From Planctomycetales bacterium (lineage in GTDB: Bacteria; Planctomycetota; Planctomycetia; Planctomycetales; Planctomycetaceae): 64,000 nt of DNA. Every line of letters starts with the position of its first letter. The first letter of the stretch is position 1. Position numbers and translations under genes: made by a program. The DNA is taken from assembly GCA_026400835.1 (NCBI GenBank), contig JAPLOA010000084.1, positions 186,001 to 250,000 of the forward strand, written 5' to 3'. Shown piece after piece: positions 1 through 64,000 of this stretch. The notes beneath the pieces are model-generated. The model made no database searches. It was given only the letters and a program-made list of their open reading frames with translations, and was not told the DNA's origin.

Positions 1-1
1 A

Positions 2-814
2 GCCGACCGGCTGGCTCAGTATCTCGATGAACTCAACGAAAACCGTAAGACTGTCGAACGTCGCATCTTCAAACAAGCCAAAGAAATGGTGGCGGAGAAT
101 CCTGATTGGGAAAATCATAAGACGCTCGTTCTGGCGAATCATGACTGGCATCCCGGAGTCATCGGGATTGTGGCCAGTCGCATGACAGACGAATTCAGCA
201 AGCCGACGATCCTGATCGCTCTTCGTGACGATGGAACGGGGACTGGATCTGGTCGCTCGTGGGCTGGCTTCGATTTGTACGCTGGGCTTGCGTCTTGTCG
301 CGAGCATGTTAGCGGCTTCGGTGGCCATAAAGCGGCAGCCGGTGTGCGATTGAAAGCCACTGCGGTCGGCCTTGTACGCGATACTCTTGCGGCGTGGGCT
401 GCCGAGAATTTTCACCCGACTCCGGAAGACACAGAACTGTCTATTGATGCGGAGGTGCTTCTCAAGGAAGTTAATCTCCGCGCGGTGCAGGAACTGGAGC
501 GGCTGGGGCCGTTCGGTCAGGCAAATCCTCAACCGCGTTTTGTGGCCAATCGAGTCGATCTGGCCGAGCCACCGAAAACCATGGGCGAAGGTTCCCGACA
601 TCTTTCACTTCAGGTTCGGCAACAGGGAACGATCATGCGAGCTGTGGCATGGGGACGCGGCGAATGGGCCGAGGAACTCGCCTCCGTCCGTGGACCATTC
701 TCCATCAGTTTCGCGCCAGTGATTAATTCGTTTCGCGGATTCAATAAAGTGGAGTTGCAGTTGATCGACTGGAAACCAGCTTACGATCCTCAGCTTTCTG
801 CCAACAACCTCTAA
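2..814 (+). CDS. recJ: Single-stranded-DNA exonuclease RecJ, C-terminal part
   Basis: The gene is cut by the left edge: the open frame continues to base 2 without a start, leaving about 270 C-terminal residues. RecJ is a 5'-3' single-strand DNA exonuclease of recombination and mismatch repair. The visible part opens with a basic helix, followed by the DHHA1 region with DWHPGVIGIVASRM and the glycine-rich GFGGHKAAAG motif that binds DNA/nucleotide in this family. It closes with an OB-like domain. The N-terminal DHH catalytic motifs lie outside the window. The stop is 13 bases before tsaB on the same strand, so the two are probably co-transcribed. Identification is secure; completeness of the 5' part cannot be judged. 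Confidence 0.93.
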   Translation, partial: ADRLAQYLDELNENRKTVERRIFKQAKEMVAENPDWENHKTLVLANHDWHPGVIGIVASRMTDEFSKPTILIALRDDGTGTGSGRSWAGFDLYAGLASCREHVSGFGGHKAAAGVRLKATAVGLVRDTLAAWAAENFHPTPEDTELSIDAEVLLKEVNLRAVQELERLGPFGQANPQPRFVANRVDLAEPPKTMGEGSRHLSLQVRQQGTIMRAVAWGRGEWAEELASVRGPFSISFAPVINSFRGFNKVELQLIDWKPAYDPQLSANNL

Positions 815-827
815 TCAGAATCGTTCG

Positions 828-1505
828 ATGCTGCTCGCCGTTGAAACATCGGGATCATTGGGATCCATCGCCGTCACTGATGGTTCCAACCTGCTGGCCG
901 AACGGGTTCTCGCGTCCGGAGGAGTTCGCCATGCGCAATCGCTTGTCACCGAGGTCGACAAACTCCTGCGTGAGCTAAGTCTCAAGCCAGCGGATATTCG
1001 CATGATTGCTGTCAGTATCGGCCCCGGAAGTTTTACGGGCCTGCGAGTCGGGCTCGTTTTTGCCAAGACATTCGCGTGGCTGAATCAGTCGCATCTGGTT
1101 GCGGTCGATACACTCCGCGCGATTGCCCAGCAGGCTCCTGATGAAGAAGCCCTCGTCACGGCTCTTGTGGATGCTCAGCGAGGAGAAGTGTTTGCCGGGA
1201 CTTATCAGGTTGACACCGTCTCCGGATGTCGGCAACTGATCGATCGGATTCATGTGACTGGCCAGGACACTTTGCCACAGGATCACATACTGACAGGGCC
1301 GGGACTGATCAAACTGCGTCCCGAATTAGCCACCCGTCACCGTCTAATGGCAGAGTCCTGCTGGCAGCCCCTAGCTTCCACGATTGCTCGATTGGGCATC
1401 GATATGGTCAGTCGAAAAGAGTTTTCGATCCCCGAAACTCTCGAACCCGTCTATGTGCGTCTCAGCTATGCCGAAGAAAAACGCGACCTTCGTCCCCCTT
1501 GTTAG
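828..1505 (+). CDS. tsaB: tRNA threonylcarbamoyladenosine biosynthesis protein TsaB
   Basis: TsaB is the scaffold partner of TsaD in the complex that transfers threonylcarbamoyl to A37 of ANN-decoding tRNAs. The 225-residue length is normal. The N-terminus MLLAVETSG and the GPGSFTGLR motif at residues 65-73 are diagnostic of the TsaB/ASKHA fold. The C-terminal half is less conserved, as usual. It follows recJ by 13 bases. No clear Shine-Dalgarno sequence precedes the ATG, and short spacing suggests readthrough from recJ. The tsaD, tsaC and tsaE genes are not in the window. Confidence 0.93.
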   Translation: MLLAVETSGSLGSIAVTDGSNLLAERVLASGGVRHAQSLVTEVDKLLRELSLKPADIRMIAVSIGPGSFTGLRVGLVFAKTFAWLNQSHLVAVDTLRAIAQQAPDEEALVTALVDAQRGEVFAGTYQVDTVSGCRQLIDRIHVTGQDTLPQDHILTGPGLIKLRPELATRHRLMAESCWQPLASTIARLGIDMVSRKEFSIPETLEPVYVRLSYAEEKRDLRPPC

Positions 1506-1958
1506 CGTCCCCGACATTTTCTTTGTCGGATGATCGCGAGATCCGGAATCTATCGCGAGTGCCACAACGCGTTAAGCCGATCCGGCAAATCCGCGACTCA
1601 TTTCGAGTATAGCGCTGCGCACTGGTTCATCTGCGATTCATCATCGCTGCTCATTCCTGACTCTGCTGCCGCAGATCAGAGGCGGCTGCACTCACCGCTC
1701 GCAATGAGCTGTAATGCCGTATCCCGGTGTTCAATGTGACGGCTCATGCAGTATATCAACCTGCCATTTTGGAATGGACGATGCTCCGCAACAGTCCTTG
1801 TATTCCCGATGCGAACCGGGCATGAGCAATTGGCTGGATTGCTTATGGGCCTCTGAAACTGATACGCTTGGTCCACAGACGGTCCAATCGTACCTGAGGT
1901 TGCTGACTTGAGGGCCATCCGGACCAGTCGATCAAAATCCGGCGAGGGGAATTCCAGC
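1506..1958. other. Intergenic stretch without a convincing gene
   Basis: About 450 bases between tsaB and the symporter. A short hairpin (CCGAC/GTCGG) begins 5 bases after the tsaB stop but has no T-run. Several short open frames exist on both strands, but none has a ribosome-binding site or recognisable protein. The promoter of the symporter gene is presumably here; I could not pick a credible -35/-10 pair. Confidence 0.5.
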
Positions 1959-3671
1959 ATGCATTCTGTCGATGACTTCATGATAGCTGTTCGTACCGCC
2001 CCGGCGCCTCGTGATCGTTTGCAGTTGATCGATTTCCTCGGACTGGCGGTCTATTTATTGATCACGATGGGGATCGTGATTTGGTCGTCGAGGCGTCAGG
2101 CCAGCACCAGCGAGTTCTTTCTGGGTGGGCGACGAATGCCCTGGGTCGCCGTGGGCCTAAGTGTGCTGGCCACTTTGATGTCCAGTATTTCCTATATGGG
2201 CGTGCCCGGGGAAATGATCAAGAACGGTGTCGCTATGTTCGCACAATACCTGGCGCTGCCTCTGAGTATGTCGGTGGTTTTGTTCGTCTGGGTTCCGTTC
2301 TTTATGCGGCTCAGGTTTACCAGCGCGTATGAGTACCTGGAGCGACGATTCGATGTTCAGACTCGAATCATTGGCAGTGTTCTGTTTCTCTTCCTGCGAC
2401 TGGGCTGGATGTCCATGGTGACCTATGTTGGCTCATTGGCACTCACGCAGATGGTCGGCACGCTGATCCCCATTGAAACTCAGGATCCTGTTGCTCAGTG
2501 GTTCAGTTCGTCAGAGGCTTCGCACCCTCTTCGTGAGTCGTTTCTATATTGGATTATCGTTGCGGTGGGACTGTCAGCGACAGTTTATGGAAGTGTCGGC
2601 GGTTTTCGAGCGGCGATCTGGAACGATGTTCTGCAGTCATTGATGTTGTTCGGCGGGACGATCCTGACTCTGGGATATGTGATCTGGACGACCGGTACCG
2701 GGCCTGCCGAATGGTGGCGACTTGCAGCGGAGAATTCTGCCGGGCATACCAGGCTGATTTTATTCAGCATGGATCCAACAGTTCGAATGACAGTTGTGAC
2801 GGCAGCGATGTTGAACTTCTTTTGGGTGATCTGCACCCATGGCTCTGATCAGGTGGTTTTGCAGAGATATTTTTCCACAACGTCCTTGAAATCAGCGAAA
2901 CGCAGCTACCTTGTCGCGGCGTTGACTGATGTCACGATTGGAGTACTGCTGGCATTGTGTGGTTTGGCTCTGCTGGCGTTTTATCTGCAACATCCCTCCT
3001 ATCTGCCGGAAGGGATTTTTGTCGTTGAAAATGGACACACCGTCGTGAAACACGGGGACAAAGTGATGCCCCATTTCTTTGCTCATCAATTGCCGGCCGG
3101 GATCGGCGGTGTCATTCTTGCCGTCCTCGTTTGCGATGCCATGCAGACATTGGTTTCAGGGGTTAACAGTATCAGTGCCGTCTTCGCTGCAGATCTTTAC
3201 GGACGTATTCGCCAGGGTGCAACGAAGAGGCTGACCGAAGTGGCATTCGCGCGAGTGCTTTCTGTGGTTGTTGGTCTGGTTGTGACTTCTCTGGCAATTG
3301 CAGTTGCCTATTTGGCGCAGAATTCAGGCCGCAATATCTTTGATCTGATGGCTCCCGCGTTCAATATGTTTCTTGGTCCGCTCGCGTCGCTGTTCTTGAT
3401 TGGGATGTTTCTGCGCTGTGATGGTCGCGCAGCAAAAATTGCGGTGACTTTCAGTATTCTCATTTCGTTCTTCTGGAGTTACTGGCAGATCCTGTTTGGC
3501 ACCAGCTATCAGCCAACGATTACTCTGACGACTGCGGTTCCTTATCTTTCCAGTTTTCTGATTGCTGCGGTAGTCAGTCGATTCATTCGCACGGCTCCGG
3601 ATTTTCCGGGACTGGAATACACAAGAGCCGTCATTATGCGTCGTGAATTGCCCCCTGAAGTTGAGTCTTAG
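1959..3671 (+). CDS. Sodium:solute symporter (SSS family)
   Basis: A 570-residue integral membrane protein with about 13 hydrophobic segments, the length and pattern of the SSS family (LeuT fold; Na+-coupled uptake of sugars, amino acids, vitamins or organic acids). The family signature region follows TM1: residues SSRRQASTSEFFLGGRR and then a helix with SSISYMG. I chose ATG 1959 because GAGGGGA lies 8 bases upstream; the open frame extends to a TTG at 1908 without support. The substrate cannot be deduced and the neighbours do not form a catabolic operon. The next gene, another transporter, starts 124 bases downstream on the same strand. Confidence 0.9.
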   Translation: MHSVDDFMIAVRTAPAPRDRLQLIDFLGLAVYLLITMGIVIWSSRRQASTSEFFLGGRRMPWVAVGLSVLATLMSSISYMGVPGEMIKNGVAMFAQYLALPLSMSVVLFVWVPFFMRLRFTSAYEYLERRFDVQTRIIGSVLFLFLRLGWMSMVTYVGSLALTQMVGTLIPIETQDPVAQWFSSSEASHPLRESFLYWIIVAVGLSATVYGSVGGFRAAIWNDVLQSLMLFGGTILTLGYVIWTTGTGPAEWWRLAAENSAGHTRLILFSMDPTVRMTVVTAAMLNFFWVICTHGSDQVVLQRYFSTTSLKSAKRSYLVAALTDVTIGVLLALCGLALLAFYLQHPSYLPEGIFVVENGHTVVKHGDKVMPHFFAHQLPAGIGGVILAVLVCDAMQTLVSGVNSISAVFAADLYGRIRQGATKRLTEVAFARVLSVVVGLVVTSLAIAVAYLAQNSGRNIFDLMAPAFNMFLGPLASLFLIGMFLRCDGRAAKIAVTFSILISFFWSYWQILFGTSYQPTITLTTAVPYLSSFLIAAVVSRFIRTAPDFPGLEYTRAVIMRRELPPEVES

Positions 3672-3714
3672 CAGAACCTGAAACTACTGAGACATGAGAA
3701 CCCAATGAGTTGCT

Positions 3715-3740
3715 CACACGCTGGCCAATTGCGTCGTGTG
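3715..3740 (+). terminator. Possible weak terminator after the symporter gene
   Basis: Inverted repeat CACACG...CGTGTG with a 14-base loop, followed 4 bases later by a short T-run (GTTTTG). It lies about 45 bases after the symporter stop. The stem is short and the T-run interrupted. Confidence 0.25.
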
Positions 3741-3795
3741 CTGCGTTTTGTTGCTATCCCACCCACCGGATCTGAGTTTGTAAGGGCCACGTTCG

Positions 3796-5253
3796 ATGTC
3801 TGAAGTTGTTGAGTATGACCCGTATGCGCTTCCGAAGGATGCGATTCAGGAACCGCCAGTTTCTTTGTGGGCGGCTTTGAAGATGATCGGTCCGGGGATC
3901 ATTCTGGCCGGGACGATTGTTGGGTCCGGAGAGTTGCTGCTGACGACTTCTCTGGGGGCGAAACACGGCTTTGTGTTTCTCTGGCTAATTCTGTTTAGCT
4001 GCGTCATCAAAGTCTTTATGCAGGTGGAGTTGGGCCGCTATGCCATTTCATCCGGAAAACCTACGCTGGGAGCGATTAATGAACTGAGCGGTCCTCGCCT
4101 GGGAGCTCATTGGATCGCATGGTGGTGGCTGATCATGATGCTGTCGACCGTGTTCCAACTGGGAGCAATCACAGGGACCGTTGGGCAGTCACTGAACCTG
4201 GCGTTTCCTTCCGTCTCGGAGGGCTTTGCTGATGTGCTGGATACTTTCCTGCCGTCATTGGCGACCGCCACTCGTCAGCGTCCTGAGTTTCCCTGGGCTG
4301 TGCTGACATGTTTGGCGGCAATGGGACTTCTCTGGAGTGGTACTTATCGCAGAATTGAAATCGTCACGACTATCCTGGTGGTCGGAGTTACGCTGCTGAC
4401 TGTCACAGCGGCCTGTGCACTGCCGGCCACAAAGTTTCCCATTAACTGGTCGGACGTTGCGAATGGGCTGACGTTTGGCATGCCCGCTGAAGGAATTGCA
4501 GTGGCTTTTGGAGTCTTTGGAATCACCGGAGTTGGCGCGACGGAGCTGTTCTTTTATCCGTATTGGTGTCTTGAGAAAGGATACGCTCGCTACACGGGAA
4601 AAGTGGAGCCTGGGCCGGACTGGGAGCGTCGGGCCAAAGGCTGGGTTCGAGTGATGCATCTGGATGCCTGGGTGAGCATGATTGTGTTTACGGTCTCAAC
4701 GCTCGCATTTTACTTCATGGGAGCTGCTGTTCTGCATACTCAGGGTCTGCATCCTGAGGGCAAAGATATGATTCAGACTCTGGCCCGAATGTTTGTTGAT
4801 ACGTTCGGTCTCTGGACCAAGATCGTGTTCCTGATCGGGGCTGCGGCGGTGTTGTTCAAGACGCTGTACTTGTCCAGCGCAGGGAATGCTCGTCTGGTGG
4901 CCGACTTTATGAGCCTTGCCGGATTCTTTACGTATCGTCAGCCCGCGCAGCGTGGTCGAGTCATTCATTGGGTGTCGCTGCTGATCCCGGTCCTCGCTTT
5001 GTTGTTGTTCCTTGCATTTAAGGAACCTCGGTGGATGGTCGTTGTCGGTGGCTTTGGCCAGGCGTTGACGCTCCCAATTATTTCTGCCGTCACCATCTAC
5101 TTCAGATACCGAAAGCTTGATCGCAGAATCACACCGGCATTCTTCCTCGACGTTTGCATGTGGCTGGCATTCGTGTCAATTACAGCGGTCGCCATTTATG
5201 CATTGCGAGATCAGTACTTCAAGTTCTTTCCAGTGGCCGTTGCCGGGAAGTAA
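3796..5253 (+). CDS. Nramp-fold membrane transporter with divergent metal-site motifs
   Basis: A 485-residue protein with about 11-12 membrane helices. The start (GPGIILAGTIVGSGELL) and the later GVFGITGVGATELFFYPYW segment align by position with TM1 and TM6 of the Nramp divalent-metal transporters. Classical Nramp proteins carry DPGN in TM1 and an MPH-type motif in TM6 as metal ligands. Here both are replaced (IVGSGE and ATELFF), so transport of Mn/Fe should not be assumed. A cytoplasmic loop EKGYARYTGKVEPGPDWERRAKGW follows TM6. The ATG at 3796 lies in a plausible spacing after the symporter. The stop is 2 bases from the stop of the convergent operon on the other strand. Confidence 0.8.
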   Translation: MSEVVEYDPYALPKDAIQEPPVSLWAALKMIGPGIILAGTIVGSGELLLTTSLGAKHGFVFLWLILFSCVIKVFMQVELGRYAISSGKPTLGAINELSGPRLGAHWIAWWWLIMMLSTVFQLGAITGTVGQSLNLAFPSVSEGFADVLDTFLPSLATATRQRPEFPWAVLTCLAAMGLLWSGTYRRIEIVTTILVVGVTLLTVTAACALPATKFPINWSDVANGLTFGMPAEGIAVAFGVFGITGVGATELFFYPYWCLEKGYARYTGKVEPGPDWERRAKGWVRVMHLDAWVSMIVFTVSTLAFYFMGAAVLHTQGLHPEGKDMIQTLARMFVDTFGLWTKIVFLIGAAAVLFKTLYLSSAGNARLVADFMSLAGFFTYRQPAQRGRVIHWVSLLIPVLALLLFLAFKEPRWMVVVGGFGQALTLPIISAVTIYFRYRKLDRRITPAFFLDVCMWLAFVSITAVAIYALRDQYFKFFPVAVAGK

Positions 5254-5255
5254 CG

Positions 5256-5639
5256 TCAGGGGCGGTTGATTGCAGCAGCCGCGGATCTGAGTTCGTCCAC
5301 CATCCGGTTGACGAACTGACCGCGGCTCATGACTTTCGCGAAACCCGCTGCGCGAGCCTGATCGAGTTTGGCGGTGTGAACATGAGGGCCAAAGGCAATG
5401 CCCGACCGTGTCGTCAGCGTAGGCAACTCTTTGGAAATGAGAGACGGATCCACGGCCAAACAGCCCAGGTCAATGCATAGCACAGTAGTCGGGGTCGCTT
5501 TGGCGATGAGATCTTCGATCGAGGATGCTGATCGAAAAGCAAATCCTGCTGCGGCTGCGGCCCCACCGGCCGAACTGATCAGCATCAAATCAGAAGAGAA
5601 AAGCAGGACCTCAATTTCGGTGCCAGTGACATCTGTCAT
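5256..5639 (-). CDS. Small receiver-like protein, last gene of the ExbB/ExbD operon
   Basis: A 127-residue soluble protein. The order of hydrophobic strands (EVLLFSSDLMLIS, TTVLCIDLG, SGIAFGPHV, GFAKVMSRGQF) and a central Asp resemble a response-regulator receiver fold, but the paired acidic residues at the N-terminus are not evident and there is no output domain. It may be a degenerate receiver. The start codon is 3 bases from the stop of the upstream exbD gene, which indicates translational coupling. Function is unknown; its place in the operon suggests a cytoplasmic partner of the envelope complex. Confidence 0.75.
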   Translation of the reverse strand: MTDVTGTEIEVLLFSSDLMLISSAGGAAAAAGFAFRSASSIEDLIAKATPTTVLCIDLGCLAVDPSLISKELPTLTTRSGIAFGPHVHTAKLDQARAAGFAKVMSRGQFVNRMVDELRSAAAAINRP

Positions 5640-5642
5640 TGA

Positions 5643-6143
5643 TTACGGTTCGCGGCGAGGAGCGAACTTGATCTTGCTGATGTACCGCACGGGAATCCCG
5701 TTGGGTCCCATTCGTCCGGAACAGGATCCAATCGCACTGATAATGTTGCGATAGTGCAGGTTGTAGTCCGGGTCGATTTCGACTTCCTGTTTTTCCTGTT
5801 GGTCAGGGCCAATGGCTTTCAGAGCATGAATTGCCCGAAACACTTCCGAGTTAAGTTTAGCGAAGGCTTGTTCGCCCCCACCCAGATTCACACCATTGAA
5901 AGACAACGCATTCAGATTACCCTCTGCGTCTGCAATCATTCGCACTTTGAACGGTGGCAGTTCCGCTTCAGTCACTGCAGATGGCGCTGCAGCACCAAGC
6001 GGCATGCTGATATCAAAGTCGCCTTCAGGTTCAGTGACCTTCAGGGTACACATGAAGAAAATCATCAATTGAAACACAACGTCGATCATCGGCGTCATGT
6101 CCAGTTGAATTTTTCCGAGTCCAACGCGGTTTCGAAGCTTCAT
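5643..6143 (-). CDS. exbD: ExbD/TolR-type biopolymer transport protein (second copy)
   Basis: A 166-residue protein with a short cytoplasmic N-terminus, a single membrane helix and a periplasmic domain, the ExbD/TolR layout. The helix contains LDMTPMIDVVFQLMIFF with the essential proton-path Asp at residue 21. These proteins sit inside an ExbB/TolQ/MotA pentamer and couple proton flow to work in the periplasm. It follows the other exbD copy by 62 bases and precedes the receiver-like gene by 3. Two different ExbD subunits in one operon suggest a heterodimer. The partner that receives the force is not TonB here; the TPR proteins of the operon are candidates. Confidence 0.9.
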   Translation of the reverse strand: MKLRNRVGLGKIQLDMTPMIDVVFQLMIFFMCTLKVTEPEGDFDISMPLGAAAPSAVTEAELPPFKVRMIADAEGNLNALSFNGVNLGGGEQAFAKLNSEVFRAIHALKAIGPDQQEKQEVEIDPDYNLHYRNIISAIGSCSGRMGPNGIPVRYISKIKFAPRREP

Positions 6144-6205
6144 GGTTCACAACTGACGAAGGAAGAATACTGGGCAGAGTCGGGGCGACTTCACAAAACT
6201 CAAGA

Positions 6206-6685
6206 CTACTCAATCATCTTCTGAGTTGCTTTCAGAGCAAAACGCTGAAAGCCGATACCATCTTCCTGACACATCTGAATTAGCTCCTGAACCATACCCG
6301 ACTTCACGTCGGCATCGGCTCGGATCTCGACCACAACTTCTTTCATGTCAGTGCCGATCGTCTGGTAGAACTGAGCTTCCTGTCGAAGTCGCTGACGAAC
6401 CTGAGCCAACGGAACCTGTTCGTCCGCGAAAAAGAAGAATGGTTCCGGGTTCGTGAGATTACCCTTCTGATCACGGAGATACCCAAAGTTCAGCAGGAAG
6501 GAATCTTTTCGCTGAACGGCCGGAGGCACTGCCAATTGATCTTTCGGCAGTGTGACTCGCTCGTCTGCTTCGGCCTGATCGAACTTGTTGATCACCATGA
6601 AAAAGGTGATCAACTGAAACACGATGTCAATCATCGGTGTCATATCGAGTTCAGGGGGGGCCACATCAGCGGGCTTAAACTTCAT
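6206..6685 (-). CDS. exbD: ExbD/TolR-type biopolymer transport protein (first copy)
   Basis: 159 residues, one membrane helix, with LDMTPMIDIVFQLITFFM and the essential Asp at residue 20. The periplasmic part differs clearly from the other copy, with a longer insertion (EPFFFFADEQVPLAQVRQRL) before the conserved VVEIRADADVKSGMVQELIQMC strand-helix pattern. It is the first of the two ExbD genes after exbB, 57 bases downstream of it on the same strand. Catalytic residues are intact, so it should be a working stator or force-generating subunit. Confidence 0.9.
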   Translation of the reverse strand: MKFKPADVAPPELDMTPMIDIVFQLITFFMVINKFDQAEADERVTLPKDQLAVPPAVQRKDSFLLNFGYLRDQKGNLTNPEPFFFFADEQVPLAQVRQRLRQEAQFYQTIGTDMKEVVVEIRADADVKSGMVQELIQMCQEDGIGFQRFALKATQKMIE

Positions 6686-6742
6686 TGCAGCAACCTGACA
6701 GATGAATCAAATCATAGTCACAGACGAATCGACTGAATGGTT

Positions 6743-7621
6743 TCAGGCCTTTTTGCCAACCGCAGCAAACCGTCCCATCAAACCTTCGCTGACCATACCG
6801 ATTTCAAGCACCAAACGTTGAATTCGATTCTTCAGGATGCCGTAAAACACCATCGCAGGAATCGCGAGCATCAGCCCGATCAGCGTCGTGACCAGAGCGG
6901 TCGAAATACCGTCCGCCAACTGAGAAGGCTTTGGCGCGACTGCGGAGGTGGCGATTACGTCGAAGCTGGAGATCATCCCTTGCACGGTTCCCATGAGCCC
7001 CATCATCGGAGCGATCGTGCCGATCAGAGCGACGTAGCTCAGGCGATGCTCAAGGGCCATGTTTTCATCTTCGCCGGCTTCCTGCATCCCTTCGACAGCT
7101 TCTTCGTAGCCACGGCTTAAGCGTCCCATCCCCGCGGCGAGAACGCGTGCAACAAAGGATTCATCACTGCGAGCGAACTCATAGGCCGCCTGAAAGTCTT
7201 TCGCATTCAGCTTCTGTTCGAATTCTTCGACAAACGCTGTTGGCAACAACACATCGCGACGAACCTGCAGCAGGTTCATCATGATCAGTGCTACCAGAAT
7301 GAATGATGCCAGCAGGAACGCGGGGCCCCAGAACCAGCCACAGGCGCGAGCAATGTAAGCGAGGAAGCTGCGGGACGGTTGTGCGTCTGCAGGGGCAGCC
7401 TCTGCTGCTGGAGTTGCTGAAGGATCTGCGGGTGCAGCAGCTTCAGCGGGGGCGGCCGGTGGAGTTGCTGCGGCATCAGCGGCTGGCGGGGTTTCTTCCT
7501 GAGCCATCACGAATGACTGACCAAAAAAAGGCACCAGCAACGCCACTGCCATTGCCAGCAGGAGTGCAGGAATGGACTTGCGTCCGCAATTTTGTTCTGC
7601 TGAACCAAAGACATTACGCAT
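6743..7621 (-). CDS. exbB: MotA/TolQ/ExbB proton channel family protein
   Basis: A 292-residue inner-membrane protein. It starts with a signal-like hydrophobic segment, then a 50-residue Ala/Pro-rich periplasmic linker, a first membrane helix (ACGWFWGPAFLLASFILVALI), a cytoplasmic helical region, and the conserved TolQ/ExbB block with two helices near residues 190-265 (YVALIGTIAPMMGLMGTVQGM and STALVTTLIGLMLAIPAMVFYG). ATG 7621 is preferred because CGGAGA lies 9 bases upstream; an upstream in-frame ATG at 7648 lacks this. The extended periplasmic N-terminus is typical of the longer ExbB proteins of marine bacteria. It heads the exbB-exbD-exbD set. Confidence 0.9.
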   Translation of the reverse strand: MRNVFGSAEQNCGRKSIPALLLAMAVALLVPFFGQSFVMAQEETPPAADAAATPPAAPAEAAAPADPSATPAAEAAPADAQPSRSFLAYIARACGWFWGPAFLLASFILVALIMMNLLQVRRDVLLPTAFVEEFEQKLNAKDFQAAYEFARSDESFVARVLAAGMGRLSRGYEEAVEGMQEAGEDENMALEHRLSYVALIGTIAPMMGLMGTVQGMISSFDVIATSAVAPKPSQLADGISTALVTTLIGLMLAIPAMVFYGILKNRIQRLVLEIGMVSEGLMGRFAAVGKKA

Positions 7622-7760
7622 TTCAAATGATCTCCGAGTTGACCTCATTGGGGCGGACTCGCCAGTTGAGAATAGCCAGGAAACTGAGAACGGGGACTGT
7701 AGTAAGTTATGAACCTTTCGTCACCCTTGGCGAAAGATTTGAGCTGCACAGAATCAGGAA

Positions 7761-8831
7761 TCAGGGGGTTGCAGGAGCACCTTGCTTCGCCCATGCACTA
7801 TTCGGGTACCTTTCCATCAGACGCTGACGAGCATCATCCGCTCTGTCCTGATGGCCGGCTGGAGCCCAAAGACCAGCCAGTCGATACAGAGCTTCAGCAT
7901 GAGCGGCCGGTTCGGACGGATAGAGCACATCCACCTGAAGGTAAGCCCACAGCGCATCCTTGGGAAGGTTCTTTGTTCTTTGGCAGTCACCTTTCAGAAC
8001 CCAGGCTTCAGCCAGTGTCTGAGTTTCCGATTCTGACGCCTTGGTGATGATTTCATTCAACGTGGCGATGGCTTCGTCAGCCTGACCCTGCTGCTGCTGA
8101 CCAAGAGCTTTTCCCAGCATTCCGTCGAACATGGCTGATGTCGCCCCTGCATCACCCGTGCTGGTCTGAATCACCTGATCGAACGCCGTCAGGGCTCCGG
8201 CTGTATCTTTTTTCGACAGCAGAAGCCGCCCGAGCTGTACGCCCGCCTGGAGCTGAAATCCCTTGACCGGCGATGCCTGAATTTCTTTCAACAGTTTTTC
8301 CGAAGCATCGGCATTCGTCGCATCAAGTGACAAAAGCTGTGCCTCAAGAAGCGTGGCCTCAAAATATCGGAAGTTCGTCTTGCTCTGCGCTCGGAAGTCG
8401 CTGATTGCCTTCTGAGCGTCAGCTGCAATCGCAGGATTCGCGAGAGCCGCTTTCACTTTGGTTCTGGCGATCAAAAATTTAATGTCCTCGACAAGTCGCT
8501 TGTCATCCCCGCCGTAGTCTTTTTGGACAGCCGTCAGTTTTTCCAGCGCCGTATCCAGAGCCCCACTGCGTTCGTTGGATTGAGCCTGAGTCAGTGTTGA
8601 AGGCTGCATGTCGAAAGCAACGTTGAAAATGTCACTGACGGGGACTTCGACTTCCTGGCCATTGACTTGTTTGATCTTAACGGATGCCGTTGTCATCGCA
8701 GTAAATTCACCACGTAACACGCTTCGGTCGCTGCGACGTGTCACTTGATCGGCCGCATGGGAAGCGATGATCAGGTTGAGCGTCAGCAGAGTCGTGATGA
8801 GACGAGTGACTGTTTTGGAAGGAGCGATCAT
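7761..8831 (-). CDS. Secreted TPR-repeat protein
   Basis: About 356 residues. The ATG at 8831 gives a clean signal peptide (RLITTLLTLNLIIASHAADQ); the open frame extends to a GTG at 8900. After the signal come a small beta-strand-rich segment (TRRSDRSVLRGEFTAMT...), then helical repeats with tetratricopeptide character, for example GALTAFDQVIQ, ATLNEIITKA, LAEAWVLKGDCQ and AHAEALYRLAGL. It lies between the giant TPR gene and exbB on the same strand and is presumably periplasmic. TPR scaffolds in this position recall YbgF/CpoB beside TolQR, but the sequence is not recognisably CpoB. Confidence 0.85.
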   Translation of the reverse strand: MIAPSKTVTRLITTLLTLNLIIASHAADQVTRRSDRSVLRGEFTAMTTASVKIKQVNGQEVEVPVSDIFNVAFDMQPSTLTQAQSNERSGALDTALEKLTAVQKDYGGDDKRLVEDIKFLIARTKVKAALANPAIAADAQKAISDFRAQSKTNFRYFEATLLEAQLLSLDATNADASEKLLKEIQASPVKGFQLQAGVQLGRLLLSKKDTAGALTAFDQVIQTSTGDAGATSAMFDGMLGKALGQQQQGQADEAIATLNEIITKASESETQTLAEAWVLKGDCQRTKNLPKDALWAYLQVDVLYPSEPAAHAEALYRLAGLWAPAGHQDRADDARQRLMERYPNSAWAKQGAPATP

Positions 8832-8921
8832 AGAAAGAGAATCCCGATGGGGTATTGATTCTGATTTTGTTTCAGTAAGAAAGGTTGTGTCAGCCACCAC
8901 GACACTGGCGTTACGTGTGGT

Positions 8922-11900
8922 TCATTCTTCCGTTTCCGGAGGTTTCGGACGTTTAACCGGTGGAGCTTCTGAAGGTGGACGTGGAGCCGGGCGTTCCGCA
9001 GCGGAAGGATCCGCGGAAGGTTTTGGAGCGGCTGGCCGAGGTGCCACGGGGCGCTCGCCGACGGGTTTCTCTGTTGCACCTTCCGGTCGCGGAACCACAG
9101 GTTTTGGTGCTGCAGGTCGAGGTACAACTGGCTTTGGTTCTGCGGATCCCCCTTCAGTTGAAACCGGTTTCGGTGCCGCGGGTTTTGCGACCGGTGGCTT
9201 GGGCGTCGCAGGTTTGGCTTCCGGAGATGTGCCGTCGGTTGATGCTGGCTGCGGAGCCGCAGGCCGCGGTGCGGCTGGTTTTACCGGAGCGGCACCGTCC
9301 GGAGCTGGAGGACGCGGCCTTGGCGCCGGCTTGGGCGCGGCGGGATCGACTACCGGAGCCGTTCCGGCTGCGGTTGCCGCCGGGGCCGACGGGACAGGTT
9401 TTCTCACAGGTGCCTCACCCGTTGCGCTAGCAGGAGCCGCTGGCTTAGGTCGTGCTTCCCCCGTAGAAGTTGATGGAGCCGCAGGTCGTGGGCTGCCTTC
9501 GGCCGAAACAGGTTTCGGGGCTGGCTTCGCGACGGGTTTTGCATCCGGCGAGGCAGGCGTAATCGCCGGAGCAGCCGTTCCAGACGCCGAAACCGCAGTC
9601 GATGGCGATGCTGCTTTTGCCACAGGAGACGTTGGTTTCGCCGAAGTTGAGGCTGGCTTTGCTGCATCCATGGCTGGCTTTGCCGCTGCAGATCTAACGC
9701 TTGGAGCTGCTTTCTTGCCGCCACCTATACCTGCAAAGCCACTGAAGTCAGGTTCTGCGGGAACGTCGAAGCTAAGCCCCTGAGGAATTCCGCTCACAGC
9801 CTCTGCCGCCATATTGAGCCCGGAAAATTTCGGAGCCGAAGATGGGCCCGGAATATGAACTCGGTTTTTCGGTTTACGCATGAAGTAGAACATTGCACCG
9901 GCGATTCCCATGCAAAGGCCAACGCCGACGACGATCAGCAGCGTGTTTGAGCCCCCTTCGTCTGCAGCAGCATCCGTTGCAGCAGTGTTCGCAGCGACGG
10001 CTGCACCTGCTTTGGCTTTTTCGGCCTCATCAATCGCTTCTTCTTCCGGCTTGACGGCAACGGCATTTCGATCCAATGGGGTTGGTGCTTCACCGAGATC
10101 CGCCTGAAGGTCCTGATAGAGTCTGTCAAACCTCGCGAAGGCAACGTCGTCGAGATCTCGCACAGCCTGAACAAAGCTGGTGATCTCTGCCATTGCCGAT
10201 TTCCTTTGCTTTGCCGCATCACTTTCAGATGCTGTCGCAAATCTACGGCGGCAATAGGCCAGTTCATATCGAGCATCAACAAACCGAGCTTTCAGCTCAG
10301 GCGAAGGATCCTTGGTCACAATCTGCTGCAGGCGACGTGAAAGTTGTGACCAGCCCCAAACCGAAGTAGGTCTTCCTGCGGAATCTTTCGTACCAAGGAT
10401 CGCTTCAGGGAACTTTTTCGGATCATTTTCAGCTCCCCAATCAGTCAGAATCAGAGCGGCTTCGAACTGTGCATCCAGAGTCATTGGATTCTCGGTCAGA
10501 ATCTCCTCAATGTTCTTCAAAGCTTCTTCGAACTGTTTCTGCTGCCGGCGACATCGCGCGAGACGAAGTTTGACAGCGTTTTTATTGTCCGCATTGACAA
10601 GTCCACCGGAGATAATTTCGGAGTATGCATCGCCCGCTTTTGCGTAGTACGCAGCGGCACTGGCTGCATCGCCAGCAACTCCCTGACCAAGGCCATAATA
10701 CGTTTCGCCGATCCACAGCAGGGAGTTGTAGTCGCTCTTGTTGCGAGACTCATAAACCTTCTGCAGGAACTTTTCGAACGAATCACGAACCGCAGCCAAT
10801 CTCTCGTTTTCTCCTGAGAGTTTGAGGCGTCGCAGTTCTTCCTGCAGTTCCATCCCCAGTTGGGTGTACGCCGCAAGAATATCCTGTCCGCCGACTTTCT
10901 CCAGTTTCGTCATCGTCTGCAAGGCCTGGTCGATTTGCTGCGTGCCGATGTAAGCACGAAGCAGGAGTCGATATGTGAGACCTGCAAATGACTGACTCTG
11001 AATTCCGTCTTCGGGACGCGGAGTGCCTTCGGGAACCTCAATCGCAGTGACCACCGAGTTCTCTGCTCCTTTGGTCAGGCGATCAATAGTGCCGGGAAAC
11101 TCACCATCAAGATTCAGAATACTTGCGAGGGAGACTTCCGCTGCGGCCAGTTCCTCCGTGGGCTTTGCCATATCGCCCAGTTTTTGCCGGGACAGTTGAA
11201 TCCCGTTCGCCAGCAACGTTTTGGCTTCAGTCTTCCACTGCAACATCGCCTGCGCGTCAGGCTGTTCGCCTTGCGGGTCTGCTGCGGCCATGGCTGCTTT
11301 TTGTGTCCACGCTGTCCAATAAGACTGTCCGGCGTTGATTCGAGCAGAAATATATTGAGGGTCAGCTTCAGGCACCTGGAGATACCATTTGGCCCCTTCA
11401 AGTGGTTGATTCAGAGTCCGGTATACACTGCCCAGACGCATTCTTGCTTCACCGCCTTTGGCGGATTGCGGATACAACGCAAGAATTCTTTCGCAGACAT
11501 CGCGCAGGGTTCGGGTTTCGAAATCACGATCCTTCGGAGGTCCGGCGTTCCAGGCTGCTACAGCGGCCGCCATCGCAATTTCGGTCGCGTTCAAAGCCGT
11601 ATCCGGATCCGCTTTGATGTCATGCTCAAAGCAATACTGAGCCAAAATGATGGCATCCAGAGGGCGACCAAGACGCAGCTTTACAAAACTCAGCAGGTAT
11701 CGTGACTGAGCAACGGCCTTCGGGTCACTATCGTCATCACGCAGATCGAGTGACAGTTGCAGGAGACGACCAACTTCTTTCAGGTGGCTTTCCAGGGCTG
11801 CTGTCTTCGTCGCCTTTTCCGTCGCGTCAGCAGCCTTGGCCGCGTCGTCGCTGAGTTGCTGGATCTGTGCGATCATGCCTCGAGCACGTTCGAAGGCTGT

Positions 11901-13175
11901 CGCGAAATCTCGAGGCTCGCGGTCTTTTTCGCCGAGGACAACTTTGAGACGCCGCCCCATTGCGGCCGCTGTTTCTTTGTATGGCCCGGGATACTTTCCA
12001 ACCTGAATGGCATCATCCATCGCAGATCGCAGGATGGCTTCTTTTTCCTTTTCAGGCATCTCGCGGGTGGCCCCGAGTTTCTCGGCGGCAATTGCACGTT
12101 CCCAGAGGATTCCAAGGCCCGACTGACTTGTTGCCAGTTGGCGGTTGCTCTGTAACCAGACGGTGGCTTCCTGAATAACGAGAGCGTGGTCATTTTTCTG
12201 CGGATCATTCAGACAGATCAAGCGATAGTGCTGAGCGATGCCCTTCAGCACCAGGACCGCACTGTTCTCCGACGGATGCCCCAGCATTTCATTATAGATG
12301 CCCAGAGCACGGCCGATATCGTCTTGTTCCTGAAAGCATTTCCCCATCATCAGGCGGGCATGCAGGCCGATCTGATTGGTTCGACGGCTGGTGTGGATCT
12401 TTTCGAACAGCTCTGCAGCTTGAATCAATGTTTGTTTGCGTTCTTCGGTACCTTTATCAAACGTCTGTCCTCGTTCATAGGTGCAGCGGACAAGGTTGAA
12501 TGAGGCACGAAGGTACTTCGCTTCGGCTTCCAGTCGGCGCTGAAATTCTTCCTCGTCCTTTTGTTCGTCAATAAACTTTGGAAAGGCGTCGTAGATGGCT
12601 TTGTACTGATCCTGAGCCGTCTGGTAGATGGCCTTGGCCTGGTCCACGAGGGTTCGGGCGGATTGCTGCAGCTCCAGCTTTTTGTCGGCTTCCTCGATTT
12701 CTGAAGCCTTCCACATCAGCGAACGAGCACGTTCAAACAGCAATTCTCCCAACATTGAATTTGCGAGAGCTGCCTGTGCATGCTGGCCATGTTCTCCAAT
12801 AAACTTGCGAAGCGAAACTTCCGCTTCGGAAAGCGCCTTCTCGCGGTCTTCCGGGATGCGTGATGCCGCCCCTTTTTGCTGGAGAGTCATGCCACGTTCG
12901 AGGTCCAGAACTTCCCGCACTTCCTGTGGCAGGTCGGATCGCTGAGTAATCGAATCGATATATTCGATCGCGGTGTCAAAGAACTGACGCTCCCGGAGAC
13001 CTCCAATGAAGTCAAGATAGCGCTCTTCTCCACGGGCCGAGGCTCCAAAAATCAGAGCCATGGCCACGACCACGGGAGCGATCATCGGCCGGCCGAAACG
13101 CTCCAAACGCCCGCAAAAATGACGGACAGCGGCGACAATCGGAAGTCGGAAACTCAGAACTAACGGGCCGTCCAT
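8922..13175 (-). CDS. Giant TPR protein with one membrane helix and Pro/Ala-rich tail
   Basis: 1417 residues, the first gene of the envelope operon. The N-terminus has a long signal/anchor (MIAPVVVAMALIFGASARGEE). About 1000 residues of helical TPR-like repeats follow (AELFEKIHTSRRTNQIGLHA, AAAYYAKAGDAYSEIISGG, ARCRRQQKQFEEALKNIEEI). Then comes one membrane helix near residues 1075-1100 (TLLIVVGVGLCMGIAGAMFYF) with a positive stop, and a C-terminal tail of about 315 residues built from imperfect KPAAPRP/KPVVPRP units. The expected topology is periplasmic TPR and cytoplasmic tail. GTG/ATG choice: ATG 13175 has GAGGATC 7 bases upstream; ATG 13085 would shorten the N-region. No family name is recognised; the ExbB/ExbD context suggests an energised envelope complex. 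Confidence 0.85.
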   Translation of the reverse strand: MDGPLVLSFRLPIVAAVRHFCGRLERFGRPMIAPVVVAMALIFGASARGEERYLDFIGGLRERQFFDTAIEYIDSITQRSDLPQEVREVLDLERGMTLQQKGAASRIPEDREKALSEAEVSLRKFIGEHGQHAQAALANSMLGELLFERARSLMWKASEIEEADKKLELQQSARTLVDQAKAIYQTAQDQYKAIYDAFPKFIDEQKDEEEFQRRLEAEAKYLRASFNLVRCTYERGQTFDKGTEERKQTLIQAAELFEKIHTSRRTNQIGLHARLMMGKCFQEQDDIGRALGIYNEMLGHPSENSAVLVLKGIAQHYRLICLNDPQKNDHALVIQEATVWLQSNRQLATSQSGLGILWERAIAAEKLGATREMPEKEKEAILRSAMDDAIQVGKYPGPYKETAAAMGRRLKVVLGEKDREPRDFATAFERARGMIAQIQQLSDDAAKAADATEKATKTAALESHLKEVGRLLQLSLDLRDDDSDPKAVAQSRYLLSFVKLRLGRPLDAIILAQYCFEHDIKADPDTALNATEIAMAAAVAAWNAGPPKDRDFETRTLRDVCERILALYPQSAKGGEARMRLGSVYRTLNQPLEGAKWYLQVPEADPQYISARINAGQSYWTAWTQKAAMAAADPQGEQPDAQAMLQWKTEAKTLLANGIQLSRQKLGDMAKPTEELAAAEVSLASILNLDGEFPGTIDRLTKGAENSVVTAIEVPEGTPRPEDGIQSQSFAGLTYRLLLRAYIGTQQIDQALQTMTKLEKVGGQDILAAYTQLGMELQEELRRLKLSGENERLAAVRDSFEKFLQKVYESRNKSDYNSLLWIGETYYGLGQGVAGDAASAAAYYAKAGDAYSEIISGGLVNADNKNAVKLRLARCRRQQKQFEEALKNIEEILTENPMTLDAQFEAALILTDWGAENDPKKFPEAILGTKDSAGRPTSVWGWSQLSRRLQQIVTKDPSPELKARFVDARYELAYCRRRFATASESDAAKQRKSAMAEITSFVQAVRDLDDVAFARFDRLYQDLQADLGEAPTPLDRNAVAVKPEEEAIDEAEKAKAGAAVAANTAATDAAADEGGSNTLLIVVGVGLCMGIAGAMFYFMRKPKNRVHIPGPSSAPKFSGLNMAAEAVSGIPQGLSFDVPAEPDFSGFAGIGGGKKAAPSVRSAAAKPAMDAAKPASTSAKPTSPVAKAASPSTAVSASGTAAPAITPASPDAKPVAKPAPKPVSAEGSPRPAAPSTSTGEARPKPAAPASATGEAPVRKPVPSAPAATAAGTAPVVDPAAPKPAPRPRPPAPDGAAPVKPAAPRPAAPQPASTDGTSPEAKPATPKPPVAKPAAPKPVSTEGGSAEPKPVVPRPAAPKPVVPRPEGATEKPVGERPVAPRPAAPKPSADPSAAERPAPRPPSEAPPVKRPKPPETEE

Positions 13176-13403
13176 GCGAGATCCTCAGCGTGACAGGCTC
13201 GAATCATCGAGACATGATGACAGGAAGTGGGGCAGGAACATGTGTATAAGAGCATATGTCCTATGCCGTCTTGTCGCAACGATTGAAGGGAATTCTGTGG
13301 TTGCCCTGTGGCAGATTGTTCCGGTCCGCTACATTTCTGCTGGATCGCAGGGATGTTACGGGCCCTTGCTTCCTCACGATTTGTCGCTGAAAGGGAAACT
13401 GGC
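13176..13403. promoter_or_regulatory. Divergent promoter region
   Basis: 228 bases between the divergently transcribed envelope operon and the kinase gene; promoters of both must lie here. No operator or unambiguous -10/-35 pair was found. Confidence 0.45.
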
Positions 13404-14522
13404 GTGAGCGAAAACATTACGCTGTCGGATACCGACCGAGACCTGCCAAAGCATGTCAAAAACGGCTTTATGCGATATCGGGATTTTCAGCCCCTGACGC
13501 AGGGCGGTGAGGCGATCTTGCGCACGTGTGTCGACGAGAATCTCGGCCGGACCGTCGTGATGAAGACTCTCCAGCCACAGTTCCAGAATCTTGAGACCTA
13601 TCAGAAACGGTTTCTCAGAGAAGCCCGCGTTACTGCGCAGATTCCGCATCCGGCGACGATTCCCGTGTACGAACTCAGCCGGGATTCCGAGGGCAATGCT
13701 TACTTCACGATGAAGAAACTCCGGGGACGCGATCTCAGCGATATTCTGGACAAGATCTCCGAGGGCGACAAAGCCACCATCGAAAAGTACCCGTTGGACA
13801 GTCTGCTCAACGTTTTGATCCACTGCAGCCAGTGCCTCGCGTTTGCTCATAATCAAAAGGTGGTTCATCGCGACATGAAGCCCGCCAACATTATGATCGG
13901 TGACTACGGTGAGATCATGGTGCTGGACTGGGGTCTGGCCAAAGTCTGGGACATGGAGGACGACGAGGACGTCGATCGCCTGATCCGAAGCGGGCAGCAG
14001 GCAATGTCCGGGCGGCTGACCGGGCGTGGTGACGTTCAGGGGACACCGTTCTATATGTCACCTGAGCAGGCTGTCGAAACAGGTGATGTGGATGAACGCA
14101 CCGACATTTACAACATGGGAATCATTCTGTTTGAAGTTCTGACCGGTGAAAGTTACATGTCTGGCAGGAACTTCAAAGAGATCAAACGGAAGCTGCAGGA
14201 AGATCCCGTCCGTGAACCTCGAGCTGTTGCGCCGCTGAAGAGAATTCCTGCCGAGCTGAACGCTATCTGCATGAAAGCGTTGCAACGTTCCGTGACTGAT
14301 CGATATCAGAAAATGTCCGAGTTCAGCGAAGACCTTCGCGCCGCGCTGCTGGGGAATCCCGTTTCGGTTTACCATGAACCGATCTGGGGGCGTGTTCTGA
14401 AGTGGCGGGATCGAAAAGTTTTCAGTGCGGCGTCTCTGATCTGGATGCTGGCTGGAGCGACATTGTGTTTCGGAGTGCAGTTGCTGGTCAAATTGGTATT
14501 GAAACTCGGTGAAGGATCCTGA
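13404..14522 (+). CDS. Serine/threonine protein kinase with C-terminal membrane helix
   Basis: A 372-residue Hanks-type kinase. Key residues are visible: catalytic Lys54 (VVMKTL), HRDMKPAN with catalytic Asp157, the magnesium motif as DWG at 175-177 (the usual planctomycete variant of DFG), and the activation/APE region GTPFYMSPEQA at 213-223. The glycine loop is weak (TQGGEAILRTCV). A single membrane helix lies near residues 345-365, so the catalytic domain faces the cytoplasm. I chose GTG 13404 because AAGGGA lies 8 bases upstream; a longer frame from 13308 has no support. The stop is 3 bases before the sugar-kinase gene, so they are co-transcribed. Confidence 0.9.
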   Translation: MSENITLSDTDRDLPKHVKNGFMRYRDFQPLTQGGEAILRTCVDENLGRTVVMKTLQPQFQNLETYQKRFLREARVTAQIPHPATIPVYELSRDSEGNAYFTMKKLRGRDLSDILDKISEGDKATIEKYPLDSLLNVLIHCSQCLAFAHNQKVVHRDMKPANIMIGDYGEIMVLDWGLAKVWDMEDDEDVDRLIRSGQQAMSGRLTGRGDVQGTPFYMSPEQAVETGDVDERTDIYNMGIILFEVLTGESYMSGRNFKEIKRKLQEDPVREPRAVAPLKRIPAELNAICMKALQRSVTDRYQKMSEFSEDLRAALLGNPVSVYHEPIWGRVLKWRDRKVFSAASLIWMLAGATLCFGVQLLVKLVLKLGEGS

Positions 14523-14525
14523 ACT

Positions 14526-15542
14526 GTGGCAAACCGATTATTCCTCGGGCTTGACCTGGGTGGAACCAACGTCAAGGCTGGCGTAGTTGATGACCAGGGG
14601 AATGCTCTGGCATCAAGGAGTGTGGCAACTCAGGCGATTCTTGGTCCAGTGAAGGGTGTTGAGCAAATTGTCCGGGCTGGTCGAGAAGCCGTTATGGCTG
14701 CTGGCGTGGACCTGGCAGACATCAGCGCCGTGGGGCTCGCAACGCCGGGTACGATGGATATTCCCGGAGGAATGTTGCTGGATCCCCCAAACCTGCCGGG
14801 CTGGGTTAATTTTCCGATCCGAGATGAGGTCGGCAGAAGGCTGCAACGCCCGACAATCCTGCAGAATGATGCGAACGCTGCGGCCTACGGCGAATACTGG
14901 GCCGGTACCGCGAAACATGCTCGCAGCCTGCTGTTCTATACTCTGGGTACCGGACTCGGGGGCGGAGTCATTGTCGACGATCATATCATTGAGGGGGAAC
15001 ATTCGCATGGCTCGGAGCTGGGCCATGTGATTCTGGAAATGGACGAGGGACGACTATGCCCGACCGGCCAATACGGCACTGCCGAAGCGTACGTCAGCGC
15101 GACGGCATTGCTGAAGCGGTTTCGAGAACGCCTTGAGGCTGGCGATGTGACGTCGGTGCGAACTCGAATGGAGTCCGGTTCAGAATTGTCGCCTCGATTG
15201 ATCGCGGAAGAAGCCGAGCGTGGTGACCATCTGGCTCTGGAATTGATCATGGAGATGGCTCGCTATCTGGGAGCCACAATCACAACCGCAGTGCATGTGA
15301 TTGATCCGGCAATGGTGCTGCTTGGTGGGGCGATGACGTTCGGTCGCAATGAAACGCAGGTGGGGCGTGAGTTTCTGCGTCGCGTGCGACAGGAGTTTCG
15401 TGGCCGAACATTTACGACCATCGCCGACAGGATTTCGATCGAGTATGCCTCATTGGGTGGTGACGCTGGTTTCATCGGCGCTGCTGGCTGTGCTCGACGG
15501 GCTCTGGATATTGGGCGTATGCCGCCAGTTCCAGTGCCATAG
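14526..15542 (+). CDS. ROK-family sugar kinase (glucokinase-like)
   Basis: 338 residues, starting at GTG 14526. The ATP-binding phosphate-1 motif DLGGTN is at residues 10-15, and the sugar-binding NDANAAAYGEY motif and GTGLGGGVIVD follow in the right order. ROK kinases phosphorylate glucose, GlcNAc, ManNAc or related sugars. The usual zinc-binding motif CxCGxxGCxE is changed to LCPTGQYGTAEAY, leaving only one of the three cysteines; the flanking GHV histidine is kept. It sits directly after a Ser/Thr kinase and before a muramidase, and glucose-6-phosphate isomerase is nearby. Glucose or an amino sugar are both possible substrates. Confidence 0.87.
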   Translation: MANRLFLGLDLGGTNVKAGVVDDQGNALASRSVATQAILGPVKGVEQIVRAGREAVMAAGVDLADISAVGLATPGTMDIPGGMLLDPPNLPGWVNFPIRDEVGRRLQRPTILQNDANAAAYGEYWAGTAKHARSLLFYTLGTGLGGGVIVDDHIIEGEHSHGSELGHVILEMDEGRLCPTGQYGTAEAYVSATALLKRFRERLEAGDVTSVRTRMESGSELSPRLIAEEAERGDHLALELIMEMARYLGATITTAVHVIDPAMVLLGGAMTFGRNETQVGREFLRRVRQEFRGRTFTTIADRISIEYASLGGDAGFIGAAGCARRALDIGRMPPVPVP

Positions 15543-15568
15543 AGTGTCTTCTGAGTGATCCAATTCTT

Positions 15569-16756
15569 ATGAGCCGACAGGATTCCAAACTTCGCATCGG
15601 GCTCGAACGGCTGTTGTCCGATCAGCAGCACATACTCAAAGGCCGCCGTTTTGCCGTAGTTATGAATCGTGCGTCGGTGAACGCTGACGTTCGTCTGGCC
15701 TGTGATCTGCTGGCCGAGAAATTTCCGGGACAACTGCGGTCTATTCTTTCGCCACAGCACGGACTCTGGTGCGAACAGCAGGCGAACATGATCGAGACGG
15801 CTCATGGTCGACATGATCGTCTGGGCGTTCCCGTCTACAGTCTGTACTCCCAAACGCGACGACCGACCGCGGAGATGTTGTCCGGCATCGATTGTCTTGT
15901 GATTGATCTGCAGGACGCAGGAACTCGAGTCTACACGTTCATCTGGACGATGCTTTATTGTCTTCAGGAGTGTGCTGCTCGACAAATTTCAGTAGTGGTT
16001 CTGGATCGACCGAATCCCATTGGAGGAATGATCTCAGAGGGACCCTTGCTCGATTCAGCGTGTCGCAGTTTCGTCGGCGAGGCTGAGATCCCGATGCGAC
16101 ATGGCCTGACGATTGGTGAGTTGGCTGGATTCTTCAATAAGCGGTATGGTATTAACGCCGAACTGGTCGTCGTTCCTATGGAAGGCTGGCGACGCGATCA
16201 GTACTTTGATGAGACTGGCCGTTTGTGGGTTCCACCATCACCCAATATGCAGGCCGTGCAGACTGCCGTTGTCTATCCCGGGCAGGTTTTGCTGGAGGGA
16301 ACGAATCTCTCCGAAGGCCGCGGAACTACGGTGCCGTTCGAGGTTATCGGTGCACCGTTTATTGACCCCGGCGAATTCTGTGAGCATCTTCAGTCGCTTG
16401 GGCTGCAGGGCGTTCGATTTCTGCCGATCCGATTTACTCCGACATTCGACAAGTGGGCCGGACTAAGCTGTGGCGGCGTTTCCATTCATGTGACTGATCG
16501 GACTGTGTTTCATTCCTACGAAATGACCGTACGAATATTGAAGCTGTGCCGGGAAAAGTATCCGGACGATTGTCTGCTCAATCCTCCGCCCTACGAATAT
16601 GAAAACTCGCTGATGCCGCTCGACATTATCAGCGGCAGTTCGCTGCTGCGGAGGTGTCTGACAGAATACTCGGAAATGGAAGCAGCCATTGCGCTGGACT
16701 GCGAAGCCTGGGATCAGGAACGAAGCGAGTTTTTGCTTTACCCATGTGTCATCTAG
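15569..16756 (+). CDS. namZ: DUF1343 / NamZ-type exo-beta-N-acetylmuramidase
   Basis: 395 residues matching the DUF1343 family, whose characterised Bacillus member NamZ releases N-acetylmuramic acid from peptidoglycan fragments. Conserved landmarks seen are LSPQHGLWCEQQAN, the QDAGTRVYTFIWTM segment, VVLDRPNPIGG, and VYPGQVLLEGTNLSEGRGTT followed by PFEVIGAPFI. There is no signal peptide, so it acts in the cytoplasm or after another export route. It follows the ROK kinase by 26 bases on the same strand, compatible with amino-sugar salvage. Planctomycetes have a thin peptidoglycan, so turnover is a reasonable role. Confidence 0.87.
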   Translation: MSRQDSKLRIGLERLLSDQQHILKGRRFAVVMNRASVNADVRLACDLLAEKFPGQLRSILSPQHGLWCEQQANMIETAHGRHDRLGVPVYSLYSQTRRPTAEMLSGIDCLVIDLQDAGTRVYTFIWTMLYCLQECAARQISVVVLDRPNPIGGMISEGPLLDSACRSFVGEAEIPMRHGLTIGELAGFFNKRYGINAELVVVPMEGWRRDQYFDETGRLWVPPSPNMQAVQTAVVYPGQVLLEGTNLSEGRGTTVPFEVIGAPFIDPGEFCEHLQSLGLQGVRFLPIRFTPTFDKWAGLSCGGVSIHVTDRTVFHSYEMTVRILKLCREKYPDDCLLNPPPYEYENSLMPLDIISGSSLLRRCLTEYSEMEAAIALDCEAWDQERSEFLLYPCVI

Positions 16757-16849
16757 CCCACCTGGACTCCGGCAGCCTGGTGCCGCTGTGCTTCAGGCAG
16801 CCTGCTGCCAAAACCCGGGCTTGAAGTGTTGTTATGGATCAAGGGGTTT

Positions 16850-16869
16850 GACCACAGCCTGCTGTGGTC
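16850..16869. terminator. Hairpin between convergent genes, possible bidirectional terminator
   Basis: Perfect 8-bp stem GACCACAG / CTGTGGTC around a 4-base loop (CCTG), between the convergent muramidase and UPF0173 genes. There is no T-run on either side. Smaller GGCAG/CTGCC and GCTGCAGCAG palindromes surround it, so the whole 150-base gap is unusually palindromic. Confidence 0.4.
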
Positions 16870-16911
16870 GGAAAGCTGCAGCAGGCTGCAGCAGTCCAAA
16901 GGGCCGGGAGA

Positions 16912-17595
16912 CTACAACGTAAACGACTGGCCGGGACTTAGCACCACAGGTTTGGCAGACGTGCCCGTTTGGACTTTTGCTGACCACGCCTCAACATCCT
17001 GCTTGATCACGGGAAACGTGTTGTAGTGTCCCGGGATCACGTATTCCGGACGTAGAAAACCAACGGCCAGAATCGCATCATCGGGGCCCATGGTGTAGTT
17101 GTCGCCGATCGGCAGGATCGCAACCCTCAGGCTTTCATCGCCAATCAGCTTCATGTCGGAAAACAGAGCCGTGTCGCAGGCATGGTAGATATTGCCATCG
17201 GAGGTCTTGAGCAGAACTCCCGTCGCGCATCCACCGTAGGAACCATCGGGCAGCATCGAACCATGATGAGCCATGGTCAGCTTGATTGTTCCGAAATCGA
17301 ACTTGTAGCTGCCGCCAGTATTCATGTCATGAGTTCGCTCTACGCCCTGCTCTTTCAGCCATGTTGCGATCTCGTAATTCGTGATGACAAGGCAGTTGGT
17401 TCGCCTGGCAATCGCAACCGTGTCGCCAACATGATCACCGTGCCCATGCGAGACAACGATATAGTCGGGTTGAACGCTGTCTGCGGAGACAGAAGCCAGT
17501 GGATTCCCGGTCAGGAAAGGGTCAATCAGGATCGTCTTGCCAGCGGTTTGAATTTGAAACGCACCGTGCCCCAGGAACGTAATCGTTGTGCTCAT
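16912..17595 (-). CDS. UPF0173 metal-dependent hydrolase (metallo-beta-lactamase fold)
   Basis: 227 residues from ATG 17595; an upstream in-frame ATG at 17625 overlaps nothing but lies inside the leader. The metal-binding HxHxDH motif is SHGHGDHVGD (His50, His52, Asp54, His55), and later DFGTIKLTMAHHGS, HACDTALFSDM and VIPGHYNTFP provide the remaining ligands of this family. The UPF0173 proteins are cytoplasmic hydrolases of unknown physiological substrate. It follows the pgi stop by 30 bases on the same strand and is likely read from the same transcript. Confidence 0.9.
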   Translation of the reverse strand: MSTTITFLGHGAFQIQTAGKTILIDPFLTGNPLASVSADSVQPDYIVVSHGHGDHVGDTVAIARRTNCLVITNYEIATWLKEQGVERTHDMNTGGSYKFDFGTIKLTMAHHGSMLPDGSYGGCATGVLLKTSDGNIYHACDTALFSDMKLIGDESLRVAILPIGDNYTMGPDDAILAVGFLRPEYVIPGHYNTFPVIKQDVEAWSAKVQTGTSAKPVVLSPGQSFTL

Positions 17596-17625
17596 GAGTC
17601 TTAACTTTCTGCTTTTGGCCAGCAA

Positions 17626-19032
17626 TTATTTGATACCAAGATTGGCCTGCATATTTTTCTTGTAGGCTTCCACACCTGGCTGACCGTAGGGATTGGTACC
17701 GACGAGTCGGCCTTCCACGACTGTGGCCAGCATCAGCATCTGGAAGAGTTGTCCCAGAGCATGTTCGGTAATGGAAGGCATAACGAGATCTGTAGTCGGG
17801 CGTTGTTCATCAGCATAAGCCTTGTTTGTCCCATCGATGGCAGCCTGCAGAATGCGGGGCATTGTAACGCCAGCCAATTGATTCAGTTGATCCTGATCAA
17901 GTTCGTGCTTTGGCACGGTGATTGGTGGTTTGTGCGGTCGTCCCGGCAAAAGGTTTGTGATGAGTTTGTCGCGTCGGCCTTCCTGATGCTGCTGTCCGCG
18001 GCTGTGCAGATCTCGTGTGTTCACGACAGTCAGTGGAGTCGCCCCGCGTTCATGCTTACCGAGGCTTTCGCTGAGCAATTGATCATACCACAGGCCGACC
18101 GCTTCCAGCTTGCTGCCCCATGTGGATAACACGCGAGTTGTCATGCCCAGATCCATCTCGAACGCATGCCCCACTGCCACGTACTGAAGAACGATGTTTT
18201 CTTCAAACGGTGCATTGCGAAAATGTTCAGTCATATCCGCCGCGCCCTGCAACAGAGCGCGGATGTTCATGCCGTTGGCGGCGGCCGGGAGCAAACCCAC
18301 TGCGGTCAGGATCGAAAAGCGTCCCCCGATTCCATCCGGGATTGAGAAGACGTCTTCGTAACCAGCAGCATTGGAAAGATTGCGAAGACGACCTGCATCG
18401 CCGGTCACTGGAACGATCAGGCTTTTGGCGAGCTTCGGGAATTTGCGTTCGATCAGTTCGCGGAATGTTCGGAAGGCCACCGCTGCTTCCAGAGTTCCGC
18501 CCGACTTGCTGATCACAATCACAGATGTGCGACCATCAATTGAATCGGGATGTTGATCGGCTCGCTGTTCAAGAAGATTCAGCAGAACCTGTTGCTGATC
18601 GGAGTCGACATTCCAGCCTTCGAAATACAAACGCGGGATCCCGCCGCGAGTCTTACGGCATTGTTCATTATGGTATGGACTGCGGAGTCCTTCAAACATG
18701 GCTCGCATGCCCATGTAGGATCCACCGATTCCCAGTACAACTATGGAATCTGCGGCTTCTCGGAGCCGATCTCCACAGACTTCCAGCCTCGCCACCAGAC
18801 TTTTGTCGCGGTTGATCTGCAAATCCGCCAGGAGTTCTTCAGGCCACTGGATGAATCCGGCATCCAGCGGTTGCTTTGCGGCGGGAATTGGTTCACCGGA
18901 CTGCCACAGATCGACATCCTTAAGAGTCTCTTCGGCCGCCGACAGCAGTTGATCCCTGAGTACGCCGATCCGACCGGCAGGCAAAAGCTTGAGTGCAGCA
19001 TCAGGTACGTACTTCAGGCTTTCGTTCGACAT
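17626..19032 (-). CDS. pgi: Glucose-6-phosphate isomerase
   Basis: 468 residues from ATG 19032, preceded by GGAGAACG. It interconverts glucose-6-phosphate and fructose-6-phosphate in glycolysis/gluconeogenesis. Signature segments are VLGIGGSYMGMRAM, the phosphate-binding VIVISKSGGTLE, GIGGRFSILTAVGLLPAA, and QLLSESLGKHERG with the catalytic Glu. The length and motifs fit the shorter bacterial class. The open frame extends upstream to 19113 but that part overlaps the transporter gene. It is the second-last gene of a minus-strand run. Confidence 0.95.
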   Translation of the reverse strand: MSNESLKYVPDAALKLLPAGRIGVLRDQLLSAAEETLKDVDLWQSGEPIPAAKQPLDAGFIQWPEELLADLQINRDKSLVARLEVCGDRLREAADSIVVLGIGGSYMGMRAMFEGLRSPYHNEQCRKTRGGIPRLYFEGWNVDSDQQQVLLNLLEQRADQHPDSIDGRTSVIVISKSGGTLEAAVAFRTFRELIERKFPKLAKSLIVPVTGDAGRLRNLSNAAGYEDVFSIPDGIGGRFSILTAVGLLPAAANGMNIRALLQGAADMTEHFRNAPFEENIVLQYVAVGHAFEMDLGMTTRVLSTWGSKLEAVGLWYDQLLSESLGKHERGATPLTVVNTRDLHSRGQQHQEGRRDKLITNLLPGRPHKPPITVPKHELDQDQLNQLAGVTMPRILQAAIDGTNKAYADEQRPTTDLVMPSITEHALGQLFQMLMLATVVEGRLVGTNPYGQPGVEAYKKNMQANLGIK

Positions 19033-19061
19033 GTGACGAGCGTTCTCCGGTTGGATCAGGA

Positions 19062-21428
19062 TCAGACAGTAAATGGCCAGATCATTGGGATCAGGATAAC
19101 ACAGGCGATCCAAAGCAGGATGTTCAACGGAACTCCGACTTTGACGAAATCGCTGAAGCGATAACCGCCCGGCCCGAACACCATCATATGCGTCTGATAG
19201 CCAACTGGTGAAGCGAATGCGAAGGATGCGGCTAAAGCGACCGCCATCACGAACGGGCGAGAATCACAATGGCTGAGTTCTGCAGCCTTCAGGCAGAAAG
19301 GAAACGCTAAAGCGGCGGCTCCGTTATTGGTGACCAATTCGTTCAAAACCATCGTCACGAAGTAAATTGCGGCCAGCGTGGCGTACGGGCCAAGAGGTTG
19401 AGTGATCGCAACCAGCTTACTGGAAAGAAACAGAGCCGCTCCGGATTTTTCCAGGGCTGTACCGAGACCGAAGGAGGCTCCAATGGCAATCAGCACCGGC
19501 CACTCGATCGTCTGGCGTGCGTCTGACGCCGACATACATCGCGTCAGGACCATGAGTCCACCTGCGACAAACGCTCCCAACATTGCCGTGTCACTTGCTC
19601 CAAAGAACATCGCCACCAGGAGCATGCCAAAGATGAGCATGGCGACCCACCAATTTTCATGCCGCAGAGGCTGCGAACCTTCGACGTCACTGACCAGGTA
19701 AAAGTCCGGATTGTTTCGATGAGCCTGAACAAAATTCGCACCTGTCTGCATCAGCAGAGTATCGCCTGATTCCAGCTTAACATCACCGATCTTGGTTGTG
19801 AGTCGCTCGCCGTTACGATGGATCGCAACAATGGCTGCGTTGTAATGCGATCGGAACTGGGCGTCACGGACGGTTTGTCCGATCAGCGGAGACGAGCGAC
19901 TGACAACAGCTTCACACAATCTTCTTTTTCGTTGTTCAACAGCGGAGGCATCTGAAGTGTCGGAAGCCGCTTCCAATCCGGGGATCTTTTTGAGGTCCAC
20001 AATGGTGCCAACGATTCCTGTAAACACGAGACGATCGTTGGCTTCAAGCACCGTGTCCGGGCTGACCGGCGCAATGACTGTTCCGCGACGATCAACTTCG
20101 ATCAGAAAGAGTCCCGGCAGGCGACGAAGTCCGGCCGCTTCAATGCTTTGACCGATGAGTCTGCAGGCAGGCGTGACAACCATTTCCACGAGATACTCAC
20201 GGCGTGATTCGCCAAGCTGCTCCATGAATTCTTTGCGTTCCGGCAAAAGTTTGCGACCCACTGTCAGCATGTAGATGGCACCGATTATTGCGCACGGAAT
20301 CCCGGCATATCCAATCTCGAAGAACGACATTTCCTGGAGACCGGCTTTTTTCATCAGGCCATCCACGACAAGATTCGTGCTGGTGCCGATGCGCGAGCAA
20401 CAACCGCCAAGAATTGTCATGAACGACAGAGGAATCAGCAGTTTCGATGGAGCGACGTGTTGTTTGCGACACCACGAGATCACGACGGGAATCAACATTG
20501 CAACGATTGGAGTGTTATTCAGAAATGCAGAGGTGCCGATCGTGAAAACTGCGAGCATTATGAGTCCGCCCAGTTCTGTGCGCGCTGGTCCGAGAACTTT
20601 GGCTCCTACGGCATCGACGACTCCTGTTTCCTTCAATCCCGCTGTCACAACAAACAATGCGGCGACCATCAGAAGCGAGTTACTGATGAAGCCGCCAAAG
20701 GCATCGGCAACTGTGATCACGCCGCAAAGCGAAAGCAGAATAATGGCACCCATAAAGACGAGGTCCGCTGGCTTCTCATACATCAGGGCGATCAGAACGA
20801 CGAGAGTGACGCTGATACTAAACCACATCTTCCATTGCCTCATGACCCAATCCCATCCGGAATTGGCGGGCAGAGCGGGAGTGGCATTTCCGTCAATCAG
20901 ATGGAGGTCAATAAACTGAGGTGTTTTTCCGGACGCGTTTTCAGAAGTATTGTTCTTCACTTCTGCAGCCGAGGAGTGCACCGCAATCAGGTTTGTGCCC
21001 TCAACGAGTCTTGCTGCAGCTTCTTTGCTCAGGGGCACCCGGACATATCCATTACTTGCGCCGTGAAGTTCTGCGGCAAGCTGACCGTTGAGATAAATCT
21101 CCGTGTCCTGCAAGTGATAAACGTAGAAGCCCGGATTCTGCGGGATCGCGGAAAGATTGGTCGAGCGTCGCAGCCAAATCTCTGAGGCTGTCCAATCGGT
21201 AAACGCGCGCAGCTCGGGGACATCAGCCGTGCCAAAACCGCCCGTTCCTTCGCTCCATTTAACGTCGTCGTATTTGCTCTCAAGCCAACTACGGGGAGGC
21301 GACGTTGTGTAACGCCATGGAGCACTGTTGTTGTCTTCAGCGAAAGCCGGAGAAATACAGCAAAAGAATACGAAAATCGCTGCCTGCAGTTGTCTGCTGG
21401 ACAGCACGAGGGCATAACTTCCGGACAT
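19062..21428 (-). CDS. SLC13/DASS-type permease with RCK_C domains and an N-terminal sugar-binding-like domain
   Basis: 788 residues from ATG 21428, where a signal peptide begins (LQAAIFVFFCCISPAFAED). The first 200 residues form a beta-sandwich like the glycoside-hydrolase carbohydrate-binding domain: DDVKWSEGTGGFGTA, EIWLRRSTNLS, EIYLNGQLAAELHG, LVEGTNLIAVHSS. Then comes an SLC13/CitT-type permease with the two hairpin motifs SRIGTSTNLVVDG and VTNNGAAALAFPF. Between the permease halves are two RCK_C/TrkA-C ligand-binding domains (LIEVDRRGTVI..., AIHRNGERLTTKIGD...). The permease part is a common form for sulfate or organic-anion uptake; the periplasmic sugar-binding-like addition is unusual. 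It ends 29 bases before pgi. Confidence 0.87.
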   Translation of the reverse strand: MSGSYALVLSSRQLQAAIFVFFCCISPAFAEDNNSAPWRYTTSPPRSWLESKYDDVKWSEGTGGFGTADVPELRAFTDWTASEIWLRRSTNLSAIPQNPGFYVYHLQDTEIYLNGQLAAELHGASNGYVRVPLSKEAAARLVEGTNLIAVHSSAAEVKNNTSENASGKTPQFIDLHLIDGNATPALPANSGWDWVMRQWKMWFSISVTLVVLIALMYEKPADLVFMGAIILLSLCGVITVADAFGGFISNSLLMVAALFVVTAGLKETGVVDAVGAKVLGPARTELGGLIMLAVFTIGTSAFLNNTPIVAMLIPVVISWCRKQHVAPSKLLIPLSFMTILGGCCSRIGTSTNLVVDGLMKKAGLQEMSFFEIGYAGIPCAIIGAIYMLTVGRKLLPERKEFMEQLGESRREYLVEMVVTPACRLIGQSIEAAGLRRLPGLFLIEVDRRGTVIAPVSPDTVLEANDRLVFTGIVGTIVDLKKIPGLEAASDTSDASAVEQRKRRLCEAVVSRSSPLIGQTVRDAQFRSHYNAAIVAIHRNGERLTTKIGDVKLESGDTLLMQTGANFVQAHRNNPDFYLVSDVEGSQPLRHENWWVAMLIFGMLLVAMFFGASDTAMLGAFVAGGLMVLTRCMSASDARQTIEWPVLIAIGASFGLGTALEKSGAALFLSSKLVAITQPLGPYATLAAIYFVTMVLNELVTNNGAAALAFPFCLKAAELSHCDSRPFVMAVALAASFAFASPVGYQTHMMVFGPGGYRFSDFVKVGVPLNILLWIACVILIPMIWPFTV

Positions 21429-21713
21429 GAAATTGATTCTGCAAAGAAGATTCGTCTGGATCTCAGATCGAATGACATCCGCCGGCTCAATGACCGATCG
21501 CTGCTTCACAGGATGAAACAGCCAATCAGTAAATTTGCCACACAGCAGCGGAAGTCGTGAAAATAGTGCTCTGTGAGTTCGCTGGAAACAAAATGTGAGC
21601 GTTTTCCAGAACTGAGTTTGATCCTGATAAATCCGAGTAACTCCGTTTCCCTGCTCCATTGGACTGGGTGACAAGGAACGTGACTTACCGGGCGAGATTG
21701 CGATTTGCGAAGT

Positions 21714-24700
21714 TTAGAGACTCTGAAGGTACTTATACAGGTCCGCGAGTTCTTCTGGCCTCGTGTCCTTCAAAAGTCCCGCTGGCATCAGCGAATTTCG
21801 CTGGAGCTGCTTCGATTCGATATCGGCCGCCTCAATGCGATAGGTTTTGTGGTCTGCATCTCGCAGCAGCAGTCCGTCCACAGATTCGTAGACAATAAGC
21901 CCCGTATAGATCTTCCCCGCAGTCGTTTCGATCGAAGTGGTTTGGTATCGAGCAGAGATATCGCGGTTTGGCTCGACAATGGCCGCAAAAAGGTCGTCGC
22001 GTGAAAATCGCTTAGCGACACCTGTCAGGTCGGGACCAAGAGCGCGGCGACCACCGTGACATTTCGCACAGGCCAGCCGTTCGAAGAGCTTGCGGCCTCG
22101 TTCAGAGTCGCCCGTTTCCCAGGTGATTGTGCTCAGGCTTGCGAGTAGTTGCTGACCGACTTCGCTGCTGCTGACAGGGCGAAAGTCCGGGTATCGTTGC
22201 TGCAGGTAAGTTTGCCATGCCTGCATGGACTCCGGCTGAGCCTTATACCCATCCTCACCAAAGAGAAACGGAACTGACTGCCCGGTATTGTTTTGCAGGA
22301 GTCTCATAATGCTCTCGCGAATCTTAAGCTCGCGCGGATCATTCATCAGCCGGCGTGCCGCACTCAGGAGCTGGTATTGCTCGGCCGGGTCGTTGCTGCG
22401 CGGGAGTTTTGTCAGAGCCAACGTGCAGGCTTCGACTGCGTTGAGTTGTGCGGATTCAAGGCCAGAAAGAAACAGTTCGCGATCTTCTTTCAGAGGTTTG
22501 TCGGCAAGATCCATCAGAATCGCGTCACGAACAGAGAGATTATCGAGCTGTGATCTGAGCAACGCCTGATGTTCGGGATTCTCTGATTCTCCGATCGCGA
22601 ACACGACATCATTCGTCCATATGAATTCCGGATCTGTGGCAATGGTGGCGACAAATCCGTCGATCGCTTTTGCGACGGTTCCCTGAGGCACCTGACTTAG
22701 AAACAAAACGTGTCCGGGTTGACCAAATCCGGGCTGCTCCGTAATGACACTCGGCATTGCCGGGTCGACTTTGCACAGCGTGGTGTAAAGTTCTCCCATA
22801 CGATCATCCCAGTTTGTGTCCTGCTTCAGTTTCAGGCGACGAATCTTAACGTCGATCCCAACCAAAGCCTTCGCGGTGGCGACACTCTCTTCATAAGAGC
22901 GTTCGATATTGATACGACTGACAGCCACCAACCGATGGATATCGTCTGCTGGCAGAGTCAAATCGGAAATCCCCGCCAGCAGTTTCGCGAAGAGGTCACG
23001 ATTCAGCGGGGCTGTCATCGAGATCACTCGGATCAACTCATGATCCATCGCAGCATCGCCCGTTGGAAAGATGTCTGCCACTTTGGTCAGTAAGGGATTG
23101 AGTTCTCTCTCGATAGCGTCCAATGATGCCCGCGGAGCATAACCTTCGTACATTGGAGAACGCTGTTCACCGGGCCCGACATCGCTCAATGCCAATTGGA
23201 GAACTCGAACGGCATCTCGCCGCAGCTCAATTGGTTGTTCGCCTGACACAATAATGTTGACAGCGGCTTCCGCGGACGAGGGGCTGAGTGTCGTCGTGCG
23301 CATCAACCGCCCCAGCGAAAACCAGAGCAGGCCTGTGGGGTGCGACACCAGTGCTTTTCTCAATGCATCGCGTTGTTCGTCATTGAGACGTGTCAGCAGC
23401 ACCGCGGCAGAGTATCGAATGCGACGATCGTCGCTCGCCAATGACTGTGCGATCTCGTTCAGAACTTTATTGAACGTAGCCGCGCTTGTCACAGAAGTGA
23501 GTGCTTCCAGGGCGAATCGCTGAACAATGAGATCACGGTCGGTCAGAAGCTTCTTCAGAGATTCCACTTCCGGAGCGGCGGGGTTGGTGCGACCAATGGC
23601 CCATGCGGTCCGGGCTCGTACAAAAGGAGGACCTGCGGTACTGAGTTTCATGGCCGTGATTGAATCGAGACCCCCATACATCTCAACCAGAATCTCGATC
23701 GCTCGCATTCGCTCAGAAACACGACGCGTTTCTTCCATCGCCGCGGTACGGAATACGTCAGCACCGAGCGATTTAGCCAGCGGCAGCCATTTGGCCCGTG
23801 ACCAGCTTGTGTTAGGTTGTTCGGCACGCAGAACTACGTTGGTCTTCTCCGTTGCGTCGGCGTTTGCCGTAAGTGAAATCGCTGGCACGGGGCCGGATTC
23901 ATGCGAAATGCGGAAAATGCTTCCCCGAGTTCCTCGGCCACCAACACTGACAAACAGACTTCCATCAGGTCCGACTTCCATGTCCGTCGGAGCAAACCCA
24001 AACTGATCTTTGCCCTGAGCAAATTCGATGGGCTGACTTTTCCAGCCTGCACCTTGAGAAGTCAGAGTCACAACCAGGATGCGTCCCAGCGTCCAGTCCT
24101 GAACAAACAATGCACCACGATAGGGATCTGGAAACTGTGAATGTTGATAACAGATGACTCCTGTCGGTGAACCGCGCCCGAATGTGGCGAGAACGGGAGG
24201 CATGTCCGGATAGCTTCCAGGACGTTTCAGTCCCGGAGTTACGTAGCCAGCATTCGACAAAGGCAGGACATGAAAGACCTGAGTGGGAAGATACAACGGC
24301 GTGGAAATATCTCTTTCATCATCGCTGTCGAAGGTGAAGAAGTCGCCGCTGCCATTGAAGGCGAAATCATAGGCATTGCGAAATCCGTCTGAAACGATTT
24401 CACCGCCTGATAAATCGGGCTTCAATCTCAGCAATGTTCCGGAGAAAGGATTCTTGATGGGTGATGTCGGCACCGTCGCATACGACGTTGTCACGCCCGA
24501 AAAATTTCCCGCGATGATATACCACCAGCCATCAGGGCCTTTCTGAATGGAATGGACATGATGTTCACCGCCGGCTTCGATTTTCATAAAGACCTGAGAT
24601 GGTCCGTCAGCGACATCGTCTTTATTATCGTCGCGAAAAATCTGGACACCTTCGTCGCCGGAACAGATCAGGCTCGAGCCCAGAAAAAACATCCCCTGCG

Positions 24701-25031
24701 ATCCAGTCGCTGGCTTGTCTGCAAACGGCTTAAAAGTGTCCGCTCGACCGTCATTGTTTGAATCGATCAGAATCCGGACATAGCCCGGTCCGGAAACGAC
24801 GATGCGTCCTTGAGAATCGACGGTCATCGAATGAATGTCATGTGCGAGATCATCGTCGGCGTAAAGTTCCACCCGAAAACCTGGCGGAACCTGGATCCCG
24901 GGAGACTCGGGCGGCGTCACGGCGATTGTGTCGGCCCCCGACTGGCCAAAGGCGGGCTCGGGGGAAAAGTAAACAAAGAAGACCGTGAGAATGGGCAAAA
25001 GGAGGCGTGTTGAGAAGGCAGTGGATGTCAT
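21714..25031 (-). CDS. Large secreted PVC-type heme protein (sugar-dehydrogenase-like propeller + HEAT + cytochrome c)
   Basis: 1105 residues with a signal peptide (LLLPILTVFFVYFSPEPAFG). Domain order: an N-terminal six-bladed propeller of the Pirellula/Verrucomicrobium membrane-bound dehydrogenase type (GFRVELYADDDLAHDIHSMT... HHVHSIQKGPDGWWYII... VQDWTLGRIL); a long HEAT-like helical section (residues about 420-930); and a C-terminal cytochrome c domain with heme motif CAKCHGG followed by LGPDLTGVAKRFS and SLMPAGLL with the axial Met. Such proteins are abundant in planctomycetes and presumed to oxidise sugars or polyols in the periplasm. One heme is expected. It is the first gene of the minus-strand group. 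Confidence 0.9.
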   Translation of the reverse strand: MTSTAFSTRLLLPILTVFFVYFSPEPAFGQSGADTIAVTPPESPGIQVPPGFRVELYADDDLAHDIHSMTVDSQGRIVVSGPGYVRILIDSNNDGRADTFKPFADKPATGSQGMFFLGSSLICSGDEGVQIFRDDNKDDVADGPSQVFMKIEAGGEHHVHSIQKGPDGWWYIIAGNFSGVTTSYATVPTSPIKNPFSGTLLRLKPDLSGGEIVSDGFRNAYDFAFNGSGDFFTFDSDDERDISTPLYLPTQVFHVLPLSNAGYVTPGLKRPGSYPDMPPVLATFGRGSPTGVICYQHSQFPDPYRGALFVQDWTLGRILVVTLTSQGAGWKSQPIEFAQGKDQFGFAPTDMEVGPDGSLFVSVGGRGTRGSIFRISHESGPVPAISLTANADATEKTNVVLRAEQPNTSWSRAKWLPLAKSLGADVFRTAAMEETRRVSERMRAIEILVEMYGGLDSITAMKLSTAGPPFVRARTAWAIGRTNPAAPEVESLKKLLTDRDLIVQRFALEALTSVTSAATFNKVLNEIAQSLASDDRRIRYSAAVLLTRLNDEQRDALRKALVSHPTGLLWFSLGRLMRTTTLSPSSAEAAVNIIVSGEQPIELRRDAVRVLQLALSDVGPGEQRSPMYEGYAPRASLDAIERELNPLLTKVADIFPTGDAAMDHELIRVISMTAPLNRDLFAKLLAGISDLTLPADDIHRLVAVSRINIERSYEESVATAKALVGIDVKIRRLKLKQDTNWDDRMGELYTTLCKVDPAMPSVITEQPGFGQPGHVLFLSQVPQGTVAKAIDGFVATIATDPEFIWTNDVVFAIGESENPEHQALLRSQLDNLSVRDAILMDLADKPLKEDRELFLSGLESAQLNAVEACTLALTKLPRSNDPAEQYQLLSAARRLMNDPRELKIRESIMRLLQNNTGQSVPFLFGEDGYKAQPESMQAWQTYLQQRYPDFRPVSSSEVGQQLLASLSTITWETGDSERGRKLFERLACAKCHGGRRALGPDLTGVAKRFSRDDLFAAIVEPNRDISARYQTTSIETTAGKIYTGLIVYESVDGLLLRDADHKTYRIEAADIESKQLQRNSLMPAGLLKDTRPEELADLYKYLQSL

Positions 25032-25303
25032 TCAGCGAGGTCCTTTTCGGCATTGGCAGTCGAGTTCGCCCCACCAATGTAGCGAATTTGGTGCCATTGT
25101 GTGCAGAGCAAAGCGGCACCGTTGGCGAGGGCTCCGACTGTCGGTAAGATTTGGCTCCAAACAGCGGTTTTCTTCAATGGCCCGTGACGCCTGGCTGGTC
25201 TCTGCAAGTCCAATGCCACACCTAAGTGGCCGTCAACTATCATCAGTATGGCCTCTCCATTTATCCTGTCTTTTCAATGTCTTGCTCCGGAGTTGATGCT
25301 TCA
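25032..25303. promoter_or_regulatory. Divergent promoter region
   Basis: 272 bases between the divergent heme-protein and UxaC-like genes. No identifiable operator; GC-rich short palindromes only. Confidence 0.35.
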
Positions 25304-26590
25304 ATGTCGTTCAGTCTGATTCAGGAAGTTCTCGAGCCTCTGCAATCCATGAGGCTCATTGATCCGCACACGCACATCAATCCTCATCAGCCTGCGTCAA
25401 AGACACTCGCGGATATTCTGGGCTATCATTACTACACCGAGCTTGCTCATTCATCCGGGATGCCCAAATCGCAGATTGAAGAACCTGGTCTCGCCCCGAA
25501 AGAAAAGGTGGGACGACTGATTCCCTGGCTGACGACGATTGAAAATACGGCTCAATACAGTTGGTTGCTGGAGATGTGTCAGGTCTTCTTTGGTTTTCAG
25601 GAAGATCGCCTCACGATTGATAATTGGGAAGCACTTTATGATCGATCTCTGAAGCAAATGCAGGCTGCAGATTGGGAGCAGCAGGTTCTGGATCGTTCTG
25701 GCCTTGATCAGGTTTACCTGACAAACGACTTTGATGATCCTCTGCAGGGATTTGACACGAAGAAATATGTTCCGTGTCTGCGAACAGACGATCTGGTCTT
25801 TCATCTTGGCAAAGCGACTGTTCGCGAACGCCTCCAGAGAGCGACTTCGTTGACGCCGACAAGTGCGGCTGAGTTGAAAGATGCCATAGGAAAGTTATTC
25901 GCACATTTCAAAGCGAATGGAGTGCGGGCTTGTGCGATCTCATTACCTCCTGATTTTTCACCGGCCGCCGTCAGTGCTGCCTCGGCCAGCGGACTTGTTT
26001 CGAAGGTGTTTGCCGGGAATGACCTGACCGCCAGTGAATCTGCGACACTCAGTCAGTTCGTCTTCTGGACTCTGGCGGAGTACTGTGTCGAGTATAAGTT
26101 GCCGTTTGATTTGATGATCGGAGTGAATCGCCGCGTCTATGAAGACGGCGTATTTCAGGGGCAGGACCTTTACGATACAAGAACTTCCCTGATCCAGTAC
26201 AAATCGCTGTTCAATGCGTTTCCAACGGTACTGTTCCCGGTATCCGTGCTTGCGGAAACCAGTAACCAGGAACTCGTCAGTTACTCCTGGATTTTCCCCA
26301 ACGTGATTACCAGCGGACATTGGTGGTACTCCAACATCCCGGTGCACATCGAGACGGATACGCGGGCTCGCTTGCAGGCCGTCCCCATGACAAAGCAGAT
26401 CGGGTACTACAGCGACATGTACAAGCTGGAGTTTGCTTTGCCAAAATTTGCCATGTATCGCCGGATTTTGGCGAAGGTTTTAGCGGAAGACTTCGTGATT
26501 GGACGTCGCTGGTCAGTCGACCGAGCCGTCAGCCTGGGGAAACAGGTGCTCCGTGGAAACGTGGAGACCATTTTCGGCAAATGTGACTGA
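25304..26590 (+). CDS. Glucuronate isomerase (UxaC) family protein
   Basis: 428 residues from ATG 25304 (GGAG 11 bases upstream). It has the amidohydrolase fold with the metal motif DPHTHINPHQP at the N-terminus, LTNDFDDP and LPFDLMIGVNRRVYEDG in the middle, and a C-terminal GHWWYSNIP region as in uronate isomerases, which convert glucuronate to fructuronate. It is somewhat shorter than the usual 460-470 residues. No other uronate-degradation gene (uxuA, uxuB, kdgK) is present, so the true substrate may differ. Confidence 0.75.
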   Translation: MSFSLIQEVLEPLQSMRLIDPHTHINPHQPASKTLADILGYHYYTELAHSSGMPKSQIEEPGLAPKEKVGRLIPWLTTIENTAQYSWLLEMCQVFFGFQEDRLTIDNWEALYDRSLKQMQAADWEQQVLDRSGLDQVYLTNDFDDPLQGFDTKKYVPCLRTDDLVFHLGKATVRERLQRATSLTPTSAAELKDAIGKLFAHFKANGVRACAISLPPDFSPAAVSAASASGLVSKVFAGNDLTASESATLSQFVFWTLAEYCVEYKLPFDLMIGVNRRVYEDGVFQGQDLYDTRTSLIQYKSLFNAFPTVLFPVSVLAETSNQELVSYSWIFPNVITSGHWWYSNIPVHIETDTRARLQAVPMTKQIGYYSDMYKLEFALPKFAMYRRILAKVLAEDFVIGRRWSVDRAVSLGKQVLRGNVETIFGKCD

Positions 26591-26824
26591 GTCCGGCAGT
26601 GGTCGGTGGTGAGATTGTCAGAAACCCTGCTCTGGAACTGAAATTGTCGGTTTTCGTACTGGAAGTCGGCTGTTTTTCAAGCCAAAGTTGGGAGATTTCA
26701 AACGGCATGGTAGTTCAGTGTAACTTGTACGGGTTCTGTTGGATGATGAGTCATTACGAGTGCTCCTGGTGAAAACCCTCCCTGTATTCCAACCAGTTTG
26801 CACTCACCTGAAATGGGCAGATTC
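26591..26824. promoter_or_regulatory. Upstream region of the FHA-GAF-phosphatase gene
   Basis: 234 bases between two + genes; holds the presumed promoter of the downstream gene. No convincing motif or small gene. Confidence 0.3.
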
Positions 26825-28507
26825 ATGGCACGTATAGTCCTGTTGAAAGACGGTCAGTCGTTTCCCTACGAACTGAAGAGCTTTCCTGCGCGGATGGGAA
26901 GACATCCTGACTGCAATGTTCAGGTGGACTCCAATATGGTGTCCAGGTTTCATGCTCAGCTTGTCGAGGTTGACGGCAAGATCATGCTGGAGGATCTGGC
27001 CAGCGGCAACGGTTCCTCAGTGAACGGCAAGGCGTTGGAGAAACATCAGCCACATCCTCTACATCACAACGATCGCATTAAGCTCGGCCCGATCAAGTTT
27101 CGCTTTGAGGATGAAGGTGAAGATTCATCAAGTGGAATGATTGCCGGACTGGATCTCAGTGATGGTGCGACGTCGACAATTATGGGCTCCGCGTCGGCTC
27201 GAGGTTTTGGCGTGTTTGAGGTTCGTCCTGAGGACAAGCTTCGCGGCATTCTGAAAATCAATCAGAGCCTTGCTGGGTTGATTGATATTGGCGGGATCGC
27301 GATCAAGATTCTGGATACTCTGTTTGAGATCTTCCCTCAGGCTGATCGCGGCACGATCCTGATGAAAGAAGAAAGAGGCGCTCGGACTCCGCAGAATGCT
27401 CCTCAACGCAGATTTGTTCCGGCGGCTCAGAAGCGACGACAGGAAGGCGATGATGAATCTGTGCGACTCAGTCGGACGATTCTGGACCGCGTGTTGAACG
27501 ATAAGGCCGGGATTCTTTCGGCTGACGCCGCGAATGATTCGCGGTTCAGTGCCAGCGAATCGATCTCAAGCCTGACGATTCACTCGATGATGTGCGTACC
27601 ACTGTTAAGCATCGAGGGTGAGCCTTTTGGCATCATCAACCTCGATACCCAGAATCCGATGAAGCGATTTACGGATGAAGATCTGGAACTGCTGCTGGCT
27701 GTCGCCAATCAGGCCGCTCACTCCTATGAAAACGCTCGGCTGATGCAGTCGTATATCGACAAGCAGAAGCAGGATAAAGAGATGAAAATCGCCAGCGGCG
27801 TTCAGAGAGCGCTGTTGCCGGAAAAGCTGCCGGAAGTACCAGGATATCGGTTTTACGCGTCGTACGATGCGGCTCAGGCGGTTGGTGGAGACTACTTCGA
27901 CTGCTTCATGATCGGCGAACGAAAAGTTTGTATCTCGTTCGGAGATGTGGCGGGAAAAGGCGTTCCTGGCGCTTTGATCATGTCGCGTATCGCCAGCGTT
28001 GTACAGAACACCATGAGCTTCACGGATGACGTCGCCCTGGCTATTCACAGAATTAATTCCCACATGTGTCATAACATGGTGGAAGGTCGCTTCGTGACTT
28101 ACATCCTCGGTGTGATCGATCTCGATACAAACCGGATTACGATTGCAAATGCCGGACACATGTCTCCACTCATCCGTCGCGCAAATGGCGAAGTAGACGA
28201 GATCGATGATTCCACAATCGGCATTCCGATCGGCATCATGGACGAATATCCGTATGAAGTCATTGAGCGGGAAATCGGTGAAGGCGAAATGTTTATCCTG
28301 ATCACCGACGGTGTGGATGAAGCCATGGATCCCAACGGGGAATTGTACACGAAAGAACGCGTGCGTGAGTTCGTGGGGACTGGTTCTCCGGATCCCGAAG
28401 AACTCGGCCGCGCACTGCTGTCAGATGTTCGACGACATGCGAATGGGCGAGATCAGAATGATGATATCACGATCATGACGTTCGGTCGCTTCTCCGTGGG
28501 CAAGTAG
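26825..28507 (+). CDS. FHA-GAF-PP2C (SpoIIE/RsbU-type) phosphatase
   Basis: 560 residues. An FHA domain occupies residues 1-95 with the phospho-threonine-binding marks GRHPDCNVQV, SRFHA and NGSSVNG. A GAF domain follows (about 150-320; GILKINQSLAGLIDIGG ... MMCVPLLSIEGEPFGIINLDTQ), then a coiled linker and a SpoIIE-type serine phosphatase with metal residues in VGGDYFD, GDVAGKGVPGAL and ITDGVDEA. It probably reads phosphorylated partners through FHA and a small ligand through GAF, then dephosphorylates an anti-sigma antagonist or similar target. No partner anti-sigma gene is adjacent. The start is ambiguous among 26798 (TTG), 26813 and 26825. Confidence 0.9.
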   Translation: MARIVLLKDGQSFPYELKSFPARMGRHPDCNVQVDSNMVSRFHAQLVEVDGKIMLEDLASGNGSSVNGKALEKHQPHPLHHNDRIKLGPIKFRFEDEGEDSSSGMIAGLDLSDGATSTIMGSASARGFGVFEVRPEDKLRGILKINQSLAGLIDIGGIAIKILDTLFEIFPQADRGTILMKEERGARTPQNAPQRRFVPAAQKRRQEGDDESVRLSRTILDRVLNDKAGILSADAANDSRFSASESISSLTIHSMMCVPLLSIEGEPFGIINLDTQNPMKRFTDEDLELLLAVANQAAHSYENARLMQSYIDKQKQDKEMKIASGVQRALLPEKLPEVPGYRFYASYDAAQAVGGDYFDCFMIGERKVCISFGDVAGKGVPGALIMSRIASVVQNTMSFTDDVALAIHRINSHMCHNMVEGRFVTYILGVIDLDTNRITIANAGHMSPLIRRANGEVDEIDDSTIGIPIGIMDEYPYEVIEREIGEGEMFILITDGVDEAMDPNGELYTKERVREFVGTGSPDPEELGRALLSDVRRHANGRDQNDDITIMTFGRFSVGK

Positions 28508-29002
28508 TGCGGTGTTAAGTCCTGAAGTGCCACGTGGAGATTGTTGTCTGACCGGGTTTCGATGCGTAAAATGCCCGCTCCGGCTGAGAGTCAGATCGTC
28601 ACGCAGTAGTGACACGTTGCCGATGAAGCGAATTCTGGCATTCAAACGAGACAAGTTATAACGGCCACCTGTACAGCAGGCTCCAACCGGCCAGTTCCAT
28701 GATGGGGGCGCAACCACCGTTCGTTTGAATGACGGCGGACGATGTGAGGCGATCCGCCCGGAATCGCTGGCGATCTCAGCGAATCTGCTCGATCACGTGT
28801 TTGATGTGCTGGTTGCACTGCGTAGATTTCATGCCAAGCAACTGCCATGCCCCCGCGTCCGATGGCCGTGTTCGAACCGGACGTCGCGCGCAATCAACAG
28901 GGCGGAAAGACAGTCCGGGCACTCAAACGCATTAACACTGTACGCGGCGAAGCCCTGATTGGCGATGCCGCGATTCTTGAGTTGAGCTTCTGGACGATGT
29001 GA
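28508..29002. other. Intergenic stretch between convergent genes, no confirmed gene
   Basis: Nearly 500 bases between the phosphatase and a small minus-strand gene. A minus-strand frame ending at 28829 encodes a short zinc-ribbon-like stretch (FECPDCLSALLIARDVR), but it has no start codon after its upstream stop. It may be a remnant. The other open frames look random. Confidence 0.4.
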
Positions 29003-29245
29003 TCAGCGATGATATCCAAGAGATGTCATCACGTCGAACAGCTCTTCGAAAGTGATGAATCGGCGACGGTATGCGATTTTGTAATCGTCGATTGCATTGG
29101 CCAGCTCGGCGACTTCCGGGCGAGCTGATCGGTCACCATCGCGAAATTGGCGACGCTCAGTCACGGCGGTTGGTACAGCGACATCTCGCTGACGGCGTTC
29201 AACGAAGACTGCGGTTGGTGCTTCCAGAAGAATCTGCTCGGCCAT
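29003..29245 (-). CDS. Small conserved hypothetical protein
   Basis: An 80-residue protein from ATG 29245; the frame extends to 29311 but the added residues look non-coding. The C-terminal half (ERRQFRDGDRSARPEVAELA followed by AIDDYKIAYRRRFITFEELF and a final SLGYHR) has the look of a family of small planctomycete proteins I have seen many times as unnamed neighbours, ending in a helical RRFIT(Y/F)EE(L/M)..V..SLGY module. I cannot cite a name. It is soluble, with no signal. It lies downstream of the PQQ-propeller gene on the same strand. Function unknown; the basic helical C-terminus would be compatible with nucleic-acid or protein binding. Confidence 0.6.
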   Translation of the reverse strand: MAEQILLEAPTAVFVERRQRDVAVPTAVTERRQFRDGDRSARPEVAELANAIDDYKIAYRRRFITFEELFDVMTSLGYHR

Positions 29246-29458
29246 CTCACGTCTCACACTGAAATTGCGACAGAAAGTCAGGCGAGAAATTCGGCTGCAC
29301 ATTTCAGTCATCCGTGAACCATTGGTTGCAATTGGTCGACTCGCAAATCATTTTCCAGTGAGGCATGCTGATTCGGGAGTGGCCCCGATTCCGTTCTTCG
29401 GAGTTGCACGGTTCTGCTGTCTCTTCGGGTAAATTCGATTATGTGGGCCACTGAATGA

Positions 29459-31072
29459 TCAGGGTTGTAAGGCTGCAGGAAGCAGATAACACGCTGCTTC
29501 CGCGGCATTTCGAACATACAAACGACCGCGGTTGACGACCGGAACGTTCCATGTTCGCTCGTTAAGGGCCTCCAGGCGAGTCACCTCGATGAACTTCTCC
29601 GGCGTCGCCTCCACGATCGCGACGAAGCCCGGCTCAGATTGCACCAACAGTTTGTCGCCCCAGAGCAGGATCTGACCATAGCGATATCGACCGCCCTTCC
29701 ACATGCGTTCGCCTGTCCGCACATTGAGGCAGGCCAGAATTCCATCATCAAGCCCGTAGACGTAATCGCCCAGCGAGACGGCTTCGTTGAACTTCAGCTT
29801 CATGTTCTTGTTTGGCGGCCAGACTTCTTTGGGGCGATTGTTGTCCACCTGCGTTGGATCGATCATGACGCAGCCGGAGTCATAGCCACTGCTGAGGAAC
29901 AGTTGATTCTCAAACCGCATGGGCTGCCCCACATTGATCTTGTACTGGTTCGTCCATGGATATTCCCACAGCATTTTTCCTGTGGATGGATCGTGACCAG
30001 CCAGCCCATCTCCATGAAAGATCAGCAACTGTGCCACGCCATCAATCGTTTCGATTCGAGGTGAGCAGTAGCCAGCTTGATGGTTACCAGTTGCCCAGAT
30101 AATGTCCCCAGTCTTTCGATCATAAGCGATCACCGCTTTTTCGTTCGCACCACCGGCATCAACAATTAATGTCTCGCCATAAATAAGGGGAGAACCGCTC
30201 ATTCCCCATTCGATCATTTCAGCACCAGCATCGGTGCAGATGTTTCTTTGCCAAAGCGGAGCCCCGGTGATCGGGTTCAGAGCATTCAGGATTCCCTTCG
30301 CTCCCAGCGCGAAGACCGCGTCGCTTGTCACAGTCGGGGTTGCGCGGGGCCCGGTTGCTCCCTGAGCTGTGTCATAGCGAGCCACGTCTTCTCGCCGCCA
30401 CAATTCTTTTCCAGTCTCAGCTTCGTAACAGACGACGCACTCCATGGGGCCTCGTTGTTCCTGAGTGAAAAGGCGTGATCCTGCGACTGCAAATGAGGAC
30501 CATGCATCACCAACCGGATGCCGCCACAGTTCCTTCGGAGGATTCGTCTTCCAGTCGAACGAGCATTGTGGCTCCGCGATAATTCGATCACCAGTGGCGC
30601 CGCAATAGCGTGGCCAGTCCGCGTCTGTGATCTCCAGTGTCGCTGAGGCTTCTGTTTTTGGTGCATCAATCGATGTTGTGGGCGCGTTCTCTGACAACCA
30701 TTTCTGAGCTTGTTCACTGGACGACGGCGGATCCCAGGTAAACTGAACTCGCGGTCGCATGTCGCCATCAAAATCGATCTTGCGAATGCTCAAATAAAGC
30801 CCGCCAAAGCCCACGATACCCAGCAGCACAAGTGTGAGCAGTCGTGTTCGGAGCGTGAACCCCGAGAACAGAATCCACCACGCAAGAATGGCGAAATACG
30901 TTCCGCCGACGCAGTAGAAATTGCGAATCATGCGATACGTGTTATCCGGCGTCAGCCGATTCACCGTCACCGTCACAAAGAGGCCGAAGATCAAGGTCGC
31001 GAGGCCGCTTCTCCAGCCAATGCGTGTTGCGGTTGATGGATTCGAATTCGAGACGTTTTCGGGGCTGTTCAT
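29459..31072 (-). CDS. Membrane-anchored PQQ-binding-like beta-propeller protein
   Basis: 537 residues. Three or four N-terminal membrane helices (GLATLIFGLFVTVTVNRL, TYFAILAWWILFSGF, LLTLVLLGIVGFGGLYLSI) precede a periplasmic eight-bladed propeller of the PQQ/quinoprotein type, with blade motifs such as LFTQEQRGPMECVVCYEAET, LNALNPITGAPLWQRN, VIAYDRKTGDIIWATG and LACLNVRTGERMWKGG. The propeller resembles BamB and PQQ-dehydrogenase-like proteins; no active-site Cys-Cys pair typical of alcohol dehydrogenases was seen, so it may be a binding or scaffold protein. ATG 31072 is chosen because GGAAG lies 9 bases upstream (another ATG at 31081 is directly on the ribosome site). Confidence 0.87.
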   Translation of the reverse strand: MNSPENVSNSNPSTATRIGWRSGLATLIFGLFVTVTVNRLTPDNTYRMIRNFYCVGGTYFAILAWWILFSGFTLRTRLLTLVLLGIVGFGGLYLSIRKIDFDGDMRPRVQFTWDPPSSSEQAQKWLSENAPTTSIDAPKTEASATLEITDADWPRYCGATGDRIIAEPQCSFDWKTNPPKELWRHPVGDAWSSFAVAGSRLFTQEQRGPMECVVCYEAETGKELWRREDVARYDTAQGATGPRATPTVTSDAVFALGAKGILNALNPITGAPLWQRNICTDAGAEMIEWGMSGSPLIYGETLIVDAGGANEKAVIAYDRKTGDIIWATGNHQAGYCSPRIETIDGVAQLLIFHGDGLAGHDPSTGKMLWEYPWTNQYKINVGQPMRFENQLFLSSGYDSGCVMIDPTQVDNNRPKEVWPPNKNMKLKFNEAVSLGDYVYGLDDGILACLNVRTGERMWKGGRYRYGQILLWGDKLLVQSEPGFVAIVEATPEKFIEVTRLEALNERTWNVPVVNRGRLYVRNAAEAACYLLPAALQP

Positions 31073-31276
31073 TGCGATCATCTTCCAACGAGACGTGGTG
31101 GGATTGTGGGAAGATAATCAAATGCCGTATGTCAGACGAGATCGATCTGGGATGAATGGAAGGCCACAAAAGCCGTAGCGCGAATAAGTCGGTAGAGTGC
31201 GTCGAGTTGTGTCGTCGCTAAATCATGTTCTGCGGCTCATGAATCGGAATAATCGAACTCATTTAGTGCATGTTGC

Positions 31277-31373
31277 AAAACGTCGCTGCTCCGCAGCTTG
31301 GATCGTGGTTGGGAATCGTGACCAGTGGCTGAAGCCACAGGCTATCAAGACGCCGCTGCTCCGCAGCGAATTG
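31277..31373 (+). repeat. Family-1 palindromic repeat unit 1
   Basis: Forward unit: hairpin GCTGC-TCC-GCAGC at 31285-31297, hairpin GTGGCT-GA-AGCCAC at 31325-31338, then GCTATCAAGACGCC and a second GCTGC-TCC-GCAGC at 31355-31367. Confidence 0.85.
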
Positions 31374-31470
31374 CAGGTGGGCCACAGAATATCTGGTCGG
31401 TCTCAATTGGTGAGTGTCCTTTAGGTCCAACGTTTGGCTGACTCTTTTTGATGTGGTCCGACCAGTTGTG

Positions 31471-31562
31471 ATTGGCTGCAGAGCAGCCGCGTCACGATAG
31501 CCTCGGGCTTCAGCCCGAGGTCCACGATCACACATGAACCCAAAGGTCCGGAGGAGCGACGC
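31471..31562 (-). repeat. Family-1 palindromic repeat unit 2 (inverted)
   Basis: Inverted copy: GGCTGC-AGA-GCAGCC at 31474-31488, GATAG, then the 9-bp stem CCTCGGGCT-TC-AGCCCGAGG at 31501-31520, and a degenerate CTCCGGAGGAG end. It stops 1 base before the stop codon of the membrane-protein gene. Confidence 0.85.
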
Positions 31563-31563
31563 C

Positions 31564-31974
31564 TTAGTTTGTCTTTGACCAATGGCGTCGGAACCAATCC
31601 AGGACTTTCATCAACAATTCAGAAGTCAGCGTGGGGATAAGGATCATCCAGAGGATCATTTTCTGGTTGGGAGCCCATCCCAAGGCGTAGAGATAACTTG
31701 AAATAGAAAACGAAAGGCATGCCATGAGCCAGAAAAGTCCGTTACATATGGCACGACTCTGACGCTGATGCTTCCAAAGAAGGATCACGAGCATTGCAAA
31801 TCCGAAACCGTAGTGGACATACATCGAGAAAAGGTAGACGCTGTCCACGATTGCCCTCGTGACGATACCGTGCACAATCGCAACGCACGAAAGCACAATA
31901 ATGAAGAGCGTCGGTGCGAATCGTCGACCGGAATCGTTTGTGGTATTGGGGGCTACGTAGGGATTTTGATTCAT
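31564..31974 (-). CDS. Small multi-pass membrane protein
   Basis: 136 residues with a short hydrophilic N-terminus beginning NQNPYVAPNT, an NPYxAP-type start common to small planctomycete membrane proteins, and four hydrophobic segments (LFIIVLSCVAIVHGIVT, SVYLFSMYVHYGFGFAMLVILLW, GLFWLMACLSFSISSYLYA, MILWMILIPTLTSELLM). No catalytic motif is visible and the function is unknown. It is enclosed with the IS200-like transposase between two blocks of family-1 repeats, so it may be a passenger or simply the neighbour in which the repeats landed. Its stop codon abuts repeat unit 2. Confidence 0.75.
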   Translation of the reverse strand: MNQNPYVAPNTTNDSGRRFAPTLFIIVLSCVAIVHGIVTRAIVDSVYLFSMYVHYGFGFAMLVILLWKHQRQSRAICNGLFWLMACLSFSISSYLYALGWAPNQKMILWMILIPTLTSELLMKVLDWFRRHWSKTN

Positions 31975-32015
31975 TTATTCCATGCCCTTCCTGACTACGG
32001 ATCACCAGGCGACAA

Positions 32016-32480
32016 TCATCCCGTATGTTCATCGTCGAAAAGGTATCTTTCTTCAAACTGGATCTCATGTCGAATCAGCAGGTCACGATATTCATCCACG
32101 AATGATTTCACACGATGACGCTCTTCCTGCCGGGCTATGTAAGCAGCGACGTCTGGCATGTTAGATCTGCTAACCGTGAAAGCAGCGAAACCTCGTTGCC
32201 AGTGAAATCCGCCTGAGCAATGTCGATTGTCGTTGATCCATTTCGACGAACTGGACTTGAGGGCTCGAAGCATGTCTGACACAGCAATCCGCGGTGGGAT
32301 GCCGCACAGAATGTGGACGTGATCGTCGATGCCTCCGATCGCATCAAAATGGCCGCCTTCGCTGTTGATGATACCGCGGATGTATGCGTAGAGCTCCTTC
32401 CTGAATTTCACCTTGAGCAACGGCCGCCGAAACTGAGTGCCGAAGACGATGTGATACTTCAGGAAGGTGTGTGTTGACAT
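32016..32480 (-). CDS. tnpA: IS200-like / REP-associated Y1 transposase
   Basis: 154 residues from ATG 32480. It is a single-domain Y1 HUH transposase: metal-binding HxH at His54/His56 (GIDDHVHIL), nucleophile Tyr114 (DVAAYIARQEE), and the terminal FEERYLF motif typical of the IS200-like proteins. These enzymes cut and join single-stranded DNA at hairpins. No tnpB or IS608-type partner is present. The gene sits alone at the head of a minus-strand pair with a membrane-protein gene and is surrounded by six copies of a palindromic repeat, as expected if the protein recognises them. All catalytic residues are intact. Confidence 0.88.
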   Translation of the reverse strand: MSTHTFLKYHIVFGTQFRRPLLKVKFRKELYAYIRGIINSEGGHFDAIGGIDDHVHILCGIPPRIAVSDMLRALKSSSSKWINDNRHCSGGFHWQRGFAAFTVSRSNMPDVAAYIARQEERHRVKSFVDEYRDLLIRHEIQFEERYLFDDEHTG

Positions 32481-32624
32481 ACGGCAGGCTTGCATAGCGT
32501 TTTTGAGGGGTTGTGTTCATCATATACCTAGGGTCGATATTTGGTCAAGGTGGGTGCAGTCGTGGTTGAGCCCATGGAGCTCGGATCACATCACAGCACG
32601 ATTGGCTTCGGGGGAGTGTGGCGC

Positions 32625-32716
32625 GATTCGCTGCGGAGCAGCTGCGTCTCGATAGCCTCGGGCTGAAGCCCGAGGTAAGCAATCACACATGAACCCAAAG
32701 CTCCGGAGGAGCGACG
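32625..32716 (-). repeat. Family-1 palindromic repeat unit 3 (inverted)
   Basis: Stems GCTGC-GGA-GCAGC (32630-32642), CCTCGGGCT-GA-AGCCCGAGG (32656-32675) and GCTCC-GGA-GGAGC (32700-32712). Confidence 0.85.
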
Positions 32717-32820
32717 CAAGCGCGGGCCGAGATTCGGGTCATGGTATTCGAATCGCGGCGGGTTGTTATTCATAGGGGGGCGAGATCGCGATCGTTGATC
32801 TGCCATCACCTGTTGGCCGC

Positions 32821-32920
32821 AAAACGTCGCTGCTCCGCAGCTTGGGATGTTTTGTGGGCACGTGACCTGTGGCTAAAGCCACAGGCTATCAAGACGCCGC
32901 TGCTCCGCAGCGAATCGCAG
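32821..32920 (+). repeat. Family-1 palindromic repeat unit 4
   Basis: Stems GCTGC-TCC-GCAGC (32829-32841), CCTGTGGCT-AA-AGCCACAGG (32866-32885) and GCTGC-TCC-GCAGC (32899-32911). Confidence 0.85.
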
Positions 32921-32991
32921 ACACATGTCGAGCTTTGCTCGATTGCGGTCGCTCATGTCGCAGGCCACATCGATTTATCGGCCGCCTTACA

Positions 32992-33082
32992 ATTGGCTGC
33001 GGAGCAGCCGTGCTTTGATAGCCTCGGGCTTCAGCCCGAGGTTTCCGGAGTTACCCAATCGAAAAGCTCCGGAGGAGCGACG
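32992..33082 (-). repeat. Family-1 palindromic repeat unit 5 (inverted)
   Basis: Stems GGCTGC-GGA-GCAGCC (32995-33009), CCTCGGGCT-TC-AGCCCGAGG (33022-33041) and GCTCC-GGA-GGAGC (33066-33078). Confidence 0.85.
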
Positions 33083-33187
33083 TAAACGCGGGCCGAGATT
33101 CGGGTCATGGCATTCGAATCGCGGCGGGTTGTTATTCATGGGGGGCGAGATCGGGCTCGTTGATGCAACGTCACACGTCCGCCCTGT

Positions 33188-33280
33188 TACGTCGCTGCTC
33201 CGCAGCTTGGGGTATTGTCGGGCACCGTGACCTGAGGCGAAAGCCTCAGGCTATCAAGACGCCGCTGCTCCGCAGCAAAT
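33188..33280 (+). repeat. Family-1 palindromic repeat unit 6
   Basis: Stems GCTGC-TCC-GCAGC (33194-33206), CCTGAGGC-GAAA-GCCTCAGG (33231-33250, now with a GAAA tetraloop) and GCTGC-TCC-GCAGC (33264-33276). Confidence 0.85.
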
Positions 33281-33349
33281 CGCTATGGGCCCCCCGAGCT
33301 TCGCCCGGATGCAATTCTTCCAATCGGCTTCGATCGCGATGTGCCATTC

Positions 33350-36016
33350 CTACCCCTTCGCCAGCTGCCTCAGCACCGTATGCAGAATCCCACCGTTGCG
33401 GTAGTAGACGACCTCAACGGGCGTGTCGATGCGGCAGGTGGTGACGAAGTGGATCTGGTCGCCGTTAGGTTTCTTCGCCGTGACTTCAACGGCCTGGCGA
33501 GGTTCCAGTTTGTCGCTCAGGCGGATGTCGAAGACTTCGTTACCGTCGAGATCAAGCGACTCGCGGCTTTCGCCTTCGCGGAACTGCAGCGGCAGAACGC
33601 CCATGCCGACGAGATTCGAGCGGTGAATTCGCTCGAAGCTGGTCGCAATGACGGCGCGGATTCCGAGCAGATAGGTTCCCTTGGCAGCCCAGTCGCGGGA
33701 GGATCCGGTACCGTATTCTGCACCGGCCAGAACGACGAGCGGAGTTCCTTCTTCCTTGTACTTCATTGCGGCGTCGTAGATCGAAGTCTGTTCGCCGCTT
33801 GGGAAGTGAATCGCCACGCTGCCTTCAGTACCAGGAGCGATCAGGTTTTTCAGACGCACGTTCGCGAAGGTTCCGCGAGTCATCACGCGGTCGTTGCCTC
33901 GGCGAGCTCCGTACTGGTTGAAGTCTTCCGGCTTTACGCCCTGAGCCTGCAGGTACTTTCCGGCCGGGCTGCTGGCTTTGATCGAACCAGCCGGGCTGAT
34001 GTGGTCGGTGGTTGTGGAATCGCCCACGGAGACGAGGCAGCGCGCGCCTTCAATCGACTCAATCGGTGAAGGTTCAACTGGCATGTCGACGAAGAACGGT
34101 GGCTCCTGCACGTAGGTACTCTTTTCATCCCACTGGAAAATGTCACCCGTGCTGCTCTGAATCTTCTGCCATTCCTCAGGACCCAGAGTCGCCTTGCCGT
34201 ACTGCTCCGTGAACATCTCCGGAGTCATCGACGAAGCAATCGTGTCGGCGATTTCTTTCTGTGATGGCCAGATGTCTTTCAGATAGACGTCTTTTCCGTC
34301 GGAGCCCTTGCCCAGCGGCTGAGTCACGAGGTCGATGTCCACGGTGCCCGCGATTGCATAAGCAACAACCAGCGGGGGACTCGCCAGATAATTTGCTTTC
34401 ACGAGCGGGTTAACTCGACCTTCAAAGTTTCGATTACCCGACAAAACCGCCGCAGCGACCAGGTCACCCGATGTAACCGCCTTGCCAACGGCCTCTGGCA
34501 GAGGACCGCTGTTGCCGATGCAGGTCGTGCAGCCGTAGCCAACCGTCTGGAAACCAAGTGCATCCAATGCTTTGTCCAGGCCCGACTTTTCGAAGTACTC
34601 GGTGACCACTCGGCTTCCAGGAGCCAGGCTTGTCTTCACCCATGGCTTGCTGGTCAGACCCTTCTTGACAGCGTTGCGAGCCAACAAGCCTGCACCGATC
34701 ATTACGCTTGGATTGCTTGTGTTCGTGCAACTGGTGATCGCCGCGATGACAACGGCACCATCGGTGATGCTGCCAGTGCTGCCTTCGACCTTCACAGGAG
34801 TTGTGACTGTGGCCTTGCCGAACGTCGCACTGCGATCCTTTTCCCAGGATGACAGCATGTCCTTCAGCAGGATGCGGTCCTGAGGACGCTTTGGACCGGC
34901 CATCGATGGCACAACGTCGCCCAGATCCAGCTTCAGCGTGCTGCTGAAACGCGGCTCCGGCGAATCGGCCGTACGGAACAATCCCTGAGCCTTGTAGTAG
35001 CGTTCAACTAGGTCGATCAAATCTTTCGGGCGACCGGTACGTTCCATGAATCGAAGCGTTTCGGCATCGACCGGGAAAAAGCCCATCGTCGCACCGTATT
35101 CGGGTGCCATGTTCGCAAGCGTTGCTCGGTCGGCCAAGCTGAGTGCATCCAGACCTGGGCCATAGAATTCGACGAACTTGCCCACAACCTTGTGAGCTCG
35201 CAGCATCTGAGTCACAGTCAACACGAGGTCAGTGGCCGTTGAACCTTCTGGCAGTTGACCAGACAAACGGAAACCCACGACTTCCGGGGTCAGCATGTAG
35301 ATCGGCTGACCGAGCATGACGGCTTCGGCTTCGATCCCGCCCACGCCCCAACCGACAACGCCCAGTCCGTTGATCATTGTCGTATGGCTGTCGGTACCGA
35401 CGAGACTGTCCGGGTACGCAACGCCGTCGGTCGTCATGACAACAGTCGCGAGGTATTCCAGGTTGACCTGGTGAACGATCCCGGTTGCCGGTGGGACAAC
35501 GCGGAAGTTGTTGAACGCCTTCTGAACCCATCGGAGGAACTGATAGCGTTCCATGTTGCGTTCGAATTCAATTTCGACATTGTGCTTCAACGCGAACTTC
35601 GATCCGAATTCGTCAACCTGCACACTGTGGTCGACGACCAGGTCACACGGAACCAGTGGATTGATCTTCTTTGGATCTCCGCCCATTCGCACCATCGCGC
35701 TCCGCAGAGCGGCGAGGTCGACGACAGCCGGCACGCCAGTAAAGTCCTGCAGAACAACTCGGCCCGGCTTGAACGGGACTTCAACTTCGGCTGGCTTCGC
35801 AGCATTCCAGTTAGCGAGGTTATTTACGTCGTCAGCGGTGACGATAAAGTTGTCCACATTACGCAGGCACGCTTCGAGCAGCACGCGAATTGAGAATGGC
35901 AGCGTGTTGATGTCACCAATGCCGTCTTTGATCAGCTTCGGCAGGCTGAAATACTTAACGTTACCAGCAGCGGTTGACAGTGTGGCTTCGGCACCGAACG
36001 GATTGGTGTTGCTCAT
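33350..36016 (-). CDS. acnA: Aconitate hydratase
   Basis: 888 residues, the full length of the AcnA/IRP-type aconitase that interconverts citrate and isocitrate in the TCA cycle. The three iron-sulfur cysteines lie in [13 protein letters not shown] and [14 protein letters not shown]. The C-terminal swivel domain has [39 protein letters not shown] and [14 protein letters not shown]. No frameshift or missing residue was noted. The gene stands alone; its stop lies right after the family-1 repeat array, which may also act as its transcript 3' end. No other TCA genes are nearby. Confidence 0.97.
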
Positions 36017-36249
36017 GAGATAGCTCGGAAGGTTTTAATCGAGAATTTGGGGCAGGTTGTATTCGTTTTTGTCGCCATGGGCCGAAGATTGGTGGCCGGA
36101 CGAGTCAGGTGTGCGGGAATTGTAGAGAAGTCAGTGGTTCTCGCAATTGCACCCGTAACCGCCGAGAATTGCCGCGAAGTCTGCGAAAATAATGGGAATT
36201 CCGCAGGTTGATCGGCTGGCCGCTGCATTCCTCGGTGCAGAAATGGTGA

Positions 36250-37365
36250 TCAGTCGACTCGCCAATGTTTGAGCTGATCTTCATCCAATTCAACTCCGAG
36301 GCCGGGGCCATCGGGGATGAATGCAGCGGGAGGTCCGAGATTGAGAGGCGTCGTGATCAGATCCGCCTCGTGATAAAACGGTCCGATCGTATCGGCTGGA
36401 AACGCATCGGCATCGACTTCCGGAAAAGCTGCGGCCACATGCAGCATTGCTGCGGTGCCGATACCAAGCTCGAGGTTGCTTCCGATCGTACATCGCAGTC
36501 CAGCGGCTCGAGCAATCGCGACGATATCGGCGGTTGCAGAGATTCCACCATGCTTGCCCGGATAGATGCTGAAGATATCGACGGCGCGATGAGTGGCGAG
36601 CAGCCACGCGTCCTGCAGAGTAAAGATGCTTTCATCAGCCATGATCGGCGTTGTCGTCTCGTGTCGCAGTTCAGCCATCGCGACATGATCGCCCGGCGGA
36701 ATCGGTTGTTCGGCCAGGAGGAGCTTCACATCAGCGAGCTCACGCAGGCAATACTTGGCCTGTTGCAAAGTCCAGCCACAATTGGAATCAATCGTTAACG
36801 GAATATCGGGACCGCAGACCTCTCTTACCGCTCGGACTCGTGCAACATCGGACACGGGATCAATTCCGGTCTTCACTTTGACGCAGGTCACACCGAGAGC
36901 CAAGTGCTGTTCAGCCATTGCGCGGGAACCTGCGATGTCTCGAGCCCAGACCACCAGTTTGATTCGCACTTTGTCACGGGCTTTACCACCCAGCAATTGA
37001 TAGACAGGCAAATTGACAGCCTTGCCTGCGATATCCCACATCGCCATTTCGACGGCCGCTTTGGTAAACGGATGGAGCTTCAGCACCGAATCCATTTTGC
37101 GGCGAATCTCTGTGATGTTTCGCGGATCCTTGCCACGCAAGGCGGGTTCGATCAGTTCCCTCAGTACGGCCAGAGTCGTCGACTGATTTTCACCCGACCA
37201 AAGTTGTGAGACCGTCGCTTCGCCGATCCCCGTGATTCCCTCGTCGGTGTGAACTCGAACGATCACATAGGGCGAAGTGACATGTTCGCCGTGGGCTGTT
37301 TTGGTCGTCATACCCTTTTTCAAAGGTACACAGACGGGAATAGTTTCGATACGAGTGATCTTCAT
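36250..37365 (-). CDS. Mandelate racemase/muconate lactonizing enzyme family protein
   Basis: 371 residues of the enolase superfamily, MLE subgroup. Catalytic pattern: KxK at Lys163/Lys165 (VKVKTG), metal ligands Asp193 (IDSNCGW), Glu219 (LLAEQP) and Asp244 (MADES), and the second base Lys271 (YPGKHGG). The N-terminal capping domain (MKITRIETIPVCVPLKKGM) selects substrate. Subgroup members include dipeptide epimerases, o-succinylbenzoate synthase and muconate cycloisomerase; the exact reaction cannot be decided by eye. The ATG at 37365 begins a standard N-terminus. It lies downstream of a 305-base divergent region shared with the DUF1552 gene; no pathway partners are adjacent. Confidence 0.87.
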   Translation of the reverse strand: MKITRIETIPVCVPLKKGMTTKTAHGEHVTSPYVIVRVHTDEGITGIGEATVSQLWSGENQSTTLAVLRELIEPALRGKDPRNITEIRRKMDSVLKLHPFTKAAVEMAMWDIAGKAVNLPVYQLLGGKARDKVRIKLVVWARDIAGSRAMAEQHLALGVTCVKVKTGIDPVSDVARVRAVREVCGPDIPLTIDSNCGWTLQQAKYCLRELADVKLLLAEQPIPPGDHVAMAELRHETTTPIMADESIFTLQDAWLLATHRAVDIFSIYPGKHGGISATADIVAIARAAGLRCTIGSNLELGIGTAAMLHVAAAFPEVDADAFPADTIGPFYHEADLITTPLNLGPPAAFIPDGPGLGVELDEDQLKHWRVD

Positions 37366-37670
37366 GAACGAAGTCCTGGCAGTGATGGCATGTTGAACCG
37401 CGCAGATTCGAATTGCGGATTGGGGATTGGAGCTCAGAGACGGCTAGGTGGGAAAAGCAGTGTATACATCGTTGGCTAGGAATTCAGAAGCGGTCGGACA
37501 ATTTTCGGGTGACGGAATTTGCAAGGCAGATTGTGAAATTCAACTGCAAGACCCTGAAGCAACTGTTGTGGGGCTGACATTGGTCCACTGGATTGCCATA
37601 ATCTCTCCCGGTCGAGGAGAATGCTCCCTGGCCGATCCCACCTCAGTTTTCTCCTCCCCTGGAGCTTGCC
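37366..37670. promoter_or_regulatory. Divergent promoter region
   Basis: 305 bases between divergent genes; a GGAG ribosome site lies just before the GTG of DUF1552. No operator-like dyad or small gene seen. Confidence 0.35.
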
Positions 37671-38975
37671 GTGACTGCATTCCTGACTTCTCGCCGAACA
37701 ATGCTTCGAGGCCTTGGCGTTTCCATGGCTTTGCCGTGGATGGAATCTCTGCGAGTTTGGGGGCAGGAAGCAGGCACAACAGCCGCCAGTGGCGAAGCCC
37801 CGATTCGATTCGGCGTGCTATTCTCCGGGAACGGCTTTCATAAGGATCACTGGTGGGCCAAAGGTTCCGGCGCGGACATGGAACTGGGAAAGGTTCTGGA
37901 GCCCCTGAATCCGTTTCGCGAAAAGATGTTGTTTGTTCGCGGGCTCTACAACGAAGAAGCGTTGAAAGGCAATATCCACAGTTCGCAAACAGGCAATCTG
38001 CTCAGCGGCGCGCCTCTGGAATCGGGTGGCGGAATTCGCAGCGGGACCAGCATCGATCAGTTGCTGGCTCAAAGCTACGGACAGACGACGAAGGTTCCAA
38101 GTTTGGTGCTGGGCTGTGAGAAAGCCAATCCTTCGGTCCACAAAAATTACTCGATGCTGTACTCCAGCCATATCTCCTGGAGTTCACCGACCACACCAAC
38201 TCCGCTGGAAGTGTACCCTGCCCTTGCATTTGATCGGTTGTTTCGCGACGAAAGCAGCAAAGGCGACAAGAGCGTTCTGGATGCTGTTCTGGAAGACGCG
38301 GGAGACTTGCGACGTTCCATCAGTCTGCGAGATCAGCAGAAGCTTGATGAATATCTCAGTTCTGTCCGTGAAGTCGAGCAGCGTATTGCCCGCGCTGGTC
38401 AGCGGGGCGAGTTGCAGGGTTGGAAGCCGACTCTGGACAAGCCAAACATTCCTCGACCGTCCGACGGGATTCCTCAGGACATCGCTGAACACATGCGTTT
38501 GATGTGTGACATTCTTGTGCTGGGTTTCCAGACAGACTCAACTCGTCTGTGCACATTGAAATTGAACAACGATCATTCGTCGTTGCGATTCCCGAATCTT
38601 AATGTCGACTACATGATTCATCACCTGTTGTCGCATCAGGAATCGGATGACTGGTTGAAAGTGAATCGCTTCTTCATCGAACAGTACGCCTACATCGCAG
38701 CGAAACTGGATGCCATTCAGGAAGGCGAGCGAACCGCGTTGGACAACACAATGCTGATGTACTGCAGCAGCATGCATACTGGCAGTCACGACGCGACAAA
38801 GTTGCCAGTCGTGATTCTCGGCAAAGGTGGAGGCAAGCTGGAGACGGGTCGAGTGCTGGATTATCTCGACAAGCCTAACCGCAAGATGTGTAGCTTGTAT
38901 CTGTCGCTCATGGATAAGTTCGGTCTGAAGCTGGATCGCTTTGGCGATTCCACGGAGCGACTCATTGAGGTTTAG
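37671..38975 (+). CDS. DUF1552 domain-containing secreted protein
   Basis: 434 residues from GTG 37671 (GGAG at -9). The N-terminus SRRTMLRGLGVSMALPW is a Tat-like signal with twin arginines. The body is the DUF1552 domain seen widely in planctomycetes, Verrucomicrobia and myxobacteria: IRFGVLFSGNGFHKDHWW, LFVRGLYNEEALKGNIHSS, STRLCTLKLNNDHSSLRFP and ALDNTMLMYCSSMHTGSHD. The function is unknown; the family belongs to the alkaline-phosphatase/sulfatase-like DUF1501 group. It is normally encoded directly after a multi-domain DUF1587/1588/1592 cytochrome, but no such gene is beside it here. Confidence 0.9.
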   Translation: MTAFLTSRRTMLRGLGVSMALPWMESLRVWGQEAGTTAASGEAPIRFGVLFSGNGFHKDHWWAKGSGADMELGKVLEPLNPFREKMLFVRGLYNEEALKGNIHSSQTGNLLSGAPLESGGGIRSGTSIDQLLAQSYGQTTKVPSLVLGCEKANPSVHKNYSMLYSSHISWSSPTTPTPLEVYPALAFDRLFRDESSKGDKSVLDAVLEDAGDLRRSISLRDQQKLDEYLSSVREVEQRIARAGQRGELQGWKPTLDKPNIPRPSDGIPQDIAEHMRLMCDILVLGFQTDSTRLCTLKLNNDHSSLRFPNLNVDYMIHHLLSHQESDDWLKVNRFFIEQYAYIAAKLDAIQEGERTALDNTMLMYCSSMHTGSHDATKLPVVILGKGGGKLETGRVLDYLDKPNRKMCSLYLSLMDKFGLKLDRFGDSTERLIEV

Positions 38976-39000
38976 AAGTTCAGTCCTTCGTTTTTCTGTC

Positions 39001-39050
39001 GCTGTCATGATTGATAATGGACAGCGAACGGCGTTCTTGCCGCTTTCTGT
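39001..39050 (+). terminator. Possible weak terminator after DUF1552
   Basis: Two consecutive stems, CGCTGTC/GACAGCG (39001-39027) and CGGC/GCCG (39030-39043) followed by CTTTCT. They lie 25 bases after the DUF1552 stop. The rest of the 278-base convergent gap up to thiL shows nothing else. Confidence 0.3.
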
Positions 39051-39253
39051 GGTTTGCACTAACGGGATACGCGCGTTGGACCGCCGAGATCATTCATCGC
39101 AGCCATTGGTCAGGATAAACTGAGGAATCACGGTCCGGGTTTTCAATTGGCTTAGATGATCTTTTCATCCAATAGTCACTGAATTCCTGAACACGTTCGG
39201 CTTTAGCGACACTCGATGCTTATGCTTTTAGCCTTCACTTGTGAGGGCCGTGT

Positions 39254-40219
39254 TCATTGCATTTCGTGCTGCCAGCCAGTCGGCTTCAAGTCCTGGATTT
39301 CTCCGGAAAGAGTTTGAATTTGGACTCCGGTCCCGTCTGTGATTCTGCCAATATCATGCAAATGATGATTTGAAGTCTTAGCCTTCTCTAACAACGCCTC
39401 GGCCTCTGATTCAGGAACACAGATCAGTAATTCAAAGTCTTCACCGTCGCTAAGTGCGGCATGCACTCTTTGCGAAGCTGGCAGTTGCATGGGAACATCG
39501 TCGTGAATTGGGATGGAGTCAGCAAACAAAATTGCTCCAGTCTGGCTGGCCTCCATCATCCTGTGGAGATCGACTGAGAGGCCATCTGATAAATCCATCA
39601 TGGCACTGACAGTTGTTGCCTTGACCAGCCAGCGTGCGAAATCAACACGTGGTTCAAAAGTGAGGTGACGACCACTGGCCAAACTTCCTCCAAGCGATCC
39701 CGTCACGAAGAGTCGATCACCCGGTTTTGCTCCGGACCTCAGGATCGGTCGTCCGCCTGCGGGAGTTCCCGTCAGACACACGTTGATGGCGAAAGGGCCA
39801 TTCCATGAATTTGTATCACCACCTGCCAACGTGAAGTCGTACTGAGCAATGATTTGTTCAAGGCCGGAGTAAAGGCTCTCAAGGAATTGCTCTGCAGAGG
39901 TCGCTGAATTGCGGGGGACAGCGATCGATACGAAGGCGGCCGTTGGGATACACCCCATGGCGGCAAGATCGCTGAGGTTGACTGCAACTGCTTTTCGTCC
40001 TGCCAAAGATGGAGCGATCTCGCGAAGATCGAAATGGACTCCGTCGAGCAGCATATCAGTTACGACAACGATCCGAGCGTCTTCCTCCGACCTGTCTGCA
40101 TCTGCTGCAGGGGCGGGCACACGCAGGACGGCACCGTCGTCACCAATGCCAATTTCAACCGGAGAGAGAACCGGAAACTGGTGAGTGATTCGTCGGACAA
40201 AATCGTTTTCTTGAGTCAC
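39254..40219 (-). CDS. thiL: Thiamine-monophosphate kinase
   Basis: 321 residues starting at a GTG. ThiL phosphorylates thiamine monophosphate to the active cofactor, thiamine diphosphate. Landmarks of the PurM/ThiL fold are IGIGDDGAVLRV, VVTDMLLDGVHFDL, AVAVNLSDLAAMG, FTLAGGDTNSW, MDLSDGLSVDLHRM and ALSDGEDFELLICV. Length and metal-binding aspartates are normal. It stands alone with no other thi genes; I saw no TPP riboswitch in the 328-base region upstream. Convergent with DUF1552 and divergent from the zinc-ribbon gene. Confidence 0.94.
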   Translation of the reverse strand: MTQENDFVRRITHQFPVLSPVEIGIGDDGAVLRVPAPAADADRSEEDARIVVVTDMLLDGVHFDLREIAPSLAGRKAVAVNLSDLAAMGCIPTAAFVSIAVPRNSATSAEQFLESLYSGLEQIIAQYDFTLAGGDTNSWNGPFAINVCLTGTPAGGRPILRSGAKPGDRLFVTGSLGGSLASGRHLTFEPRVDFARWLVKATTVSAMMDLSDGLSVDLHRMMEASQTGAILFADSIPIHDDVPMQLPASQRVHAALSDGEDFELLICVPESEAEALLEKAKTSNHHLHDIGRITDGTGVQIQTLSGEIQDLKPTGWQHEMQ

Positions 40220-40547
40220 TGCTGTAAGTCTTGAGACAGTTGAGGAAGTGTAGAAGTGTAATCCTGAGAGGCCTCATTTCGGCGGTTGTCCGAAAAGACT
40301 TGATCGGTCAGGGCAGCCAGGCAGTAGTCGAGCGAATCTGCATGGCCTGGAATGAACCGTTTCCTGTGAGAATTCCGACGTGAATAAGATCTACAGGTCG
40401 AAAGAATCGCACGTTGGTATCGGAAGCTACCAAAAGTTGAGACGTTCCCGCTTCTCGGATGTACGCTGGGCTTGGAATGCGAGTGTTCTTGAGTACACTG
40501 GCGTCGCAAATTTGGAGTCAGTTCCGGACATCATGTGACGGTGAAGT
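40220..40547. promoter_or_regulatory. Divergent region with a candidate promoter for the zinc-ribbon gene
   Basis: A possible sigma70-type promoter points to the + gene: TTGGAA at 40472-40477, a 16-base spacer, TACACT at 40494-40499, 48 bases before the ATG. Each box matches the consensus at four of six positions. Nothing else is recognised. Confidence 0.3.
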
Positions 40548-43436
40548 ATGGCGGACCAGATCATTCAATGCGAGCGCTGCCAGAGGAAGTATCAGGTTCC
40601 GCAGCATTTGGCCGGGAAGGCATTTCATTGCAAGAACTGTGATCATGTCGTACTGATTCCGGATCTCCCCAAAACTCATGTCGAAGAATACCAGGAGCTG
40701 GAGGAGCTTGCAGCTACGATTCGCCGTGAAACACGACGATCAATTGCCTCGGAAGTTCCGGTCCAGCCCGATAGATCTCGACGCCAAACCAGAGAGCGAC
40801 GTGAGGAAGCTGTTGAGCGACAACAGGCATCGGGTGGGCTATGGCACGTCGTTGTTGGAGCTGGTTCTGCAGTCGTCACAGTCTTGGTGATTCTCGGTAT
40901 TCAATCTCTATTGCGTGGTCCCGAGAGAATCGAAGTTGCATCAGGTCAAGCCGTACCAGCAGAGAAAATCGCTCCTGAAGGCGCCGCTGGAAATTCGACG
41001 GATCCTGAGATCTCACAGAATCCTGTAAAGCCTCAGGAGAATACTTCGACTGTGACTCCTTCTTCGTCGGGTTCTGCTCAGTCGACGGCAACTCAAGTTC
41101 CTCCAACATCGACAGCTTCGGGGACGTCCCCGTCGTTTGTTGGGACTCCGGCGATTGTCGCTCCTGCGGCGTTCGCGCCGCCTGCCACTTCAACGGATCG
41201 GAATGATTCCGGGAGCAGCAACTCTGTTCCTCAACCCGTGGAGGCCGCCGTTGCTGGAGGATCAGGGACAGAACCGCGAACAGCGTCTTCCAGCAGTGGC
41301 TCGGTCAATTCAAGAAGTCCGAACTCGACGACTGCTGCATCTGCCAATAGCGGAGTGTCTGAATCAGACAAACCCGGTCGCTACGGCAAATCAAAGTACT
41401 CGATCCAGATACCGGATGGTTTTGTGCTTGAAGATGTGAAGGATGATCCGGATGAGTTTCAGGCGGAATGGAGAACAGTCGATACGTCGATCGACAAGCT
41501 TGCAAGACTCGAATTCAGTCTCCGCAACAATCCTGCACTGGTCGCTGGTTCGCGCCCTCCGCTTTACGCCGAAGGAGGAGTGTTCCTTGGTAGCGGTGAA
41601 ATGTATATCGCGACCGGAGGAAAGCTTGAGACACTGGAACTCGGCAGTACAACCTTCTTCAAGCTGACATATCCCAAGGGGGCAGGCGATAAGAAGAATA
41701 AGTGGGTTATGATGGCTCACTTCGATGGCGCTCGAGTGAAGTTTGAAGGTCATAGTTCGGCGCCGGCGCCCGACAGCCTGCTGAACGAGATTGTTGCGAC
41801 CTTCAGTTCCACGAACACAAAGTTTGTCACACCATCGAGGCCGTCAGGCGTGGGATTTGATGGGGCAGAAATGTCCTCTGCGACCGGATTTTCACCCGCA
41901 GCCGGAAAGCCAGAATCGACAGGATCAGGTGCTGTTGCATCGGCAACGAACACTGGGACTCCGGCGGCGGCAGATGAGTGGGGCGGAAGCGGTGGCGGCA
42001 GGATTATTCGCCTGAAGAGACCGCCAGGTGTTGCAGCACCACTGGCTTTCTCAGGTACGCCTCCGAGGTTTATTCTGAACGGCGGAGAAGTTCTGAACGC
42101 GGTCACGGGGGATCTTGTTGTCACGCTGCCGGCTGAACTTGAAGATGGGGGGAGTGCGATCAGCAGTGACGGAAAACGCGTCGCTCATTTTGCCGACGAC
42201 TTCGGACATGAAGTTGCGGTCATTCAGATCTATTCCTGCGACAGTCCTGAGACCCCGCCCGTTCGGATCGAGAATCCGGAAGGAACCTGGCGGATAGGAG
42301 CGATGAGATTTCTTGATGCCAATCGGCTGATCGTTCATACTCAATCGGACGGCTGGATTGTCTGGGATTCAACAACCGGAAAGAAGCTGACGACGATCGA
42401 AGGGGACTCACCCTCCGATGCGGGCTTAACTTTCAGCCATGATGGTCGCTATATGGCCGTTGCTGATCACCGCACAGTTCTTGTCTACGACACCTCGCGA
42501 GGACGCGTTGCCGCCCGAATGGCACGCAATCATAACGGCAGGGATCTTAATCTCTTCAGCTGTTCCGGGCTTGCTTTCTCGCCGGATATGCAGGAGCTGG
42601 CCGGGTTATTTTCGGATGGCCAATTTGTGGTCTGGTCTAACAAGGGAGAGATTATTCTGGAAGAAATTCTGTCGGATATTGAGCGCAGTATGGGTCGCGA
42701 TATGTCGGCAGTATTCTATCTGCCAGATAAATCAGGCTGGTTTCTGAACGGCAAAACACTTCTTGATCGAAAGACAATGACATTCCTGTGGGAGATCAAT
42801 GAAGTGGCCTGGCACGACGGTGTGAGCTCGATACTGGATCAGAATACCGTGATGACGACATCGAACGACGGGGGAGATCTGGATCTCGTGTTCCTGACGA
42901 TTCCCTGGGAAAAGATCCGGGCTGCTCAGGGCGAAATGACTCAGGATGCCAAGCCACTTCTTACGCGAGGCGGTGCCGTCAGTTTAGAGGTGCAGATGGG
43001 TGAGGTTCGTTTTGCCGATTCCGGACAGACTCAGGCATCGATCATTGATGGGTTCAAGCAGCGGCTCGCGCTGAACGAGGTTTCCATTGCGGAGAATCAG
43101 CCGGTGAAATTAATCGTGAGTTACTCCGAAGCGAGCGGCGGCCAGAAGACTGTTCGCAATATGTTTGGGCGTTTGGGGGGAGGCGCGTCGGAAACCGTTG
43201 TCGAAGATACAGAAATCACCGTCAATGTTGAAATGCGTGTTGAAGGCCGCTCTGAACCAATCTGGAAACGGGAGATCAAGGAGGAGATTGATCTGATCGT
43301 TGATGCAGAGCTGAATCCTCAGGCATTTCGCAACAATAACTTTACCAGAGCATTGCAGAGTATTCAGCGATTGAACATTCCGACACGGATCAACAACAAC
43401 GGCGACTCGGCCCTGCCGGTTCGAACCAGTCTCTAA
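40548..43436 (+). CDS. Zinc-ribbon / TM / beta-propeller protein, paralog A
   Basis: 962 residues with an unusual order: an N-terminal zinc ribbon (C8-x2-C11 ... C28-x2-C31), a charged region, one membrane helix (about 98-122), a Ser/Thr/Pro-rich linker, a compact domain at about 280-425 (SIQIPDGFVLEDVKDDPDEF...), another linker, a WD40/YVTN-like propeller (about 490-800; LTFSHDGRYMAVAD, LAFSPDMQELAGLFSDGQF), and a C-terminal alpha/beta domain (VSLEVQMGEVRFAD...). With cytoplasmic zinc ribbon the propeller would be outside. It is followed 177 bases later by a shorter paralog with the same ribbon spacing and C-terminus. I know no named family for the full architecture. Confidence 0.8.
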   Translation: MADQIIQCERCQRKYQVPQHLAGKAFHCKNCDHVVLIPDLPKTHVEEYQELEELAATIRRETRRSIASEVPVQPDRSRRQTRERREEAVERQQASGGLWHVVVGAGSAVVTVLVILGIQSLLRGPERIEVASGQAVPAEKIAPEGAAGNSTDPEISQNPVKPQENTSTVTPSSSGSAQSTATQVPPTSTASGTSPSFVGTPAIVAPAAFAPPATSTDRNDSGSSNSVPQPVEAAVAGGSGTEPRTASSSSGSVNSRSPNSTTAASANSGVSESDKPGRYGKSKYSIQIPDGFVLEDVKDDPDEFQAEWRTVDTSIDKLARLEFSLRNNPALVAGSRPPLYAEGGVFLGSGEMYIATGGKLETLELGSTTFFKLTYPKGAGDKKNKWVMMAHFDGARVKFEGHSSAPAPDSLLNEIVATFSSTNTKFVTPSRPSGVGFDGAEMSSATGFSPAAGKPESTGSGAVASATNTGTPAAADEWGGSGGGRIIRLKRPPGVAAPLAFSGTPPRFILNGGEVLNAVTGDLVVTLPAELEDGGSAISSDGKRVAHFADDFGHEVAVIQIYSCDSPETPPVRIENPEGTWRIGAMRFLDANRLIVHTQSDGWIVWDSTTGKKLTTIEGDSPSDAGLTFSHDGRYMAVADHRTVLVYDTSRGRVAARMARNHNGRDLNLFSCSGLAFSPDMQELAGLFSDGQFVVWSNKGEIILEEILSDIERSMGRDMSAVFYLPDKSGWFLNGKTLLDRKTMTFLWEINEVAWHDGVSSILDQNTVMTTSNDGGDLDLVFLTIPWEKIRAAQGEMTQDAKPLLTRGGAVSLEVQMGEVRFADSGQTQASIIDGFKQRLALNEVSIAENQPVKLIVSYSEASGGQKTVRNMFGRLGGGASETVVEDTEITVNVEMRVEGRSEPIWKREIKEEIDLIVDAELNPQAFRNNNFTRALQSIQRLNIPTRINNNGDSALPVRTSL

Positions 43437-43613
43437 CGCTTTGTCCAGATGCGATTTTGCGGTTCATGGTCTTGCATGAGGCTTCTTGTCTGGACAGGAC
43501 ACTGCACTGGGCATCAGGCTCGTCGAAGCGCAGATCACAAATGGGACTGGCTCCGATCCTGTGTGCTGTAATTTGGTTCGGGGATATGTTCTTCCAGTGG
43601 TCGGAGAAACGAG

Positions 43614-45905
43614 ATGTCCAGACAAGTGATGAACTGTCGATTCTGCCAGCGAAACTTCAGAGTTTCATCGTCATTGGCGTCATCGACTTTTGTGTGTCCC
43701 GATTGTCGAGCTGATCAGACACAGGACGTGTCAGGACGTGCAGGCAGGGGGACAAGCACGTCAGCGAAGGCTGCAAACCTAATGCCAGCCAACGCATCAC
43801 CACTTTGGTTGACGGCATTGTCTTCATCTGCGATCACCGCAGCCGGATTACTGTTTTCCCAATGGCTGCTACACCCGGCTAGTGTCTTGCCGCCGCCTCG
43901 TGATTCTGCCAGTTCTTCGCCGAAGTCCGAGGTGTTGCCAGCAGATCGAGTCGTTTCCAGGGCCAATACGACAGTCGAGTTGCCATCTGTTGCGTCCCGG
44001 ATATTGCCTTCTCAAGCAGAGAACGCTGAACCTTCGCGACCGATGGATGATTACTCGTCGCCGCAGAATAACGATCCGGAAGTATCAAGCACCTCTCCTC
44101 CTGTGAATGCCCCTGCTGTATCTGAGGTCATGGCCAACGGAGCAAATCGTCTGGCCGCGGCGCAGAGAATTCAGGAACGCATACGAAATGGAGAGATTCC
44201 TACTGTTGCAGAGTTTGAGGCCGCTGGTATCAACATGACAGACGAGCATCGTCGGATATTGATGCAACAAGCTGCTGTTTCAGGACTGACTCCGAAAAGT
44301 CCTTCCATGGTCGCGGAGAGCAATTCCGAGGATCCTACGGCACAGGCGGGGAGCTCAGAGATTGCCAACTCAACCAAAGAGACGCCGGCAGCGTTGGCTG
44401 AGGCTTTTCCCGATGTCGTTCCAGCGTGGGCTGATGTCAAAGACTCACTTCGATTGCCCGTACCTCGAATCATCGCGGATGACTCAGTACCTGTGTTCTC
44501 GGGACTACGTCCGCAGTTCATGCAATACAAAAGATCCTTGTTCGAAGTGAACACAGGACGAGAAATCGCAAAACTACCGGCAGAGTTTTCCAGTGATCAG
44601 GCGTTGGTGAGTAATGATGGTCGCTACGTCGTTCGGTTCAAGGATTCGCTTGGGGCTGGCATCGCTGCGATCTATGTGCATAGGGCACAGAATCCGTCGG
44701 AAGTGCTCAGATTGGAATGCAATCGTTATCATTCGGTTGACTATATTCATCTATTGACGTCCAGATTGGTCTTTGTCTTCGGTGATACGAAATCCGGAGA
44801 GCGATGGACAATCTGGGATCTTGAGGATGGAAAGGAAGTTTCGTCTTTCAACACAGGCGATGGATCTGGTTCACAGGCCTATAGCGTTAATCCAGCAGGT
44901 TCAAGATTCGCCATGTGGACATACACAGATGGCGTGAGAATCTACAATCTGTCGAATGGGCAAATTGAAGGGCAGCTTGAGCCACCCAGAAGTAGTCCTG
45001 CGGGGCGATTTTCGATCCAGAGCCTGAGCTTTTCTCCGGATGGTAAAGAAATCGCTGCGGTGCTCTATCCGTCGCAGATTGCCGTTTGGTCAAGTGATGG
45101 GAAATTGCTTCAACAGGAGCTTGTCCCGAGAACGGGCTATGGAATTTCGGGGGATGAAGCGGGCCTTTCCTGGCTACCCGATGGAAGTGGGTGGTTTGTG
45201 GGAGGCAGAATGCTGGTCGATAGGAAAACGTCATCTGTCATTTGGGAAATTGTTCGCAATCGCAGTGATTCAGGCAGACAGATGGTTTCGCGAGTGCTTT
45301 CAAATGACCAGGTGCTGGTTATGCGCGGCGACGACGAGGCTCGGGAAATGATGCCAGTCCGCATCCCATGGGATAAGATTCGTGACAAACTGAAATTGAT
45401 TCGAACTGATGAACCCGTTGACCTGAAACTCGGGGCGACAATTAGTTTGCAGGCAGAGGTCGGAGAGGTGAGATCCGCAAGTCGCGAAGAAGTCGACAGT
45501 GCATTGAAAGCCTCAGTTGCAAAGATTCTGCAGATATCCGGCCTGAGTGAGGCCGCAGACCAGCCAGTCCGACTGGTGTTGCGTCATGTTGAGGCGGTCG
45601 AGGCAGATCGGACAAGAAGCGGTTTGTTCTCAATCCTGGCCGGGCCGTCTCAGGCAAATGGTCAGGCAAAGGATACGAAGGTCACTATCTCGGTTGAGCT
45701 TCAGAATCGCACAACCGGTGAGGTTTATTGGAAGACGATTGTCGAGTCCTCCGGTGCGTTTCATGTACGGGGCGAAGTTACCGAACAATCCCTGAGAGCC
45801 GCTGCATTCCAGCAGGCACTGGAAGAGCTTGAAAGGACATTACTGCCGACGCGACTATTCCCCGGAAGTCGTGACGGCTTGCCCGTGCAGTCCATGATTC
45901 CGTAA
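43614..45905 (+). CDS. Zinc-ribbon / TM / beta-propeller protein, paralog B
   Basis: 763 residues from ATG 43614 (GGAG 8 bases upstream). The zinc ribbon has cysteines at exactly the same positions as paralog A (8, 11, 28, 31). A membrane helix follows at about 62-86, then a Ser/Pro linker with a short helical segment (AAQRIQERIRNGEIPTVAEF), a propeller (LSFSPDGKEIAAVLYPSQIA; GSGWFVGGRMLVDRKTSSVI), and the shared C-terminal domain (ISLQAEVGEVRSASREEV ... LLPTRLFPGS). The middle compact domain of paralog A is missing. The IPW(E/D)KIR motif precedes the C-terminal domain in both. A tandem duplication followed by divergence is the simplest explanation. Confidence 0.8.
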   Translation: MSRQVMNCRFCQRNFRVSSSLASSTFVCPDCRADQTQDVSGRAGRGTSTSAKAANLMPANASPLWLTALSSSAITAAGLLFSQWLLHPASVLPPPRDSASSSPKSEVLPADRVVSRANTTVELPSVASRILPSQAENAEPSRPMDDYSSPQNNDPEVSSTSPPVNAPAVSEVMANGANRLAAAQRIQERIRNGEIPTVAEFEAAGINMTDEHRRILMQQAAVSGLTPKSPSMVAESNSEDPTAQAGSSEIANSTKETPAALAEAFPDVVPAWADVKDSLRLPVPRIIADDSVPVFSGLRPQFMQYKRSLFEVNTGREIAKLPAEFSSDQALVSNDGRYVVRFKDSLGAGIAAIYVHRAQNPSEVLRLECNRYHSVDYIHLLTSRLVFVFGDTKSGERWTIWDLEDGKEVSSFNTGDGSGSQAYSVNPAGSRFAMWTYTDGVRIYNLSNGQIEGQLEPPRSSPAGRFSIQSLSFSPDGKEIAAVLYPSQIAVWSSDGKLLQQELVPRTGYGISGDEAGLSWLPDGSGWFVGGRMLVDRKTSSVIWEIVRNRSDSGRQMVSRVLSNDQVLVMRGDDEAREMMPVRIPWDKIRDKLKLIRTDEPVDLKLGATISLQAEVGEVRSASREEVDSALKASVAKILQISGLSEAADQPVRLVLRHVEAVEADRTRSGLFSILAGPSQANGQAKDTKVTISVELQNRTTGEVYWKTIVESSGAFHVRGEVTEQSLRAAAFQQALEELERTLLPTRLFPGSRDGLPVQSMIP

Positions 45906-45952
45906 TCCAGTTCTCGGTCCTGGCGAGTTAAGGCAGTGGCTCAATTCTTGGC

Positions 45953-46711
45953 TTACCATTCTCCGGATCTTTGGAACTTCTCTTTCGCATTTTGGGCAAA
46001 CTTGCGTGATGCGGCGGCCATGTTTTCGAGAATCTCGTCGTAGCTGAGTCCGACCGTGCTGCGCGCGGCCTGGATAACGGTTTCACATTCGTTCGTGTCC
46101 ATGAACTTCGCCGCCTCCAGGAGTTGCGGTTGTTCTTCCGGTGTGACGACAAGGAAGCCGTGCTTGTCGGCGTGAATGAGATCTCCCGGAGAAACTTTTC
46201 TACCAAAGACTTCCACGTCGCAGTTGAACTCAACCGCCTGGACGGCAGCGTGGCCCACGCACAATCGTCGAGCAATAGCCTTCAGTCCGGCGTTCGTCAT
46301 TTCATCGACGTCACGAATCGCACCGTCGGTGATCGTGCCGACACAACCCAGGGATTTATGAACATTCGCGTTCACTTCACCCCAGAACGACCCAATCACT
46401 CGTGGCTTGTCCAAATCCTGAATGACAACAATCTTTGGTCCGGGCACGCTCGCCAGATAACGGCGATATTCAGCATTGGCGTTCGGCTTTGTCTTCTTGT
46501 GTTCTGGATTGCTGGGCTCAATTTTCAATGTGACGGCGTAGCCAACCATAGGGCCCATCTGCGGCATAAAGTCGCGAGTCTCTTCCAGATTAAACGCGTC
46601 AGCGCAGTTGTCTCGCTTTGTAATCTGCTCCCAGCCATTGTAGATGGTTGGTGTGTTCCATCGCTTCAATTGCAGCAGATCGGAGTGGCTCAGGATTCGT
46701 GGCGTGTTCAT
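45953..46711 (-). CDS. RraA-like / HMG-aldolase-like family protein
   Basis: 252 residues of the RraA/dimethylmenaquinone-methyltransferase-like fold. The conserved core is GSFWGEVNANVHKSLGCVGTITDGAIRDVDEM, followed by VEVFGRKVSPGDLIHADKHGFLVV. The G-x-I-T-D-G-x-x-R-D signature is intact. Members include RraA (RNase E inhibitor) and 4-hydroxy-4-methyl-2-oxoglutarate/oxaloacetate aldolases, where Arg and Asp of this motif bind substrate and metal, so an aldolase is more likely than an RNase regulator. It converges with paralog B across 47 bases and has no pathway partner nearby. Confidence 0.85.
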   Translation of the reverse strand: MNTPRILSHSDLLQLKRWNTPTIYNGWEQITKRDNCADAFNLEETRDFMPQMGPMVGYAVTLKIEPSNPEHKKTKPNANAEYRRYLASVPGPKIVVIQDLDKPRVIGSFWGEVNANVHKSLGCVGTITDGAIRDVDEMTNAGLKAIARRLCVGHAAVQAVEFNCDVEVFGRKVSPGDLIHADKHGFLVVTPEEQPQLLEAAKFMDTNECETVIQAARSTVGLSYDEILENMAAASRKFAQNAKEKFQRSGEW

Positions 46712-46853
46712 GCTAAACTGATTTCAGAAAAGTTGATTGAGTTTGGTTCGCATTCAAAACGGATTTCCCCGGAGTCTAACGACTTGCAATGGCTCCCGGC
46801 AACGATGCTCCGCGGTTCGTCCACGGCAACACATTTTTTGAATTTGAGCGGTT

Positions 46854-46895
46854 CGTAGGGCGTGACAAGTTCGCCCCAGCGAACGCAGGCACACC
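46854..46895 (+). repeat. Family-2 REP unit a1
   Basis: 42-base unit CGTAGGGcGTGACAAG...CAGGCACACC with an inner hairpin GTTCGC-CCCA-GCGAAC at 46869-46884. One base of the outer stem differs from the other copies. Confidence 0.88.
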
Positions 46896-46917
46896 AGTTT
46901 TCTCGAGGGCGCCCATC

Positions 46918-46959
46918 GGTGTGCCTGCACTCGCTATCGCTCGCTTGTCACACCCTACG
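46918..46959 (-). repeat. Family-2 REP unit b1 (inverted)
   Basis: Same outer ends as unit a in reverse (GGTGTGCCTGC ... CTTGTCACACCCTACG); the core is CTCGCTATCGCTCG instead of the hairpin of unit a. Confidence 0.88.
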
Positions 46960-46988
46960 AAACGCTCACGTGAAACTAAAATCCACAA

Positions 46989-47030
46989 CGTAGGGTGTGA
47001 CAAGTTCGCCCGAGCGAACGCAGGCACACC
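46989..47030 (+). repeat. Family-2 REP unit a2
   Basis: CGTAGGGTGTGACAAG, inner stem GTTCGC/GCGAAC, CAGGCACACC. First half of the module a2-spacer-b2 (46989-47156). Confidence 0.88.
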
Positions 47031-47042
47031 AGTTTTCGCACT

Positions 47043-47100
47043 CATCATCGCATGCAGCGCAACCGAAGGGCAAGCCGATGGCCACGCGGCGATGTTTTAC
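47043..47100 (+). repeat. 58-base direct repeat, left copy
   Basis: Spacer of the a2-b2 module, starting CATCATCGCATGCAGCGCAA; matches 47783-47840 at 56 of 58 positions. Confidence 0.85.
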
Positions 47101-47114
47101 GTGAGGCGCACATC

Positions 47115-47156
47115 GGTGTGCCTGCACTCGCTATCGCTCGTTTGTCACACCCTACG
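47115..47156 (-). repeat. Family-2 REP unit b2 (inverted)
   Basis: Ends at 47156, the base before the RAYT stop codon (47157-47159, minus strand). Core CTCGCTATCGCTCG as in b1. Confidence 0.88.
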
Positions 47157-47711
47157 TTATTCACCCCATTCCGGTTCATCCCAACCGGGCACCGGGTCAA
47201 TGCCGCCCCAGTCGAGATCATACTCGCCCTCGCCGACGAAACGATGAAACGACGACCATTCCCAATCACGGACTCGTGGCACGAGTTGATGTTTGCGAGG
47301 GCTCCAGTGACAGTAATCCGCACAGCGTTTGAGATCGTCTTCATCTCGAACGGTGTGTTCCCAATATCGCTTCTGCCAGATGCCACGAAGGCGGTGTTTC
47401 CTGCGAGAACGCGACTGCTCAAGTTCAGTACCGCCGGATTCCAGCCAGCGGCAAGTGAACTCTTCTTTGATACGAGTCCATCGCATGGGATAGCGAGCAT
47501 CATTTGAGGGCAAAGACCAGATGGTGTGCCAATGGTCAGGAAGCAAAACGATGGCCACGATTTCGAACGGGTGATCGTTTTGGACTTTGAGGATTGCTTC
47601 ACGAAGGCATGCTCGTCCGAGGTCGGTCGTCAGAATCGGCCGCCGACGATGGGTGACACAAGTGAAGAAATAGGTTCCTCCCGGGACAAAGTTGCGTCGA
47701 TAGTTGGGCAT
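47157..47711 (-). CDS. REP-associated tyrosine transposase (RAYT)
   Basis: 184 residues from ATG 47711; the longer open frame to 47825 is only readthrough of the repeat. Family marks are the N-terminal MPNYRRNFVPGGTYFFTCVT, HxH at His60/His62 (LLPDHWHTIW), GIWQKRYWEHTVRDEDDLK, and the nucleophile Tyr133 in ADYCHWSPRKHQLV (usually YIHYNPVKHGLV). RAYTs are domesticated Y1 transposases that act on REP palindromes. The gene is exactly bracketed by its repeats: unit a3 ends 18 bases before the start and unit b2 touches the stop. Catalytic residues are intact. Confidence 0.9.
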   Translation of the reverse strand: MPNYRRNFVPGGTYFFTCVTHRRRPILTTDLGRACLREAILKVQNDHPFEIVAIVLLPDHWHTIWSLPSNDARYPMRWTRIKEEFTCRWLESGGTELEQSRSRRKHRLRGIWQKRYWEHTVRDEDDLKRCADYCHWSPRKHQLVPRVRDWEWSSFHRFVGEGEYDLDWGGIDPVPGWDEPEWGE

Positions 47712-47728
47712 GTGTCGCTCCCAGAAAC

Positions 47729-47770
47729 CGTAGGGTGTGACAAGTTCGCTCCAGCGAACGCAGGCACACC
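47729..47770 (+). repeat. Family-2 REP unit a3
   Basis: CGTAGGGTGTGACAAG, inner stem extended to 7 bp (GTTCGCT-CC-AGCGAAC), CAGGCACACC. It lies 18 bases upstream of the RAYT start codon, in its leader. Confidence 0.88.
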
Positions 47771-47782
47771 GGGTTTTGCATC

Positions 47783-47840
47783 CATCATCGCATGCAGCGC
47801 AACCGAAGGGCAAGCCAATGGCCACGCGGCGCTGTTTTAC
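47783..47840 (+). repeat. 58-base direct repeat, right copy
   Basis: Spacer of the a3-b3 module; two differences from the left copy at 47043-47100. Confidence 0.85.
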
Positions 47841-47855
47841 GAGACGGCGCCCATC

Positions 47856-47893
47856 GGTGTGCCTGCACTCGCTGTCGCTCGCTTGTCACACCC
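47856..47893 (-). repeat. Family-2 REP unit b3 (inverted)
   Basis: GGTGTGCCTGCACTCGCTGT...CTTGTCACACCC, with one core change from b1/b2 and a truncated outer end. Confidence 0.85.
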
Positions 47894-48003
47894 AGTCTGT
47901 TGCGCTTTGAAAGACCGCGTTATCAGGCGAGCTGCATCAGGGCCGGAAAAATTCGATGGTTCTGAAACTCATTCTTTCTGATGGCAATGACTCAAACGAG
48001 TCG

Positions 48004-50139
48004 TCAGTGCTTTCGTTTCAGGATGATAAACAAGCCACCTGTTTCATCAGGAAGAACTTCCCACTTCTCTGGTTCGACTCGCAGTTCCCTTACGTCGGCA
48101 AGAGAACGAACTTCGCTATAAGGATGGCTGGTGTCGAGAACGATGTAGTCCGTGTCTGCAGGTACTCCAGACTGATAATTGTTGACCGCTCGGAGATAAC
48201 CACTGTAATCATAAGATCGTTCGAAATGAGTAAACCGAGTATGCGCGTAATCCGTCGAAGCGACCCTCGCGGTCACCGGAATCTTCTCGATCACTTTCTG
48301 AAATTCCGCAGCGCGCGGTCCGGGAACGTACAGATTCTTCCAGCCATACGATGATTCTCCAGACCAGAAGTTCGCTCCCATCGGCATCATGGATCCGGTG
48401 ACCGCCGTCAACAGAGCACAGAGAAACGCAAATCGAGCCCATCGTACACTGCGCTGGTTTTGTGAAAGTCCGGCTGCAGCGGCCCACAACAGGACCGGAA
48501 GCAATGGTGCATGGAAGTGGTGATACGGTATGGGAGGAATCTGCGCAGCCATGTCGACAGAACTGCTTCCTCCAGCCGAGCCGGAATCGTTCCCGAGTTG
48601 AATCAAGCTCAGCATCACAAAAGTCGGAACGCCGGCCAGCAGGTAAACAGGACGCCGCCACGTCAGTGCTCCCAGGGGGATTGTCAGCATCACAAGGTAA
48701 GTCAGCGTGCGAAAGCTGAAGAAGACACCCATGACTTTGCCCGGATCACGCAATGCCGTACGAACGAGATCTCCAGGGCTGCTGCCGAGTTCCCCAAAGT
48801 ATCGGCTGTAGTGGACATGAGCTCCGTCACGAAACCCAGGAATAATGACAAGCACCGCCAGCAGCACGTAAAAGACGGAGAACAATAAAACTCCGAGTGA
48901 CCACTTTGAATATGGCGTCAGCAATCTTCGGGCACTACTATCCGTGGTGTCACTGGAAGTCTTAGATGCGGTTTGTCGCTGGCACAAAAACAAAACCAGC
49001 CCAATCGATCCTACAACCAGGGCAAAGTCTTCCTGAGTTGATAATGCGATCAAAAAGAAAAGTGACGATCTCCAGAGTTTCCGTTGCTCAGCGAAGTCGA
49101 TGCCCCAGAACAGAAACGGCATCCCATAACAGCTTGGCCGCAATGTTTTGAGATCAATCGCAATATCCAGATAGTGCATGGGGAAGAACAAAAGCCAACC
49201 CAAAGCCAGCCACATCGCAGCTCGCGAACTTCCGGAATGTCTACGTGCAATAGAAAAGACAGGAATTGCGCAGATGGCCAGCGAGAACGACGCACAAGCC
49301 TCCATCGTCAGGTAAGACGGAAACAGTATGTGCAGCGGAAGCAACAGCAGATGGATCACCTGAATGTGCTCGCCCAGAAATAGTCCCTGATCGAGATAAC
49401 TGCGGAAGCCTTTGCCATGCCAAACGTTCCAAAGATGCTCCTCGTACATCGCCGAATCGCCATGTGGAACAAGAAGGCCCGCATAGAGTCGTTCGTTCAT
49501 CCAGAAAGACATGGCCTCCCAGACGAATACTGCAATGATGACGACAGCAAGTTCCACGCGGACAAAGCCGGCAGTGGCAGACTCAGGGTTGATCGCTGAC
49601 GTGTCAGAAATCTGACTGAGCCACTCATTCAGAATGCTTGCCAGAATCAGAGTCAACGCATAGGGCGTAGTCGTGGCAACAAACGCCGTGAATGATATCC
49701 GGCTGACGAGCGGGGCGGCAAACCAAACGGCAAGCCAGACACCTGCAAACACTCCTGGCCGCGCGATCGCTGCAGTGCGCGACGAGAACGAAAGTGAACG
49801 AAAACTTACCTTCGATTTTGCCTCAACTTGTGCCGCGGTTGTTTGCCGCTTCGAGGATGCTACCCAGTGCGACAGGATTGTAATTCCAAGCAGAGCACCT
49901 GCGACTCGCAGGAAGACCGAAGCCGCTGGCAGATTAGTTTGTGAAACTCCACTGACAGATTTCGTGGTGTTTCCACCAAAGCAAGAAATGAAGAATTCGT
50001 GAATATCATTCGGCCAAAACACCAGCGACAGGTTCGCGTCGCTCATGACCGTAAAGATCATTCCGGAAAGCAGGAGGCTGCCGAGCAGAAAAAGTCCGCA
50101 GGAGACAAGCCCCGAGCGTGATTTATGAATGGTAGACAT
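48004..50139 (-). CDS. DUF2079 family multi-pass membrane protein
   Basis: 711 residues, about 13 membrane helices. The conserved DUF2079 part is GDSAMYEEHLWNVWHGKGF, a loop with EHIQVIHLLLLPLHILFPSYL, AICAIPVFSIARRHSGS and DIAIDLKTLRPSCYGMPFLF, with acidic residues after TM1-TM2 as in GT-C-type glycosyltransferases. The family is predicted to be GT-C-like and to transfer sugars from lipid carriers, but no biochemical role is established. The first 150 residues contain extra hydrophobic helices. No neighbouring glycan genes are present. The ATG at 50139 overlaps no other gene. Confidence 0.85.
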   Translation of the reverse strand: MSTIHKSRSGLVSCGLFLLGSLLLSGMIFTVMSDANLSLVFWPNDIHEFFISCFGGNTTKSVSGVSQTNLPAASVFLRVAGALLGITILSHWVASSKRQTTAAQVEAKSKVSFRSLSFSSRTAAIARPGVFAGVWLAVWFAAPLVSRISFTAFVATTTPYALTLILASILNEWLSQISDTSAINPESATAGFVRVELAVVIIAVFVWEAMSFWMNERLYAGLLVPHGDSAMYEEHLWNVWHGKGFRSYLDQGLFLGEHIQVIHLLLLPLHILFPSYLTMEACASFSLAICAIPVFSIARRHSGSSRAAMWLALGWLLFFPMHYLDIAIDLKTLRPSCYGMPFLFWGIDFAEQRKLWRSSLFFLIALSTQEDFALVVGSIGLVLFLCQRQTASKTSSDTTDSSARRLLTPYSKWSLGVLLFSVFYVLLAVLVIIPGFRDGAHVHYSRYFGELGSSPGDLVRTALRDPGKVMGVFFSFRTLTYLVMLTIPLGALTWRRPVYLLAGVPTFVMLSLIQLGNDSGSAGGSSSVDMAAQIPPIPYHHFHAPLLPVLLWAAAAGLSQNQRSVRWARFAFLCALLTAVTGSMMPMGANFWSGESSYGWKNLYVPGPRAAEFQKVIEKIPVTARVASTDYAHTRFTHFERSYDYSGYLRAVNNYQSGVPADTDYIVLDTSHPYSEVRSLADVRELRVEPEKWEVLPDETGGLFIILKRKH

Positions 50140-50549
50140 ACGAAATCAGGTTGGCACAAAACGGGCAATTCACGCGGGCGGTCTTGAGATTTCATCGTTT
50201 ACCGCCCAGCAGTAGACGCTGGCTTTTTTGCTGCAGGCTTTCGTGGGGCCGTCCCCTGCAGCCAGGCCGGAAACAAAAAGCGGAATCAAGAGACGGTCGA
50301 TTCGCGGGAATCCTGGCAGAAACCGCTGCGAGAACGTACGTCGGCGGACTTTTTGTCGGGAAAAGAAAGCCTGCAGTTTCGCAGATCTCCCAGACTTCCC
50401 AGCGTTTCAAAAGAACCTATTGACCGGATTTTCGAGAACTGTGACCCTACCCGGCCCGTCATTTTCATTCGTTCCAGCGTTCAGAATGCGTTTCAGCGCA
50501 AGCCGCGAAAGCTCGTTGAGAGCATTGTTGTGGCTCTGGCTGAACGCTC
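50140..50549. promoter_or_regulatory. Divergent region between DUF2079 and hydrolase genes
   Basis: About 410 bases. A short hairpin CCAGC/GCTGG followed by CTTTTTTG occurs near 50206-50232, but there is no gene for it to terminate. No convincing open frame or promoter. Confidence 0.35.
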
Positions 50550-52574
50550 ATGAATGCCCCAGACTTCAACCTGTGCTTATCTCGCACAATGAGTTCCAAC
50601 GCTCTGTCGAGGGCGACGAATCGCCTGACGTTATCCGCAACTTTCCCCACGCTGTTTTTTGTATGCGTGTTGGGCTGTATTTCAGGTTGCGCGACGACCG
50701 AATTTTCTCAGCTCCGAGAGAAGCCGCACAATCCACTTACGGAACGTCTGAATAAGACTGCATTCGGGCTTGTGAAACATTCGGAGCGAACTGAACTGTT
50801 TCTGCGTCAGACCGGTTATCAGGGTGGCGATGATCTTAAGCTCATGATTCGGCATTCCGCCACTCATCGAGCTGGTAAGCATTATTATGAGGCGACTCAT
50901 TCGCTGTCCGAGCTGAATTACCTTGCGGCCGAAGTTGTGAAGACTCGTGATCCTCAACTGGCGTCAGAGTTGTATCTGGATTCTTCGAAAGCTGCGTGGC
51001 GCTATTTTGCGACACAGGATACCAGCGGTGAGCAGCCCGATCCGTCACGAAGTGAGCATCGAAGCACAGCCGAAGTTTATAACGCGGCTTCCGAGGGTTT
51101 GCTTCGTATCTCAAATCGCCTGGGGAAGGTTAAACTCGGACAGTCTATGCAGATGCCGCTGACGTATCGCCGACTACTTTTTGATATCCCGTTCCCTTCG
51201 AATCTGTTGACACCGGAACAGCTGAGCGAGTTTGAATTCGTGTCGGATTATGAACTCAAGAACTTGAAGGCGCGTCACGCCACACAGGGTTTGGGAGTAC
51301 CGATCATTGCGATTCGACGTGCATCACAGAGTCCGGATCCGGTCGAAAAGTATTACACCAAAGGGATGAGCTTCGCCGCGACTCTGGTTTTAAGATTCGA
51401 AGAGACCGAGCAATCCTACGATTCGCCCTACGATGTGCAGTTGCAGATTTTCGACCCCCGCGAGTCTGAGGCGATGCTGGTAGGTGATTCTTTGATGCCT
51501 CTGGAGACCGACGTAAGTACTCCGCTGGCTCGCTACCTGAGCAATCGCGATATCAGTTTGCTGGATACATGGGGATTTATCCGCCCGGATCGAGCACAAA
51601 ACGTCGCTGGGTTATACATGGTGCAGCCTTATGATCCGGATCGCATCCCGGTGCTGATGGTTCATGGGATCTGGTCCAGCCCGATGACGTGGATGGAGAT
51701 GTTTAATGATCTGCAGGCTGACCCTGAGATTCGCAGAAAGTATCAGTTCTGGTTTTATCTGTACCCGACGGGTGAGCCCATCGCCTTTTCAGCGGCTGGC
51801 CTCCGTGAAGAACTTATGCAGGTACGCAACGACTGCGATCCCTATCGCCGGAATACTCGACTGGATGAGATGGTTGTGGTCGGGCACAGCATGGGAGGAC
51901 TGCTGTCCCATATGCTGACGATCGACAGCGGAAATCGTCTCTGGAATTCGGTTAGTTCGAAGTCGGTCGAAGAGTTGCAGACAAGCACTGAGGTGAAGTC
52001 TGAGATTCGAAGGGTCTTCTTCTTTCAGTCGAATCCTTCAATTGATCGCATCGTGACGATCGCCAGTCCGTATGGCGGAAGTTCCTTCTCCAATCGTTTC
52101 ACTCGCTGGTTGACGGGATCATTTGTCTGGCTGCCAGCAAAGACCTATGAATTGACACGCGTGATCTTCGAGCAGGATAAAAAGAGTTGGTGGGATCGGG
52201 TGACGGCACCAAAGACCAGCCTGGATTCACTGACCAAGAAATCCGCAGTCCTTACGGTGATTCGAGATTCACGTGTGCCGGATGAGGTGAAGCACCATAA
52301 CATCGTTGGTGTTCGCAAGGGACGTGATGTTAATTCGTGGACAGACGGAGTTGTGGCCTACTCCAGCGCGCATCGTGAGGATGTGACCAGTGAGAAAGTC
52401 ATTCCGGCCGGACATCGAGAAGTCCTCCGTCATTCCGAAACCGTGGCGGAAGTAAGACGTATTCTGCTTGAGCACCTGCAGGAGACTCAACGTCGACGTT
52501 TTCCTGCCATCCCGGCGAACATGACTGTGGAGCGTCCCGGACACGCGACGCTCGGCAGGACACTGACGCCATAG
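50550..52574 (+). CDS. Lipoprotein alpha/beta hydrolase
   Basis: Up to 674 residues; ATG 50550 or the internal ATG 50589 could be the start, neither with a clear ribosome site. A lipoprotein signal ends in LGCISGCATTEF (lipobox ISGC). The N-terminal half is helical and of unknown function (residues about 60-260). The C-terminal half is an alpha/beta hydrolase: VLMVHGIWSSPMTWMEM (oxyanion region), nucleophile Ser in VVVGHSMGGLLSH, and ITVASPYGGSS-like motif IVTIASPYGGSSFSN; a His candidate is in VIPAGHREVL near the C-terminus. Probably a periplasmic lipase or esterase. It is preceded by a 410-base region and followed by the 16-bp tandem repeats. Confidence 0.87.
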   Translation: MNAPDFNLCLSRTMSSNALSRATNRLTLSATFPTLFFVCVLGCISGCATTEFSQLREKPHNPLTERLNKTAFGLVKHSERTELFLRQTGYQGGDDLKLMIRHSATHRAGKHYYEATHSLSELNYLAAEVVKTRDPQLASELYLDSSKAAWRYFATQDTSGEQPDPSRSEHRSTAEVYNAASEGLLRISNRLGKVKLGQSMQMPLTYRRLLFDIPFPSNLLTPEQLSEFEFVSDYELKNLKARHATQGLGVPIIAIRRASQSPDPVEKYYTKGMSFAATLVLRFEETEQSYDSPYDVQLQIFDPRESEAMLVGDSLMPLETDVSTPLARYLSNRDISLLDTWGFIRPDRAQNVAGLYMVQPYDPDRIPVLMVHGIWSSPMTWMEMFNDLQADPEIRRKYQFWFYLYPTGEPIAFSAAGLREELMQVRNDCDPYRRNTRLDEMVVVGHSMGGLLSHMLTIDSGNRLWNSVSSKSVEELQTSTEVKSEIRRVFFFQSNPSIDRIVTIASPYGGSSFSNRFTRWLTGSFVWLPAKTYELTRVIFEQDKKSWWDRVTAPKTSLDSLTKKSAVLTVIRDSRVPDEVKHHNIVGVRKGRDVNSWTDGVVAYSSAHREDVTSEKVIPAGHREVLRHSETVAEVRRILLEHLQETQRRRFPAIPANMTVERPGHATLGRTLTP

Positions 52575-52627
52575 CGAACTGGATGTGGTCGAGCCAGCGT
52601 TTATGCTGAATGCCGGTCGAAGGCGAC

Positions 52628-52718
52628 GACCGAAAGATGTAGTGACCGAAAGATTTGATGACCGAAAGATTTGACGACCGAAAGATTTGACGACCGAAAG
52701 ATGTAGTGACCGAAAGAT
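52628..52718. repeat. 16-bp tandem repeat, six copies
   Basis: GACCGAAAGAT occurs at 52628, 52644, 52660, 52676, 52692 and 52708, exactly every 16 bases, with short variable joints TTGAC, GTAGT or TTGAT. A seventh solitary copy is at 52830-52840. There is no gene across the repeats, which lie between convergent genes. Confidence 0.9.
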
Positions 52719-52736
52719 TCGGGCCTGAGATTTTTG

Positions 52737-52773
52737 TCTGGTGCTTGATTTTTCTGTCGTTCAATTTTTCGGT
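52737..52773. repeat. 37-bp direct repeat, first copy
   Basis: T-rich segment starting TCTGGTGCTTGATTTTTCTG and ending ATTTTTCGGT; identical to 52859-52895. Its end is the inverse of the GACCGAAA motif, so it can pair with the tandem array. Confidence 0.85.
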
Positions 52774-52858
52774 CAGACTCCTGGCCTTGCTCAGTTACGC
52801 ATGGTGCCAGCCTTAATCGATGAGTGGTGGACCGAAAGATTCTGACCAGAGAACTTCA

Positions 52859-52895
52859 TCTGGTGCTTGATTTTTCTGTCGTTCAATTTTTCGGT
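52859..52895. repeat. 37-bp direct repeat, second copy
   Basis: Identical to 52737-52773, located just after the seventh GACCGAAAGAT copy at 52830. The remaining 471-base convergent gap (52575-53045) shows nothing else. Confidence 0.85.
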
Positions 52896-53045
52896 GGTAA
52901 AAATCTGGCTGGACAGCGAGTCATCCGGGAATCAGTGCGAGTCACGTCCGTATGAACGCCACCCTTTGAACATAGATGCGTAATCAGGTCGCATACAATT
53001 TGCATCCGAAATGACGGATCACCGATCCGAGAACGCCCTGTTCAG

Positions 53046-55274
53046 CTAACTCTGAGAACCCGGGCTTGTTCGGACGATGATGCGATTTCCGGTGACACGG
53101 ATGACTTCAACAGCTGTTCCGTGATCGATGTAAGCACCGTCGCTGACGACATCAATATACTTGTCGCCAAACATTGCTTTGCCCGACGGACGCAAGGCAG
53201 AGGCCGTTACACCCGTTGCGCCGACATCGACCGGGGCCGGGTGCGAATGAGTCGCCAGCAATGATGGACTCAGGATTGGGCCTCCGGCCTCTGCTGGCGC
53301 GTAACCAGGGGGAGTGAGAATCAGACGGTTCAGAAATGGAATCGTTGGCAGAAATCGGTTCAGGACTGCGGCCACGGCGATCACGGTGACCATCGCTCCA
53401 GCCAGCGAACCAAGACTGCTCATCGATTCTTCAAAGCTCTCCGTGGCAGTCATCCCGGAGAATGTATGACTCGCCAGAATCAAAGAAGCGATCGTGAGCA
53501 GGATTCCCGAGACTCCGAAGACTCCGAAGCCGGGAATCACAAAGATTTCCAAAGCCAGCAATCCGATACCCAACACGAATAGAACCAGTTCCAGAGTACC
53601 CGCTGTGCCGCCAAGAAAGCGGCTCCAGAAAAACAGCGAGAAGAACACTGTGGCGAGGATGGCAAAGAATCCTGAAGGCAGATGGAGTTCGATATAGACG
53701 CAGATGATACCCAGAGTGATCAGCAGGAATCCGCCAACGCCGGAATTCAGCACGGCAATCAGCGTGTCGACCCAGGTGCTGGCCACTGGCGTTAAGCTGG
53801 CTTTCTCTGAAATGCCCAGGCGACTTCGCAATTCATCTTCATCATGGCATGGCGCATCCGCCAGTTGCAGTTCATGAGCACGCTCACCATGGACTGTCAG
53901 CAGAATTCCCTTGCGAGATTCCGGAACCATGGGGCCCTGAATCCATTCCTCATTGGCCGCCTGAATTTCAGCTTCCGACATATAGGTAACTCGACCATCG
54001 GCCTTGTTGGTTACCTGAAAAACCTCAAGATCCTTATCGATCATCGCCTGAAGTAATGCGGGTGGTCGATTTTTTCTTTTGGCAAGTATCGCCGCGAACT
54101 GCAGGAATGGACTGACGATTTTTTCTGGCGCGCGTTCAAATTGTCCGCCCGGTTCAGTGAGTGTGATCACACCGATATCTCCAATCTGAGCATCCGGGTG
54201 CATCAGAATCTTATCGCATCCAAAAGCAATCAACGCGCCGCCGCTCCATGCCCCTTTAGGGATCCATGCCACGGTGGTGATCTTTGTCGAATCGAGTTCA
54301 GAGAGTGTCAGAGCCAGATGTTCGGCAACGTCCTTGTCTCCTCCCGGAGAATCAATCTTCAGGACCAACACATTGCAGCCATTGGCCACCGCGTTGCGGA
54401 CTTCCCGCTGCACAAACTCCCCGAGGACGCGATCGATCACACCATCAACGGCGATCACTCGCGGAACAATATCCGCTTTGTTACGCAATGGTTCGCGCAT
54501 GGATTCCAGAGGCAGTTCAAGGGCGGCCGCCACTTCAGCTCGATTCTTCGCGGTTCGCAGAACGAGAAATCCCGCCATCTCTGAGTCCAGCCCGAGAAAA
54601 TTTCCCGGTGAGCCAGCTTCTTTGATGGTTTCCGTTTTCGAGATCACCGCATTCTGGTTCTGCAGCAACATGAGTTCCGCTGGCGTCAGAAAACGTTGTT
54701 CGACGGAGTTCGGAGATGTCTCGAGGGAGACTCTCAGCAACGCTTCGGACGGATTCATCATCGCTTGGACAACGCCGCGGGATAAACGAGGATTGCGGCG
54801 GCGATCAACCAGACTCATAATAAAAATCTGGTCTTCGTTCGAAACCGCCTCACCTCGCCCGATGTCCCCCAACGTGGCATCCGGATGCATCACGATATCG
54901 TGGCAGGCCAGAGCAAGAATCGCGCGATTGCCGTCGATGGAACGAGGTACCCAGGCAATCGTCCTGACTCGACTGACGTCAGATGATGTCAGGAATCGCA
55001 CCACGTCGCTCACATGTCCGAACCCGGCGGTTCCCGGTTCAATCTCCAGGACCAGAAGAGCGTCTCGATTTTCGCGAGTTGCCTGAGCCTGAAGGTCTGT
55101 GGCAAGATTCGTCAGTTCGCTGACCATTTGGTCGTTAAGCGGACTTGTTACTGTCAGAAATTGCCCGATTGGTTTTTGTGCGGCTTTCGGTTCGGACTTC
55201 TGGTGAGCACTGGCCACGCCGGCAAACAGACTCAGACCTGCCAGCAGCATCGCAGCCAGAGGAATGTGTCTCAT
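53046..55274 (-). CDS. NfeD-family membrane protease with two ClpP-like domains
   Basis: 742 residues from ATG 55274 (GGGGAG about 10 bases upstream), with a signal peptide (LLAGLSLFAGVASAHQ). Two ClpP/crotonase-like domains lie in series (about 70-150 and 295-380), followed by four NfeD membrane helices (about 470-610) and a C-terminal OB-fold domain (MFGDKYIDVVSDG...). The second domain keeps the nucleophile Ser344 in AWSGGALIA. At the equivalent site the first domain has Gly115 (RSIDGNRAIL), so it is probably non-catalytic. NfeD proteins cooperate with stomatin-like partners in membrane-protein quality control; no stomatin gene is seen nearby. Confidence 0.9.
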   Translation of the reverse strand: MRHIPLAAMLLAGLSLFAGVASAHQKSEPKAAQKPIGQFLTVTSPLNDQMVSELTNLATDLQAQATRENRDALLVLEIEPGTAGFGHVSDVVRFLTSSDVSRVRTIAWVPRSIDGNRAILALACHDIVMHPDATLGDIGRGEAVSNEDQIFIMSLVDRRRNPRLSRGVVQAMMNPSEALLRVSLETSPNSVEQRFLTPAELMLLQNQNAVISKTETIKEAGSPGNFLGLDSEMAGFLVLRTAKNRAEVAAALELPLESMREPLRNKADIVPRVIAVDGVIDRVLGEFVQREVRNAVANGCNVLVLKIDSPGGDKDVAEHLALTLSELDSTKITTVAWIPKGAWSGGALIAFGCDKILMHPDAQIGDIGVITLTEPGGQFERAPEKIVSPFLQFAAILAKRKNRPPALLQAMIDKDLEVFQVTNKADGRVTYMSEAEIQAANEEWIQGPMVPESRKGILLTVHGERAHELQLADAPCHDEDELRSRLGISEKASLTPVASTWVDTLIAVLNSGVGGFLLITLGIICVYIELHLPSGFFAILATVFFSLFFWSRFLGGTAGTLELVLFVLGIGLLALEIFVIPGFGVFGVSGILLTIASLILASHTFSGMTATESFEESMSSLGSLAGAMVTVIAVAAVLNRFLPTIPFLNRLILTPPGYAPAEAGGPILSPSLLATHSHPAPVDVGATGVTASALRPSGKAMFGDKYIDVVSDGAYIDHGTAVEVIRVTGNRIIVRTSPGSQS

Positions 55275-55698
55275 TTGTAATGACTCCCCGGAAATTGCTC
55301 TAAGGTTGCTGAAGTGAAACATCGTCGGATTGTAGCAGTTGTCGTCCGACATGGCCAAAATCCCCGGGTTATTCGCCGTCGGCTCGATAACCCTGGCCTT
55401 TGTTTGGGCTCAAACGCGGACATTCTCACTATGGATGACAGGAAACGTCAATTGCGGACAGAAATGCGGTTCCTGATGACGAACAGAAGTTTGAACGGAT
55501 CGCCGTAGAGTCGAATGAAATCGTGAAGAGGGTGCTACGAACGGCAATGAAGACAATGGTAAACAGAACAGGCCGGTCGTATTCGGCCTCTGTCTTCATG
55601 TGTTCTCTTTTGGCACCGTCTCCCGCAGATTGCCGTCATGCGATCAGATTGGCACGCTGTTGGCGAGCGAAGTGGCAGCGATAAGAATAAGGATGCAT
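55275..55698. other. Gap between NfeD and FHA genes
   Basis: 424 bases holding the presumed NfeD promoter. A stem AGGCCG/CGGCCT (55570-55589) may end the FHA transcript on the minus strand; it lacks a good T-run. No gene is supported. Confidence 0.3.
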
Positions 55699-56157
55699 TC
55701 AATCCGGAATCAGCAAGTCTGAATCACGGAGGAATCGCACGTCGCTCTTGCTGGCGTCGTCATTGGGCTTTTGACTCATTCGCGTATTTTCGTCGTTCAA
55801 CCCGCCATCATCGATCAGGGGAATCATTTCGGTTGGCTGGATGGGCGAAATCTTTCTGGGCAACGGGCTATCTGGTCCGAGATGCACTCGGTAGCTGATT
55901 CCTGACAGCGACAATTGATCGCCCGGCAGCAAAGCTCCGCGCACGACTCGTTGTCCGTTGACACGAGTTCCGTTGGTGCTTCCCAGGTCTCGCAGGTACA
56001 GCAGTCCATCCGTCTTCACGAGAATACAATGCTGCTTGGATATGTTTGTATGTTCAATGACCAGGTCGCACAGCTTTGAACTGCGACCCACGACCGTAAT
56101 CGCGCGAGTCAATGTGATTGCTGCTCCACCCTGTTTTGGGATCAGTTGTGCCAGCAT
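55699..56157 (-). CDS. Stand-alone FHA-domain protein
   Basis: 152 residues with an FHA domain in the first 100: phospho-peptide-binding GRSSKLCDLVIEH, NISKQHCIL and the loop GSTNGTRVNGQRV. The C-terminal 50 residues are acidic and unordered (TEMIPLIDDGGLNDENTRMS). FHA proteins read threonine phosphorylation by Hanks-type kinases; such a kinase is encoded at 13404, though distant. GGGGA lies 8 bases before the ATG. Divergent from the Cys-rich secreted protein across a 358-base region. Confidence 0.9.
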   Translation of the reverse strand: MLAQLIPKQGGAAITLTRAITVVGRSSKLCDLVIEHTNISKQHCILVKTDGLLYLRDLGSTNGTRVNGQRVVRGALLPGDQLSLSGISYRVHLGPDSPLPRKISPIQPTEMIPLIDDGGLNDENTRMSQKPNDDASKSDVRFLRDSDLLIPD

Positions 56158-56515
56158 AAAATTTAGTCCCCGTCAGGGATTCTCTACCACATTCAATCAG
56201 TGTTCACACAGAGTCCACGTGCAACCGCTCGCTGATTATGCGGTCGAATGTTCGTAAAACAAGGCTTTCCGCAGCTATGGGCATGTTTTTGCCCCGATGA
56301 GTGTCGGAAGACGCAATCTCTGGTTTCTTTGCGTGACTGGTAACCTTTACCAAATCCGGGCAACCCTGTTGCCGGGCACAGGCTGGATTCATATGCGCGG
56401 GAATTGGCGTGTGCCGCCAAAATTCTTCCGCGGGCAATTTGAGATGGTGTAGATTCAATCAAAGGGTCGCGGATGTCGAAGCGACGCATAAGAACCGGTT
56501 GATTTGGAGTCCGAG
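56158..56515. promoter_or_regulatory. Divergent promoter region
   Basis: 358 bases with a GGAG ribosome site just before ATG 56516. A weak TTGAGA/TAGATT pair occurs near 56440-56460. No small gene or operator. Confidence 0.35.
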
Positions 56516-56911
56516 ATGTTTAAGAAGTTGATGCTGTGTGTAATGGCCGTTGCGTTTGTCCTGACTGCTGCAGAAGTCGGCCAGGCCGGAAACAAGTGCG
56601 ATACTTGCTGCGATACTCCGAAGTGCAAGCTTCCTAAGCTTTCATTGCCAAAGCTGAAGATGCCGAAGTTAAAGCTCCCAAAGCTGAACTGCCTTCAGCC
56701 AAAATGTGATTCCTGCGAGCCAGCATGTGCCGCACCAGCTTGCGAAACCCCGGCATGCGGAACGCCGGCTTGTGGCACGCCTGGCTGCGGAGAATCGGGC
56801 GCTGCTTGTGCAGCAGCCAGCGCGACTCCTGCACCGGCTGCAGCGACTCCTGCACCAGCCGAAGCAGCACCTGCTGCTCCATCGCCATCTGCTGCTGATG
56901 CTCAAAAATAG
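56516..56911 (+). CDS. Small secreted Cys/Ala/Pro-rich protein with KLPKL repeats
   Basis: 131 residues from ATG 56516 (GGAG upstream). A signal peptide (LMLCVMAVAFVLTAAEVGQAG) is followed by a CDTCCD cluster, then five imperfect Lys-Leu-Pro-Lys-Leu units (about residues 40-60), a second cysteine cluster (PKCDSCEPAC), PACETPACGTPACGTPGCG repeats, and an Ala/Pro-rich tail. The many paired cysteines point to a disulfide-linked extracellular or wall-associated protein, a type common in planctomycetes. It is followed by the strongest terminator of the window, which fits a highly expressed single-gene transcript. Confidence 0.8.
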   Translation: MFKKLMLCVMAVAFVLTAAEVGQAGNKCDTCCDTPKCKLPKLSLPKLKMPKLKLPKLNCLQPKCDSCEPACAAPACETPACGTPACGTPGCGESGAACAAASATPAPAAATPAPAEAAPAAPSPSAADAQK

Positions 56912-56940
56912 TCTGATAATTTTGATCTGAAACTACTCAG

Positions 56941-56973
56941 AAGCTCGATCGTTTTTCGCGATCGAGCTTTTTT
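56941..56973 (+). terminator. Strong intrinsic terminator
   Basis: Perfect 11-bp stem AAGCTCGATCG / CGATCGAGCTT around a 7-base loop (TTTTTCG), ending in a run of six T (56968-56973), 29 bases after the Cys-rich gene. Confidence 0.92.
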
Positions 56974-57038
56974 CGTTACAATGCCGGGGCACAGCTCTTG
57001 AGATTTTCGTCTTGCACAACTTTAGTCAGGATCAGACC

Positions 57039-57356
57039 GTGGCTGAAACTGGTTTTTCCTGTCCGCAGACTCGCGAACAGGTGATCAATATGTACTTTCT
57101 GGAACATCGTGCGAAACTGCTGGACGTCGCCGCATTTCTCGATCGTCTGGACCGCGCTCGTCCAACCGCCTCAAACGTGGACTTTCGCGAAGCCGCTCTG
57201 AACGAAGCGGTGCGAATTCTCGTCGATGGTCAGCCTCAGCGAGCCAAACGGATTCTCGCTCTGCTGAGTGATTCAACAACCGAGATTCCTCAGTCAGCAC
57301 ACGGGATGAAGGGTGCATCGGGAGCAGTTCGAGTAAACTCCGGAGGTGCATCGTGA
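57039..57356 (+). CDS. Small hypothetical protein coupled to a TatD-like hydrolase
   Basis: 105 residues from GTG 57039, with AGGATC about 7 bases upstream. It is soluble and helical ([50 protein letters not shown]). Its stop overlaps the GTG start of the hydrolase by 4 bases, so the two are translationally coupled and likely work together. I believe similar small proteins precede this hydrolase type in other planctomycetes, but have not verified it. The ebo gene cluster also contains a TatD-like protein; no ebo partner (UbiA-type, dehydroquinate-synthase-like) is here. Confidence 0.75.
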
Positions 57357-58159
57357 AGTATATTGATCCACATGTTCACATGGTGTCCCGCACAACCGAC
57401 GACTATCAACGCATGGCGCTGGCCGGATGCATTGCGATCACTGAACCCGCGTTCTGGGCTGGTTTCGATCGTTCATCGGCACAGGGTTTTTTCGACTACT
57501 ACCGACAACTGACCGAATACGAACCTCGCCGCGCCGCGTTATTTGGCATTCAGCATTTTACGTGGCTGTGCATCAATCCGAAGGAAGCTGATGATCCCGG
57601 GTTTGCGCGGGAAGTCATCGCTTTGATACCGGACTTCCTGAAGTGCGACAACGTACTGGGAATTGGTGAGATTGGTCTGAATAAAAACACAAAGAATGAA
57701 AAGATCATTCTCGAAGAACAGATCGCACTGGCTGAAAAGCACAACCAGCTGATTCTCGTTCACACTCCGCACCTTGAGGATAAGCGTAAAGGCACTCGAC
57801 TGATCATGGATGCACTGAGTGCGAGCCAGATCGATCCGGGGAGAATTTTGATCGATCACGTCGAAGAACATACTGTCGCAGAAGTGCTGGACCGAGGATT
57901 CTGGGCGGGAATGACATTGTACCCGGATACCAAGATGACGCCTCAGCGTGCAACGGACGTGATCGAGATGTATGGCTCAGAACGGATCTGGATGAACTCA
58001 GCGGGTGACTGGGGTTGCAGTGACCCGCTTGCCGTTCCGAAGGCCCGCATTGAAATGTCTCGACGTGGGCACCAAATGAGTCTGATTGACAAAGTGACTC
58101 TGGATAACCCGCGGACTTTTCTCAGTCAGTCAGAAAAGTTTGTGTTGAAGGCTGAATGA
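57353..58159 (+). CDS. TatD-like metal-dependent hydrolase
   Basis: 268 residues, GTG start in 4-base overlap with the preceding gene. The metal-binding pattern is DPHVHM at residues 5-10, [20 protein letters not shown] and [10 protein letters not shown], and an Asp in [12 protein letters not shown]. This is the divergent TatD branch (with [12 protein letters not shown] near the N-terminus) rather than the classical DNase TatD, and resembles the EboB-type proteins. The substrate is unknown. A small soluble partner is coupled upstream. Confidence 0.85.
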
Positions 58160-58477
58160 ACTGGGTTGAGCGACAGAGACAGCATGGTTTGCTGCGCATC
58201 AGATTTGCCGGGATTAAGCCTCTGTGTGGCTGCTTCTGTTAATATCATCACCGGAGGTTCCCTGTCATGAATTGCGGACGACGTGAGAATGGTTGTGTGT
58301 TTTTTGTGACCATGGCGAAGCAGCCAGGACAGTTCCTGAGGAGAGAGCTGGCTAATGACATTCCTTTGCAGTACCAAACGGAATCGCGTTTCCTGACGCA
58401 CAGGAATGTTCAAGAATAATCTTTGATGGCCAAAGTGCCGGGTTTTTTCTCATACGTTGCTTTCGGGCTGTTATCGA
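58160..58477. other. Gap with one candidate small gene
   Basis: 318 bases between the hydrolase and the pseudouridine synthase. A 50-codon frame with a strong ribosome site is listed separately; nothing else seen. Confidence 0.4.
58267..58419 (+). CDS. Candidate 50-residue ORF with strong ribosome-binding site
   Basis: ATG 58267 is preceded by GGAGG with a 9-base spacing, among the clearest ribosome sites in the window. The product is basic and has a short hydrophobic stretch (GCVFFVTMAKQPG). Codon use does not exclude chance, and it has no homology I recognise. Confidence 0.35.
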   Translation: MNCGRRENGCVFFVTMAKQPGQFLRRELANDIPLQYQTESRFLTHRNVQE

Positions 58478-59485
58478 ATGTCCACTCAGCAGTTCACAAT
58501 CACCTCAGAAACTGCGGGTGCCGTTTTAGGCGCTTTAAGAAAGCATGTGGAGAATCTGCCCTGGTCTGCTGCTCGAAAGCACATGGAGGGCCGCAGGATT
58601 TCAGTCAATGGAATTCTGTGCGTGGATGAGGGGCGACGAGTTGTTGCGGGGGATATGATCGAACTTCGCCATCAGCCTTTGCCTCCTCCACCACGGGACG
58701 ATGACGTTCGAATTCTGCATCTCGATGAACATCTTGTGGTCGTGGACAAGCCCGCCAGAATGTTATCCCTTCGACATCCCGGCGACGTCAAGTGGCGACA
58801 GGAAAGAAAAGATCTTCAGCCGTCGCTGGAGGAATGTTTGCATCGCCTGATTCCGCGTCGGCGTATCGCGAGTTCTTCGCAAAACAATCATGAGTTATTG
58901 GCGGTTCACAGAATCGATCGAGAAACAAGTGGCATTCTGGTCTTCGCACGCACGGAGAAAGCTCAGCAGGGGCTGATCGACCAGTTTGCCACGCATTCTG
59001 CAGTGCGAAAATATCTGTGTGTGATCCCGGGAAAGCTGCCTGCACAAACGATTGAGTCGTATCAGATTCGGGATCGTGGCGATGGTTTACGGGGTAGTTC
59101 AGATCAACCGGCGGACGGACAAAGAATGGTGACGCACATTCGTTCTTTGCGTCAGTTGGGCGAGTATTCTGAACTGGAATGTCGTCTGGAAACAGGGCGA
59201 ACGAATCAGATCAGAATCCATCTGGCCGAAAAGAGTCATCCAATTTGCGGTGACGTCAAGTATCGAGGTCCTTTTGGACAGCCTCCCATTGCGGATCTTA
59301 GCGAGGCTCCGCGATTAGCGTTGCACGCGACTCAACTGGGTTTTATTCATCCGGTGACTCAGGAAGTTCATGATTATCAGTTACCCTGGCCCAAAGATAT
59401 TCAGGGGTTGATCCGTCGTCTTTCCACCGTACGCGTGGAAGGCCCGGAGTCATCGAGGGTCAAAGGGCGGAAGAGTCAGCGGTAA
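58478..59485 (+). CDS. RluA-family pseudouridine synthase
   Basis: 335 residues from ATG 58478. An S4-like RNA-binding domain is at the N-terminus (ALRKHVENLPWSAARKHMEGRRISVNG), then the RluA catalytic fold with the catalytic Asp in AVHRIDRETSGIL and the downstream LETGRTNQIRIHLAEKSHPICGD motif. It should isomerise uridine in rRNA or tRNA; which site (RluC/RluD-like or other) cannot be told by eye. Convergent with the arrestin-like gene, 8 bases apart. Confidence 0.93.
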   Translation: MSTQQFTITSETAGAVLGALRKHVENLPWSAARKHMEGRRISVNGILCVDEGRRVVAGDMIELRHQPLPPPPRDDDVRILHLDEHLVVVDKPARMLSLRHPGDVKWRQERKDLQPSLEECLHRLIPRRRIASSSQNNHELLAVHRIDRETSGILVFARTEKAQQGLIDQFATHSAVRKYLCVIPGKLPAQTIESYQIRDRGDGLRGSSDQPADGQRMVTHIRSLRQLGEYSELECRLETGRTNQIRIHLAEKSHPICGDVKYRGPFGQPPIADLSEAPRLALHATQLGFIHPVTQEVHDYQLPWPKDIQGLIRRLSTVRVEGPESSRVKGRKSQR

Positions 59486-59493
59486 TCCCAAAG

Positions 59494-61032
59494 TTATTCC
59501 AGGACTGCTCCTCGAAGTCGATTGTAGAGCGAATCCCAGCCCGTAATCGTAACGCTGGACTGCCATGTGTCTCCGCGACGAAATGATTCAAGTTCAGAAT
59601 TCATCGATTCCGGAGCAACCACTTCAATCGGCCGCTGAGTTCCTGCAATCTGTCCGATGACTGTCTTCCCATTGGAAAATTCGGGAGCAGCATCCGTTAT
59701 GCCGAACGAAGTACTGATGCGATCAACAACGACCGTGATGTCATAGACTTCATTAGCCGCCGCTTCGAGAATGAGATTGCGTTGTGCACTATTTCGGCCG
59801 GCTGACTCGAGCAGGGAAAGCAGTTCTTCGATCGACTCCGGCGGTGTGTTCTCTGAAGACACCGACCAGTGTTCGTCAGGTGGAAGTGCAGGAGGACTCA
59901 TGCCCTGCACTGCTGTCGTTTTGGGAGCCACAACGCCGGATGGCGAGAATGCCGGAACCCGATCGAAAGGCAAAGTCGCAGATCCCGATAAGGCCGTTGG
60001 GGACGAGACGGCCGATGTGTTCGGCAACCGGGCCTGCTCGCCAAGAAACTCAAGCGGAACAACCTGCAGAGATTCTGTGTGTGTCCAGTCCGGGAAGCTC
60101 GGAATGTCGATGCAGAAGTTGATAGTCCATTTCAGGGAGTTGTCTGATAACTCAAAGCTGTACGAATTTGTCGCCGGGAATGTGATGGTGATCTTTTCAT
60201 CAACGAGTGCTTCCGGATCCAAGAGGCCACCTTCGCGGAGAATGTGCTTTTCGGTCAGGACTTTATGCTTGTGAGTCGTCTTATTGGTCCCGCTGCCGGA
60301 TGTGGCAGATTCCTCGGCAATCAGTTCTGCATAAATGCTGTTGACGACAAAAGACTTTCGAGGAGTAAAGCGGATCCCGAAAGTCCAGTCTTCTGTTGGT
60401 GCAACCACGACATGGGTGACCGAAACTTCGACTTCACCAAGTCGGGACTTCAATGCTTTCTTCCTGACCCAGATAAACCCCACCACGATGAGAATGATCG
60501 GCAACAGAAACAAGGCGGTCATCGCCACAGCAACCAGGAGAAGCGCCAAAATGCTCCCCAGAATGATCTTGCCGATTGGGCCGACGCTGGTCTCTGCGGT
60601 CTGGGCTGTAAGTGACACAACTTTACTGCGTTCCCCCGTGAACAACTCCGGGCGAATTCCGGGACGCAGCTCATACTCTTCTTCGGCGCAGGGATTCTTC
60701 GCCCACGGAACATCGACATCCACGCGAACGTAGTGATCAATGTAAACCAGATGGCCTCGATAGGTTACAGGGTGAGATGGCGAAGTTATGGCAAAGGGAA
60801 ACTCAAGCTGTTCGCCGGCCTGCAGGATTCGTGGTTCTACCAGGATGATTTCATCAGGTAACCCGGAATCCGAGTTTCCCCGTCCATGCGTCTTCCAGCG
60901 ATGAGTCAGTTTGACGCCGTTGCTTTTGGTTTGCTCATCAACAAGCAGCCGCACAGTACCGCGCACGGTTTCACCGCCGTAGTAAATTCTGTCGCTGCGG
61001 TCGAACGTGATACTGATCTGACATTTAGACAT
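59494..61032 (-). CDS. Arrestin-fold membrane protein
   Basis: 512 residues from ATG 61032; its start overlaps the ATPase stop by 8 bases. An arrestin/Spo0M-like beta-sandwich occupies residues 1-125 (SITFDRSDRIYYGGETVRGTV, ILQAGEQLEFPFAI, VRVDVDVPWAKNP). A long hydrophobic region with two helices follows (ILGSILALLLVAVAMTALFLLPIILIVVGFIWVR), then a second sandwich with TFGIRFTPRKSFVV and a Pro/Ser-rich tail with a final helical segment. No enzyme motif. Overlap with the ATPase gene implies a two-component unit. I know no named family for this layout. Confidence 0.8.
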   Translation of the reverse strand: MSKCQISITFDRSDRIYYGGETVRGTVRLLVDEQTKSNGVKLTHRWKTHGRGNSDSGLPDEIILVEPRILQAGEQLEFPFAITSPSHPVTYRGHLVYIDHYVRVDVDVPWAKNPCAEEEYELRPGIRPELFTGERSKVVSLTAQTAETSVGPIGKIILGSILALLLVAVAMTALFLLPIILIVVGFIWVRKKALKSRLGEVEVSVTHVVVAPTEDWTFGIRFTPRKSFVVNSIYAELIAEESATSGSGTNKTTHKHKVLTEKHILREGGLLDPEALVDEKITITFPATNSYSFELSDNSLKWTINFCIDIPSFPDWTHTESLQVVPLEFLGEQARLPNTSAVSSPTALSGSATLPFDRVPAFSPSGVVAPKTTAVQGMSPPALPPDEHWSVSSENTPPESIEELLSLLESAGRNSAQRNLILEAAANEVYDITVVVDRISTSFGITDAAPEFSNGKTVIGQIAGTQRPIEVVAPESMNSELESFRRGDTWQSSVTITGWDSLYNRLRGAVLE

Positions 61033-61648
61033 CCTGAACGCTCCCGAGATTCTGGAACACATCATAGAGATGGTGTTGCATACTACGCAGATCATTACCG
61101 TACAACGCAAACAGCTTTTCGGCGGTCGCACTTGTCACGACCGGTATCGGATCCGAGTTGCGTCGGACACTTTTGATACGGTCGTTGAGGATCTTTTCGA
61201 TGCGTTCCGGAGTGGTATGTCGAGCGGCGTCCAGCGTCAAGACAGATCGCCCTGCCCACTTCAGGTGTTGTGTGAAATCGCGGTGTGTTCCGAGAACCAG
61301 TGTTCGTCTCGATCTGAAGAGCCATAGTCGCGGCCACAGGGTGAGTCGCTGTGCTTCATCGATCAGAAGCGGTTCTCCGACAGCGGGGATTGCTATATAT
61401 TCGCCTTTGGGGATATGGACGTAGGCCGCGTCAGGAAAATGCGTGGCTAATGACAGCAAGTGAGTTGTCTTGCCATAACCTTTTTGTCCAATGATCTGCA
61501 GAGCTGGAGTATGACTTTGAGGCCGGGACCGCAGGTGTTCGAGGGCTGATCCCAATTCCACATTTGCAAGCTGAGTACGTTCTTCAACATCAAATTCCCC
61601 GAATGGATTGCGACGCAGATTGAGATGAGTAAAGGGAAGTGAAGCCAA
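61025..61648 (-). CDS. Small AAA-type ATPase (ExeA-like)
   Basis: 207 residues, apparent TTG start (61648). Walker A is GQKGYGKTT (54-62) and Walker B PLLIDEAQ (93-100); a sensor-like HRDFTQHLKWAGRSVL follows. The C-terminal residues (LYGNDLRSMQHHLYDVFQ) are a small helical lid. The N-terminal LNLRRNPFGEFDVEER is typical of ExeA/general-secretion ATPases that act as chaperone-like loaders. It overlaps the arrestin-fold membrane gene by 8 bases. Role unknown, likely energising or remodelling the membrane partner. Confidence 0.8.
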   Translation of the reverse strand: MASLPFTHLNLRRNPFGEFDVEERTQLANVELGSALEHLRSRPQSHTPALQIIGQKGYGKTTHLLSLATHFPDAAYVHIPKGEYIAIPAVGEPLLIDEAQRLTLWPRLWLFRSRRTLVLGTHRDFTQHLKWAGRSVLTLDAARHTTPERIEKILNDRIKSVRRNSDPIPVVTSATAEKLFALYGNDLRSMQHHLYDVFQNLGSVQDV

Positions 61649-62084
61649 TGACTTCGATCCGGAGAAAATTGATGACTGAAGTTCTGAGTAACAGGTTAAC
61701 TCACGAGGTTATACCGGTTTACGATAGCGATGAATACGGTCGCGATCAGGGAGTCGCCCGCGAGCCGATGTTTCTGATGTTTCCTGCGTGCGGAGAAGCC
61801 GCGAGCGATCCGATAAGGCTGGCTCAGCACAGAGACCTATCATGCCAACGTTCGCACACAGTGTGCCTTATCGGCCAGATGTGAGTCATCAGGCAAGCGA
61901 CGTGTCCGCCACTGATGCTGCTTGTTCACCGCATTGTCTGCAGAATTGCGTCGCTTGTCTCAGACTGTGGCATGTGAGTGCAGCGGATTGATATTTGCTG
62001 CTCTTCAGAGTGGTCGCAGTTCATTTGAGGCTTCCGACAATGGGGACGCCTCCGATTCAGAGTCTGCAATCCAGGGAGACAGCA
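61649..62084. other. Divergent region with a candidate small ORF and an inverted repeat
   Basis: 436 bases between the ATPase (-) and cytochrome (+) genes. A 10-bp perfect inverted repeat CCGATAAGGC (61810-61819) / GCCTTATCGG (61865-61874) spans 45 bases. A 70-residue frame at 61672-61884 is listed separately. Confidence 0.4.
61672..61884 (+). CDS. Candidate 70-residue ORF
   Basis: ATG 61672 is preceded by GGAG with a 7-base spacing. The first 40 residues look protein-like (LSNRLTHEVIPVYDSDEYGR), but the C-terminal part spanning the inverted repeat does not. It is antisense-adjacent to the ATPase start. No known family. Confidence 0.3.
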   Translation: MTEVLSNRLTHEVIPVYDSDEYGRDQGVAREPMFLMFPACGEAASDPIRLAQHRDLSCQRSHTVCLIGQM

Positions 62085-62801
62085 ATGCCACGAGTCCTGA
62101 TTTGGGATCTTCCAACGCGAATCTTTCACTGGCTGCTGACAATCGGCTTCTTTGTCTCGGCGGCCATCTCTGTCACAGCAGATGAAGACAGCCCCCTGTT
62201 CTCGGCACACATGATTCCGGGAGTCGTGCTTGGCGTCATGGTTGTGCTGCGAATCGTGTGGGGCTTTGTCGGGACGCGACATGCTCGGTTCACATCGTTT
62301 CTGTTTAGTCCCGTATCACTGATGAGGTATGCATTCGGTGCGTTGAATGGTTCGGAACCTCGGTCCATCGGCCACAATGCGGGCTCAAGCTATGCCATTT
62401 TTGCGATGCTGGGATTAGTGTTGGCAACTGCGGTCACCGGATTGATGATTTCCAATGGCAATGAAGCGGCTGAAGAACTGCACGAGATAGCATCGTATTC
62501 GCTAATGGCTGTTGTTGCCGTCCATATTGTGGGTGTCATGTGGTATTCGCTGCGGCACAAAGAGAACATTACTTTGAGCATGCTAACGGGCTGTAAGGAG
62601 GCATCCGCTGACGACGCCATTCCATCCAGCCGCCCGATCGTGGGAATTGTCTTCCTGTTATTGATTTGCTTCCTGACAGTACGACTGTTCCAGAACTACG
62701 ACAGAGCCACCGGGACGACAACGTTTCCCGGGCTGGGAATCACAATTCCTCCTGGAGAATCCGAGGGCTCCGAAGGTGGAGGTGGTGATGACAATGATTG
62801 A
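62085..62801 (+). CDS. Cytochrome b561-type membrane protein
   Basis: 238 residues from ATG 62085 (GGGAG upstream). Four to five membrane helices of the cytochrome b561/Ni-Fe-hydrogenase b-subunit family: the first helix after MPRVLIWDLPTRIFHWLLTIGFFV carries the heme His, others are in SAHMIPGVVLGVM, GHNAGSSYAIFAMLG and VVAVHIVGVMWYSLRHKENI. It likely moves electrons between a quinone and a cytochrome c. The C-terminal helix is followed by a Gly/Ser/acidic tail. A soluble cytochrome c partner is not in the window. Confidence 0.88.
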   Translation: MPRVLIWDLPTRIFHWLLTIGFFVSAAISVTADEDSPLFSAHMIPGVVLGVMVVLRIVWGFVGTRHARFTSFLFSPVSLMRYAFGALNGSEPRSIGHNAGSSYAIFAMLGLVLATAVTGLMISNGNEAAEELHEIASYSLMAVVAVHIVGVMWYSLRHKENITLSMLTGCKEASADDAIPSSRPIVGIVFLLLICFLTVRLFQNYDRATGTTTFPGLGITIPPGESEGSEGGGGDDND

Positions 62802-62850
62802 AGGATCAAGGATTGAATAATGTCTGTTTGCCGATGAGAGAGAAATACTG

Positions 62851-64000
62851 ATGGCGACATTACCGATCTTCGAGGACCTTGGCATTTCGCTTTTGCTGGG
62901 ATTGCTGGTTGGCTTGCAGCGTCAGCACGTCCAGTCGCCACTGGGAGGAATTCGCACTTTTCCTCTGGTGACGGTCTTCGGCACCGTTTGCGCATTGTTG
63001 GCCGCCGCATATGGTGGCTGGGTTGTCGGCATTGGACTTGTTGGTGTCGTGGCGACTGCTGTTGCAGGGAAAATTACGAATCCTGATCGGGGTGACGACC
63101 ATACGGGGCTCACGACAGCGGTTGCCATGCCACTGATGTACGCTGTCGGCGCCTACCTTGTGAATGGAGACTGGTCCGTTGCGGTGGCTGTCGGCGGAAC
63201 CGTTGCAATCCTTCTGGAGATGAAGTTGCAGCTGCACGGAATCGTTGCAAGACTTGGCGATGCTGACATCAAAGCCATTATGCAGTTCGTGCTGATCTCG
63301 TTCATCATCCTGCCGGTGCTTCCCAATCAGACTTACGGCTGGTACGACGTTCTGAATCCGCGTGAGATCTGGTGGATGGTGGTGCTCGTAGTTGCCATGA
63401 GCCTTGGCGGTTACATCGTCTGGAAGTTCTTTGGTCAGCACGCTGGCACTGTTCTGGGCGGCATACTCGGCGGCACGATTTCCAGCACCGCCACGGCCGT
63501 GAGTTTTGCCCGGCGTTCCCGGCTGGCTCCATCCTCTGTGCGAGCTGCTTCCACAGTGATCATGATTTCTACAACCGTCAGCTTAGTTCGTGTCGCCATT
63601 GAAATGGCCGTGGTTGGCCATGTTGCCATGTTAAAGGCCGTTGTGCCACTGGCGGTACTGATCTCAGCAGGCTTGTTTCTTTGCGTCTTTGAATGGTTTG
63701 GCGCGAGGAAGGAAGCCGAAGCCATTTCGCAACAGACGAATCCCACGGAACTGAGATCAGCCCTCGTTTTTGGAACGCTCTACGCGATCATCCTGTTTGC
63801 TGTCGCCGCGACGAAAGTCCACTTCGAAAGAACCGGACTGTTTGTGGTCGCCGCGTTATCCGGGCTGACGGATATGGATGCGATCACTCTGTCAACATCC
63901 CGTATGGTGTCAGCGGGTCGGCTCACGGCAGACACGGGCTGGAGGGTGATTATCTCCGCAGTGATGGCAAACCTTATCTTCAAAGCCGCACTCGTTGCGA
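62851..64000 (+). CDS. MgtC/SapB and DUF4010 membrane protein, truncated by window end
   Basis: Open from ATG 62851 to the right edge (383 codons visible, no stop). The N-terminal MgtC-like part has FEDLGISLLLGLLVGLQRQH and GGIRTFPLVTVFGTVCALLAA; the DUF4010 part follows with GRIIGTISSTATAV-like residues in GGILGGTISSTATAVSFARRS and GLTDMDAITLSTSRM. The whole is an integral membrane protein with about ten helices; DUF4010 proteins are sometimes linked to MgtC-type magnesium or ion functions. It follows the cytochrome gene by 49 bases on the same strand. Confidence 0.87.
   Translation, partial: MATLPIFEDLGISLLLGLLVGLQRQHVQSPLGGIRTFPLVTVFGTVCALLAAAYGGWVVGIGLVGVVATAVAGKITNPDRGDDHTGLTTAVAMPLMYAVGAYLVNGDWSVAVAVGGTVAILLEMKLQLHGIVARLGDADIKAIMQFVLISFIILPVLPNQTYGWYDVLNPREIWWMVVLVVAMSLGGYIVWKFFGQHAGTVLGGILGGTISSTATAVSFARRSRLAPSSVRAASTVIMISTTVSLVRVAIEMAVVGHVAMLKAVVPLAVLISAGLFLCVFEWFGARKEAEAISQQTNPTELRSALVFGTLYAIILFAVAATKVHFERTGLFVVAALSGLTDMDAITLSTSRMVSAGRLTADTGWRVIISAVMANLIFKAALVA

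Follow-up and report, generated by a model that had tools for sequence, protein, structure and literature searches.

Tripartite hairpin repeats accompany subclass-1.2 Y1 HUH transposase genes in Planctomycetota and other phyla

We found that six repeats clustered around a Y1 HUH transposase gene, in a 64,000-nucleotide window from a Planctomycetales bacterium (the whole stretch of DNA that was analysed), are quite probably local copies of a tripartite DNA hairpin module that acts as the cognate single-stranded substrate of the subclass-1.2 enzyme encoded among them, making this a REPtron-like locus. The module consists of a short hairpin (SH1), ~23 nt, a long hairpin (LH), 12 nt and a second short hairpin (SH2). 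We observed its architecture and the covariation of its stems, and in several phyla saw it both co-occur with genes of this enzyme class and lie close to them; from these findings we infer hairpin binding, cleavage and current mobility by the Y1 enzyme. What is new is a REP-like partner for subclass 1.2, present in Planctomycetota, Verrucomicrobiota, Acidobacteriota and Deltaproteobacteria. Subclass-1.2 HUH transposases, previously without a substrate, hence gain a likely one, while the Rfam 'RNA' RF01687, which papers still explain as a regulator, gains a likely identity.

The array and its enzyme

The array sits between the gene for a PQQ-repeat protein and the aconitase gene. Its six units of ~95 bp follow the order +, -, [136-aa ORF and Y1 gene], -, +, -, +, exactly the alternation that an earlier, sequence-only reading of this DNA had described, and they span 31277-33281:

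31277-31372, + strand: unit U1 (SH1 31285-31297, LH 31322-31341, SH2 31355-31367)
31471-31562, - strand: unit U2 (LH 31501-31520; SH2 lies on the lower-coordinate side and SH1 on the higher)
31564-31974, - strand: orphan ORF of 136 aa flanked by U2 and the Y1 gene, without a hit in Pfam or NCBIfam
32016-32495, - strand: Y1 HUH transposase gene, 159 aa, IS200-type, TnpA-Y1 subclass 1.2
32626-32717, - strand: unit U3 (SH2 32630-32642, LH 32656-32675, SH1 32700-32712)
32821-32916, + strand: unit U4 (SH1 32829-32841, LH 32866-32885, SH2 32899-32911)
32992-33083, - strand: unit U5 (SH2 32996-33008, LH 33022-33041, SH1 33066-33078)
33186-33281, + strand: unit U6 (SH1 33194-33206, LH 33231-33250, SH2 33264-33276)
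32625-33283, unstranded: two inverted (divergent) composites, U3-U4 and U5-U6, forming a ~366-bp tandem duplication
47157-47825, outside the array: RAYT-type Y1 gene (NF047646, 173.7 bits, cut-off 80)

Read in one orientation, a unit is CGTC-SH1-~24 nt-LH-CTATC.AGACGC-SH2-AAT. The SH1 stem is GCTGC/GCAGC or GCTCC/GGAGC, the LH stem is CCTCGGGC, CCTGTGGC or CCTGAGGC, each with its complement, and the SH2 stem is GCTGC/GCAGC, invariant across the six units. The stems quoted in the sequence-only reading are thus present, but that reading distinguished two kinds of stem where each unit carries three hairpins. Tandem Repeats Finder detected nothing in the array. The 136-aa ORF had no homologue among the other same-family genomes searched; it is possibly a passenger gene or an orphan, and its product is, judging by its sequence, likely a membrane protein. 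The aconitase gene was located in 16 of 18 same-genus genomes (source genome included), with readable DNA on the array side in 13 relatives; the array was missing there in all 13, and is therefore specific to the source lineage. The array probably arrived recently, its units then multiplying locally.

The enzyme (alternative start possible at 32480, MSTHT) retains its catalytic residues, with the HUH motif H59-V60-H61 and Y119 as well as W99-Q100 and YIARQEERH, and invariant residues in aligned relatives support this catalytic assignment. It scored 85.6 bits against PF01797 and passed the IS200/IS605 model NF033573 (73.7 bits, cut-off 55), while it failed the RAYT model NF047646 (32.5 bits, cut-off 80). 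Using an AlphaFold model (mean pLDDT 86), Foldseek returned as best folds the ISDra2 and IS608 TnpA proteins in complex with their end hairpins (E 7e-10), and also the E. coli TnpA-REP 4ER8 (E 3e-6). The protein is short and carries the DHVH and WQ signature of subclass 1.2, with RH replacing HH; 90 relatives carry Y...Q..HH, fitting subclass 1.2, and some of these homologues, such as that of L205 (Aeoliella), lie nearer the consensus than the window enzyme. It does not belong to TnpA-Y1 class 3, known from Planctomycetes with the foot CnGA: the signature of that class is NHVH, W[TA] and YV..EQ, as against DHVH, WQ and YIARQ here. The 2018 survey by Quentin listed subclass 1.2 without REP, mostly from Cyanobacteria and Bacteroidetes, and described it as 'generally without' flanking REP or terminal structures (PMC6006769); the missing REP is a descriptive, not a defining, trait of this protein subclass. 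Among 19 Y1_Tnp matches in the source genome only 2 belong to subclass 1.2, ~50% identical to each other, the second (on contig C24) being likewise flanked by units. Near-identical gene-bearing copies with defined ends and an empty site were not found: the source genome has these two genes, and the relatives that lack the array gave no definable ends. Three other Y1 genes of the genome (L016, L018, L019) are each flanked by a hairpin family of their own.

Pairing of the stems and copies in the source genome

The sequence-only reading had argued that compensatory changes keep the stems paired, which largely held within the six units: two-sided changes occurred in 3 of 18 pairs (9 cells) and 98.1% of cells were paired, with exceptions in an A/A mismatch in the LH of U1 and one mismatch in the SH1 of U2. 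The LH of U4 and U6, for instance, differ by a compensatory change from T-A to A-T in both arms. Upon sliding the partner by 1-3 columns, no two-sided cell was left. The six units by themselves contain only a handful of independent events. A larger set of copies, in which that reading had proposed to look for covariation, bore it out: among 80 aligned units, 18 of 18 pairs changed on both sides, with 280 two-sided vs. 12 one-sided cells, and 95% of cells were paired compared to 35-52% when slid. Because the 80 units had been picked as good hairpins, the 95% is inflated, and we therefore examined GGCTA sites without requiring a hairpin. Anchored in this way, at least 7 of 8 pairs formed at 35 of 102 outward-flank sites vs. 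4 of 106 elsewhere (p 7e-9), and the 35 paired sites had 17 different 5' arms.

G-U intermediates were nearly absent, which suggests that the constraint on the stems acts on DNA rather than RNA; a 280:12 ratio of two-sided to one-sided changes of the G-U type would be unusual for RNA. Folded as DNA, five of the six units were better than their shuffles (z -2.6 to -4.4) with U1 reaching only z -1.3, and the U3-U4 composite reached z -9.0. That the Y1 enzyme recognises the folded form, as the sequence-only reading proposed, is what these patterns would suggest.

Searching the source genome with a 13-base core pattern, we obtained only this locus above background, and BLAST added one partial copy (contig C107) and one 23-base fragment (C83). 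A covariance model built from the six units matched 59 sites with E-values of 5 or less, E-values of such home-made models being rough. Among its better matches are the units around the subclass-1.2 gene on C24 and a related second family, in which the stems differ (CCCCAGGC...GCCTGGGG) and the units form divergent pairs; this family was revealed by the use of a structure model and had not been shown by the sequence pattern or BLAST. Its members are dispersed repeats of ~300-360 bp, for the most part 84-92% identical, that form gene-less composites in the source genome and one relative. For a composite-free comparable site in the relative G131, the intergenic region is wholly diverged, which leaves the exact element ends and the target site unfixed.

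At L053, L060, L064, L066 and others, the ~300-360-bp repeat is seen as a divergent pair of tripartite units followed by a ~115-bp tail, and L065 seems to have lost an internal segment between short hairpins. Terminators were tried as a candidate for the hairpins and rejected, terminator-like sites being no more than expected (3 found vs. 2.2).

Linkage to subclass 1.2 and the identity of Acido-Lenti-1

We gathered 91 subclass-1.2 loci from the same family and scanned them with a detector that demands SH1, LH and SH2 and accepts perfect short hairpins only, so that imperfect or AT-rich versions are missed. A unit lay within 320 nt of the gene at 55 of the 91 loci vs. 1 of 180 shuffled flanks, and at 0 of 17 other Y1 loci of the source genome. 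The left end is mostly '-' and the right end mostly '+', that is, the units are inverted with SH1 facing the gene, giving a typical locus SH2'-LH'-SH1'-gene-SH1-LH-SH2 of ~650 bp; compared with this, U3, the nearest upstream unit to the window's Y1 gene, has the rarer orientation. Spacing was strikingly regular, with 12 nt between LH and SH2 in 63 of 80 units and 21-27 nt between SH1 and LH. LH is directly followed by CT in at least 75 of 80 units, and by CTA in most. On the opposite strand (A/G)TAG hence stands 5' of LH in 48 of 80 units (GTAG in 28 of 80), occupying the place of a REP foot. The sequence 5' of SH1 is most often TGTC, CGTC, TGCC or GGTC, with a CGTC or TGTC foot in 33 of 80 units.

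The linkage extends to named genomes from many phyla, in which 41 of 80 loci had a unit compared to 0 of 795 shuffles: Planctomycetota 18/25, Verrucomicrobiota 12/16, Acidobacteriota 4/8, Deltaproteobacteria 4/4, Chloroflexi 1/1 and Bacteroidota 2/24. Four Bacteroidota loci (L230, L234, L259, L273) contain arrays of short hairpins with a TAG-containing spacer but lack the GC-rich long hairpin, and so appear to represent a variant with two hairpins. Turning to whole genomes of the same family (with at most 24 or 15 scored per genome), at least one unit by our own model was held by 79 of 79 gene-positive genomes, some of which had themselves supplied units to that model, vs. 35 of 91 gene-negative ones. 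The repeats thus accompany the IS200-like gene across genomes, as the sequence-only reading had expected, while the opposite case that it named, a repeat common without the transposase, was found in part, namely in those 35 genomes, where gene loss, incomplete assembly or another partner may account for the units. Genomes in these counts are not phylogenetically independent, and the association persisted within genera (p 0.0002). Stem sequence similarity also followed enzyme similarity (Mantel r 0.60, p<0.0005), a correlation of which part could come from common descent alone. Genes per genome are few and diverged, unlike those of an active IS.

In an Rfam scan of some 43 loci, the sole family at gathering score was RF01687 (Acido-Lenti-1), on the LH-12 nt-SH2 part. 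Homologous units at L092, L060 and many other loci scored 37-59 bits, while the window units reached 20-28 bits, below the gathering cut-off of 37, so that the window array is linked to RF01687 through shared architecture. Two of the three hairpins (LH and SH2) match the Rfam model, which has no SH1; among the 30 best RF01687 hits, picked by the Rfam model alone, SH1 was nevertheless at its expected place in 24, vs. 21 of 600 shuffles. In 392 Planctomycetota genomes, 76 had RF01687 and the gene, 11 the gene only, 23 RF01687 only and 282 neither, i.e., RF01687 occurred in 76 of 87 gene-positive vs. 23 of 305 gene-negative genomes (p 9e-48). Ten RF01687-positive genomes without a detected intact gene were checked, and two hold gene fragments; the other Y1 classes present in the RF01687-positive, gene-negative genomes checked gave no demonstrated partner.

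The main text of the 2010 report on RF01687 lists it in a table with no functional link, and Weinberg and colleagues there thought it likely that Acido-Lenti-1 is an RNA, and not a cis-regulatory one (PMC2864571). A 2026 paper, which suggests that it regulates neighbouring proteases, still calls its function little known (PMC13298647). The literature searched, supplementary files excepted, contained no link between Acido-Lenti-1 and a transposase. As RF01687 matches hairpins of the enzyme-linked module, Acido-Lenti-1 is more likely a DNA target of the subclass-1.2 enzyme than an RNA.

Proposed mechanism, known systems and alternatives

The TnpA-REP proteins of E. coli, Stenotrophomonas and Marinomonas bind single-stranded hairpins, whose 5' foot helps to choose the dinucleotide at which the tyrosine cuts before the ends are rejoined (PMC8266576). 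By analogy, the unit would be the enzyme's substrate, and segments between inverted units, with a gene or a spacer alone, would move. The hairpins may fold whenever their DNA is exposed as a single strand, as on the template of the lagging strand, and the enzyme may read the stems together with the unpaired feet, namely (C/T)GTC on the 5' side of SH1, and often also of SH2, and (A/G)TAG 5' of LH on the other strand. Tyr119 would then cut next to the feet and the ends would be rejoined, whereby the segment between two inverted units is moved or copied. Following the published guide rule, a (C/T)GTC foot would direct the cut to GA, and an (A/G)TAG foot to CT. At typical loci this mobilised segment would be the gene itself, while inverted pairs without a gene may be non-autonomous copies that resemble REPINs or MITEs. 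The Marinomonas REPtrons Ma and Mb show a similar local clustering; it has been proposed that they multiplied locally around a gene that had recently arrived (PMC8266576), and multiplication of this kind would fit the window array. The ways in which such enzymes may find DNA would then include a second foot motif and a grammar of several hairpins. A bolder combination, which we raise tentatively and consider somewhat doubtful, is that Acido-Lenti-1, far from being an RNA, makes up the outer two thirds of a single-stranded DNA substrate with three hairpins, and that the feet for both strands, (C/T)GTC and (A/G)TAG, let one subclass-1.2 HUH enzyme act on either template strand; if true, this would be a type of REPtron with a new mechanism.

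REPtrons, in which REP/REPIN repeats go with TnpA-REP (RAYT) of subclasses 2.2, 2.4, 2.5 and 2.7, likewise have a Y1 HUH gene amid several inverted short-hairpin copies and gene-less inverted pairs elsewhere, and their tetranucleotide foot (GTAG/GTGG) may correspond to (A/G)TAG at LH here. In contrast to them, the window enzyme fails the RAYT model, and its units have a fixed architecture of three hairpins that includes a further kind of foot, (C/T)GTC, on the opposite strand. The enzyme agrees with subclass 1.2 as surveyed in 2018 in its DH[IV]H, WQ and (apart from RH for HH) Y...Q..HH motifs, its length (~150 aa) and its low copy number, whereas the tripartite units at 55 of 91 loci have no counterpart there (PMC6006769). 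CGTC-tagged REPs (Di Nocera 2013) share the CGTC/TGTC foot, which lies 5' of SH1 here, but have 8-9 pairs starting with A-T and a CCA tail (PMC3733652), while our units have a short GC-rich stem (5 pairs modelled), a loop of 3-5 nt, no CCA tail and a partner transposase. With the foot present and stem and tail different, we did not class the units as CGTC-REPs.

An ordinary IS200/IS605 (subclass 1.1) insertion sequence, with terminal hairpins merely duplicated, would share the protein family, the fold and the hairpins at both gene ends, and both the NCBIfam assignment and the best folds, ISDra2 and IS608 TnpA, favour it. We nonetheless consider it unlikely, since the signature (WQ, Q..HH) is that of subclass 1.2 and not 1.1, the ends are inverted and tripartite rather than the small subterminal hairpins of the canonical family (PMC6006769), and units far exceed genes, the genome having just 2 genes of subclass 1.2, which have diverged from each other.

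Slightly less probable still is that the units are genes for a genuine structured RNA, the non-coding Acido-Lenti-1 sRNA, with the transposase gene merely a frequent neighbour or carrier. The Rfam typing of LH-SH2 as an sRNA, the 2010 verdict (PMC2864571) and the suggested regulation of proteases (PMC13298647) speak for such an RNA, whereas the two-sided changes outnumber those of the one-sided G-U type, the units form inverted pairs in both orientations, the Rfam model leaves out the SH1 present in most of its best hits, and the motif tracks one transposase class. Host palindromes unused by the Y1 enzyme, such as terminators or supercoiling or mRNA-end elements, seem very improbable: the hairpins are intergenic and GC-rich, and LH-like stems are common in the source genome, but the window's sequence family is nearly confined to this locus and the units are linked to one enzyme class.

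Elsewhere in the window, the Y1 gene at 47157-47825 is of the RAYT type and has different, unrelated repeats, so that the sequence-only reading was right in seeing two systems 14 kb apart, each enzyme with its own repeats. The repeats at 46854-47893 that flank this gene are TIR-like, with CGTAGGGTGTGACAAG, and resemble 'TIRYT' loci. Positions 52609-52895 hold tandem repeats of ~16 nt (GACGACCGAAAGATT) and, after them, a direct repeat of 66 nt.
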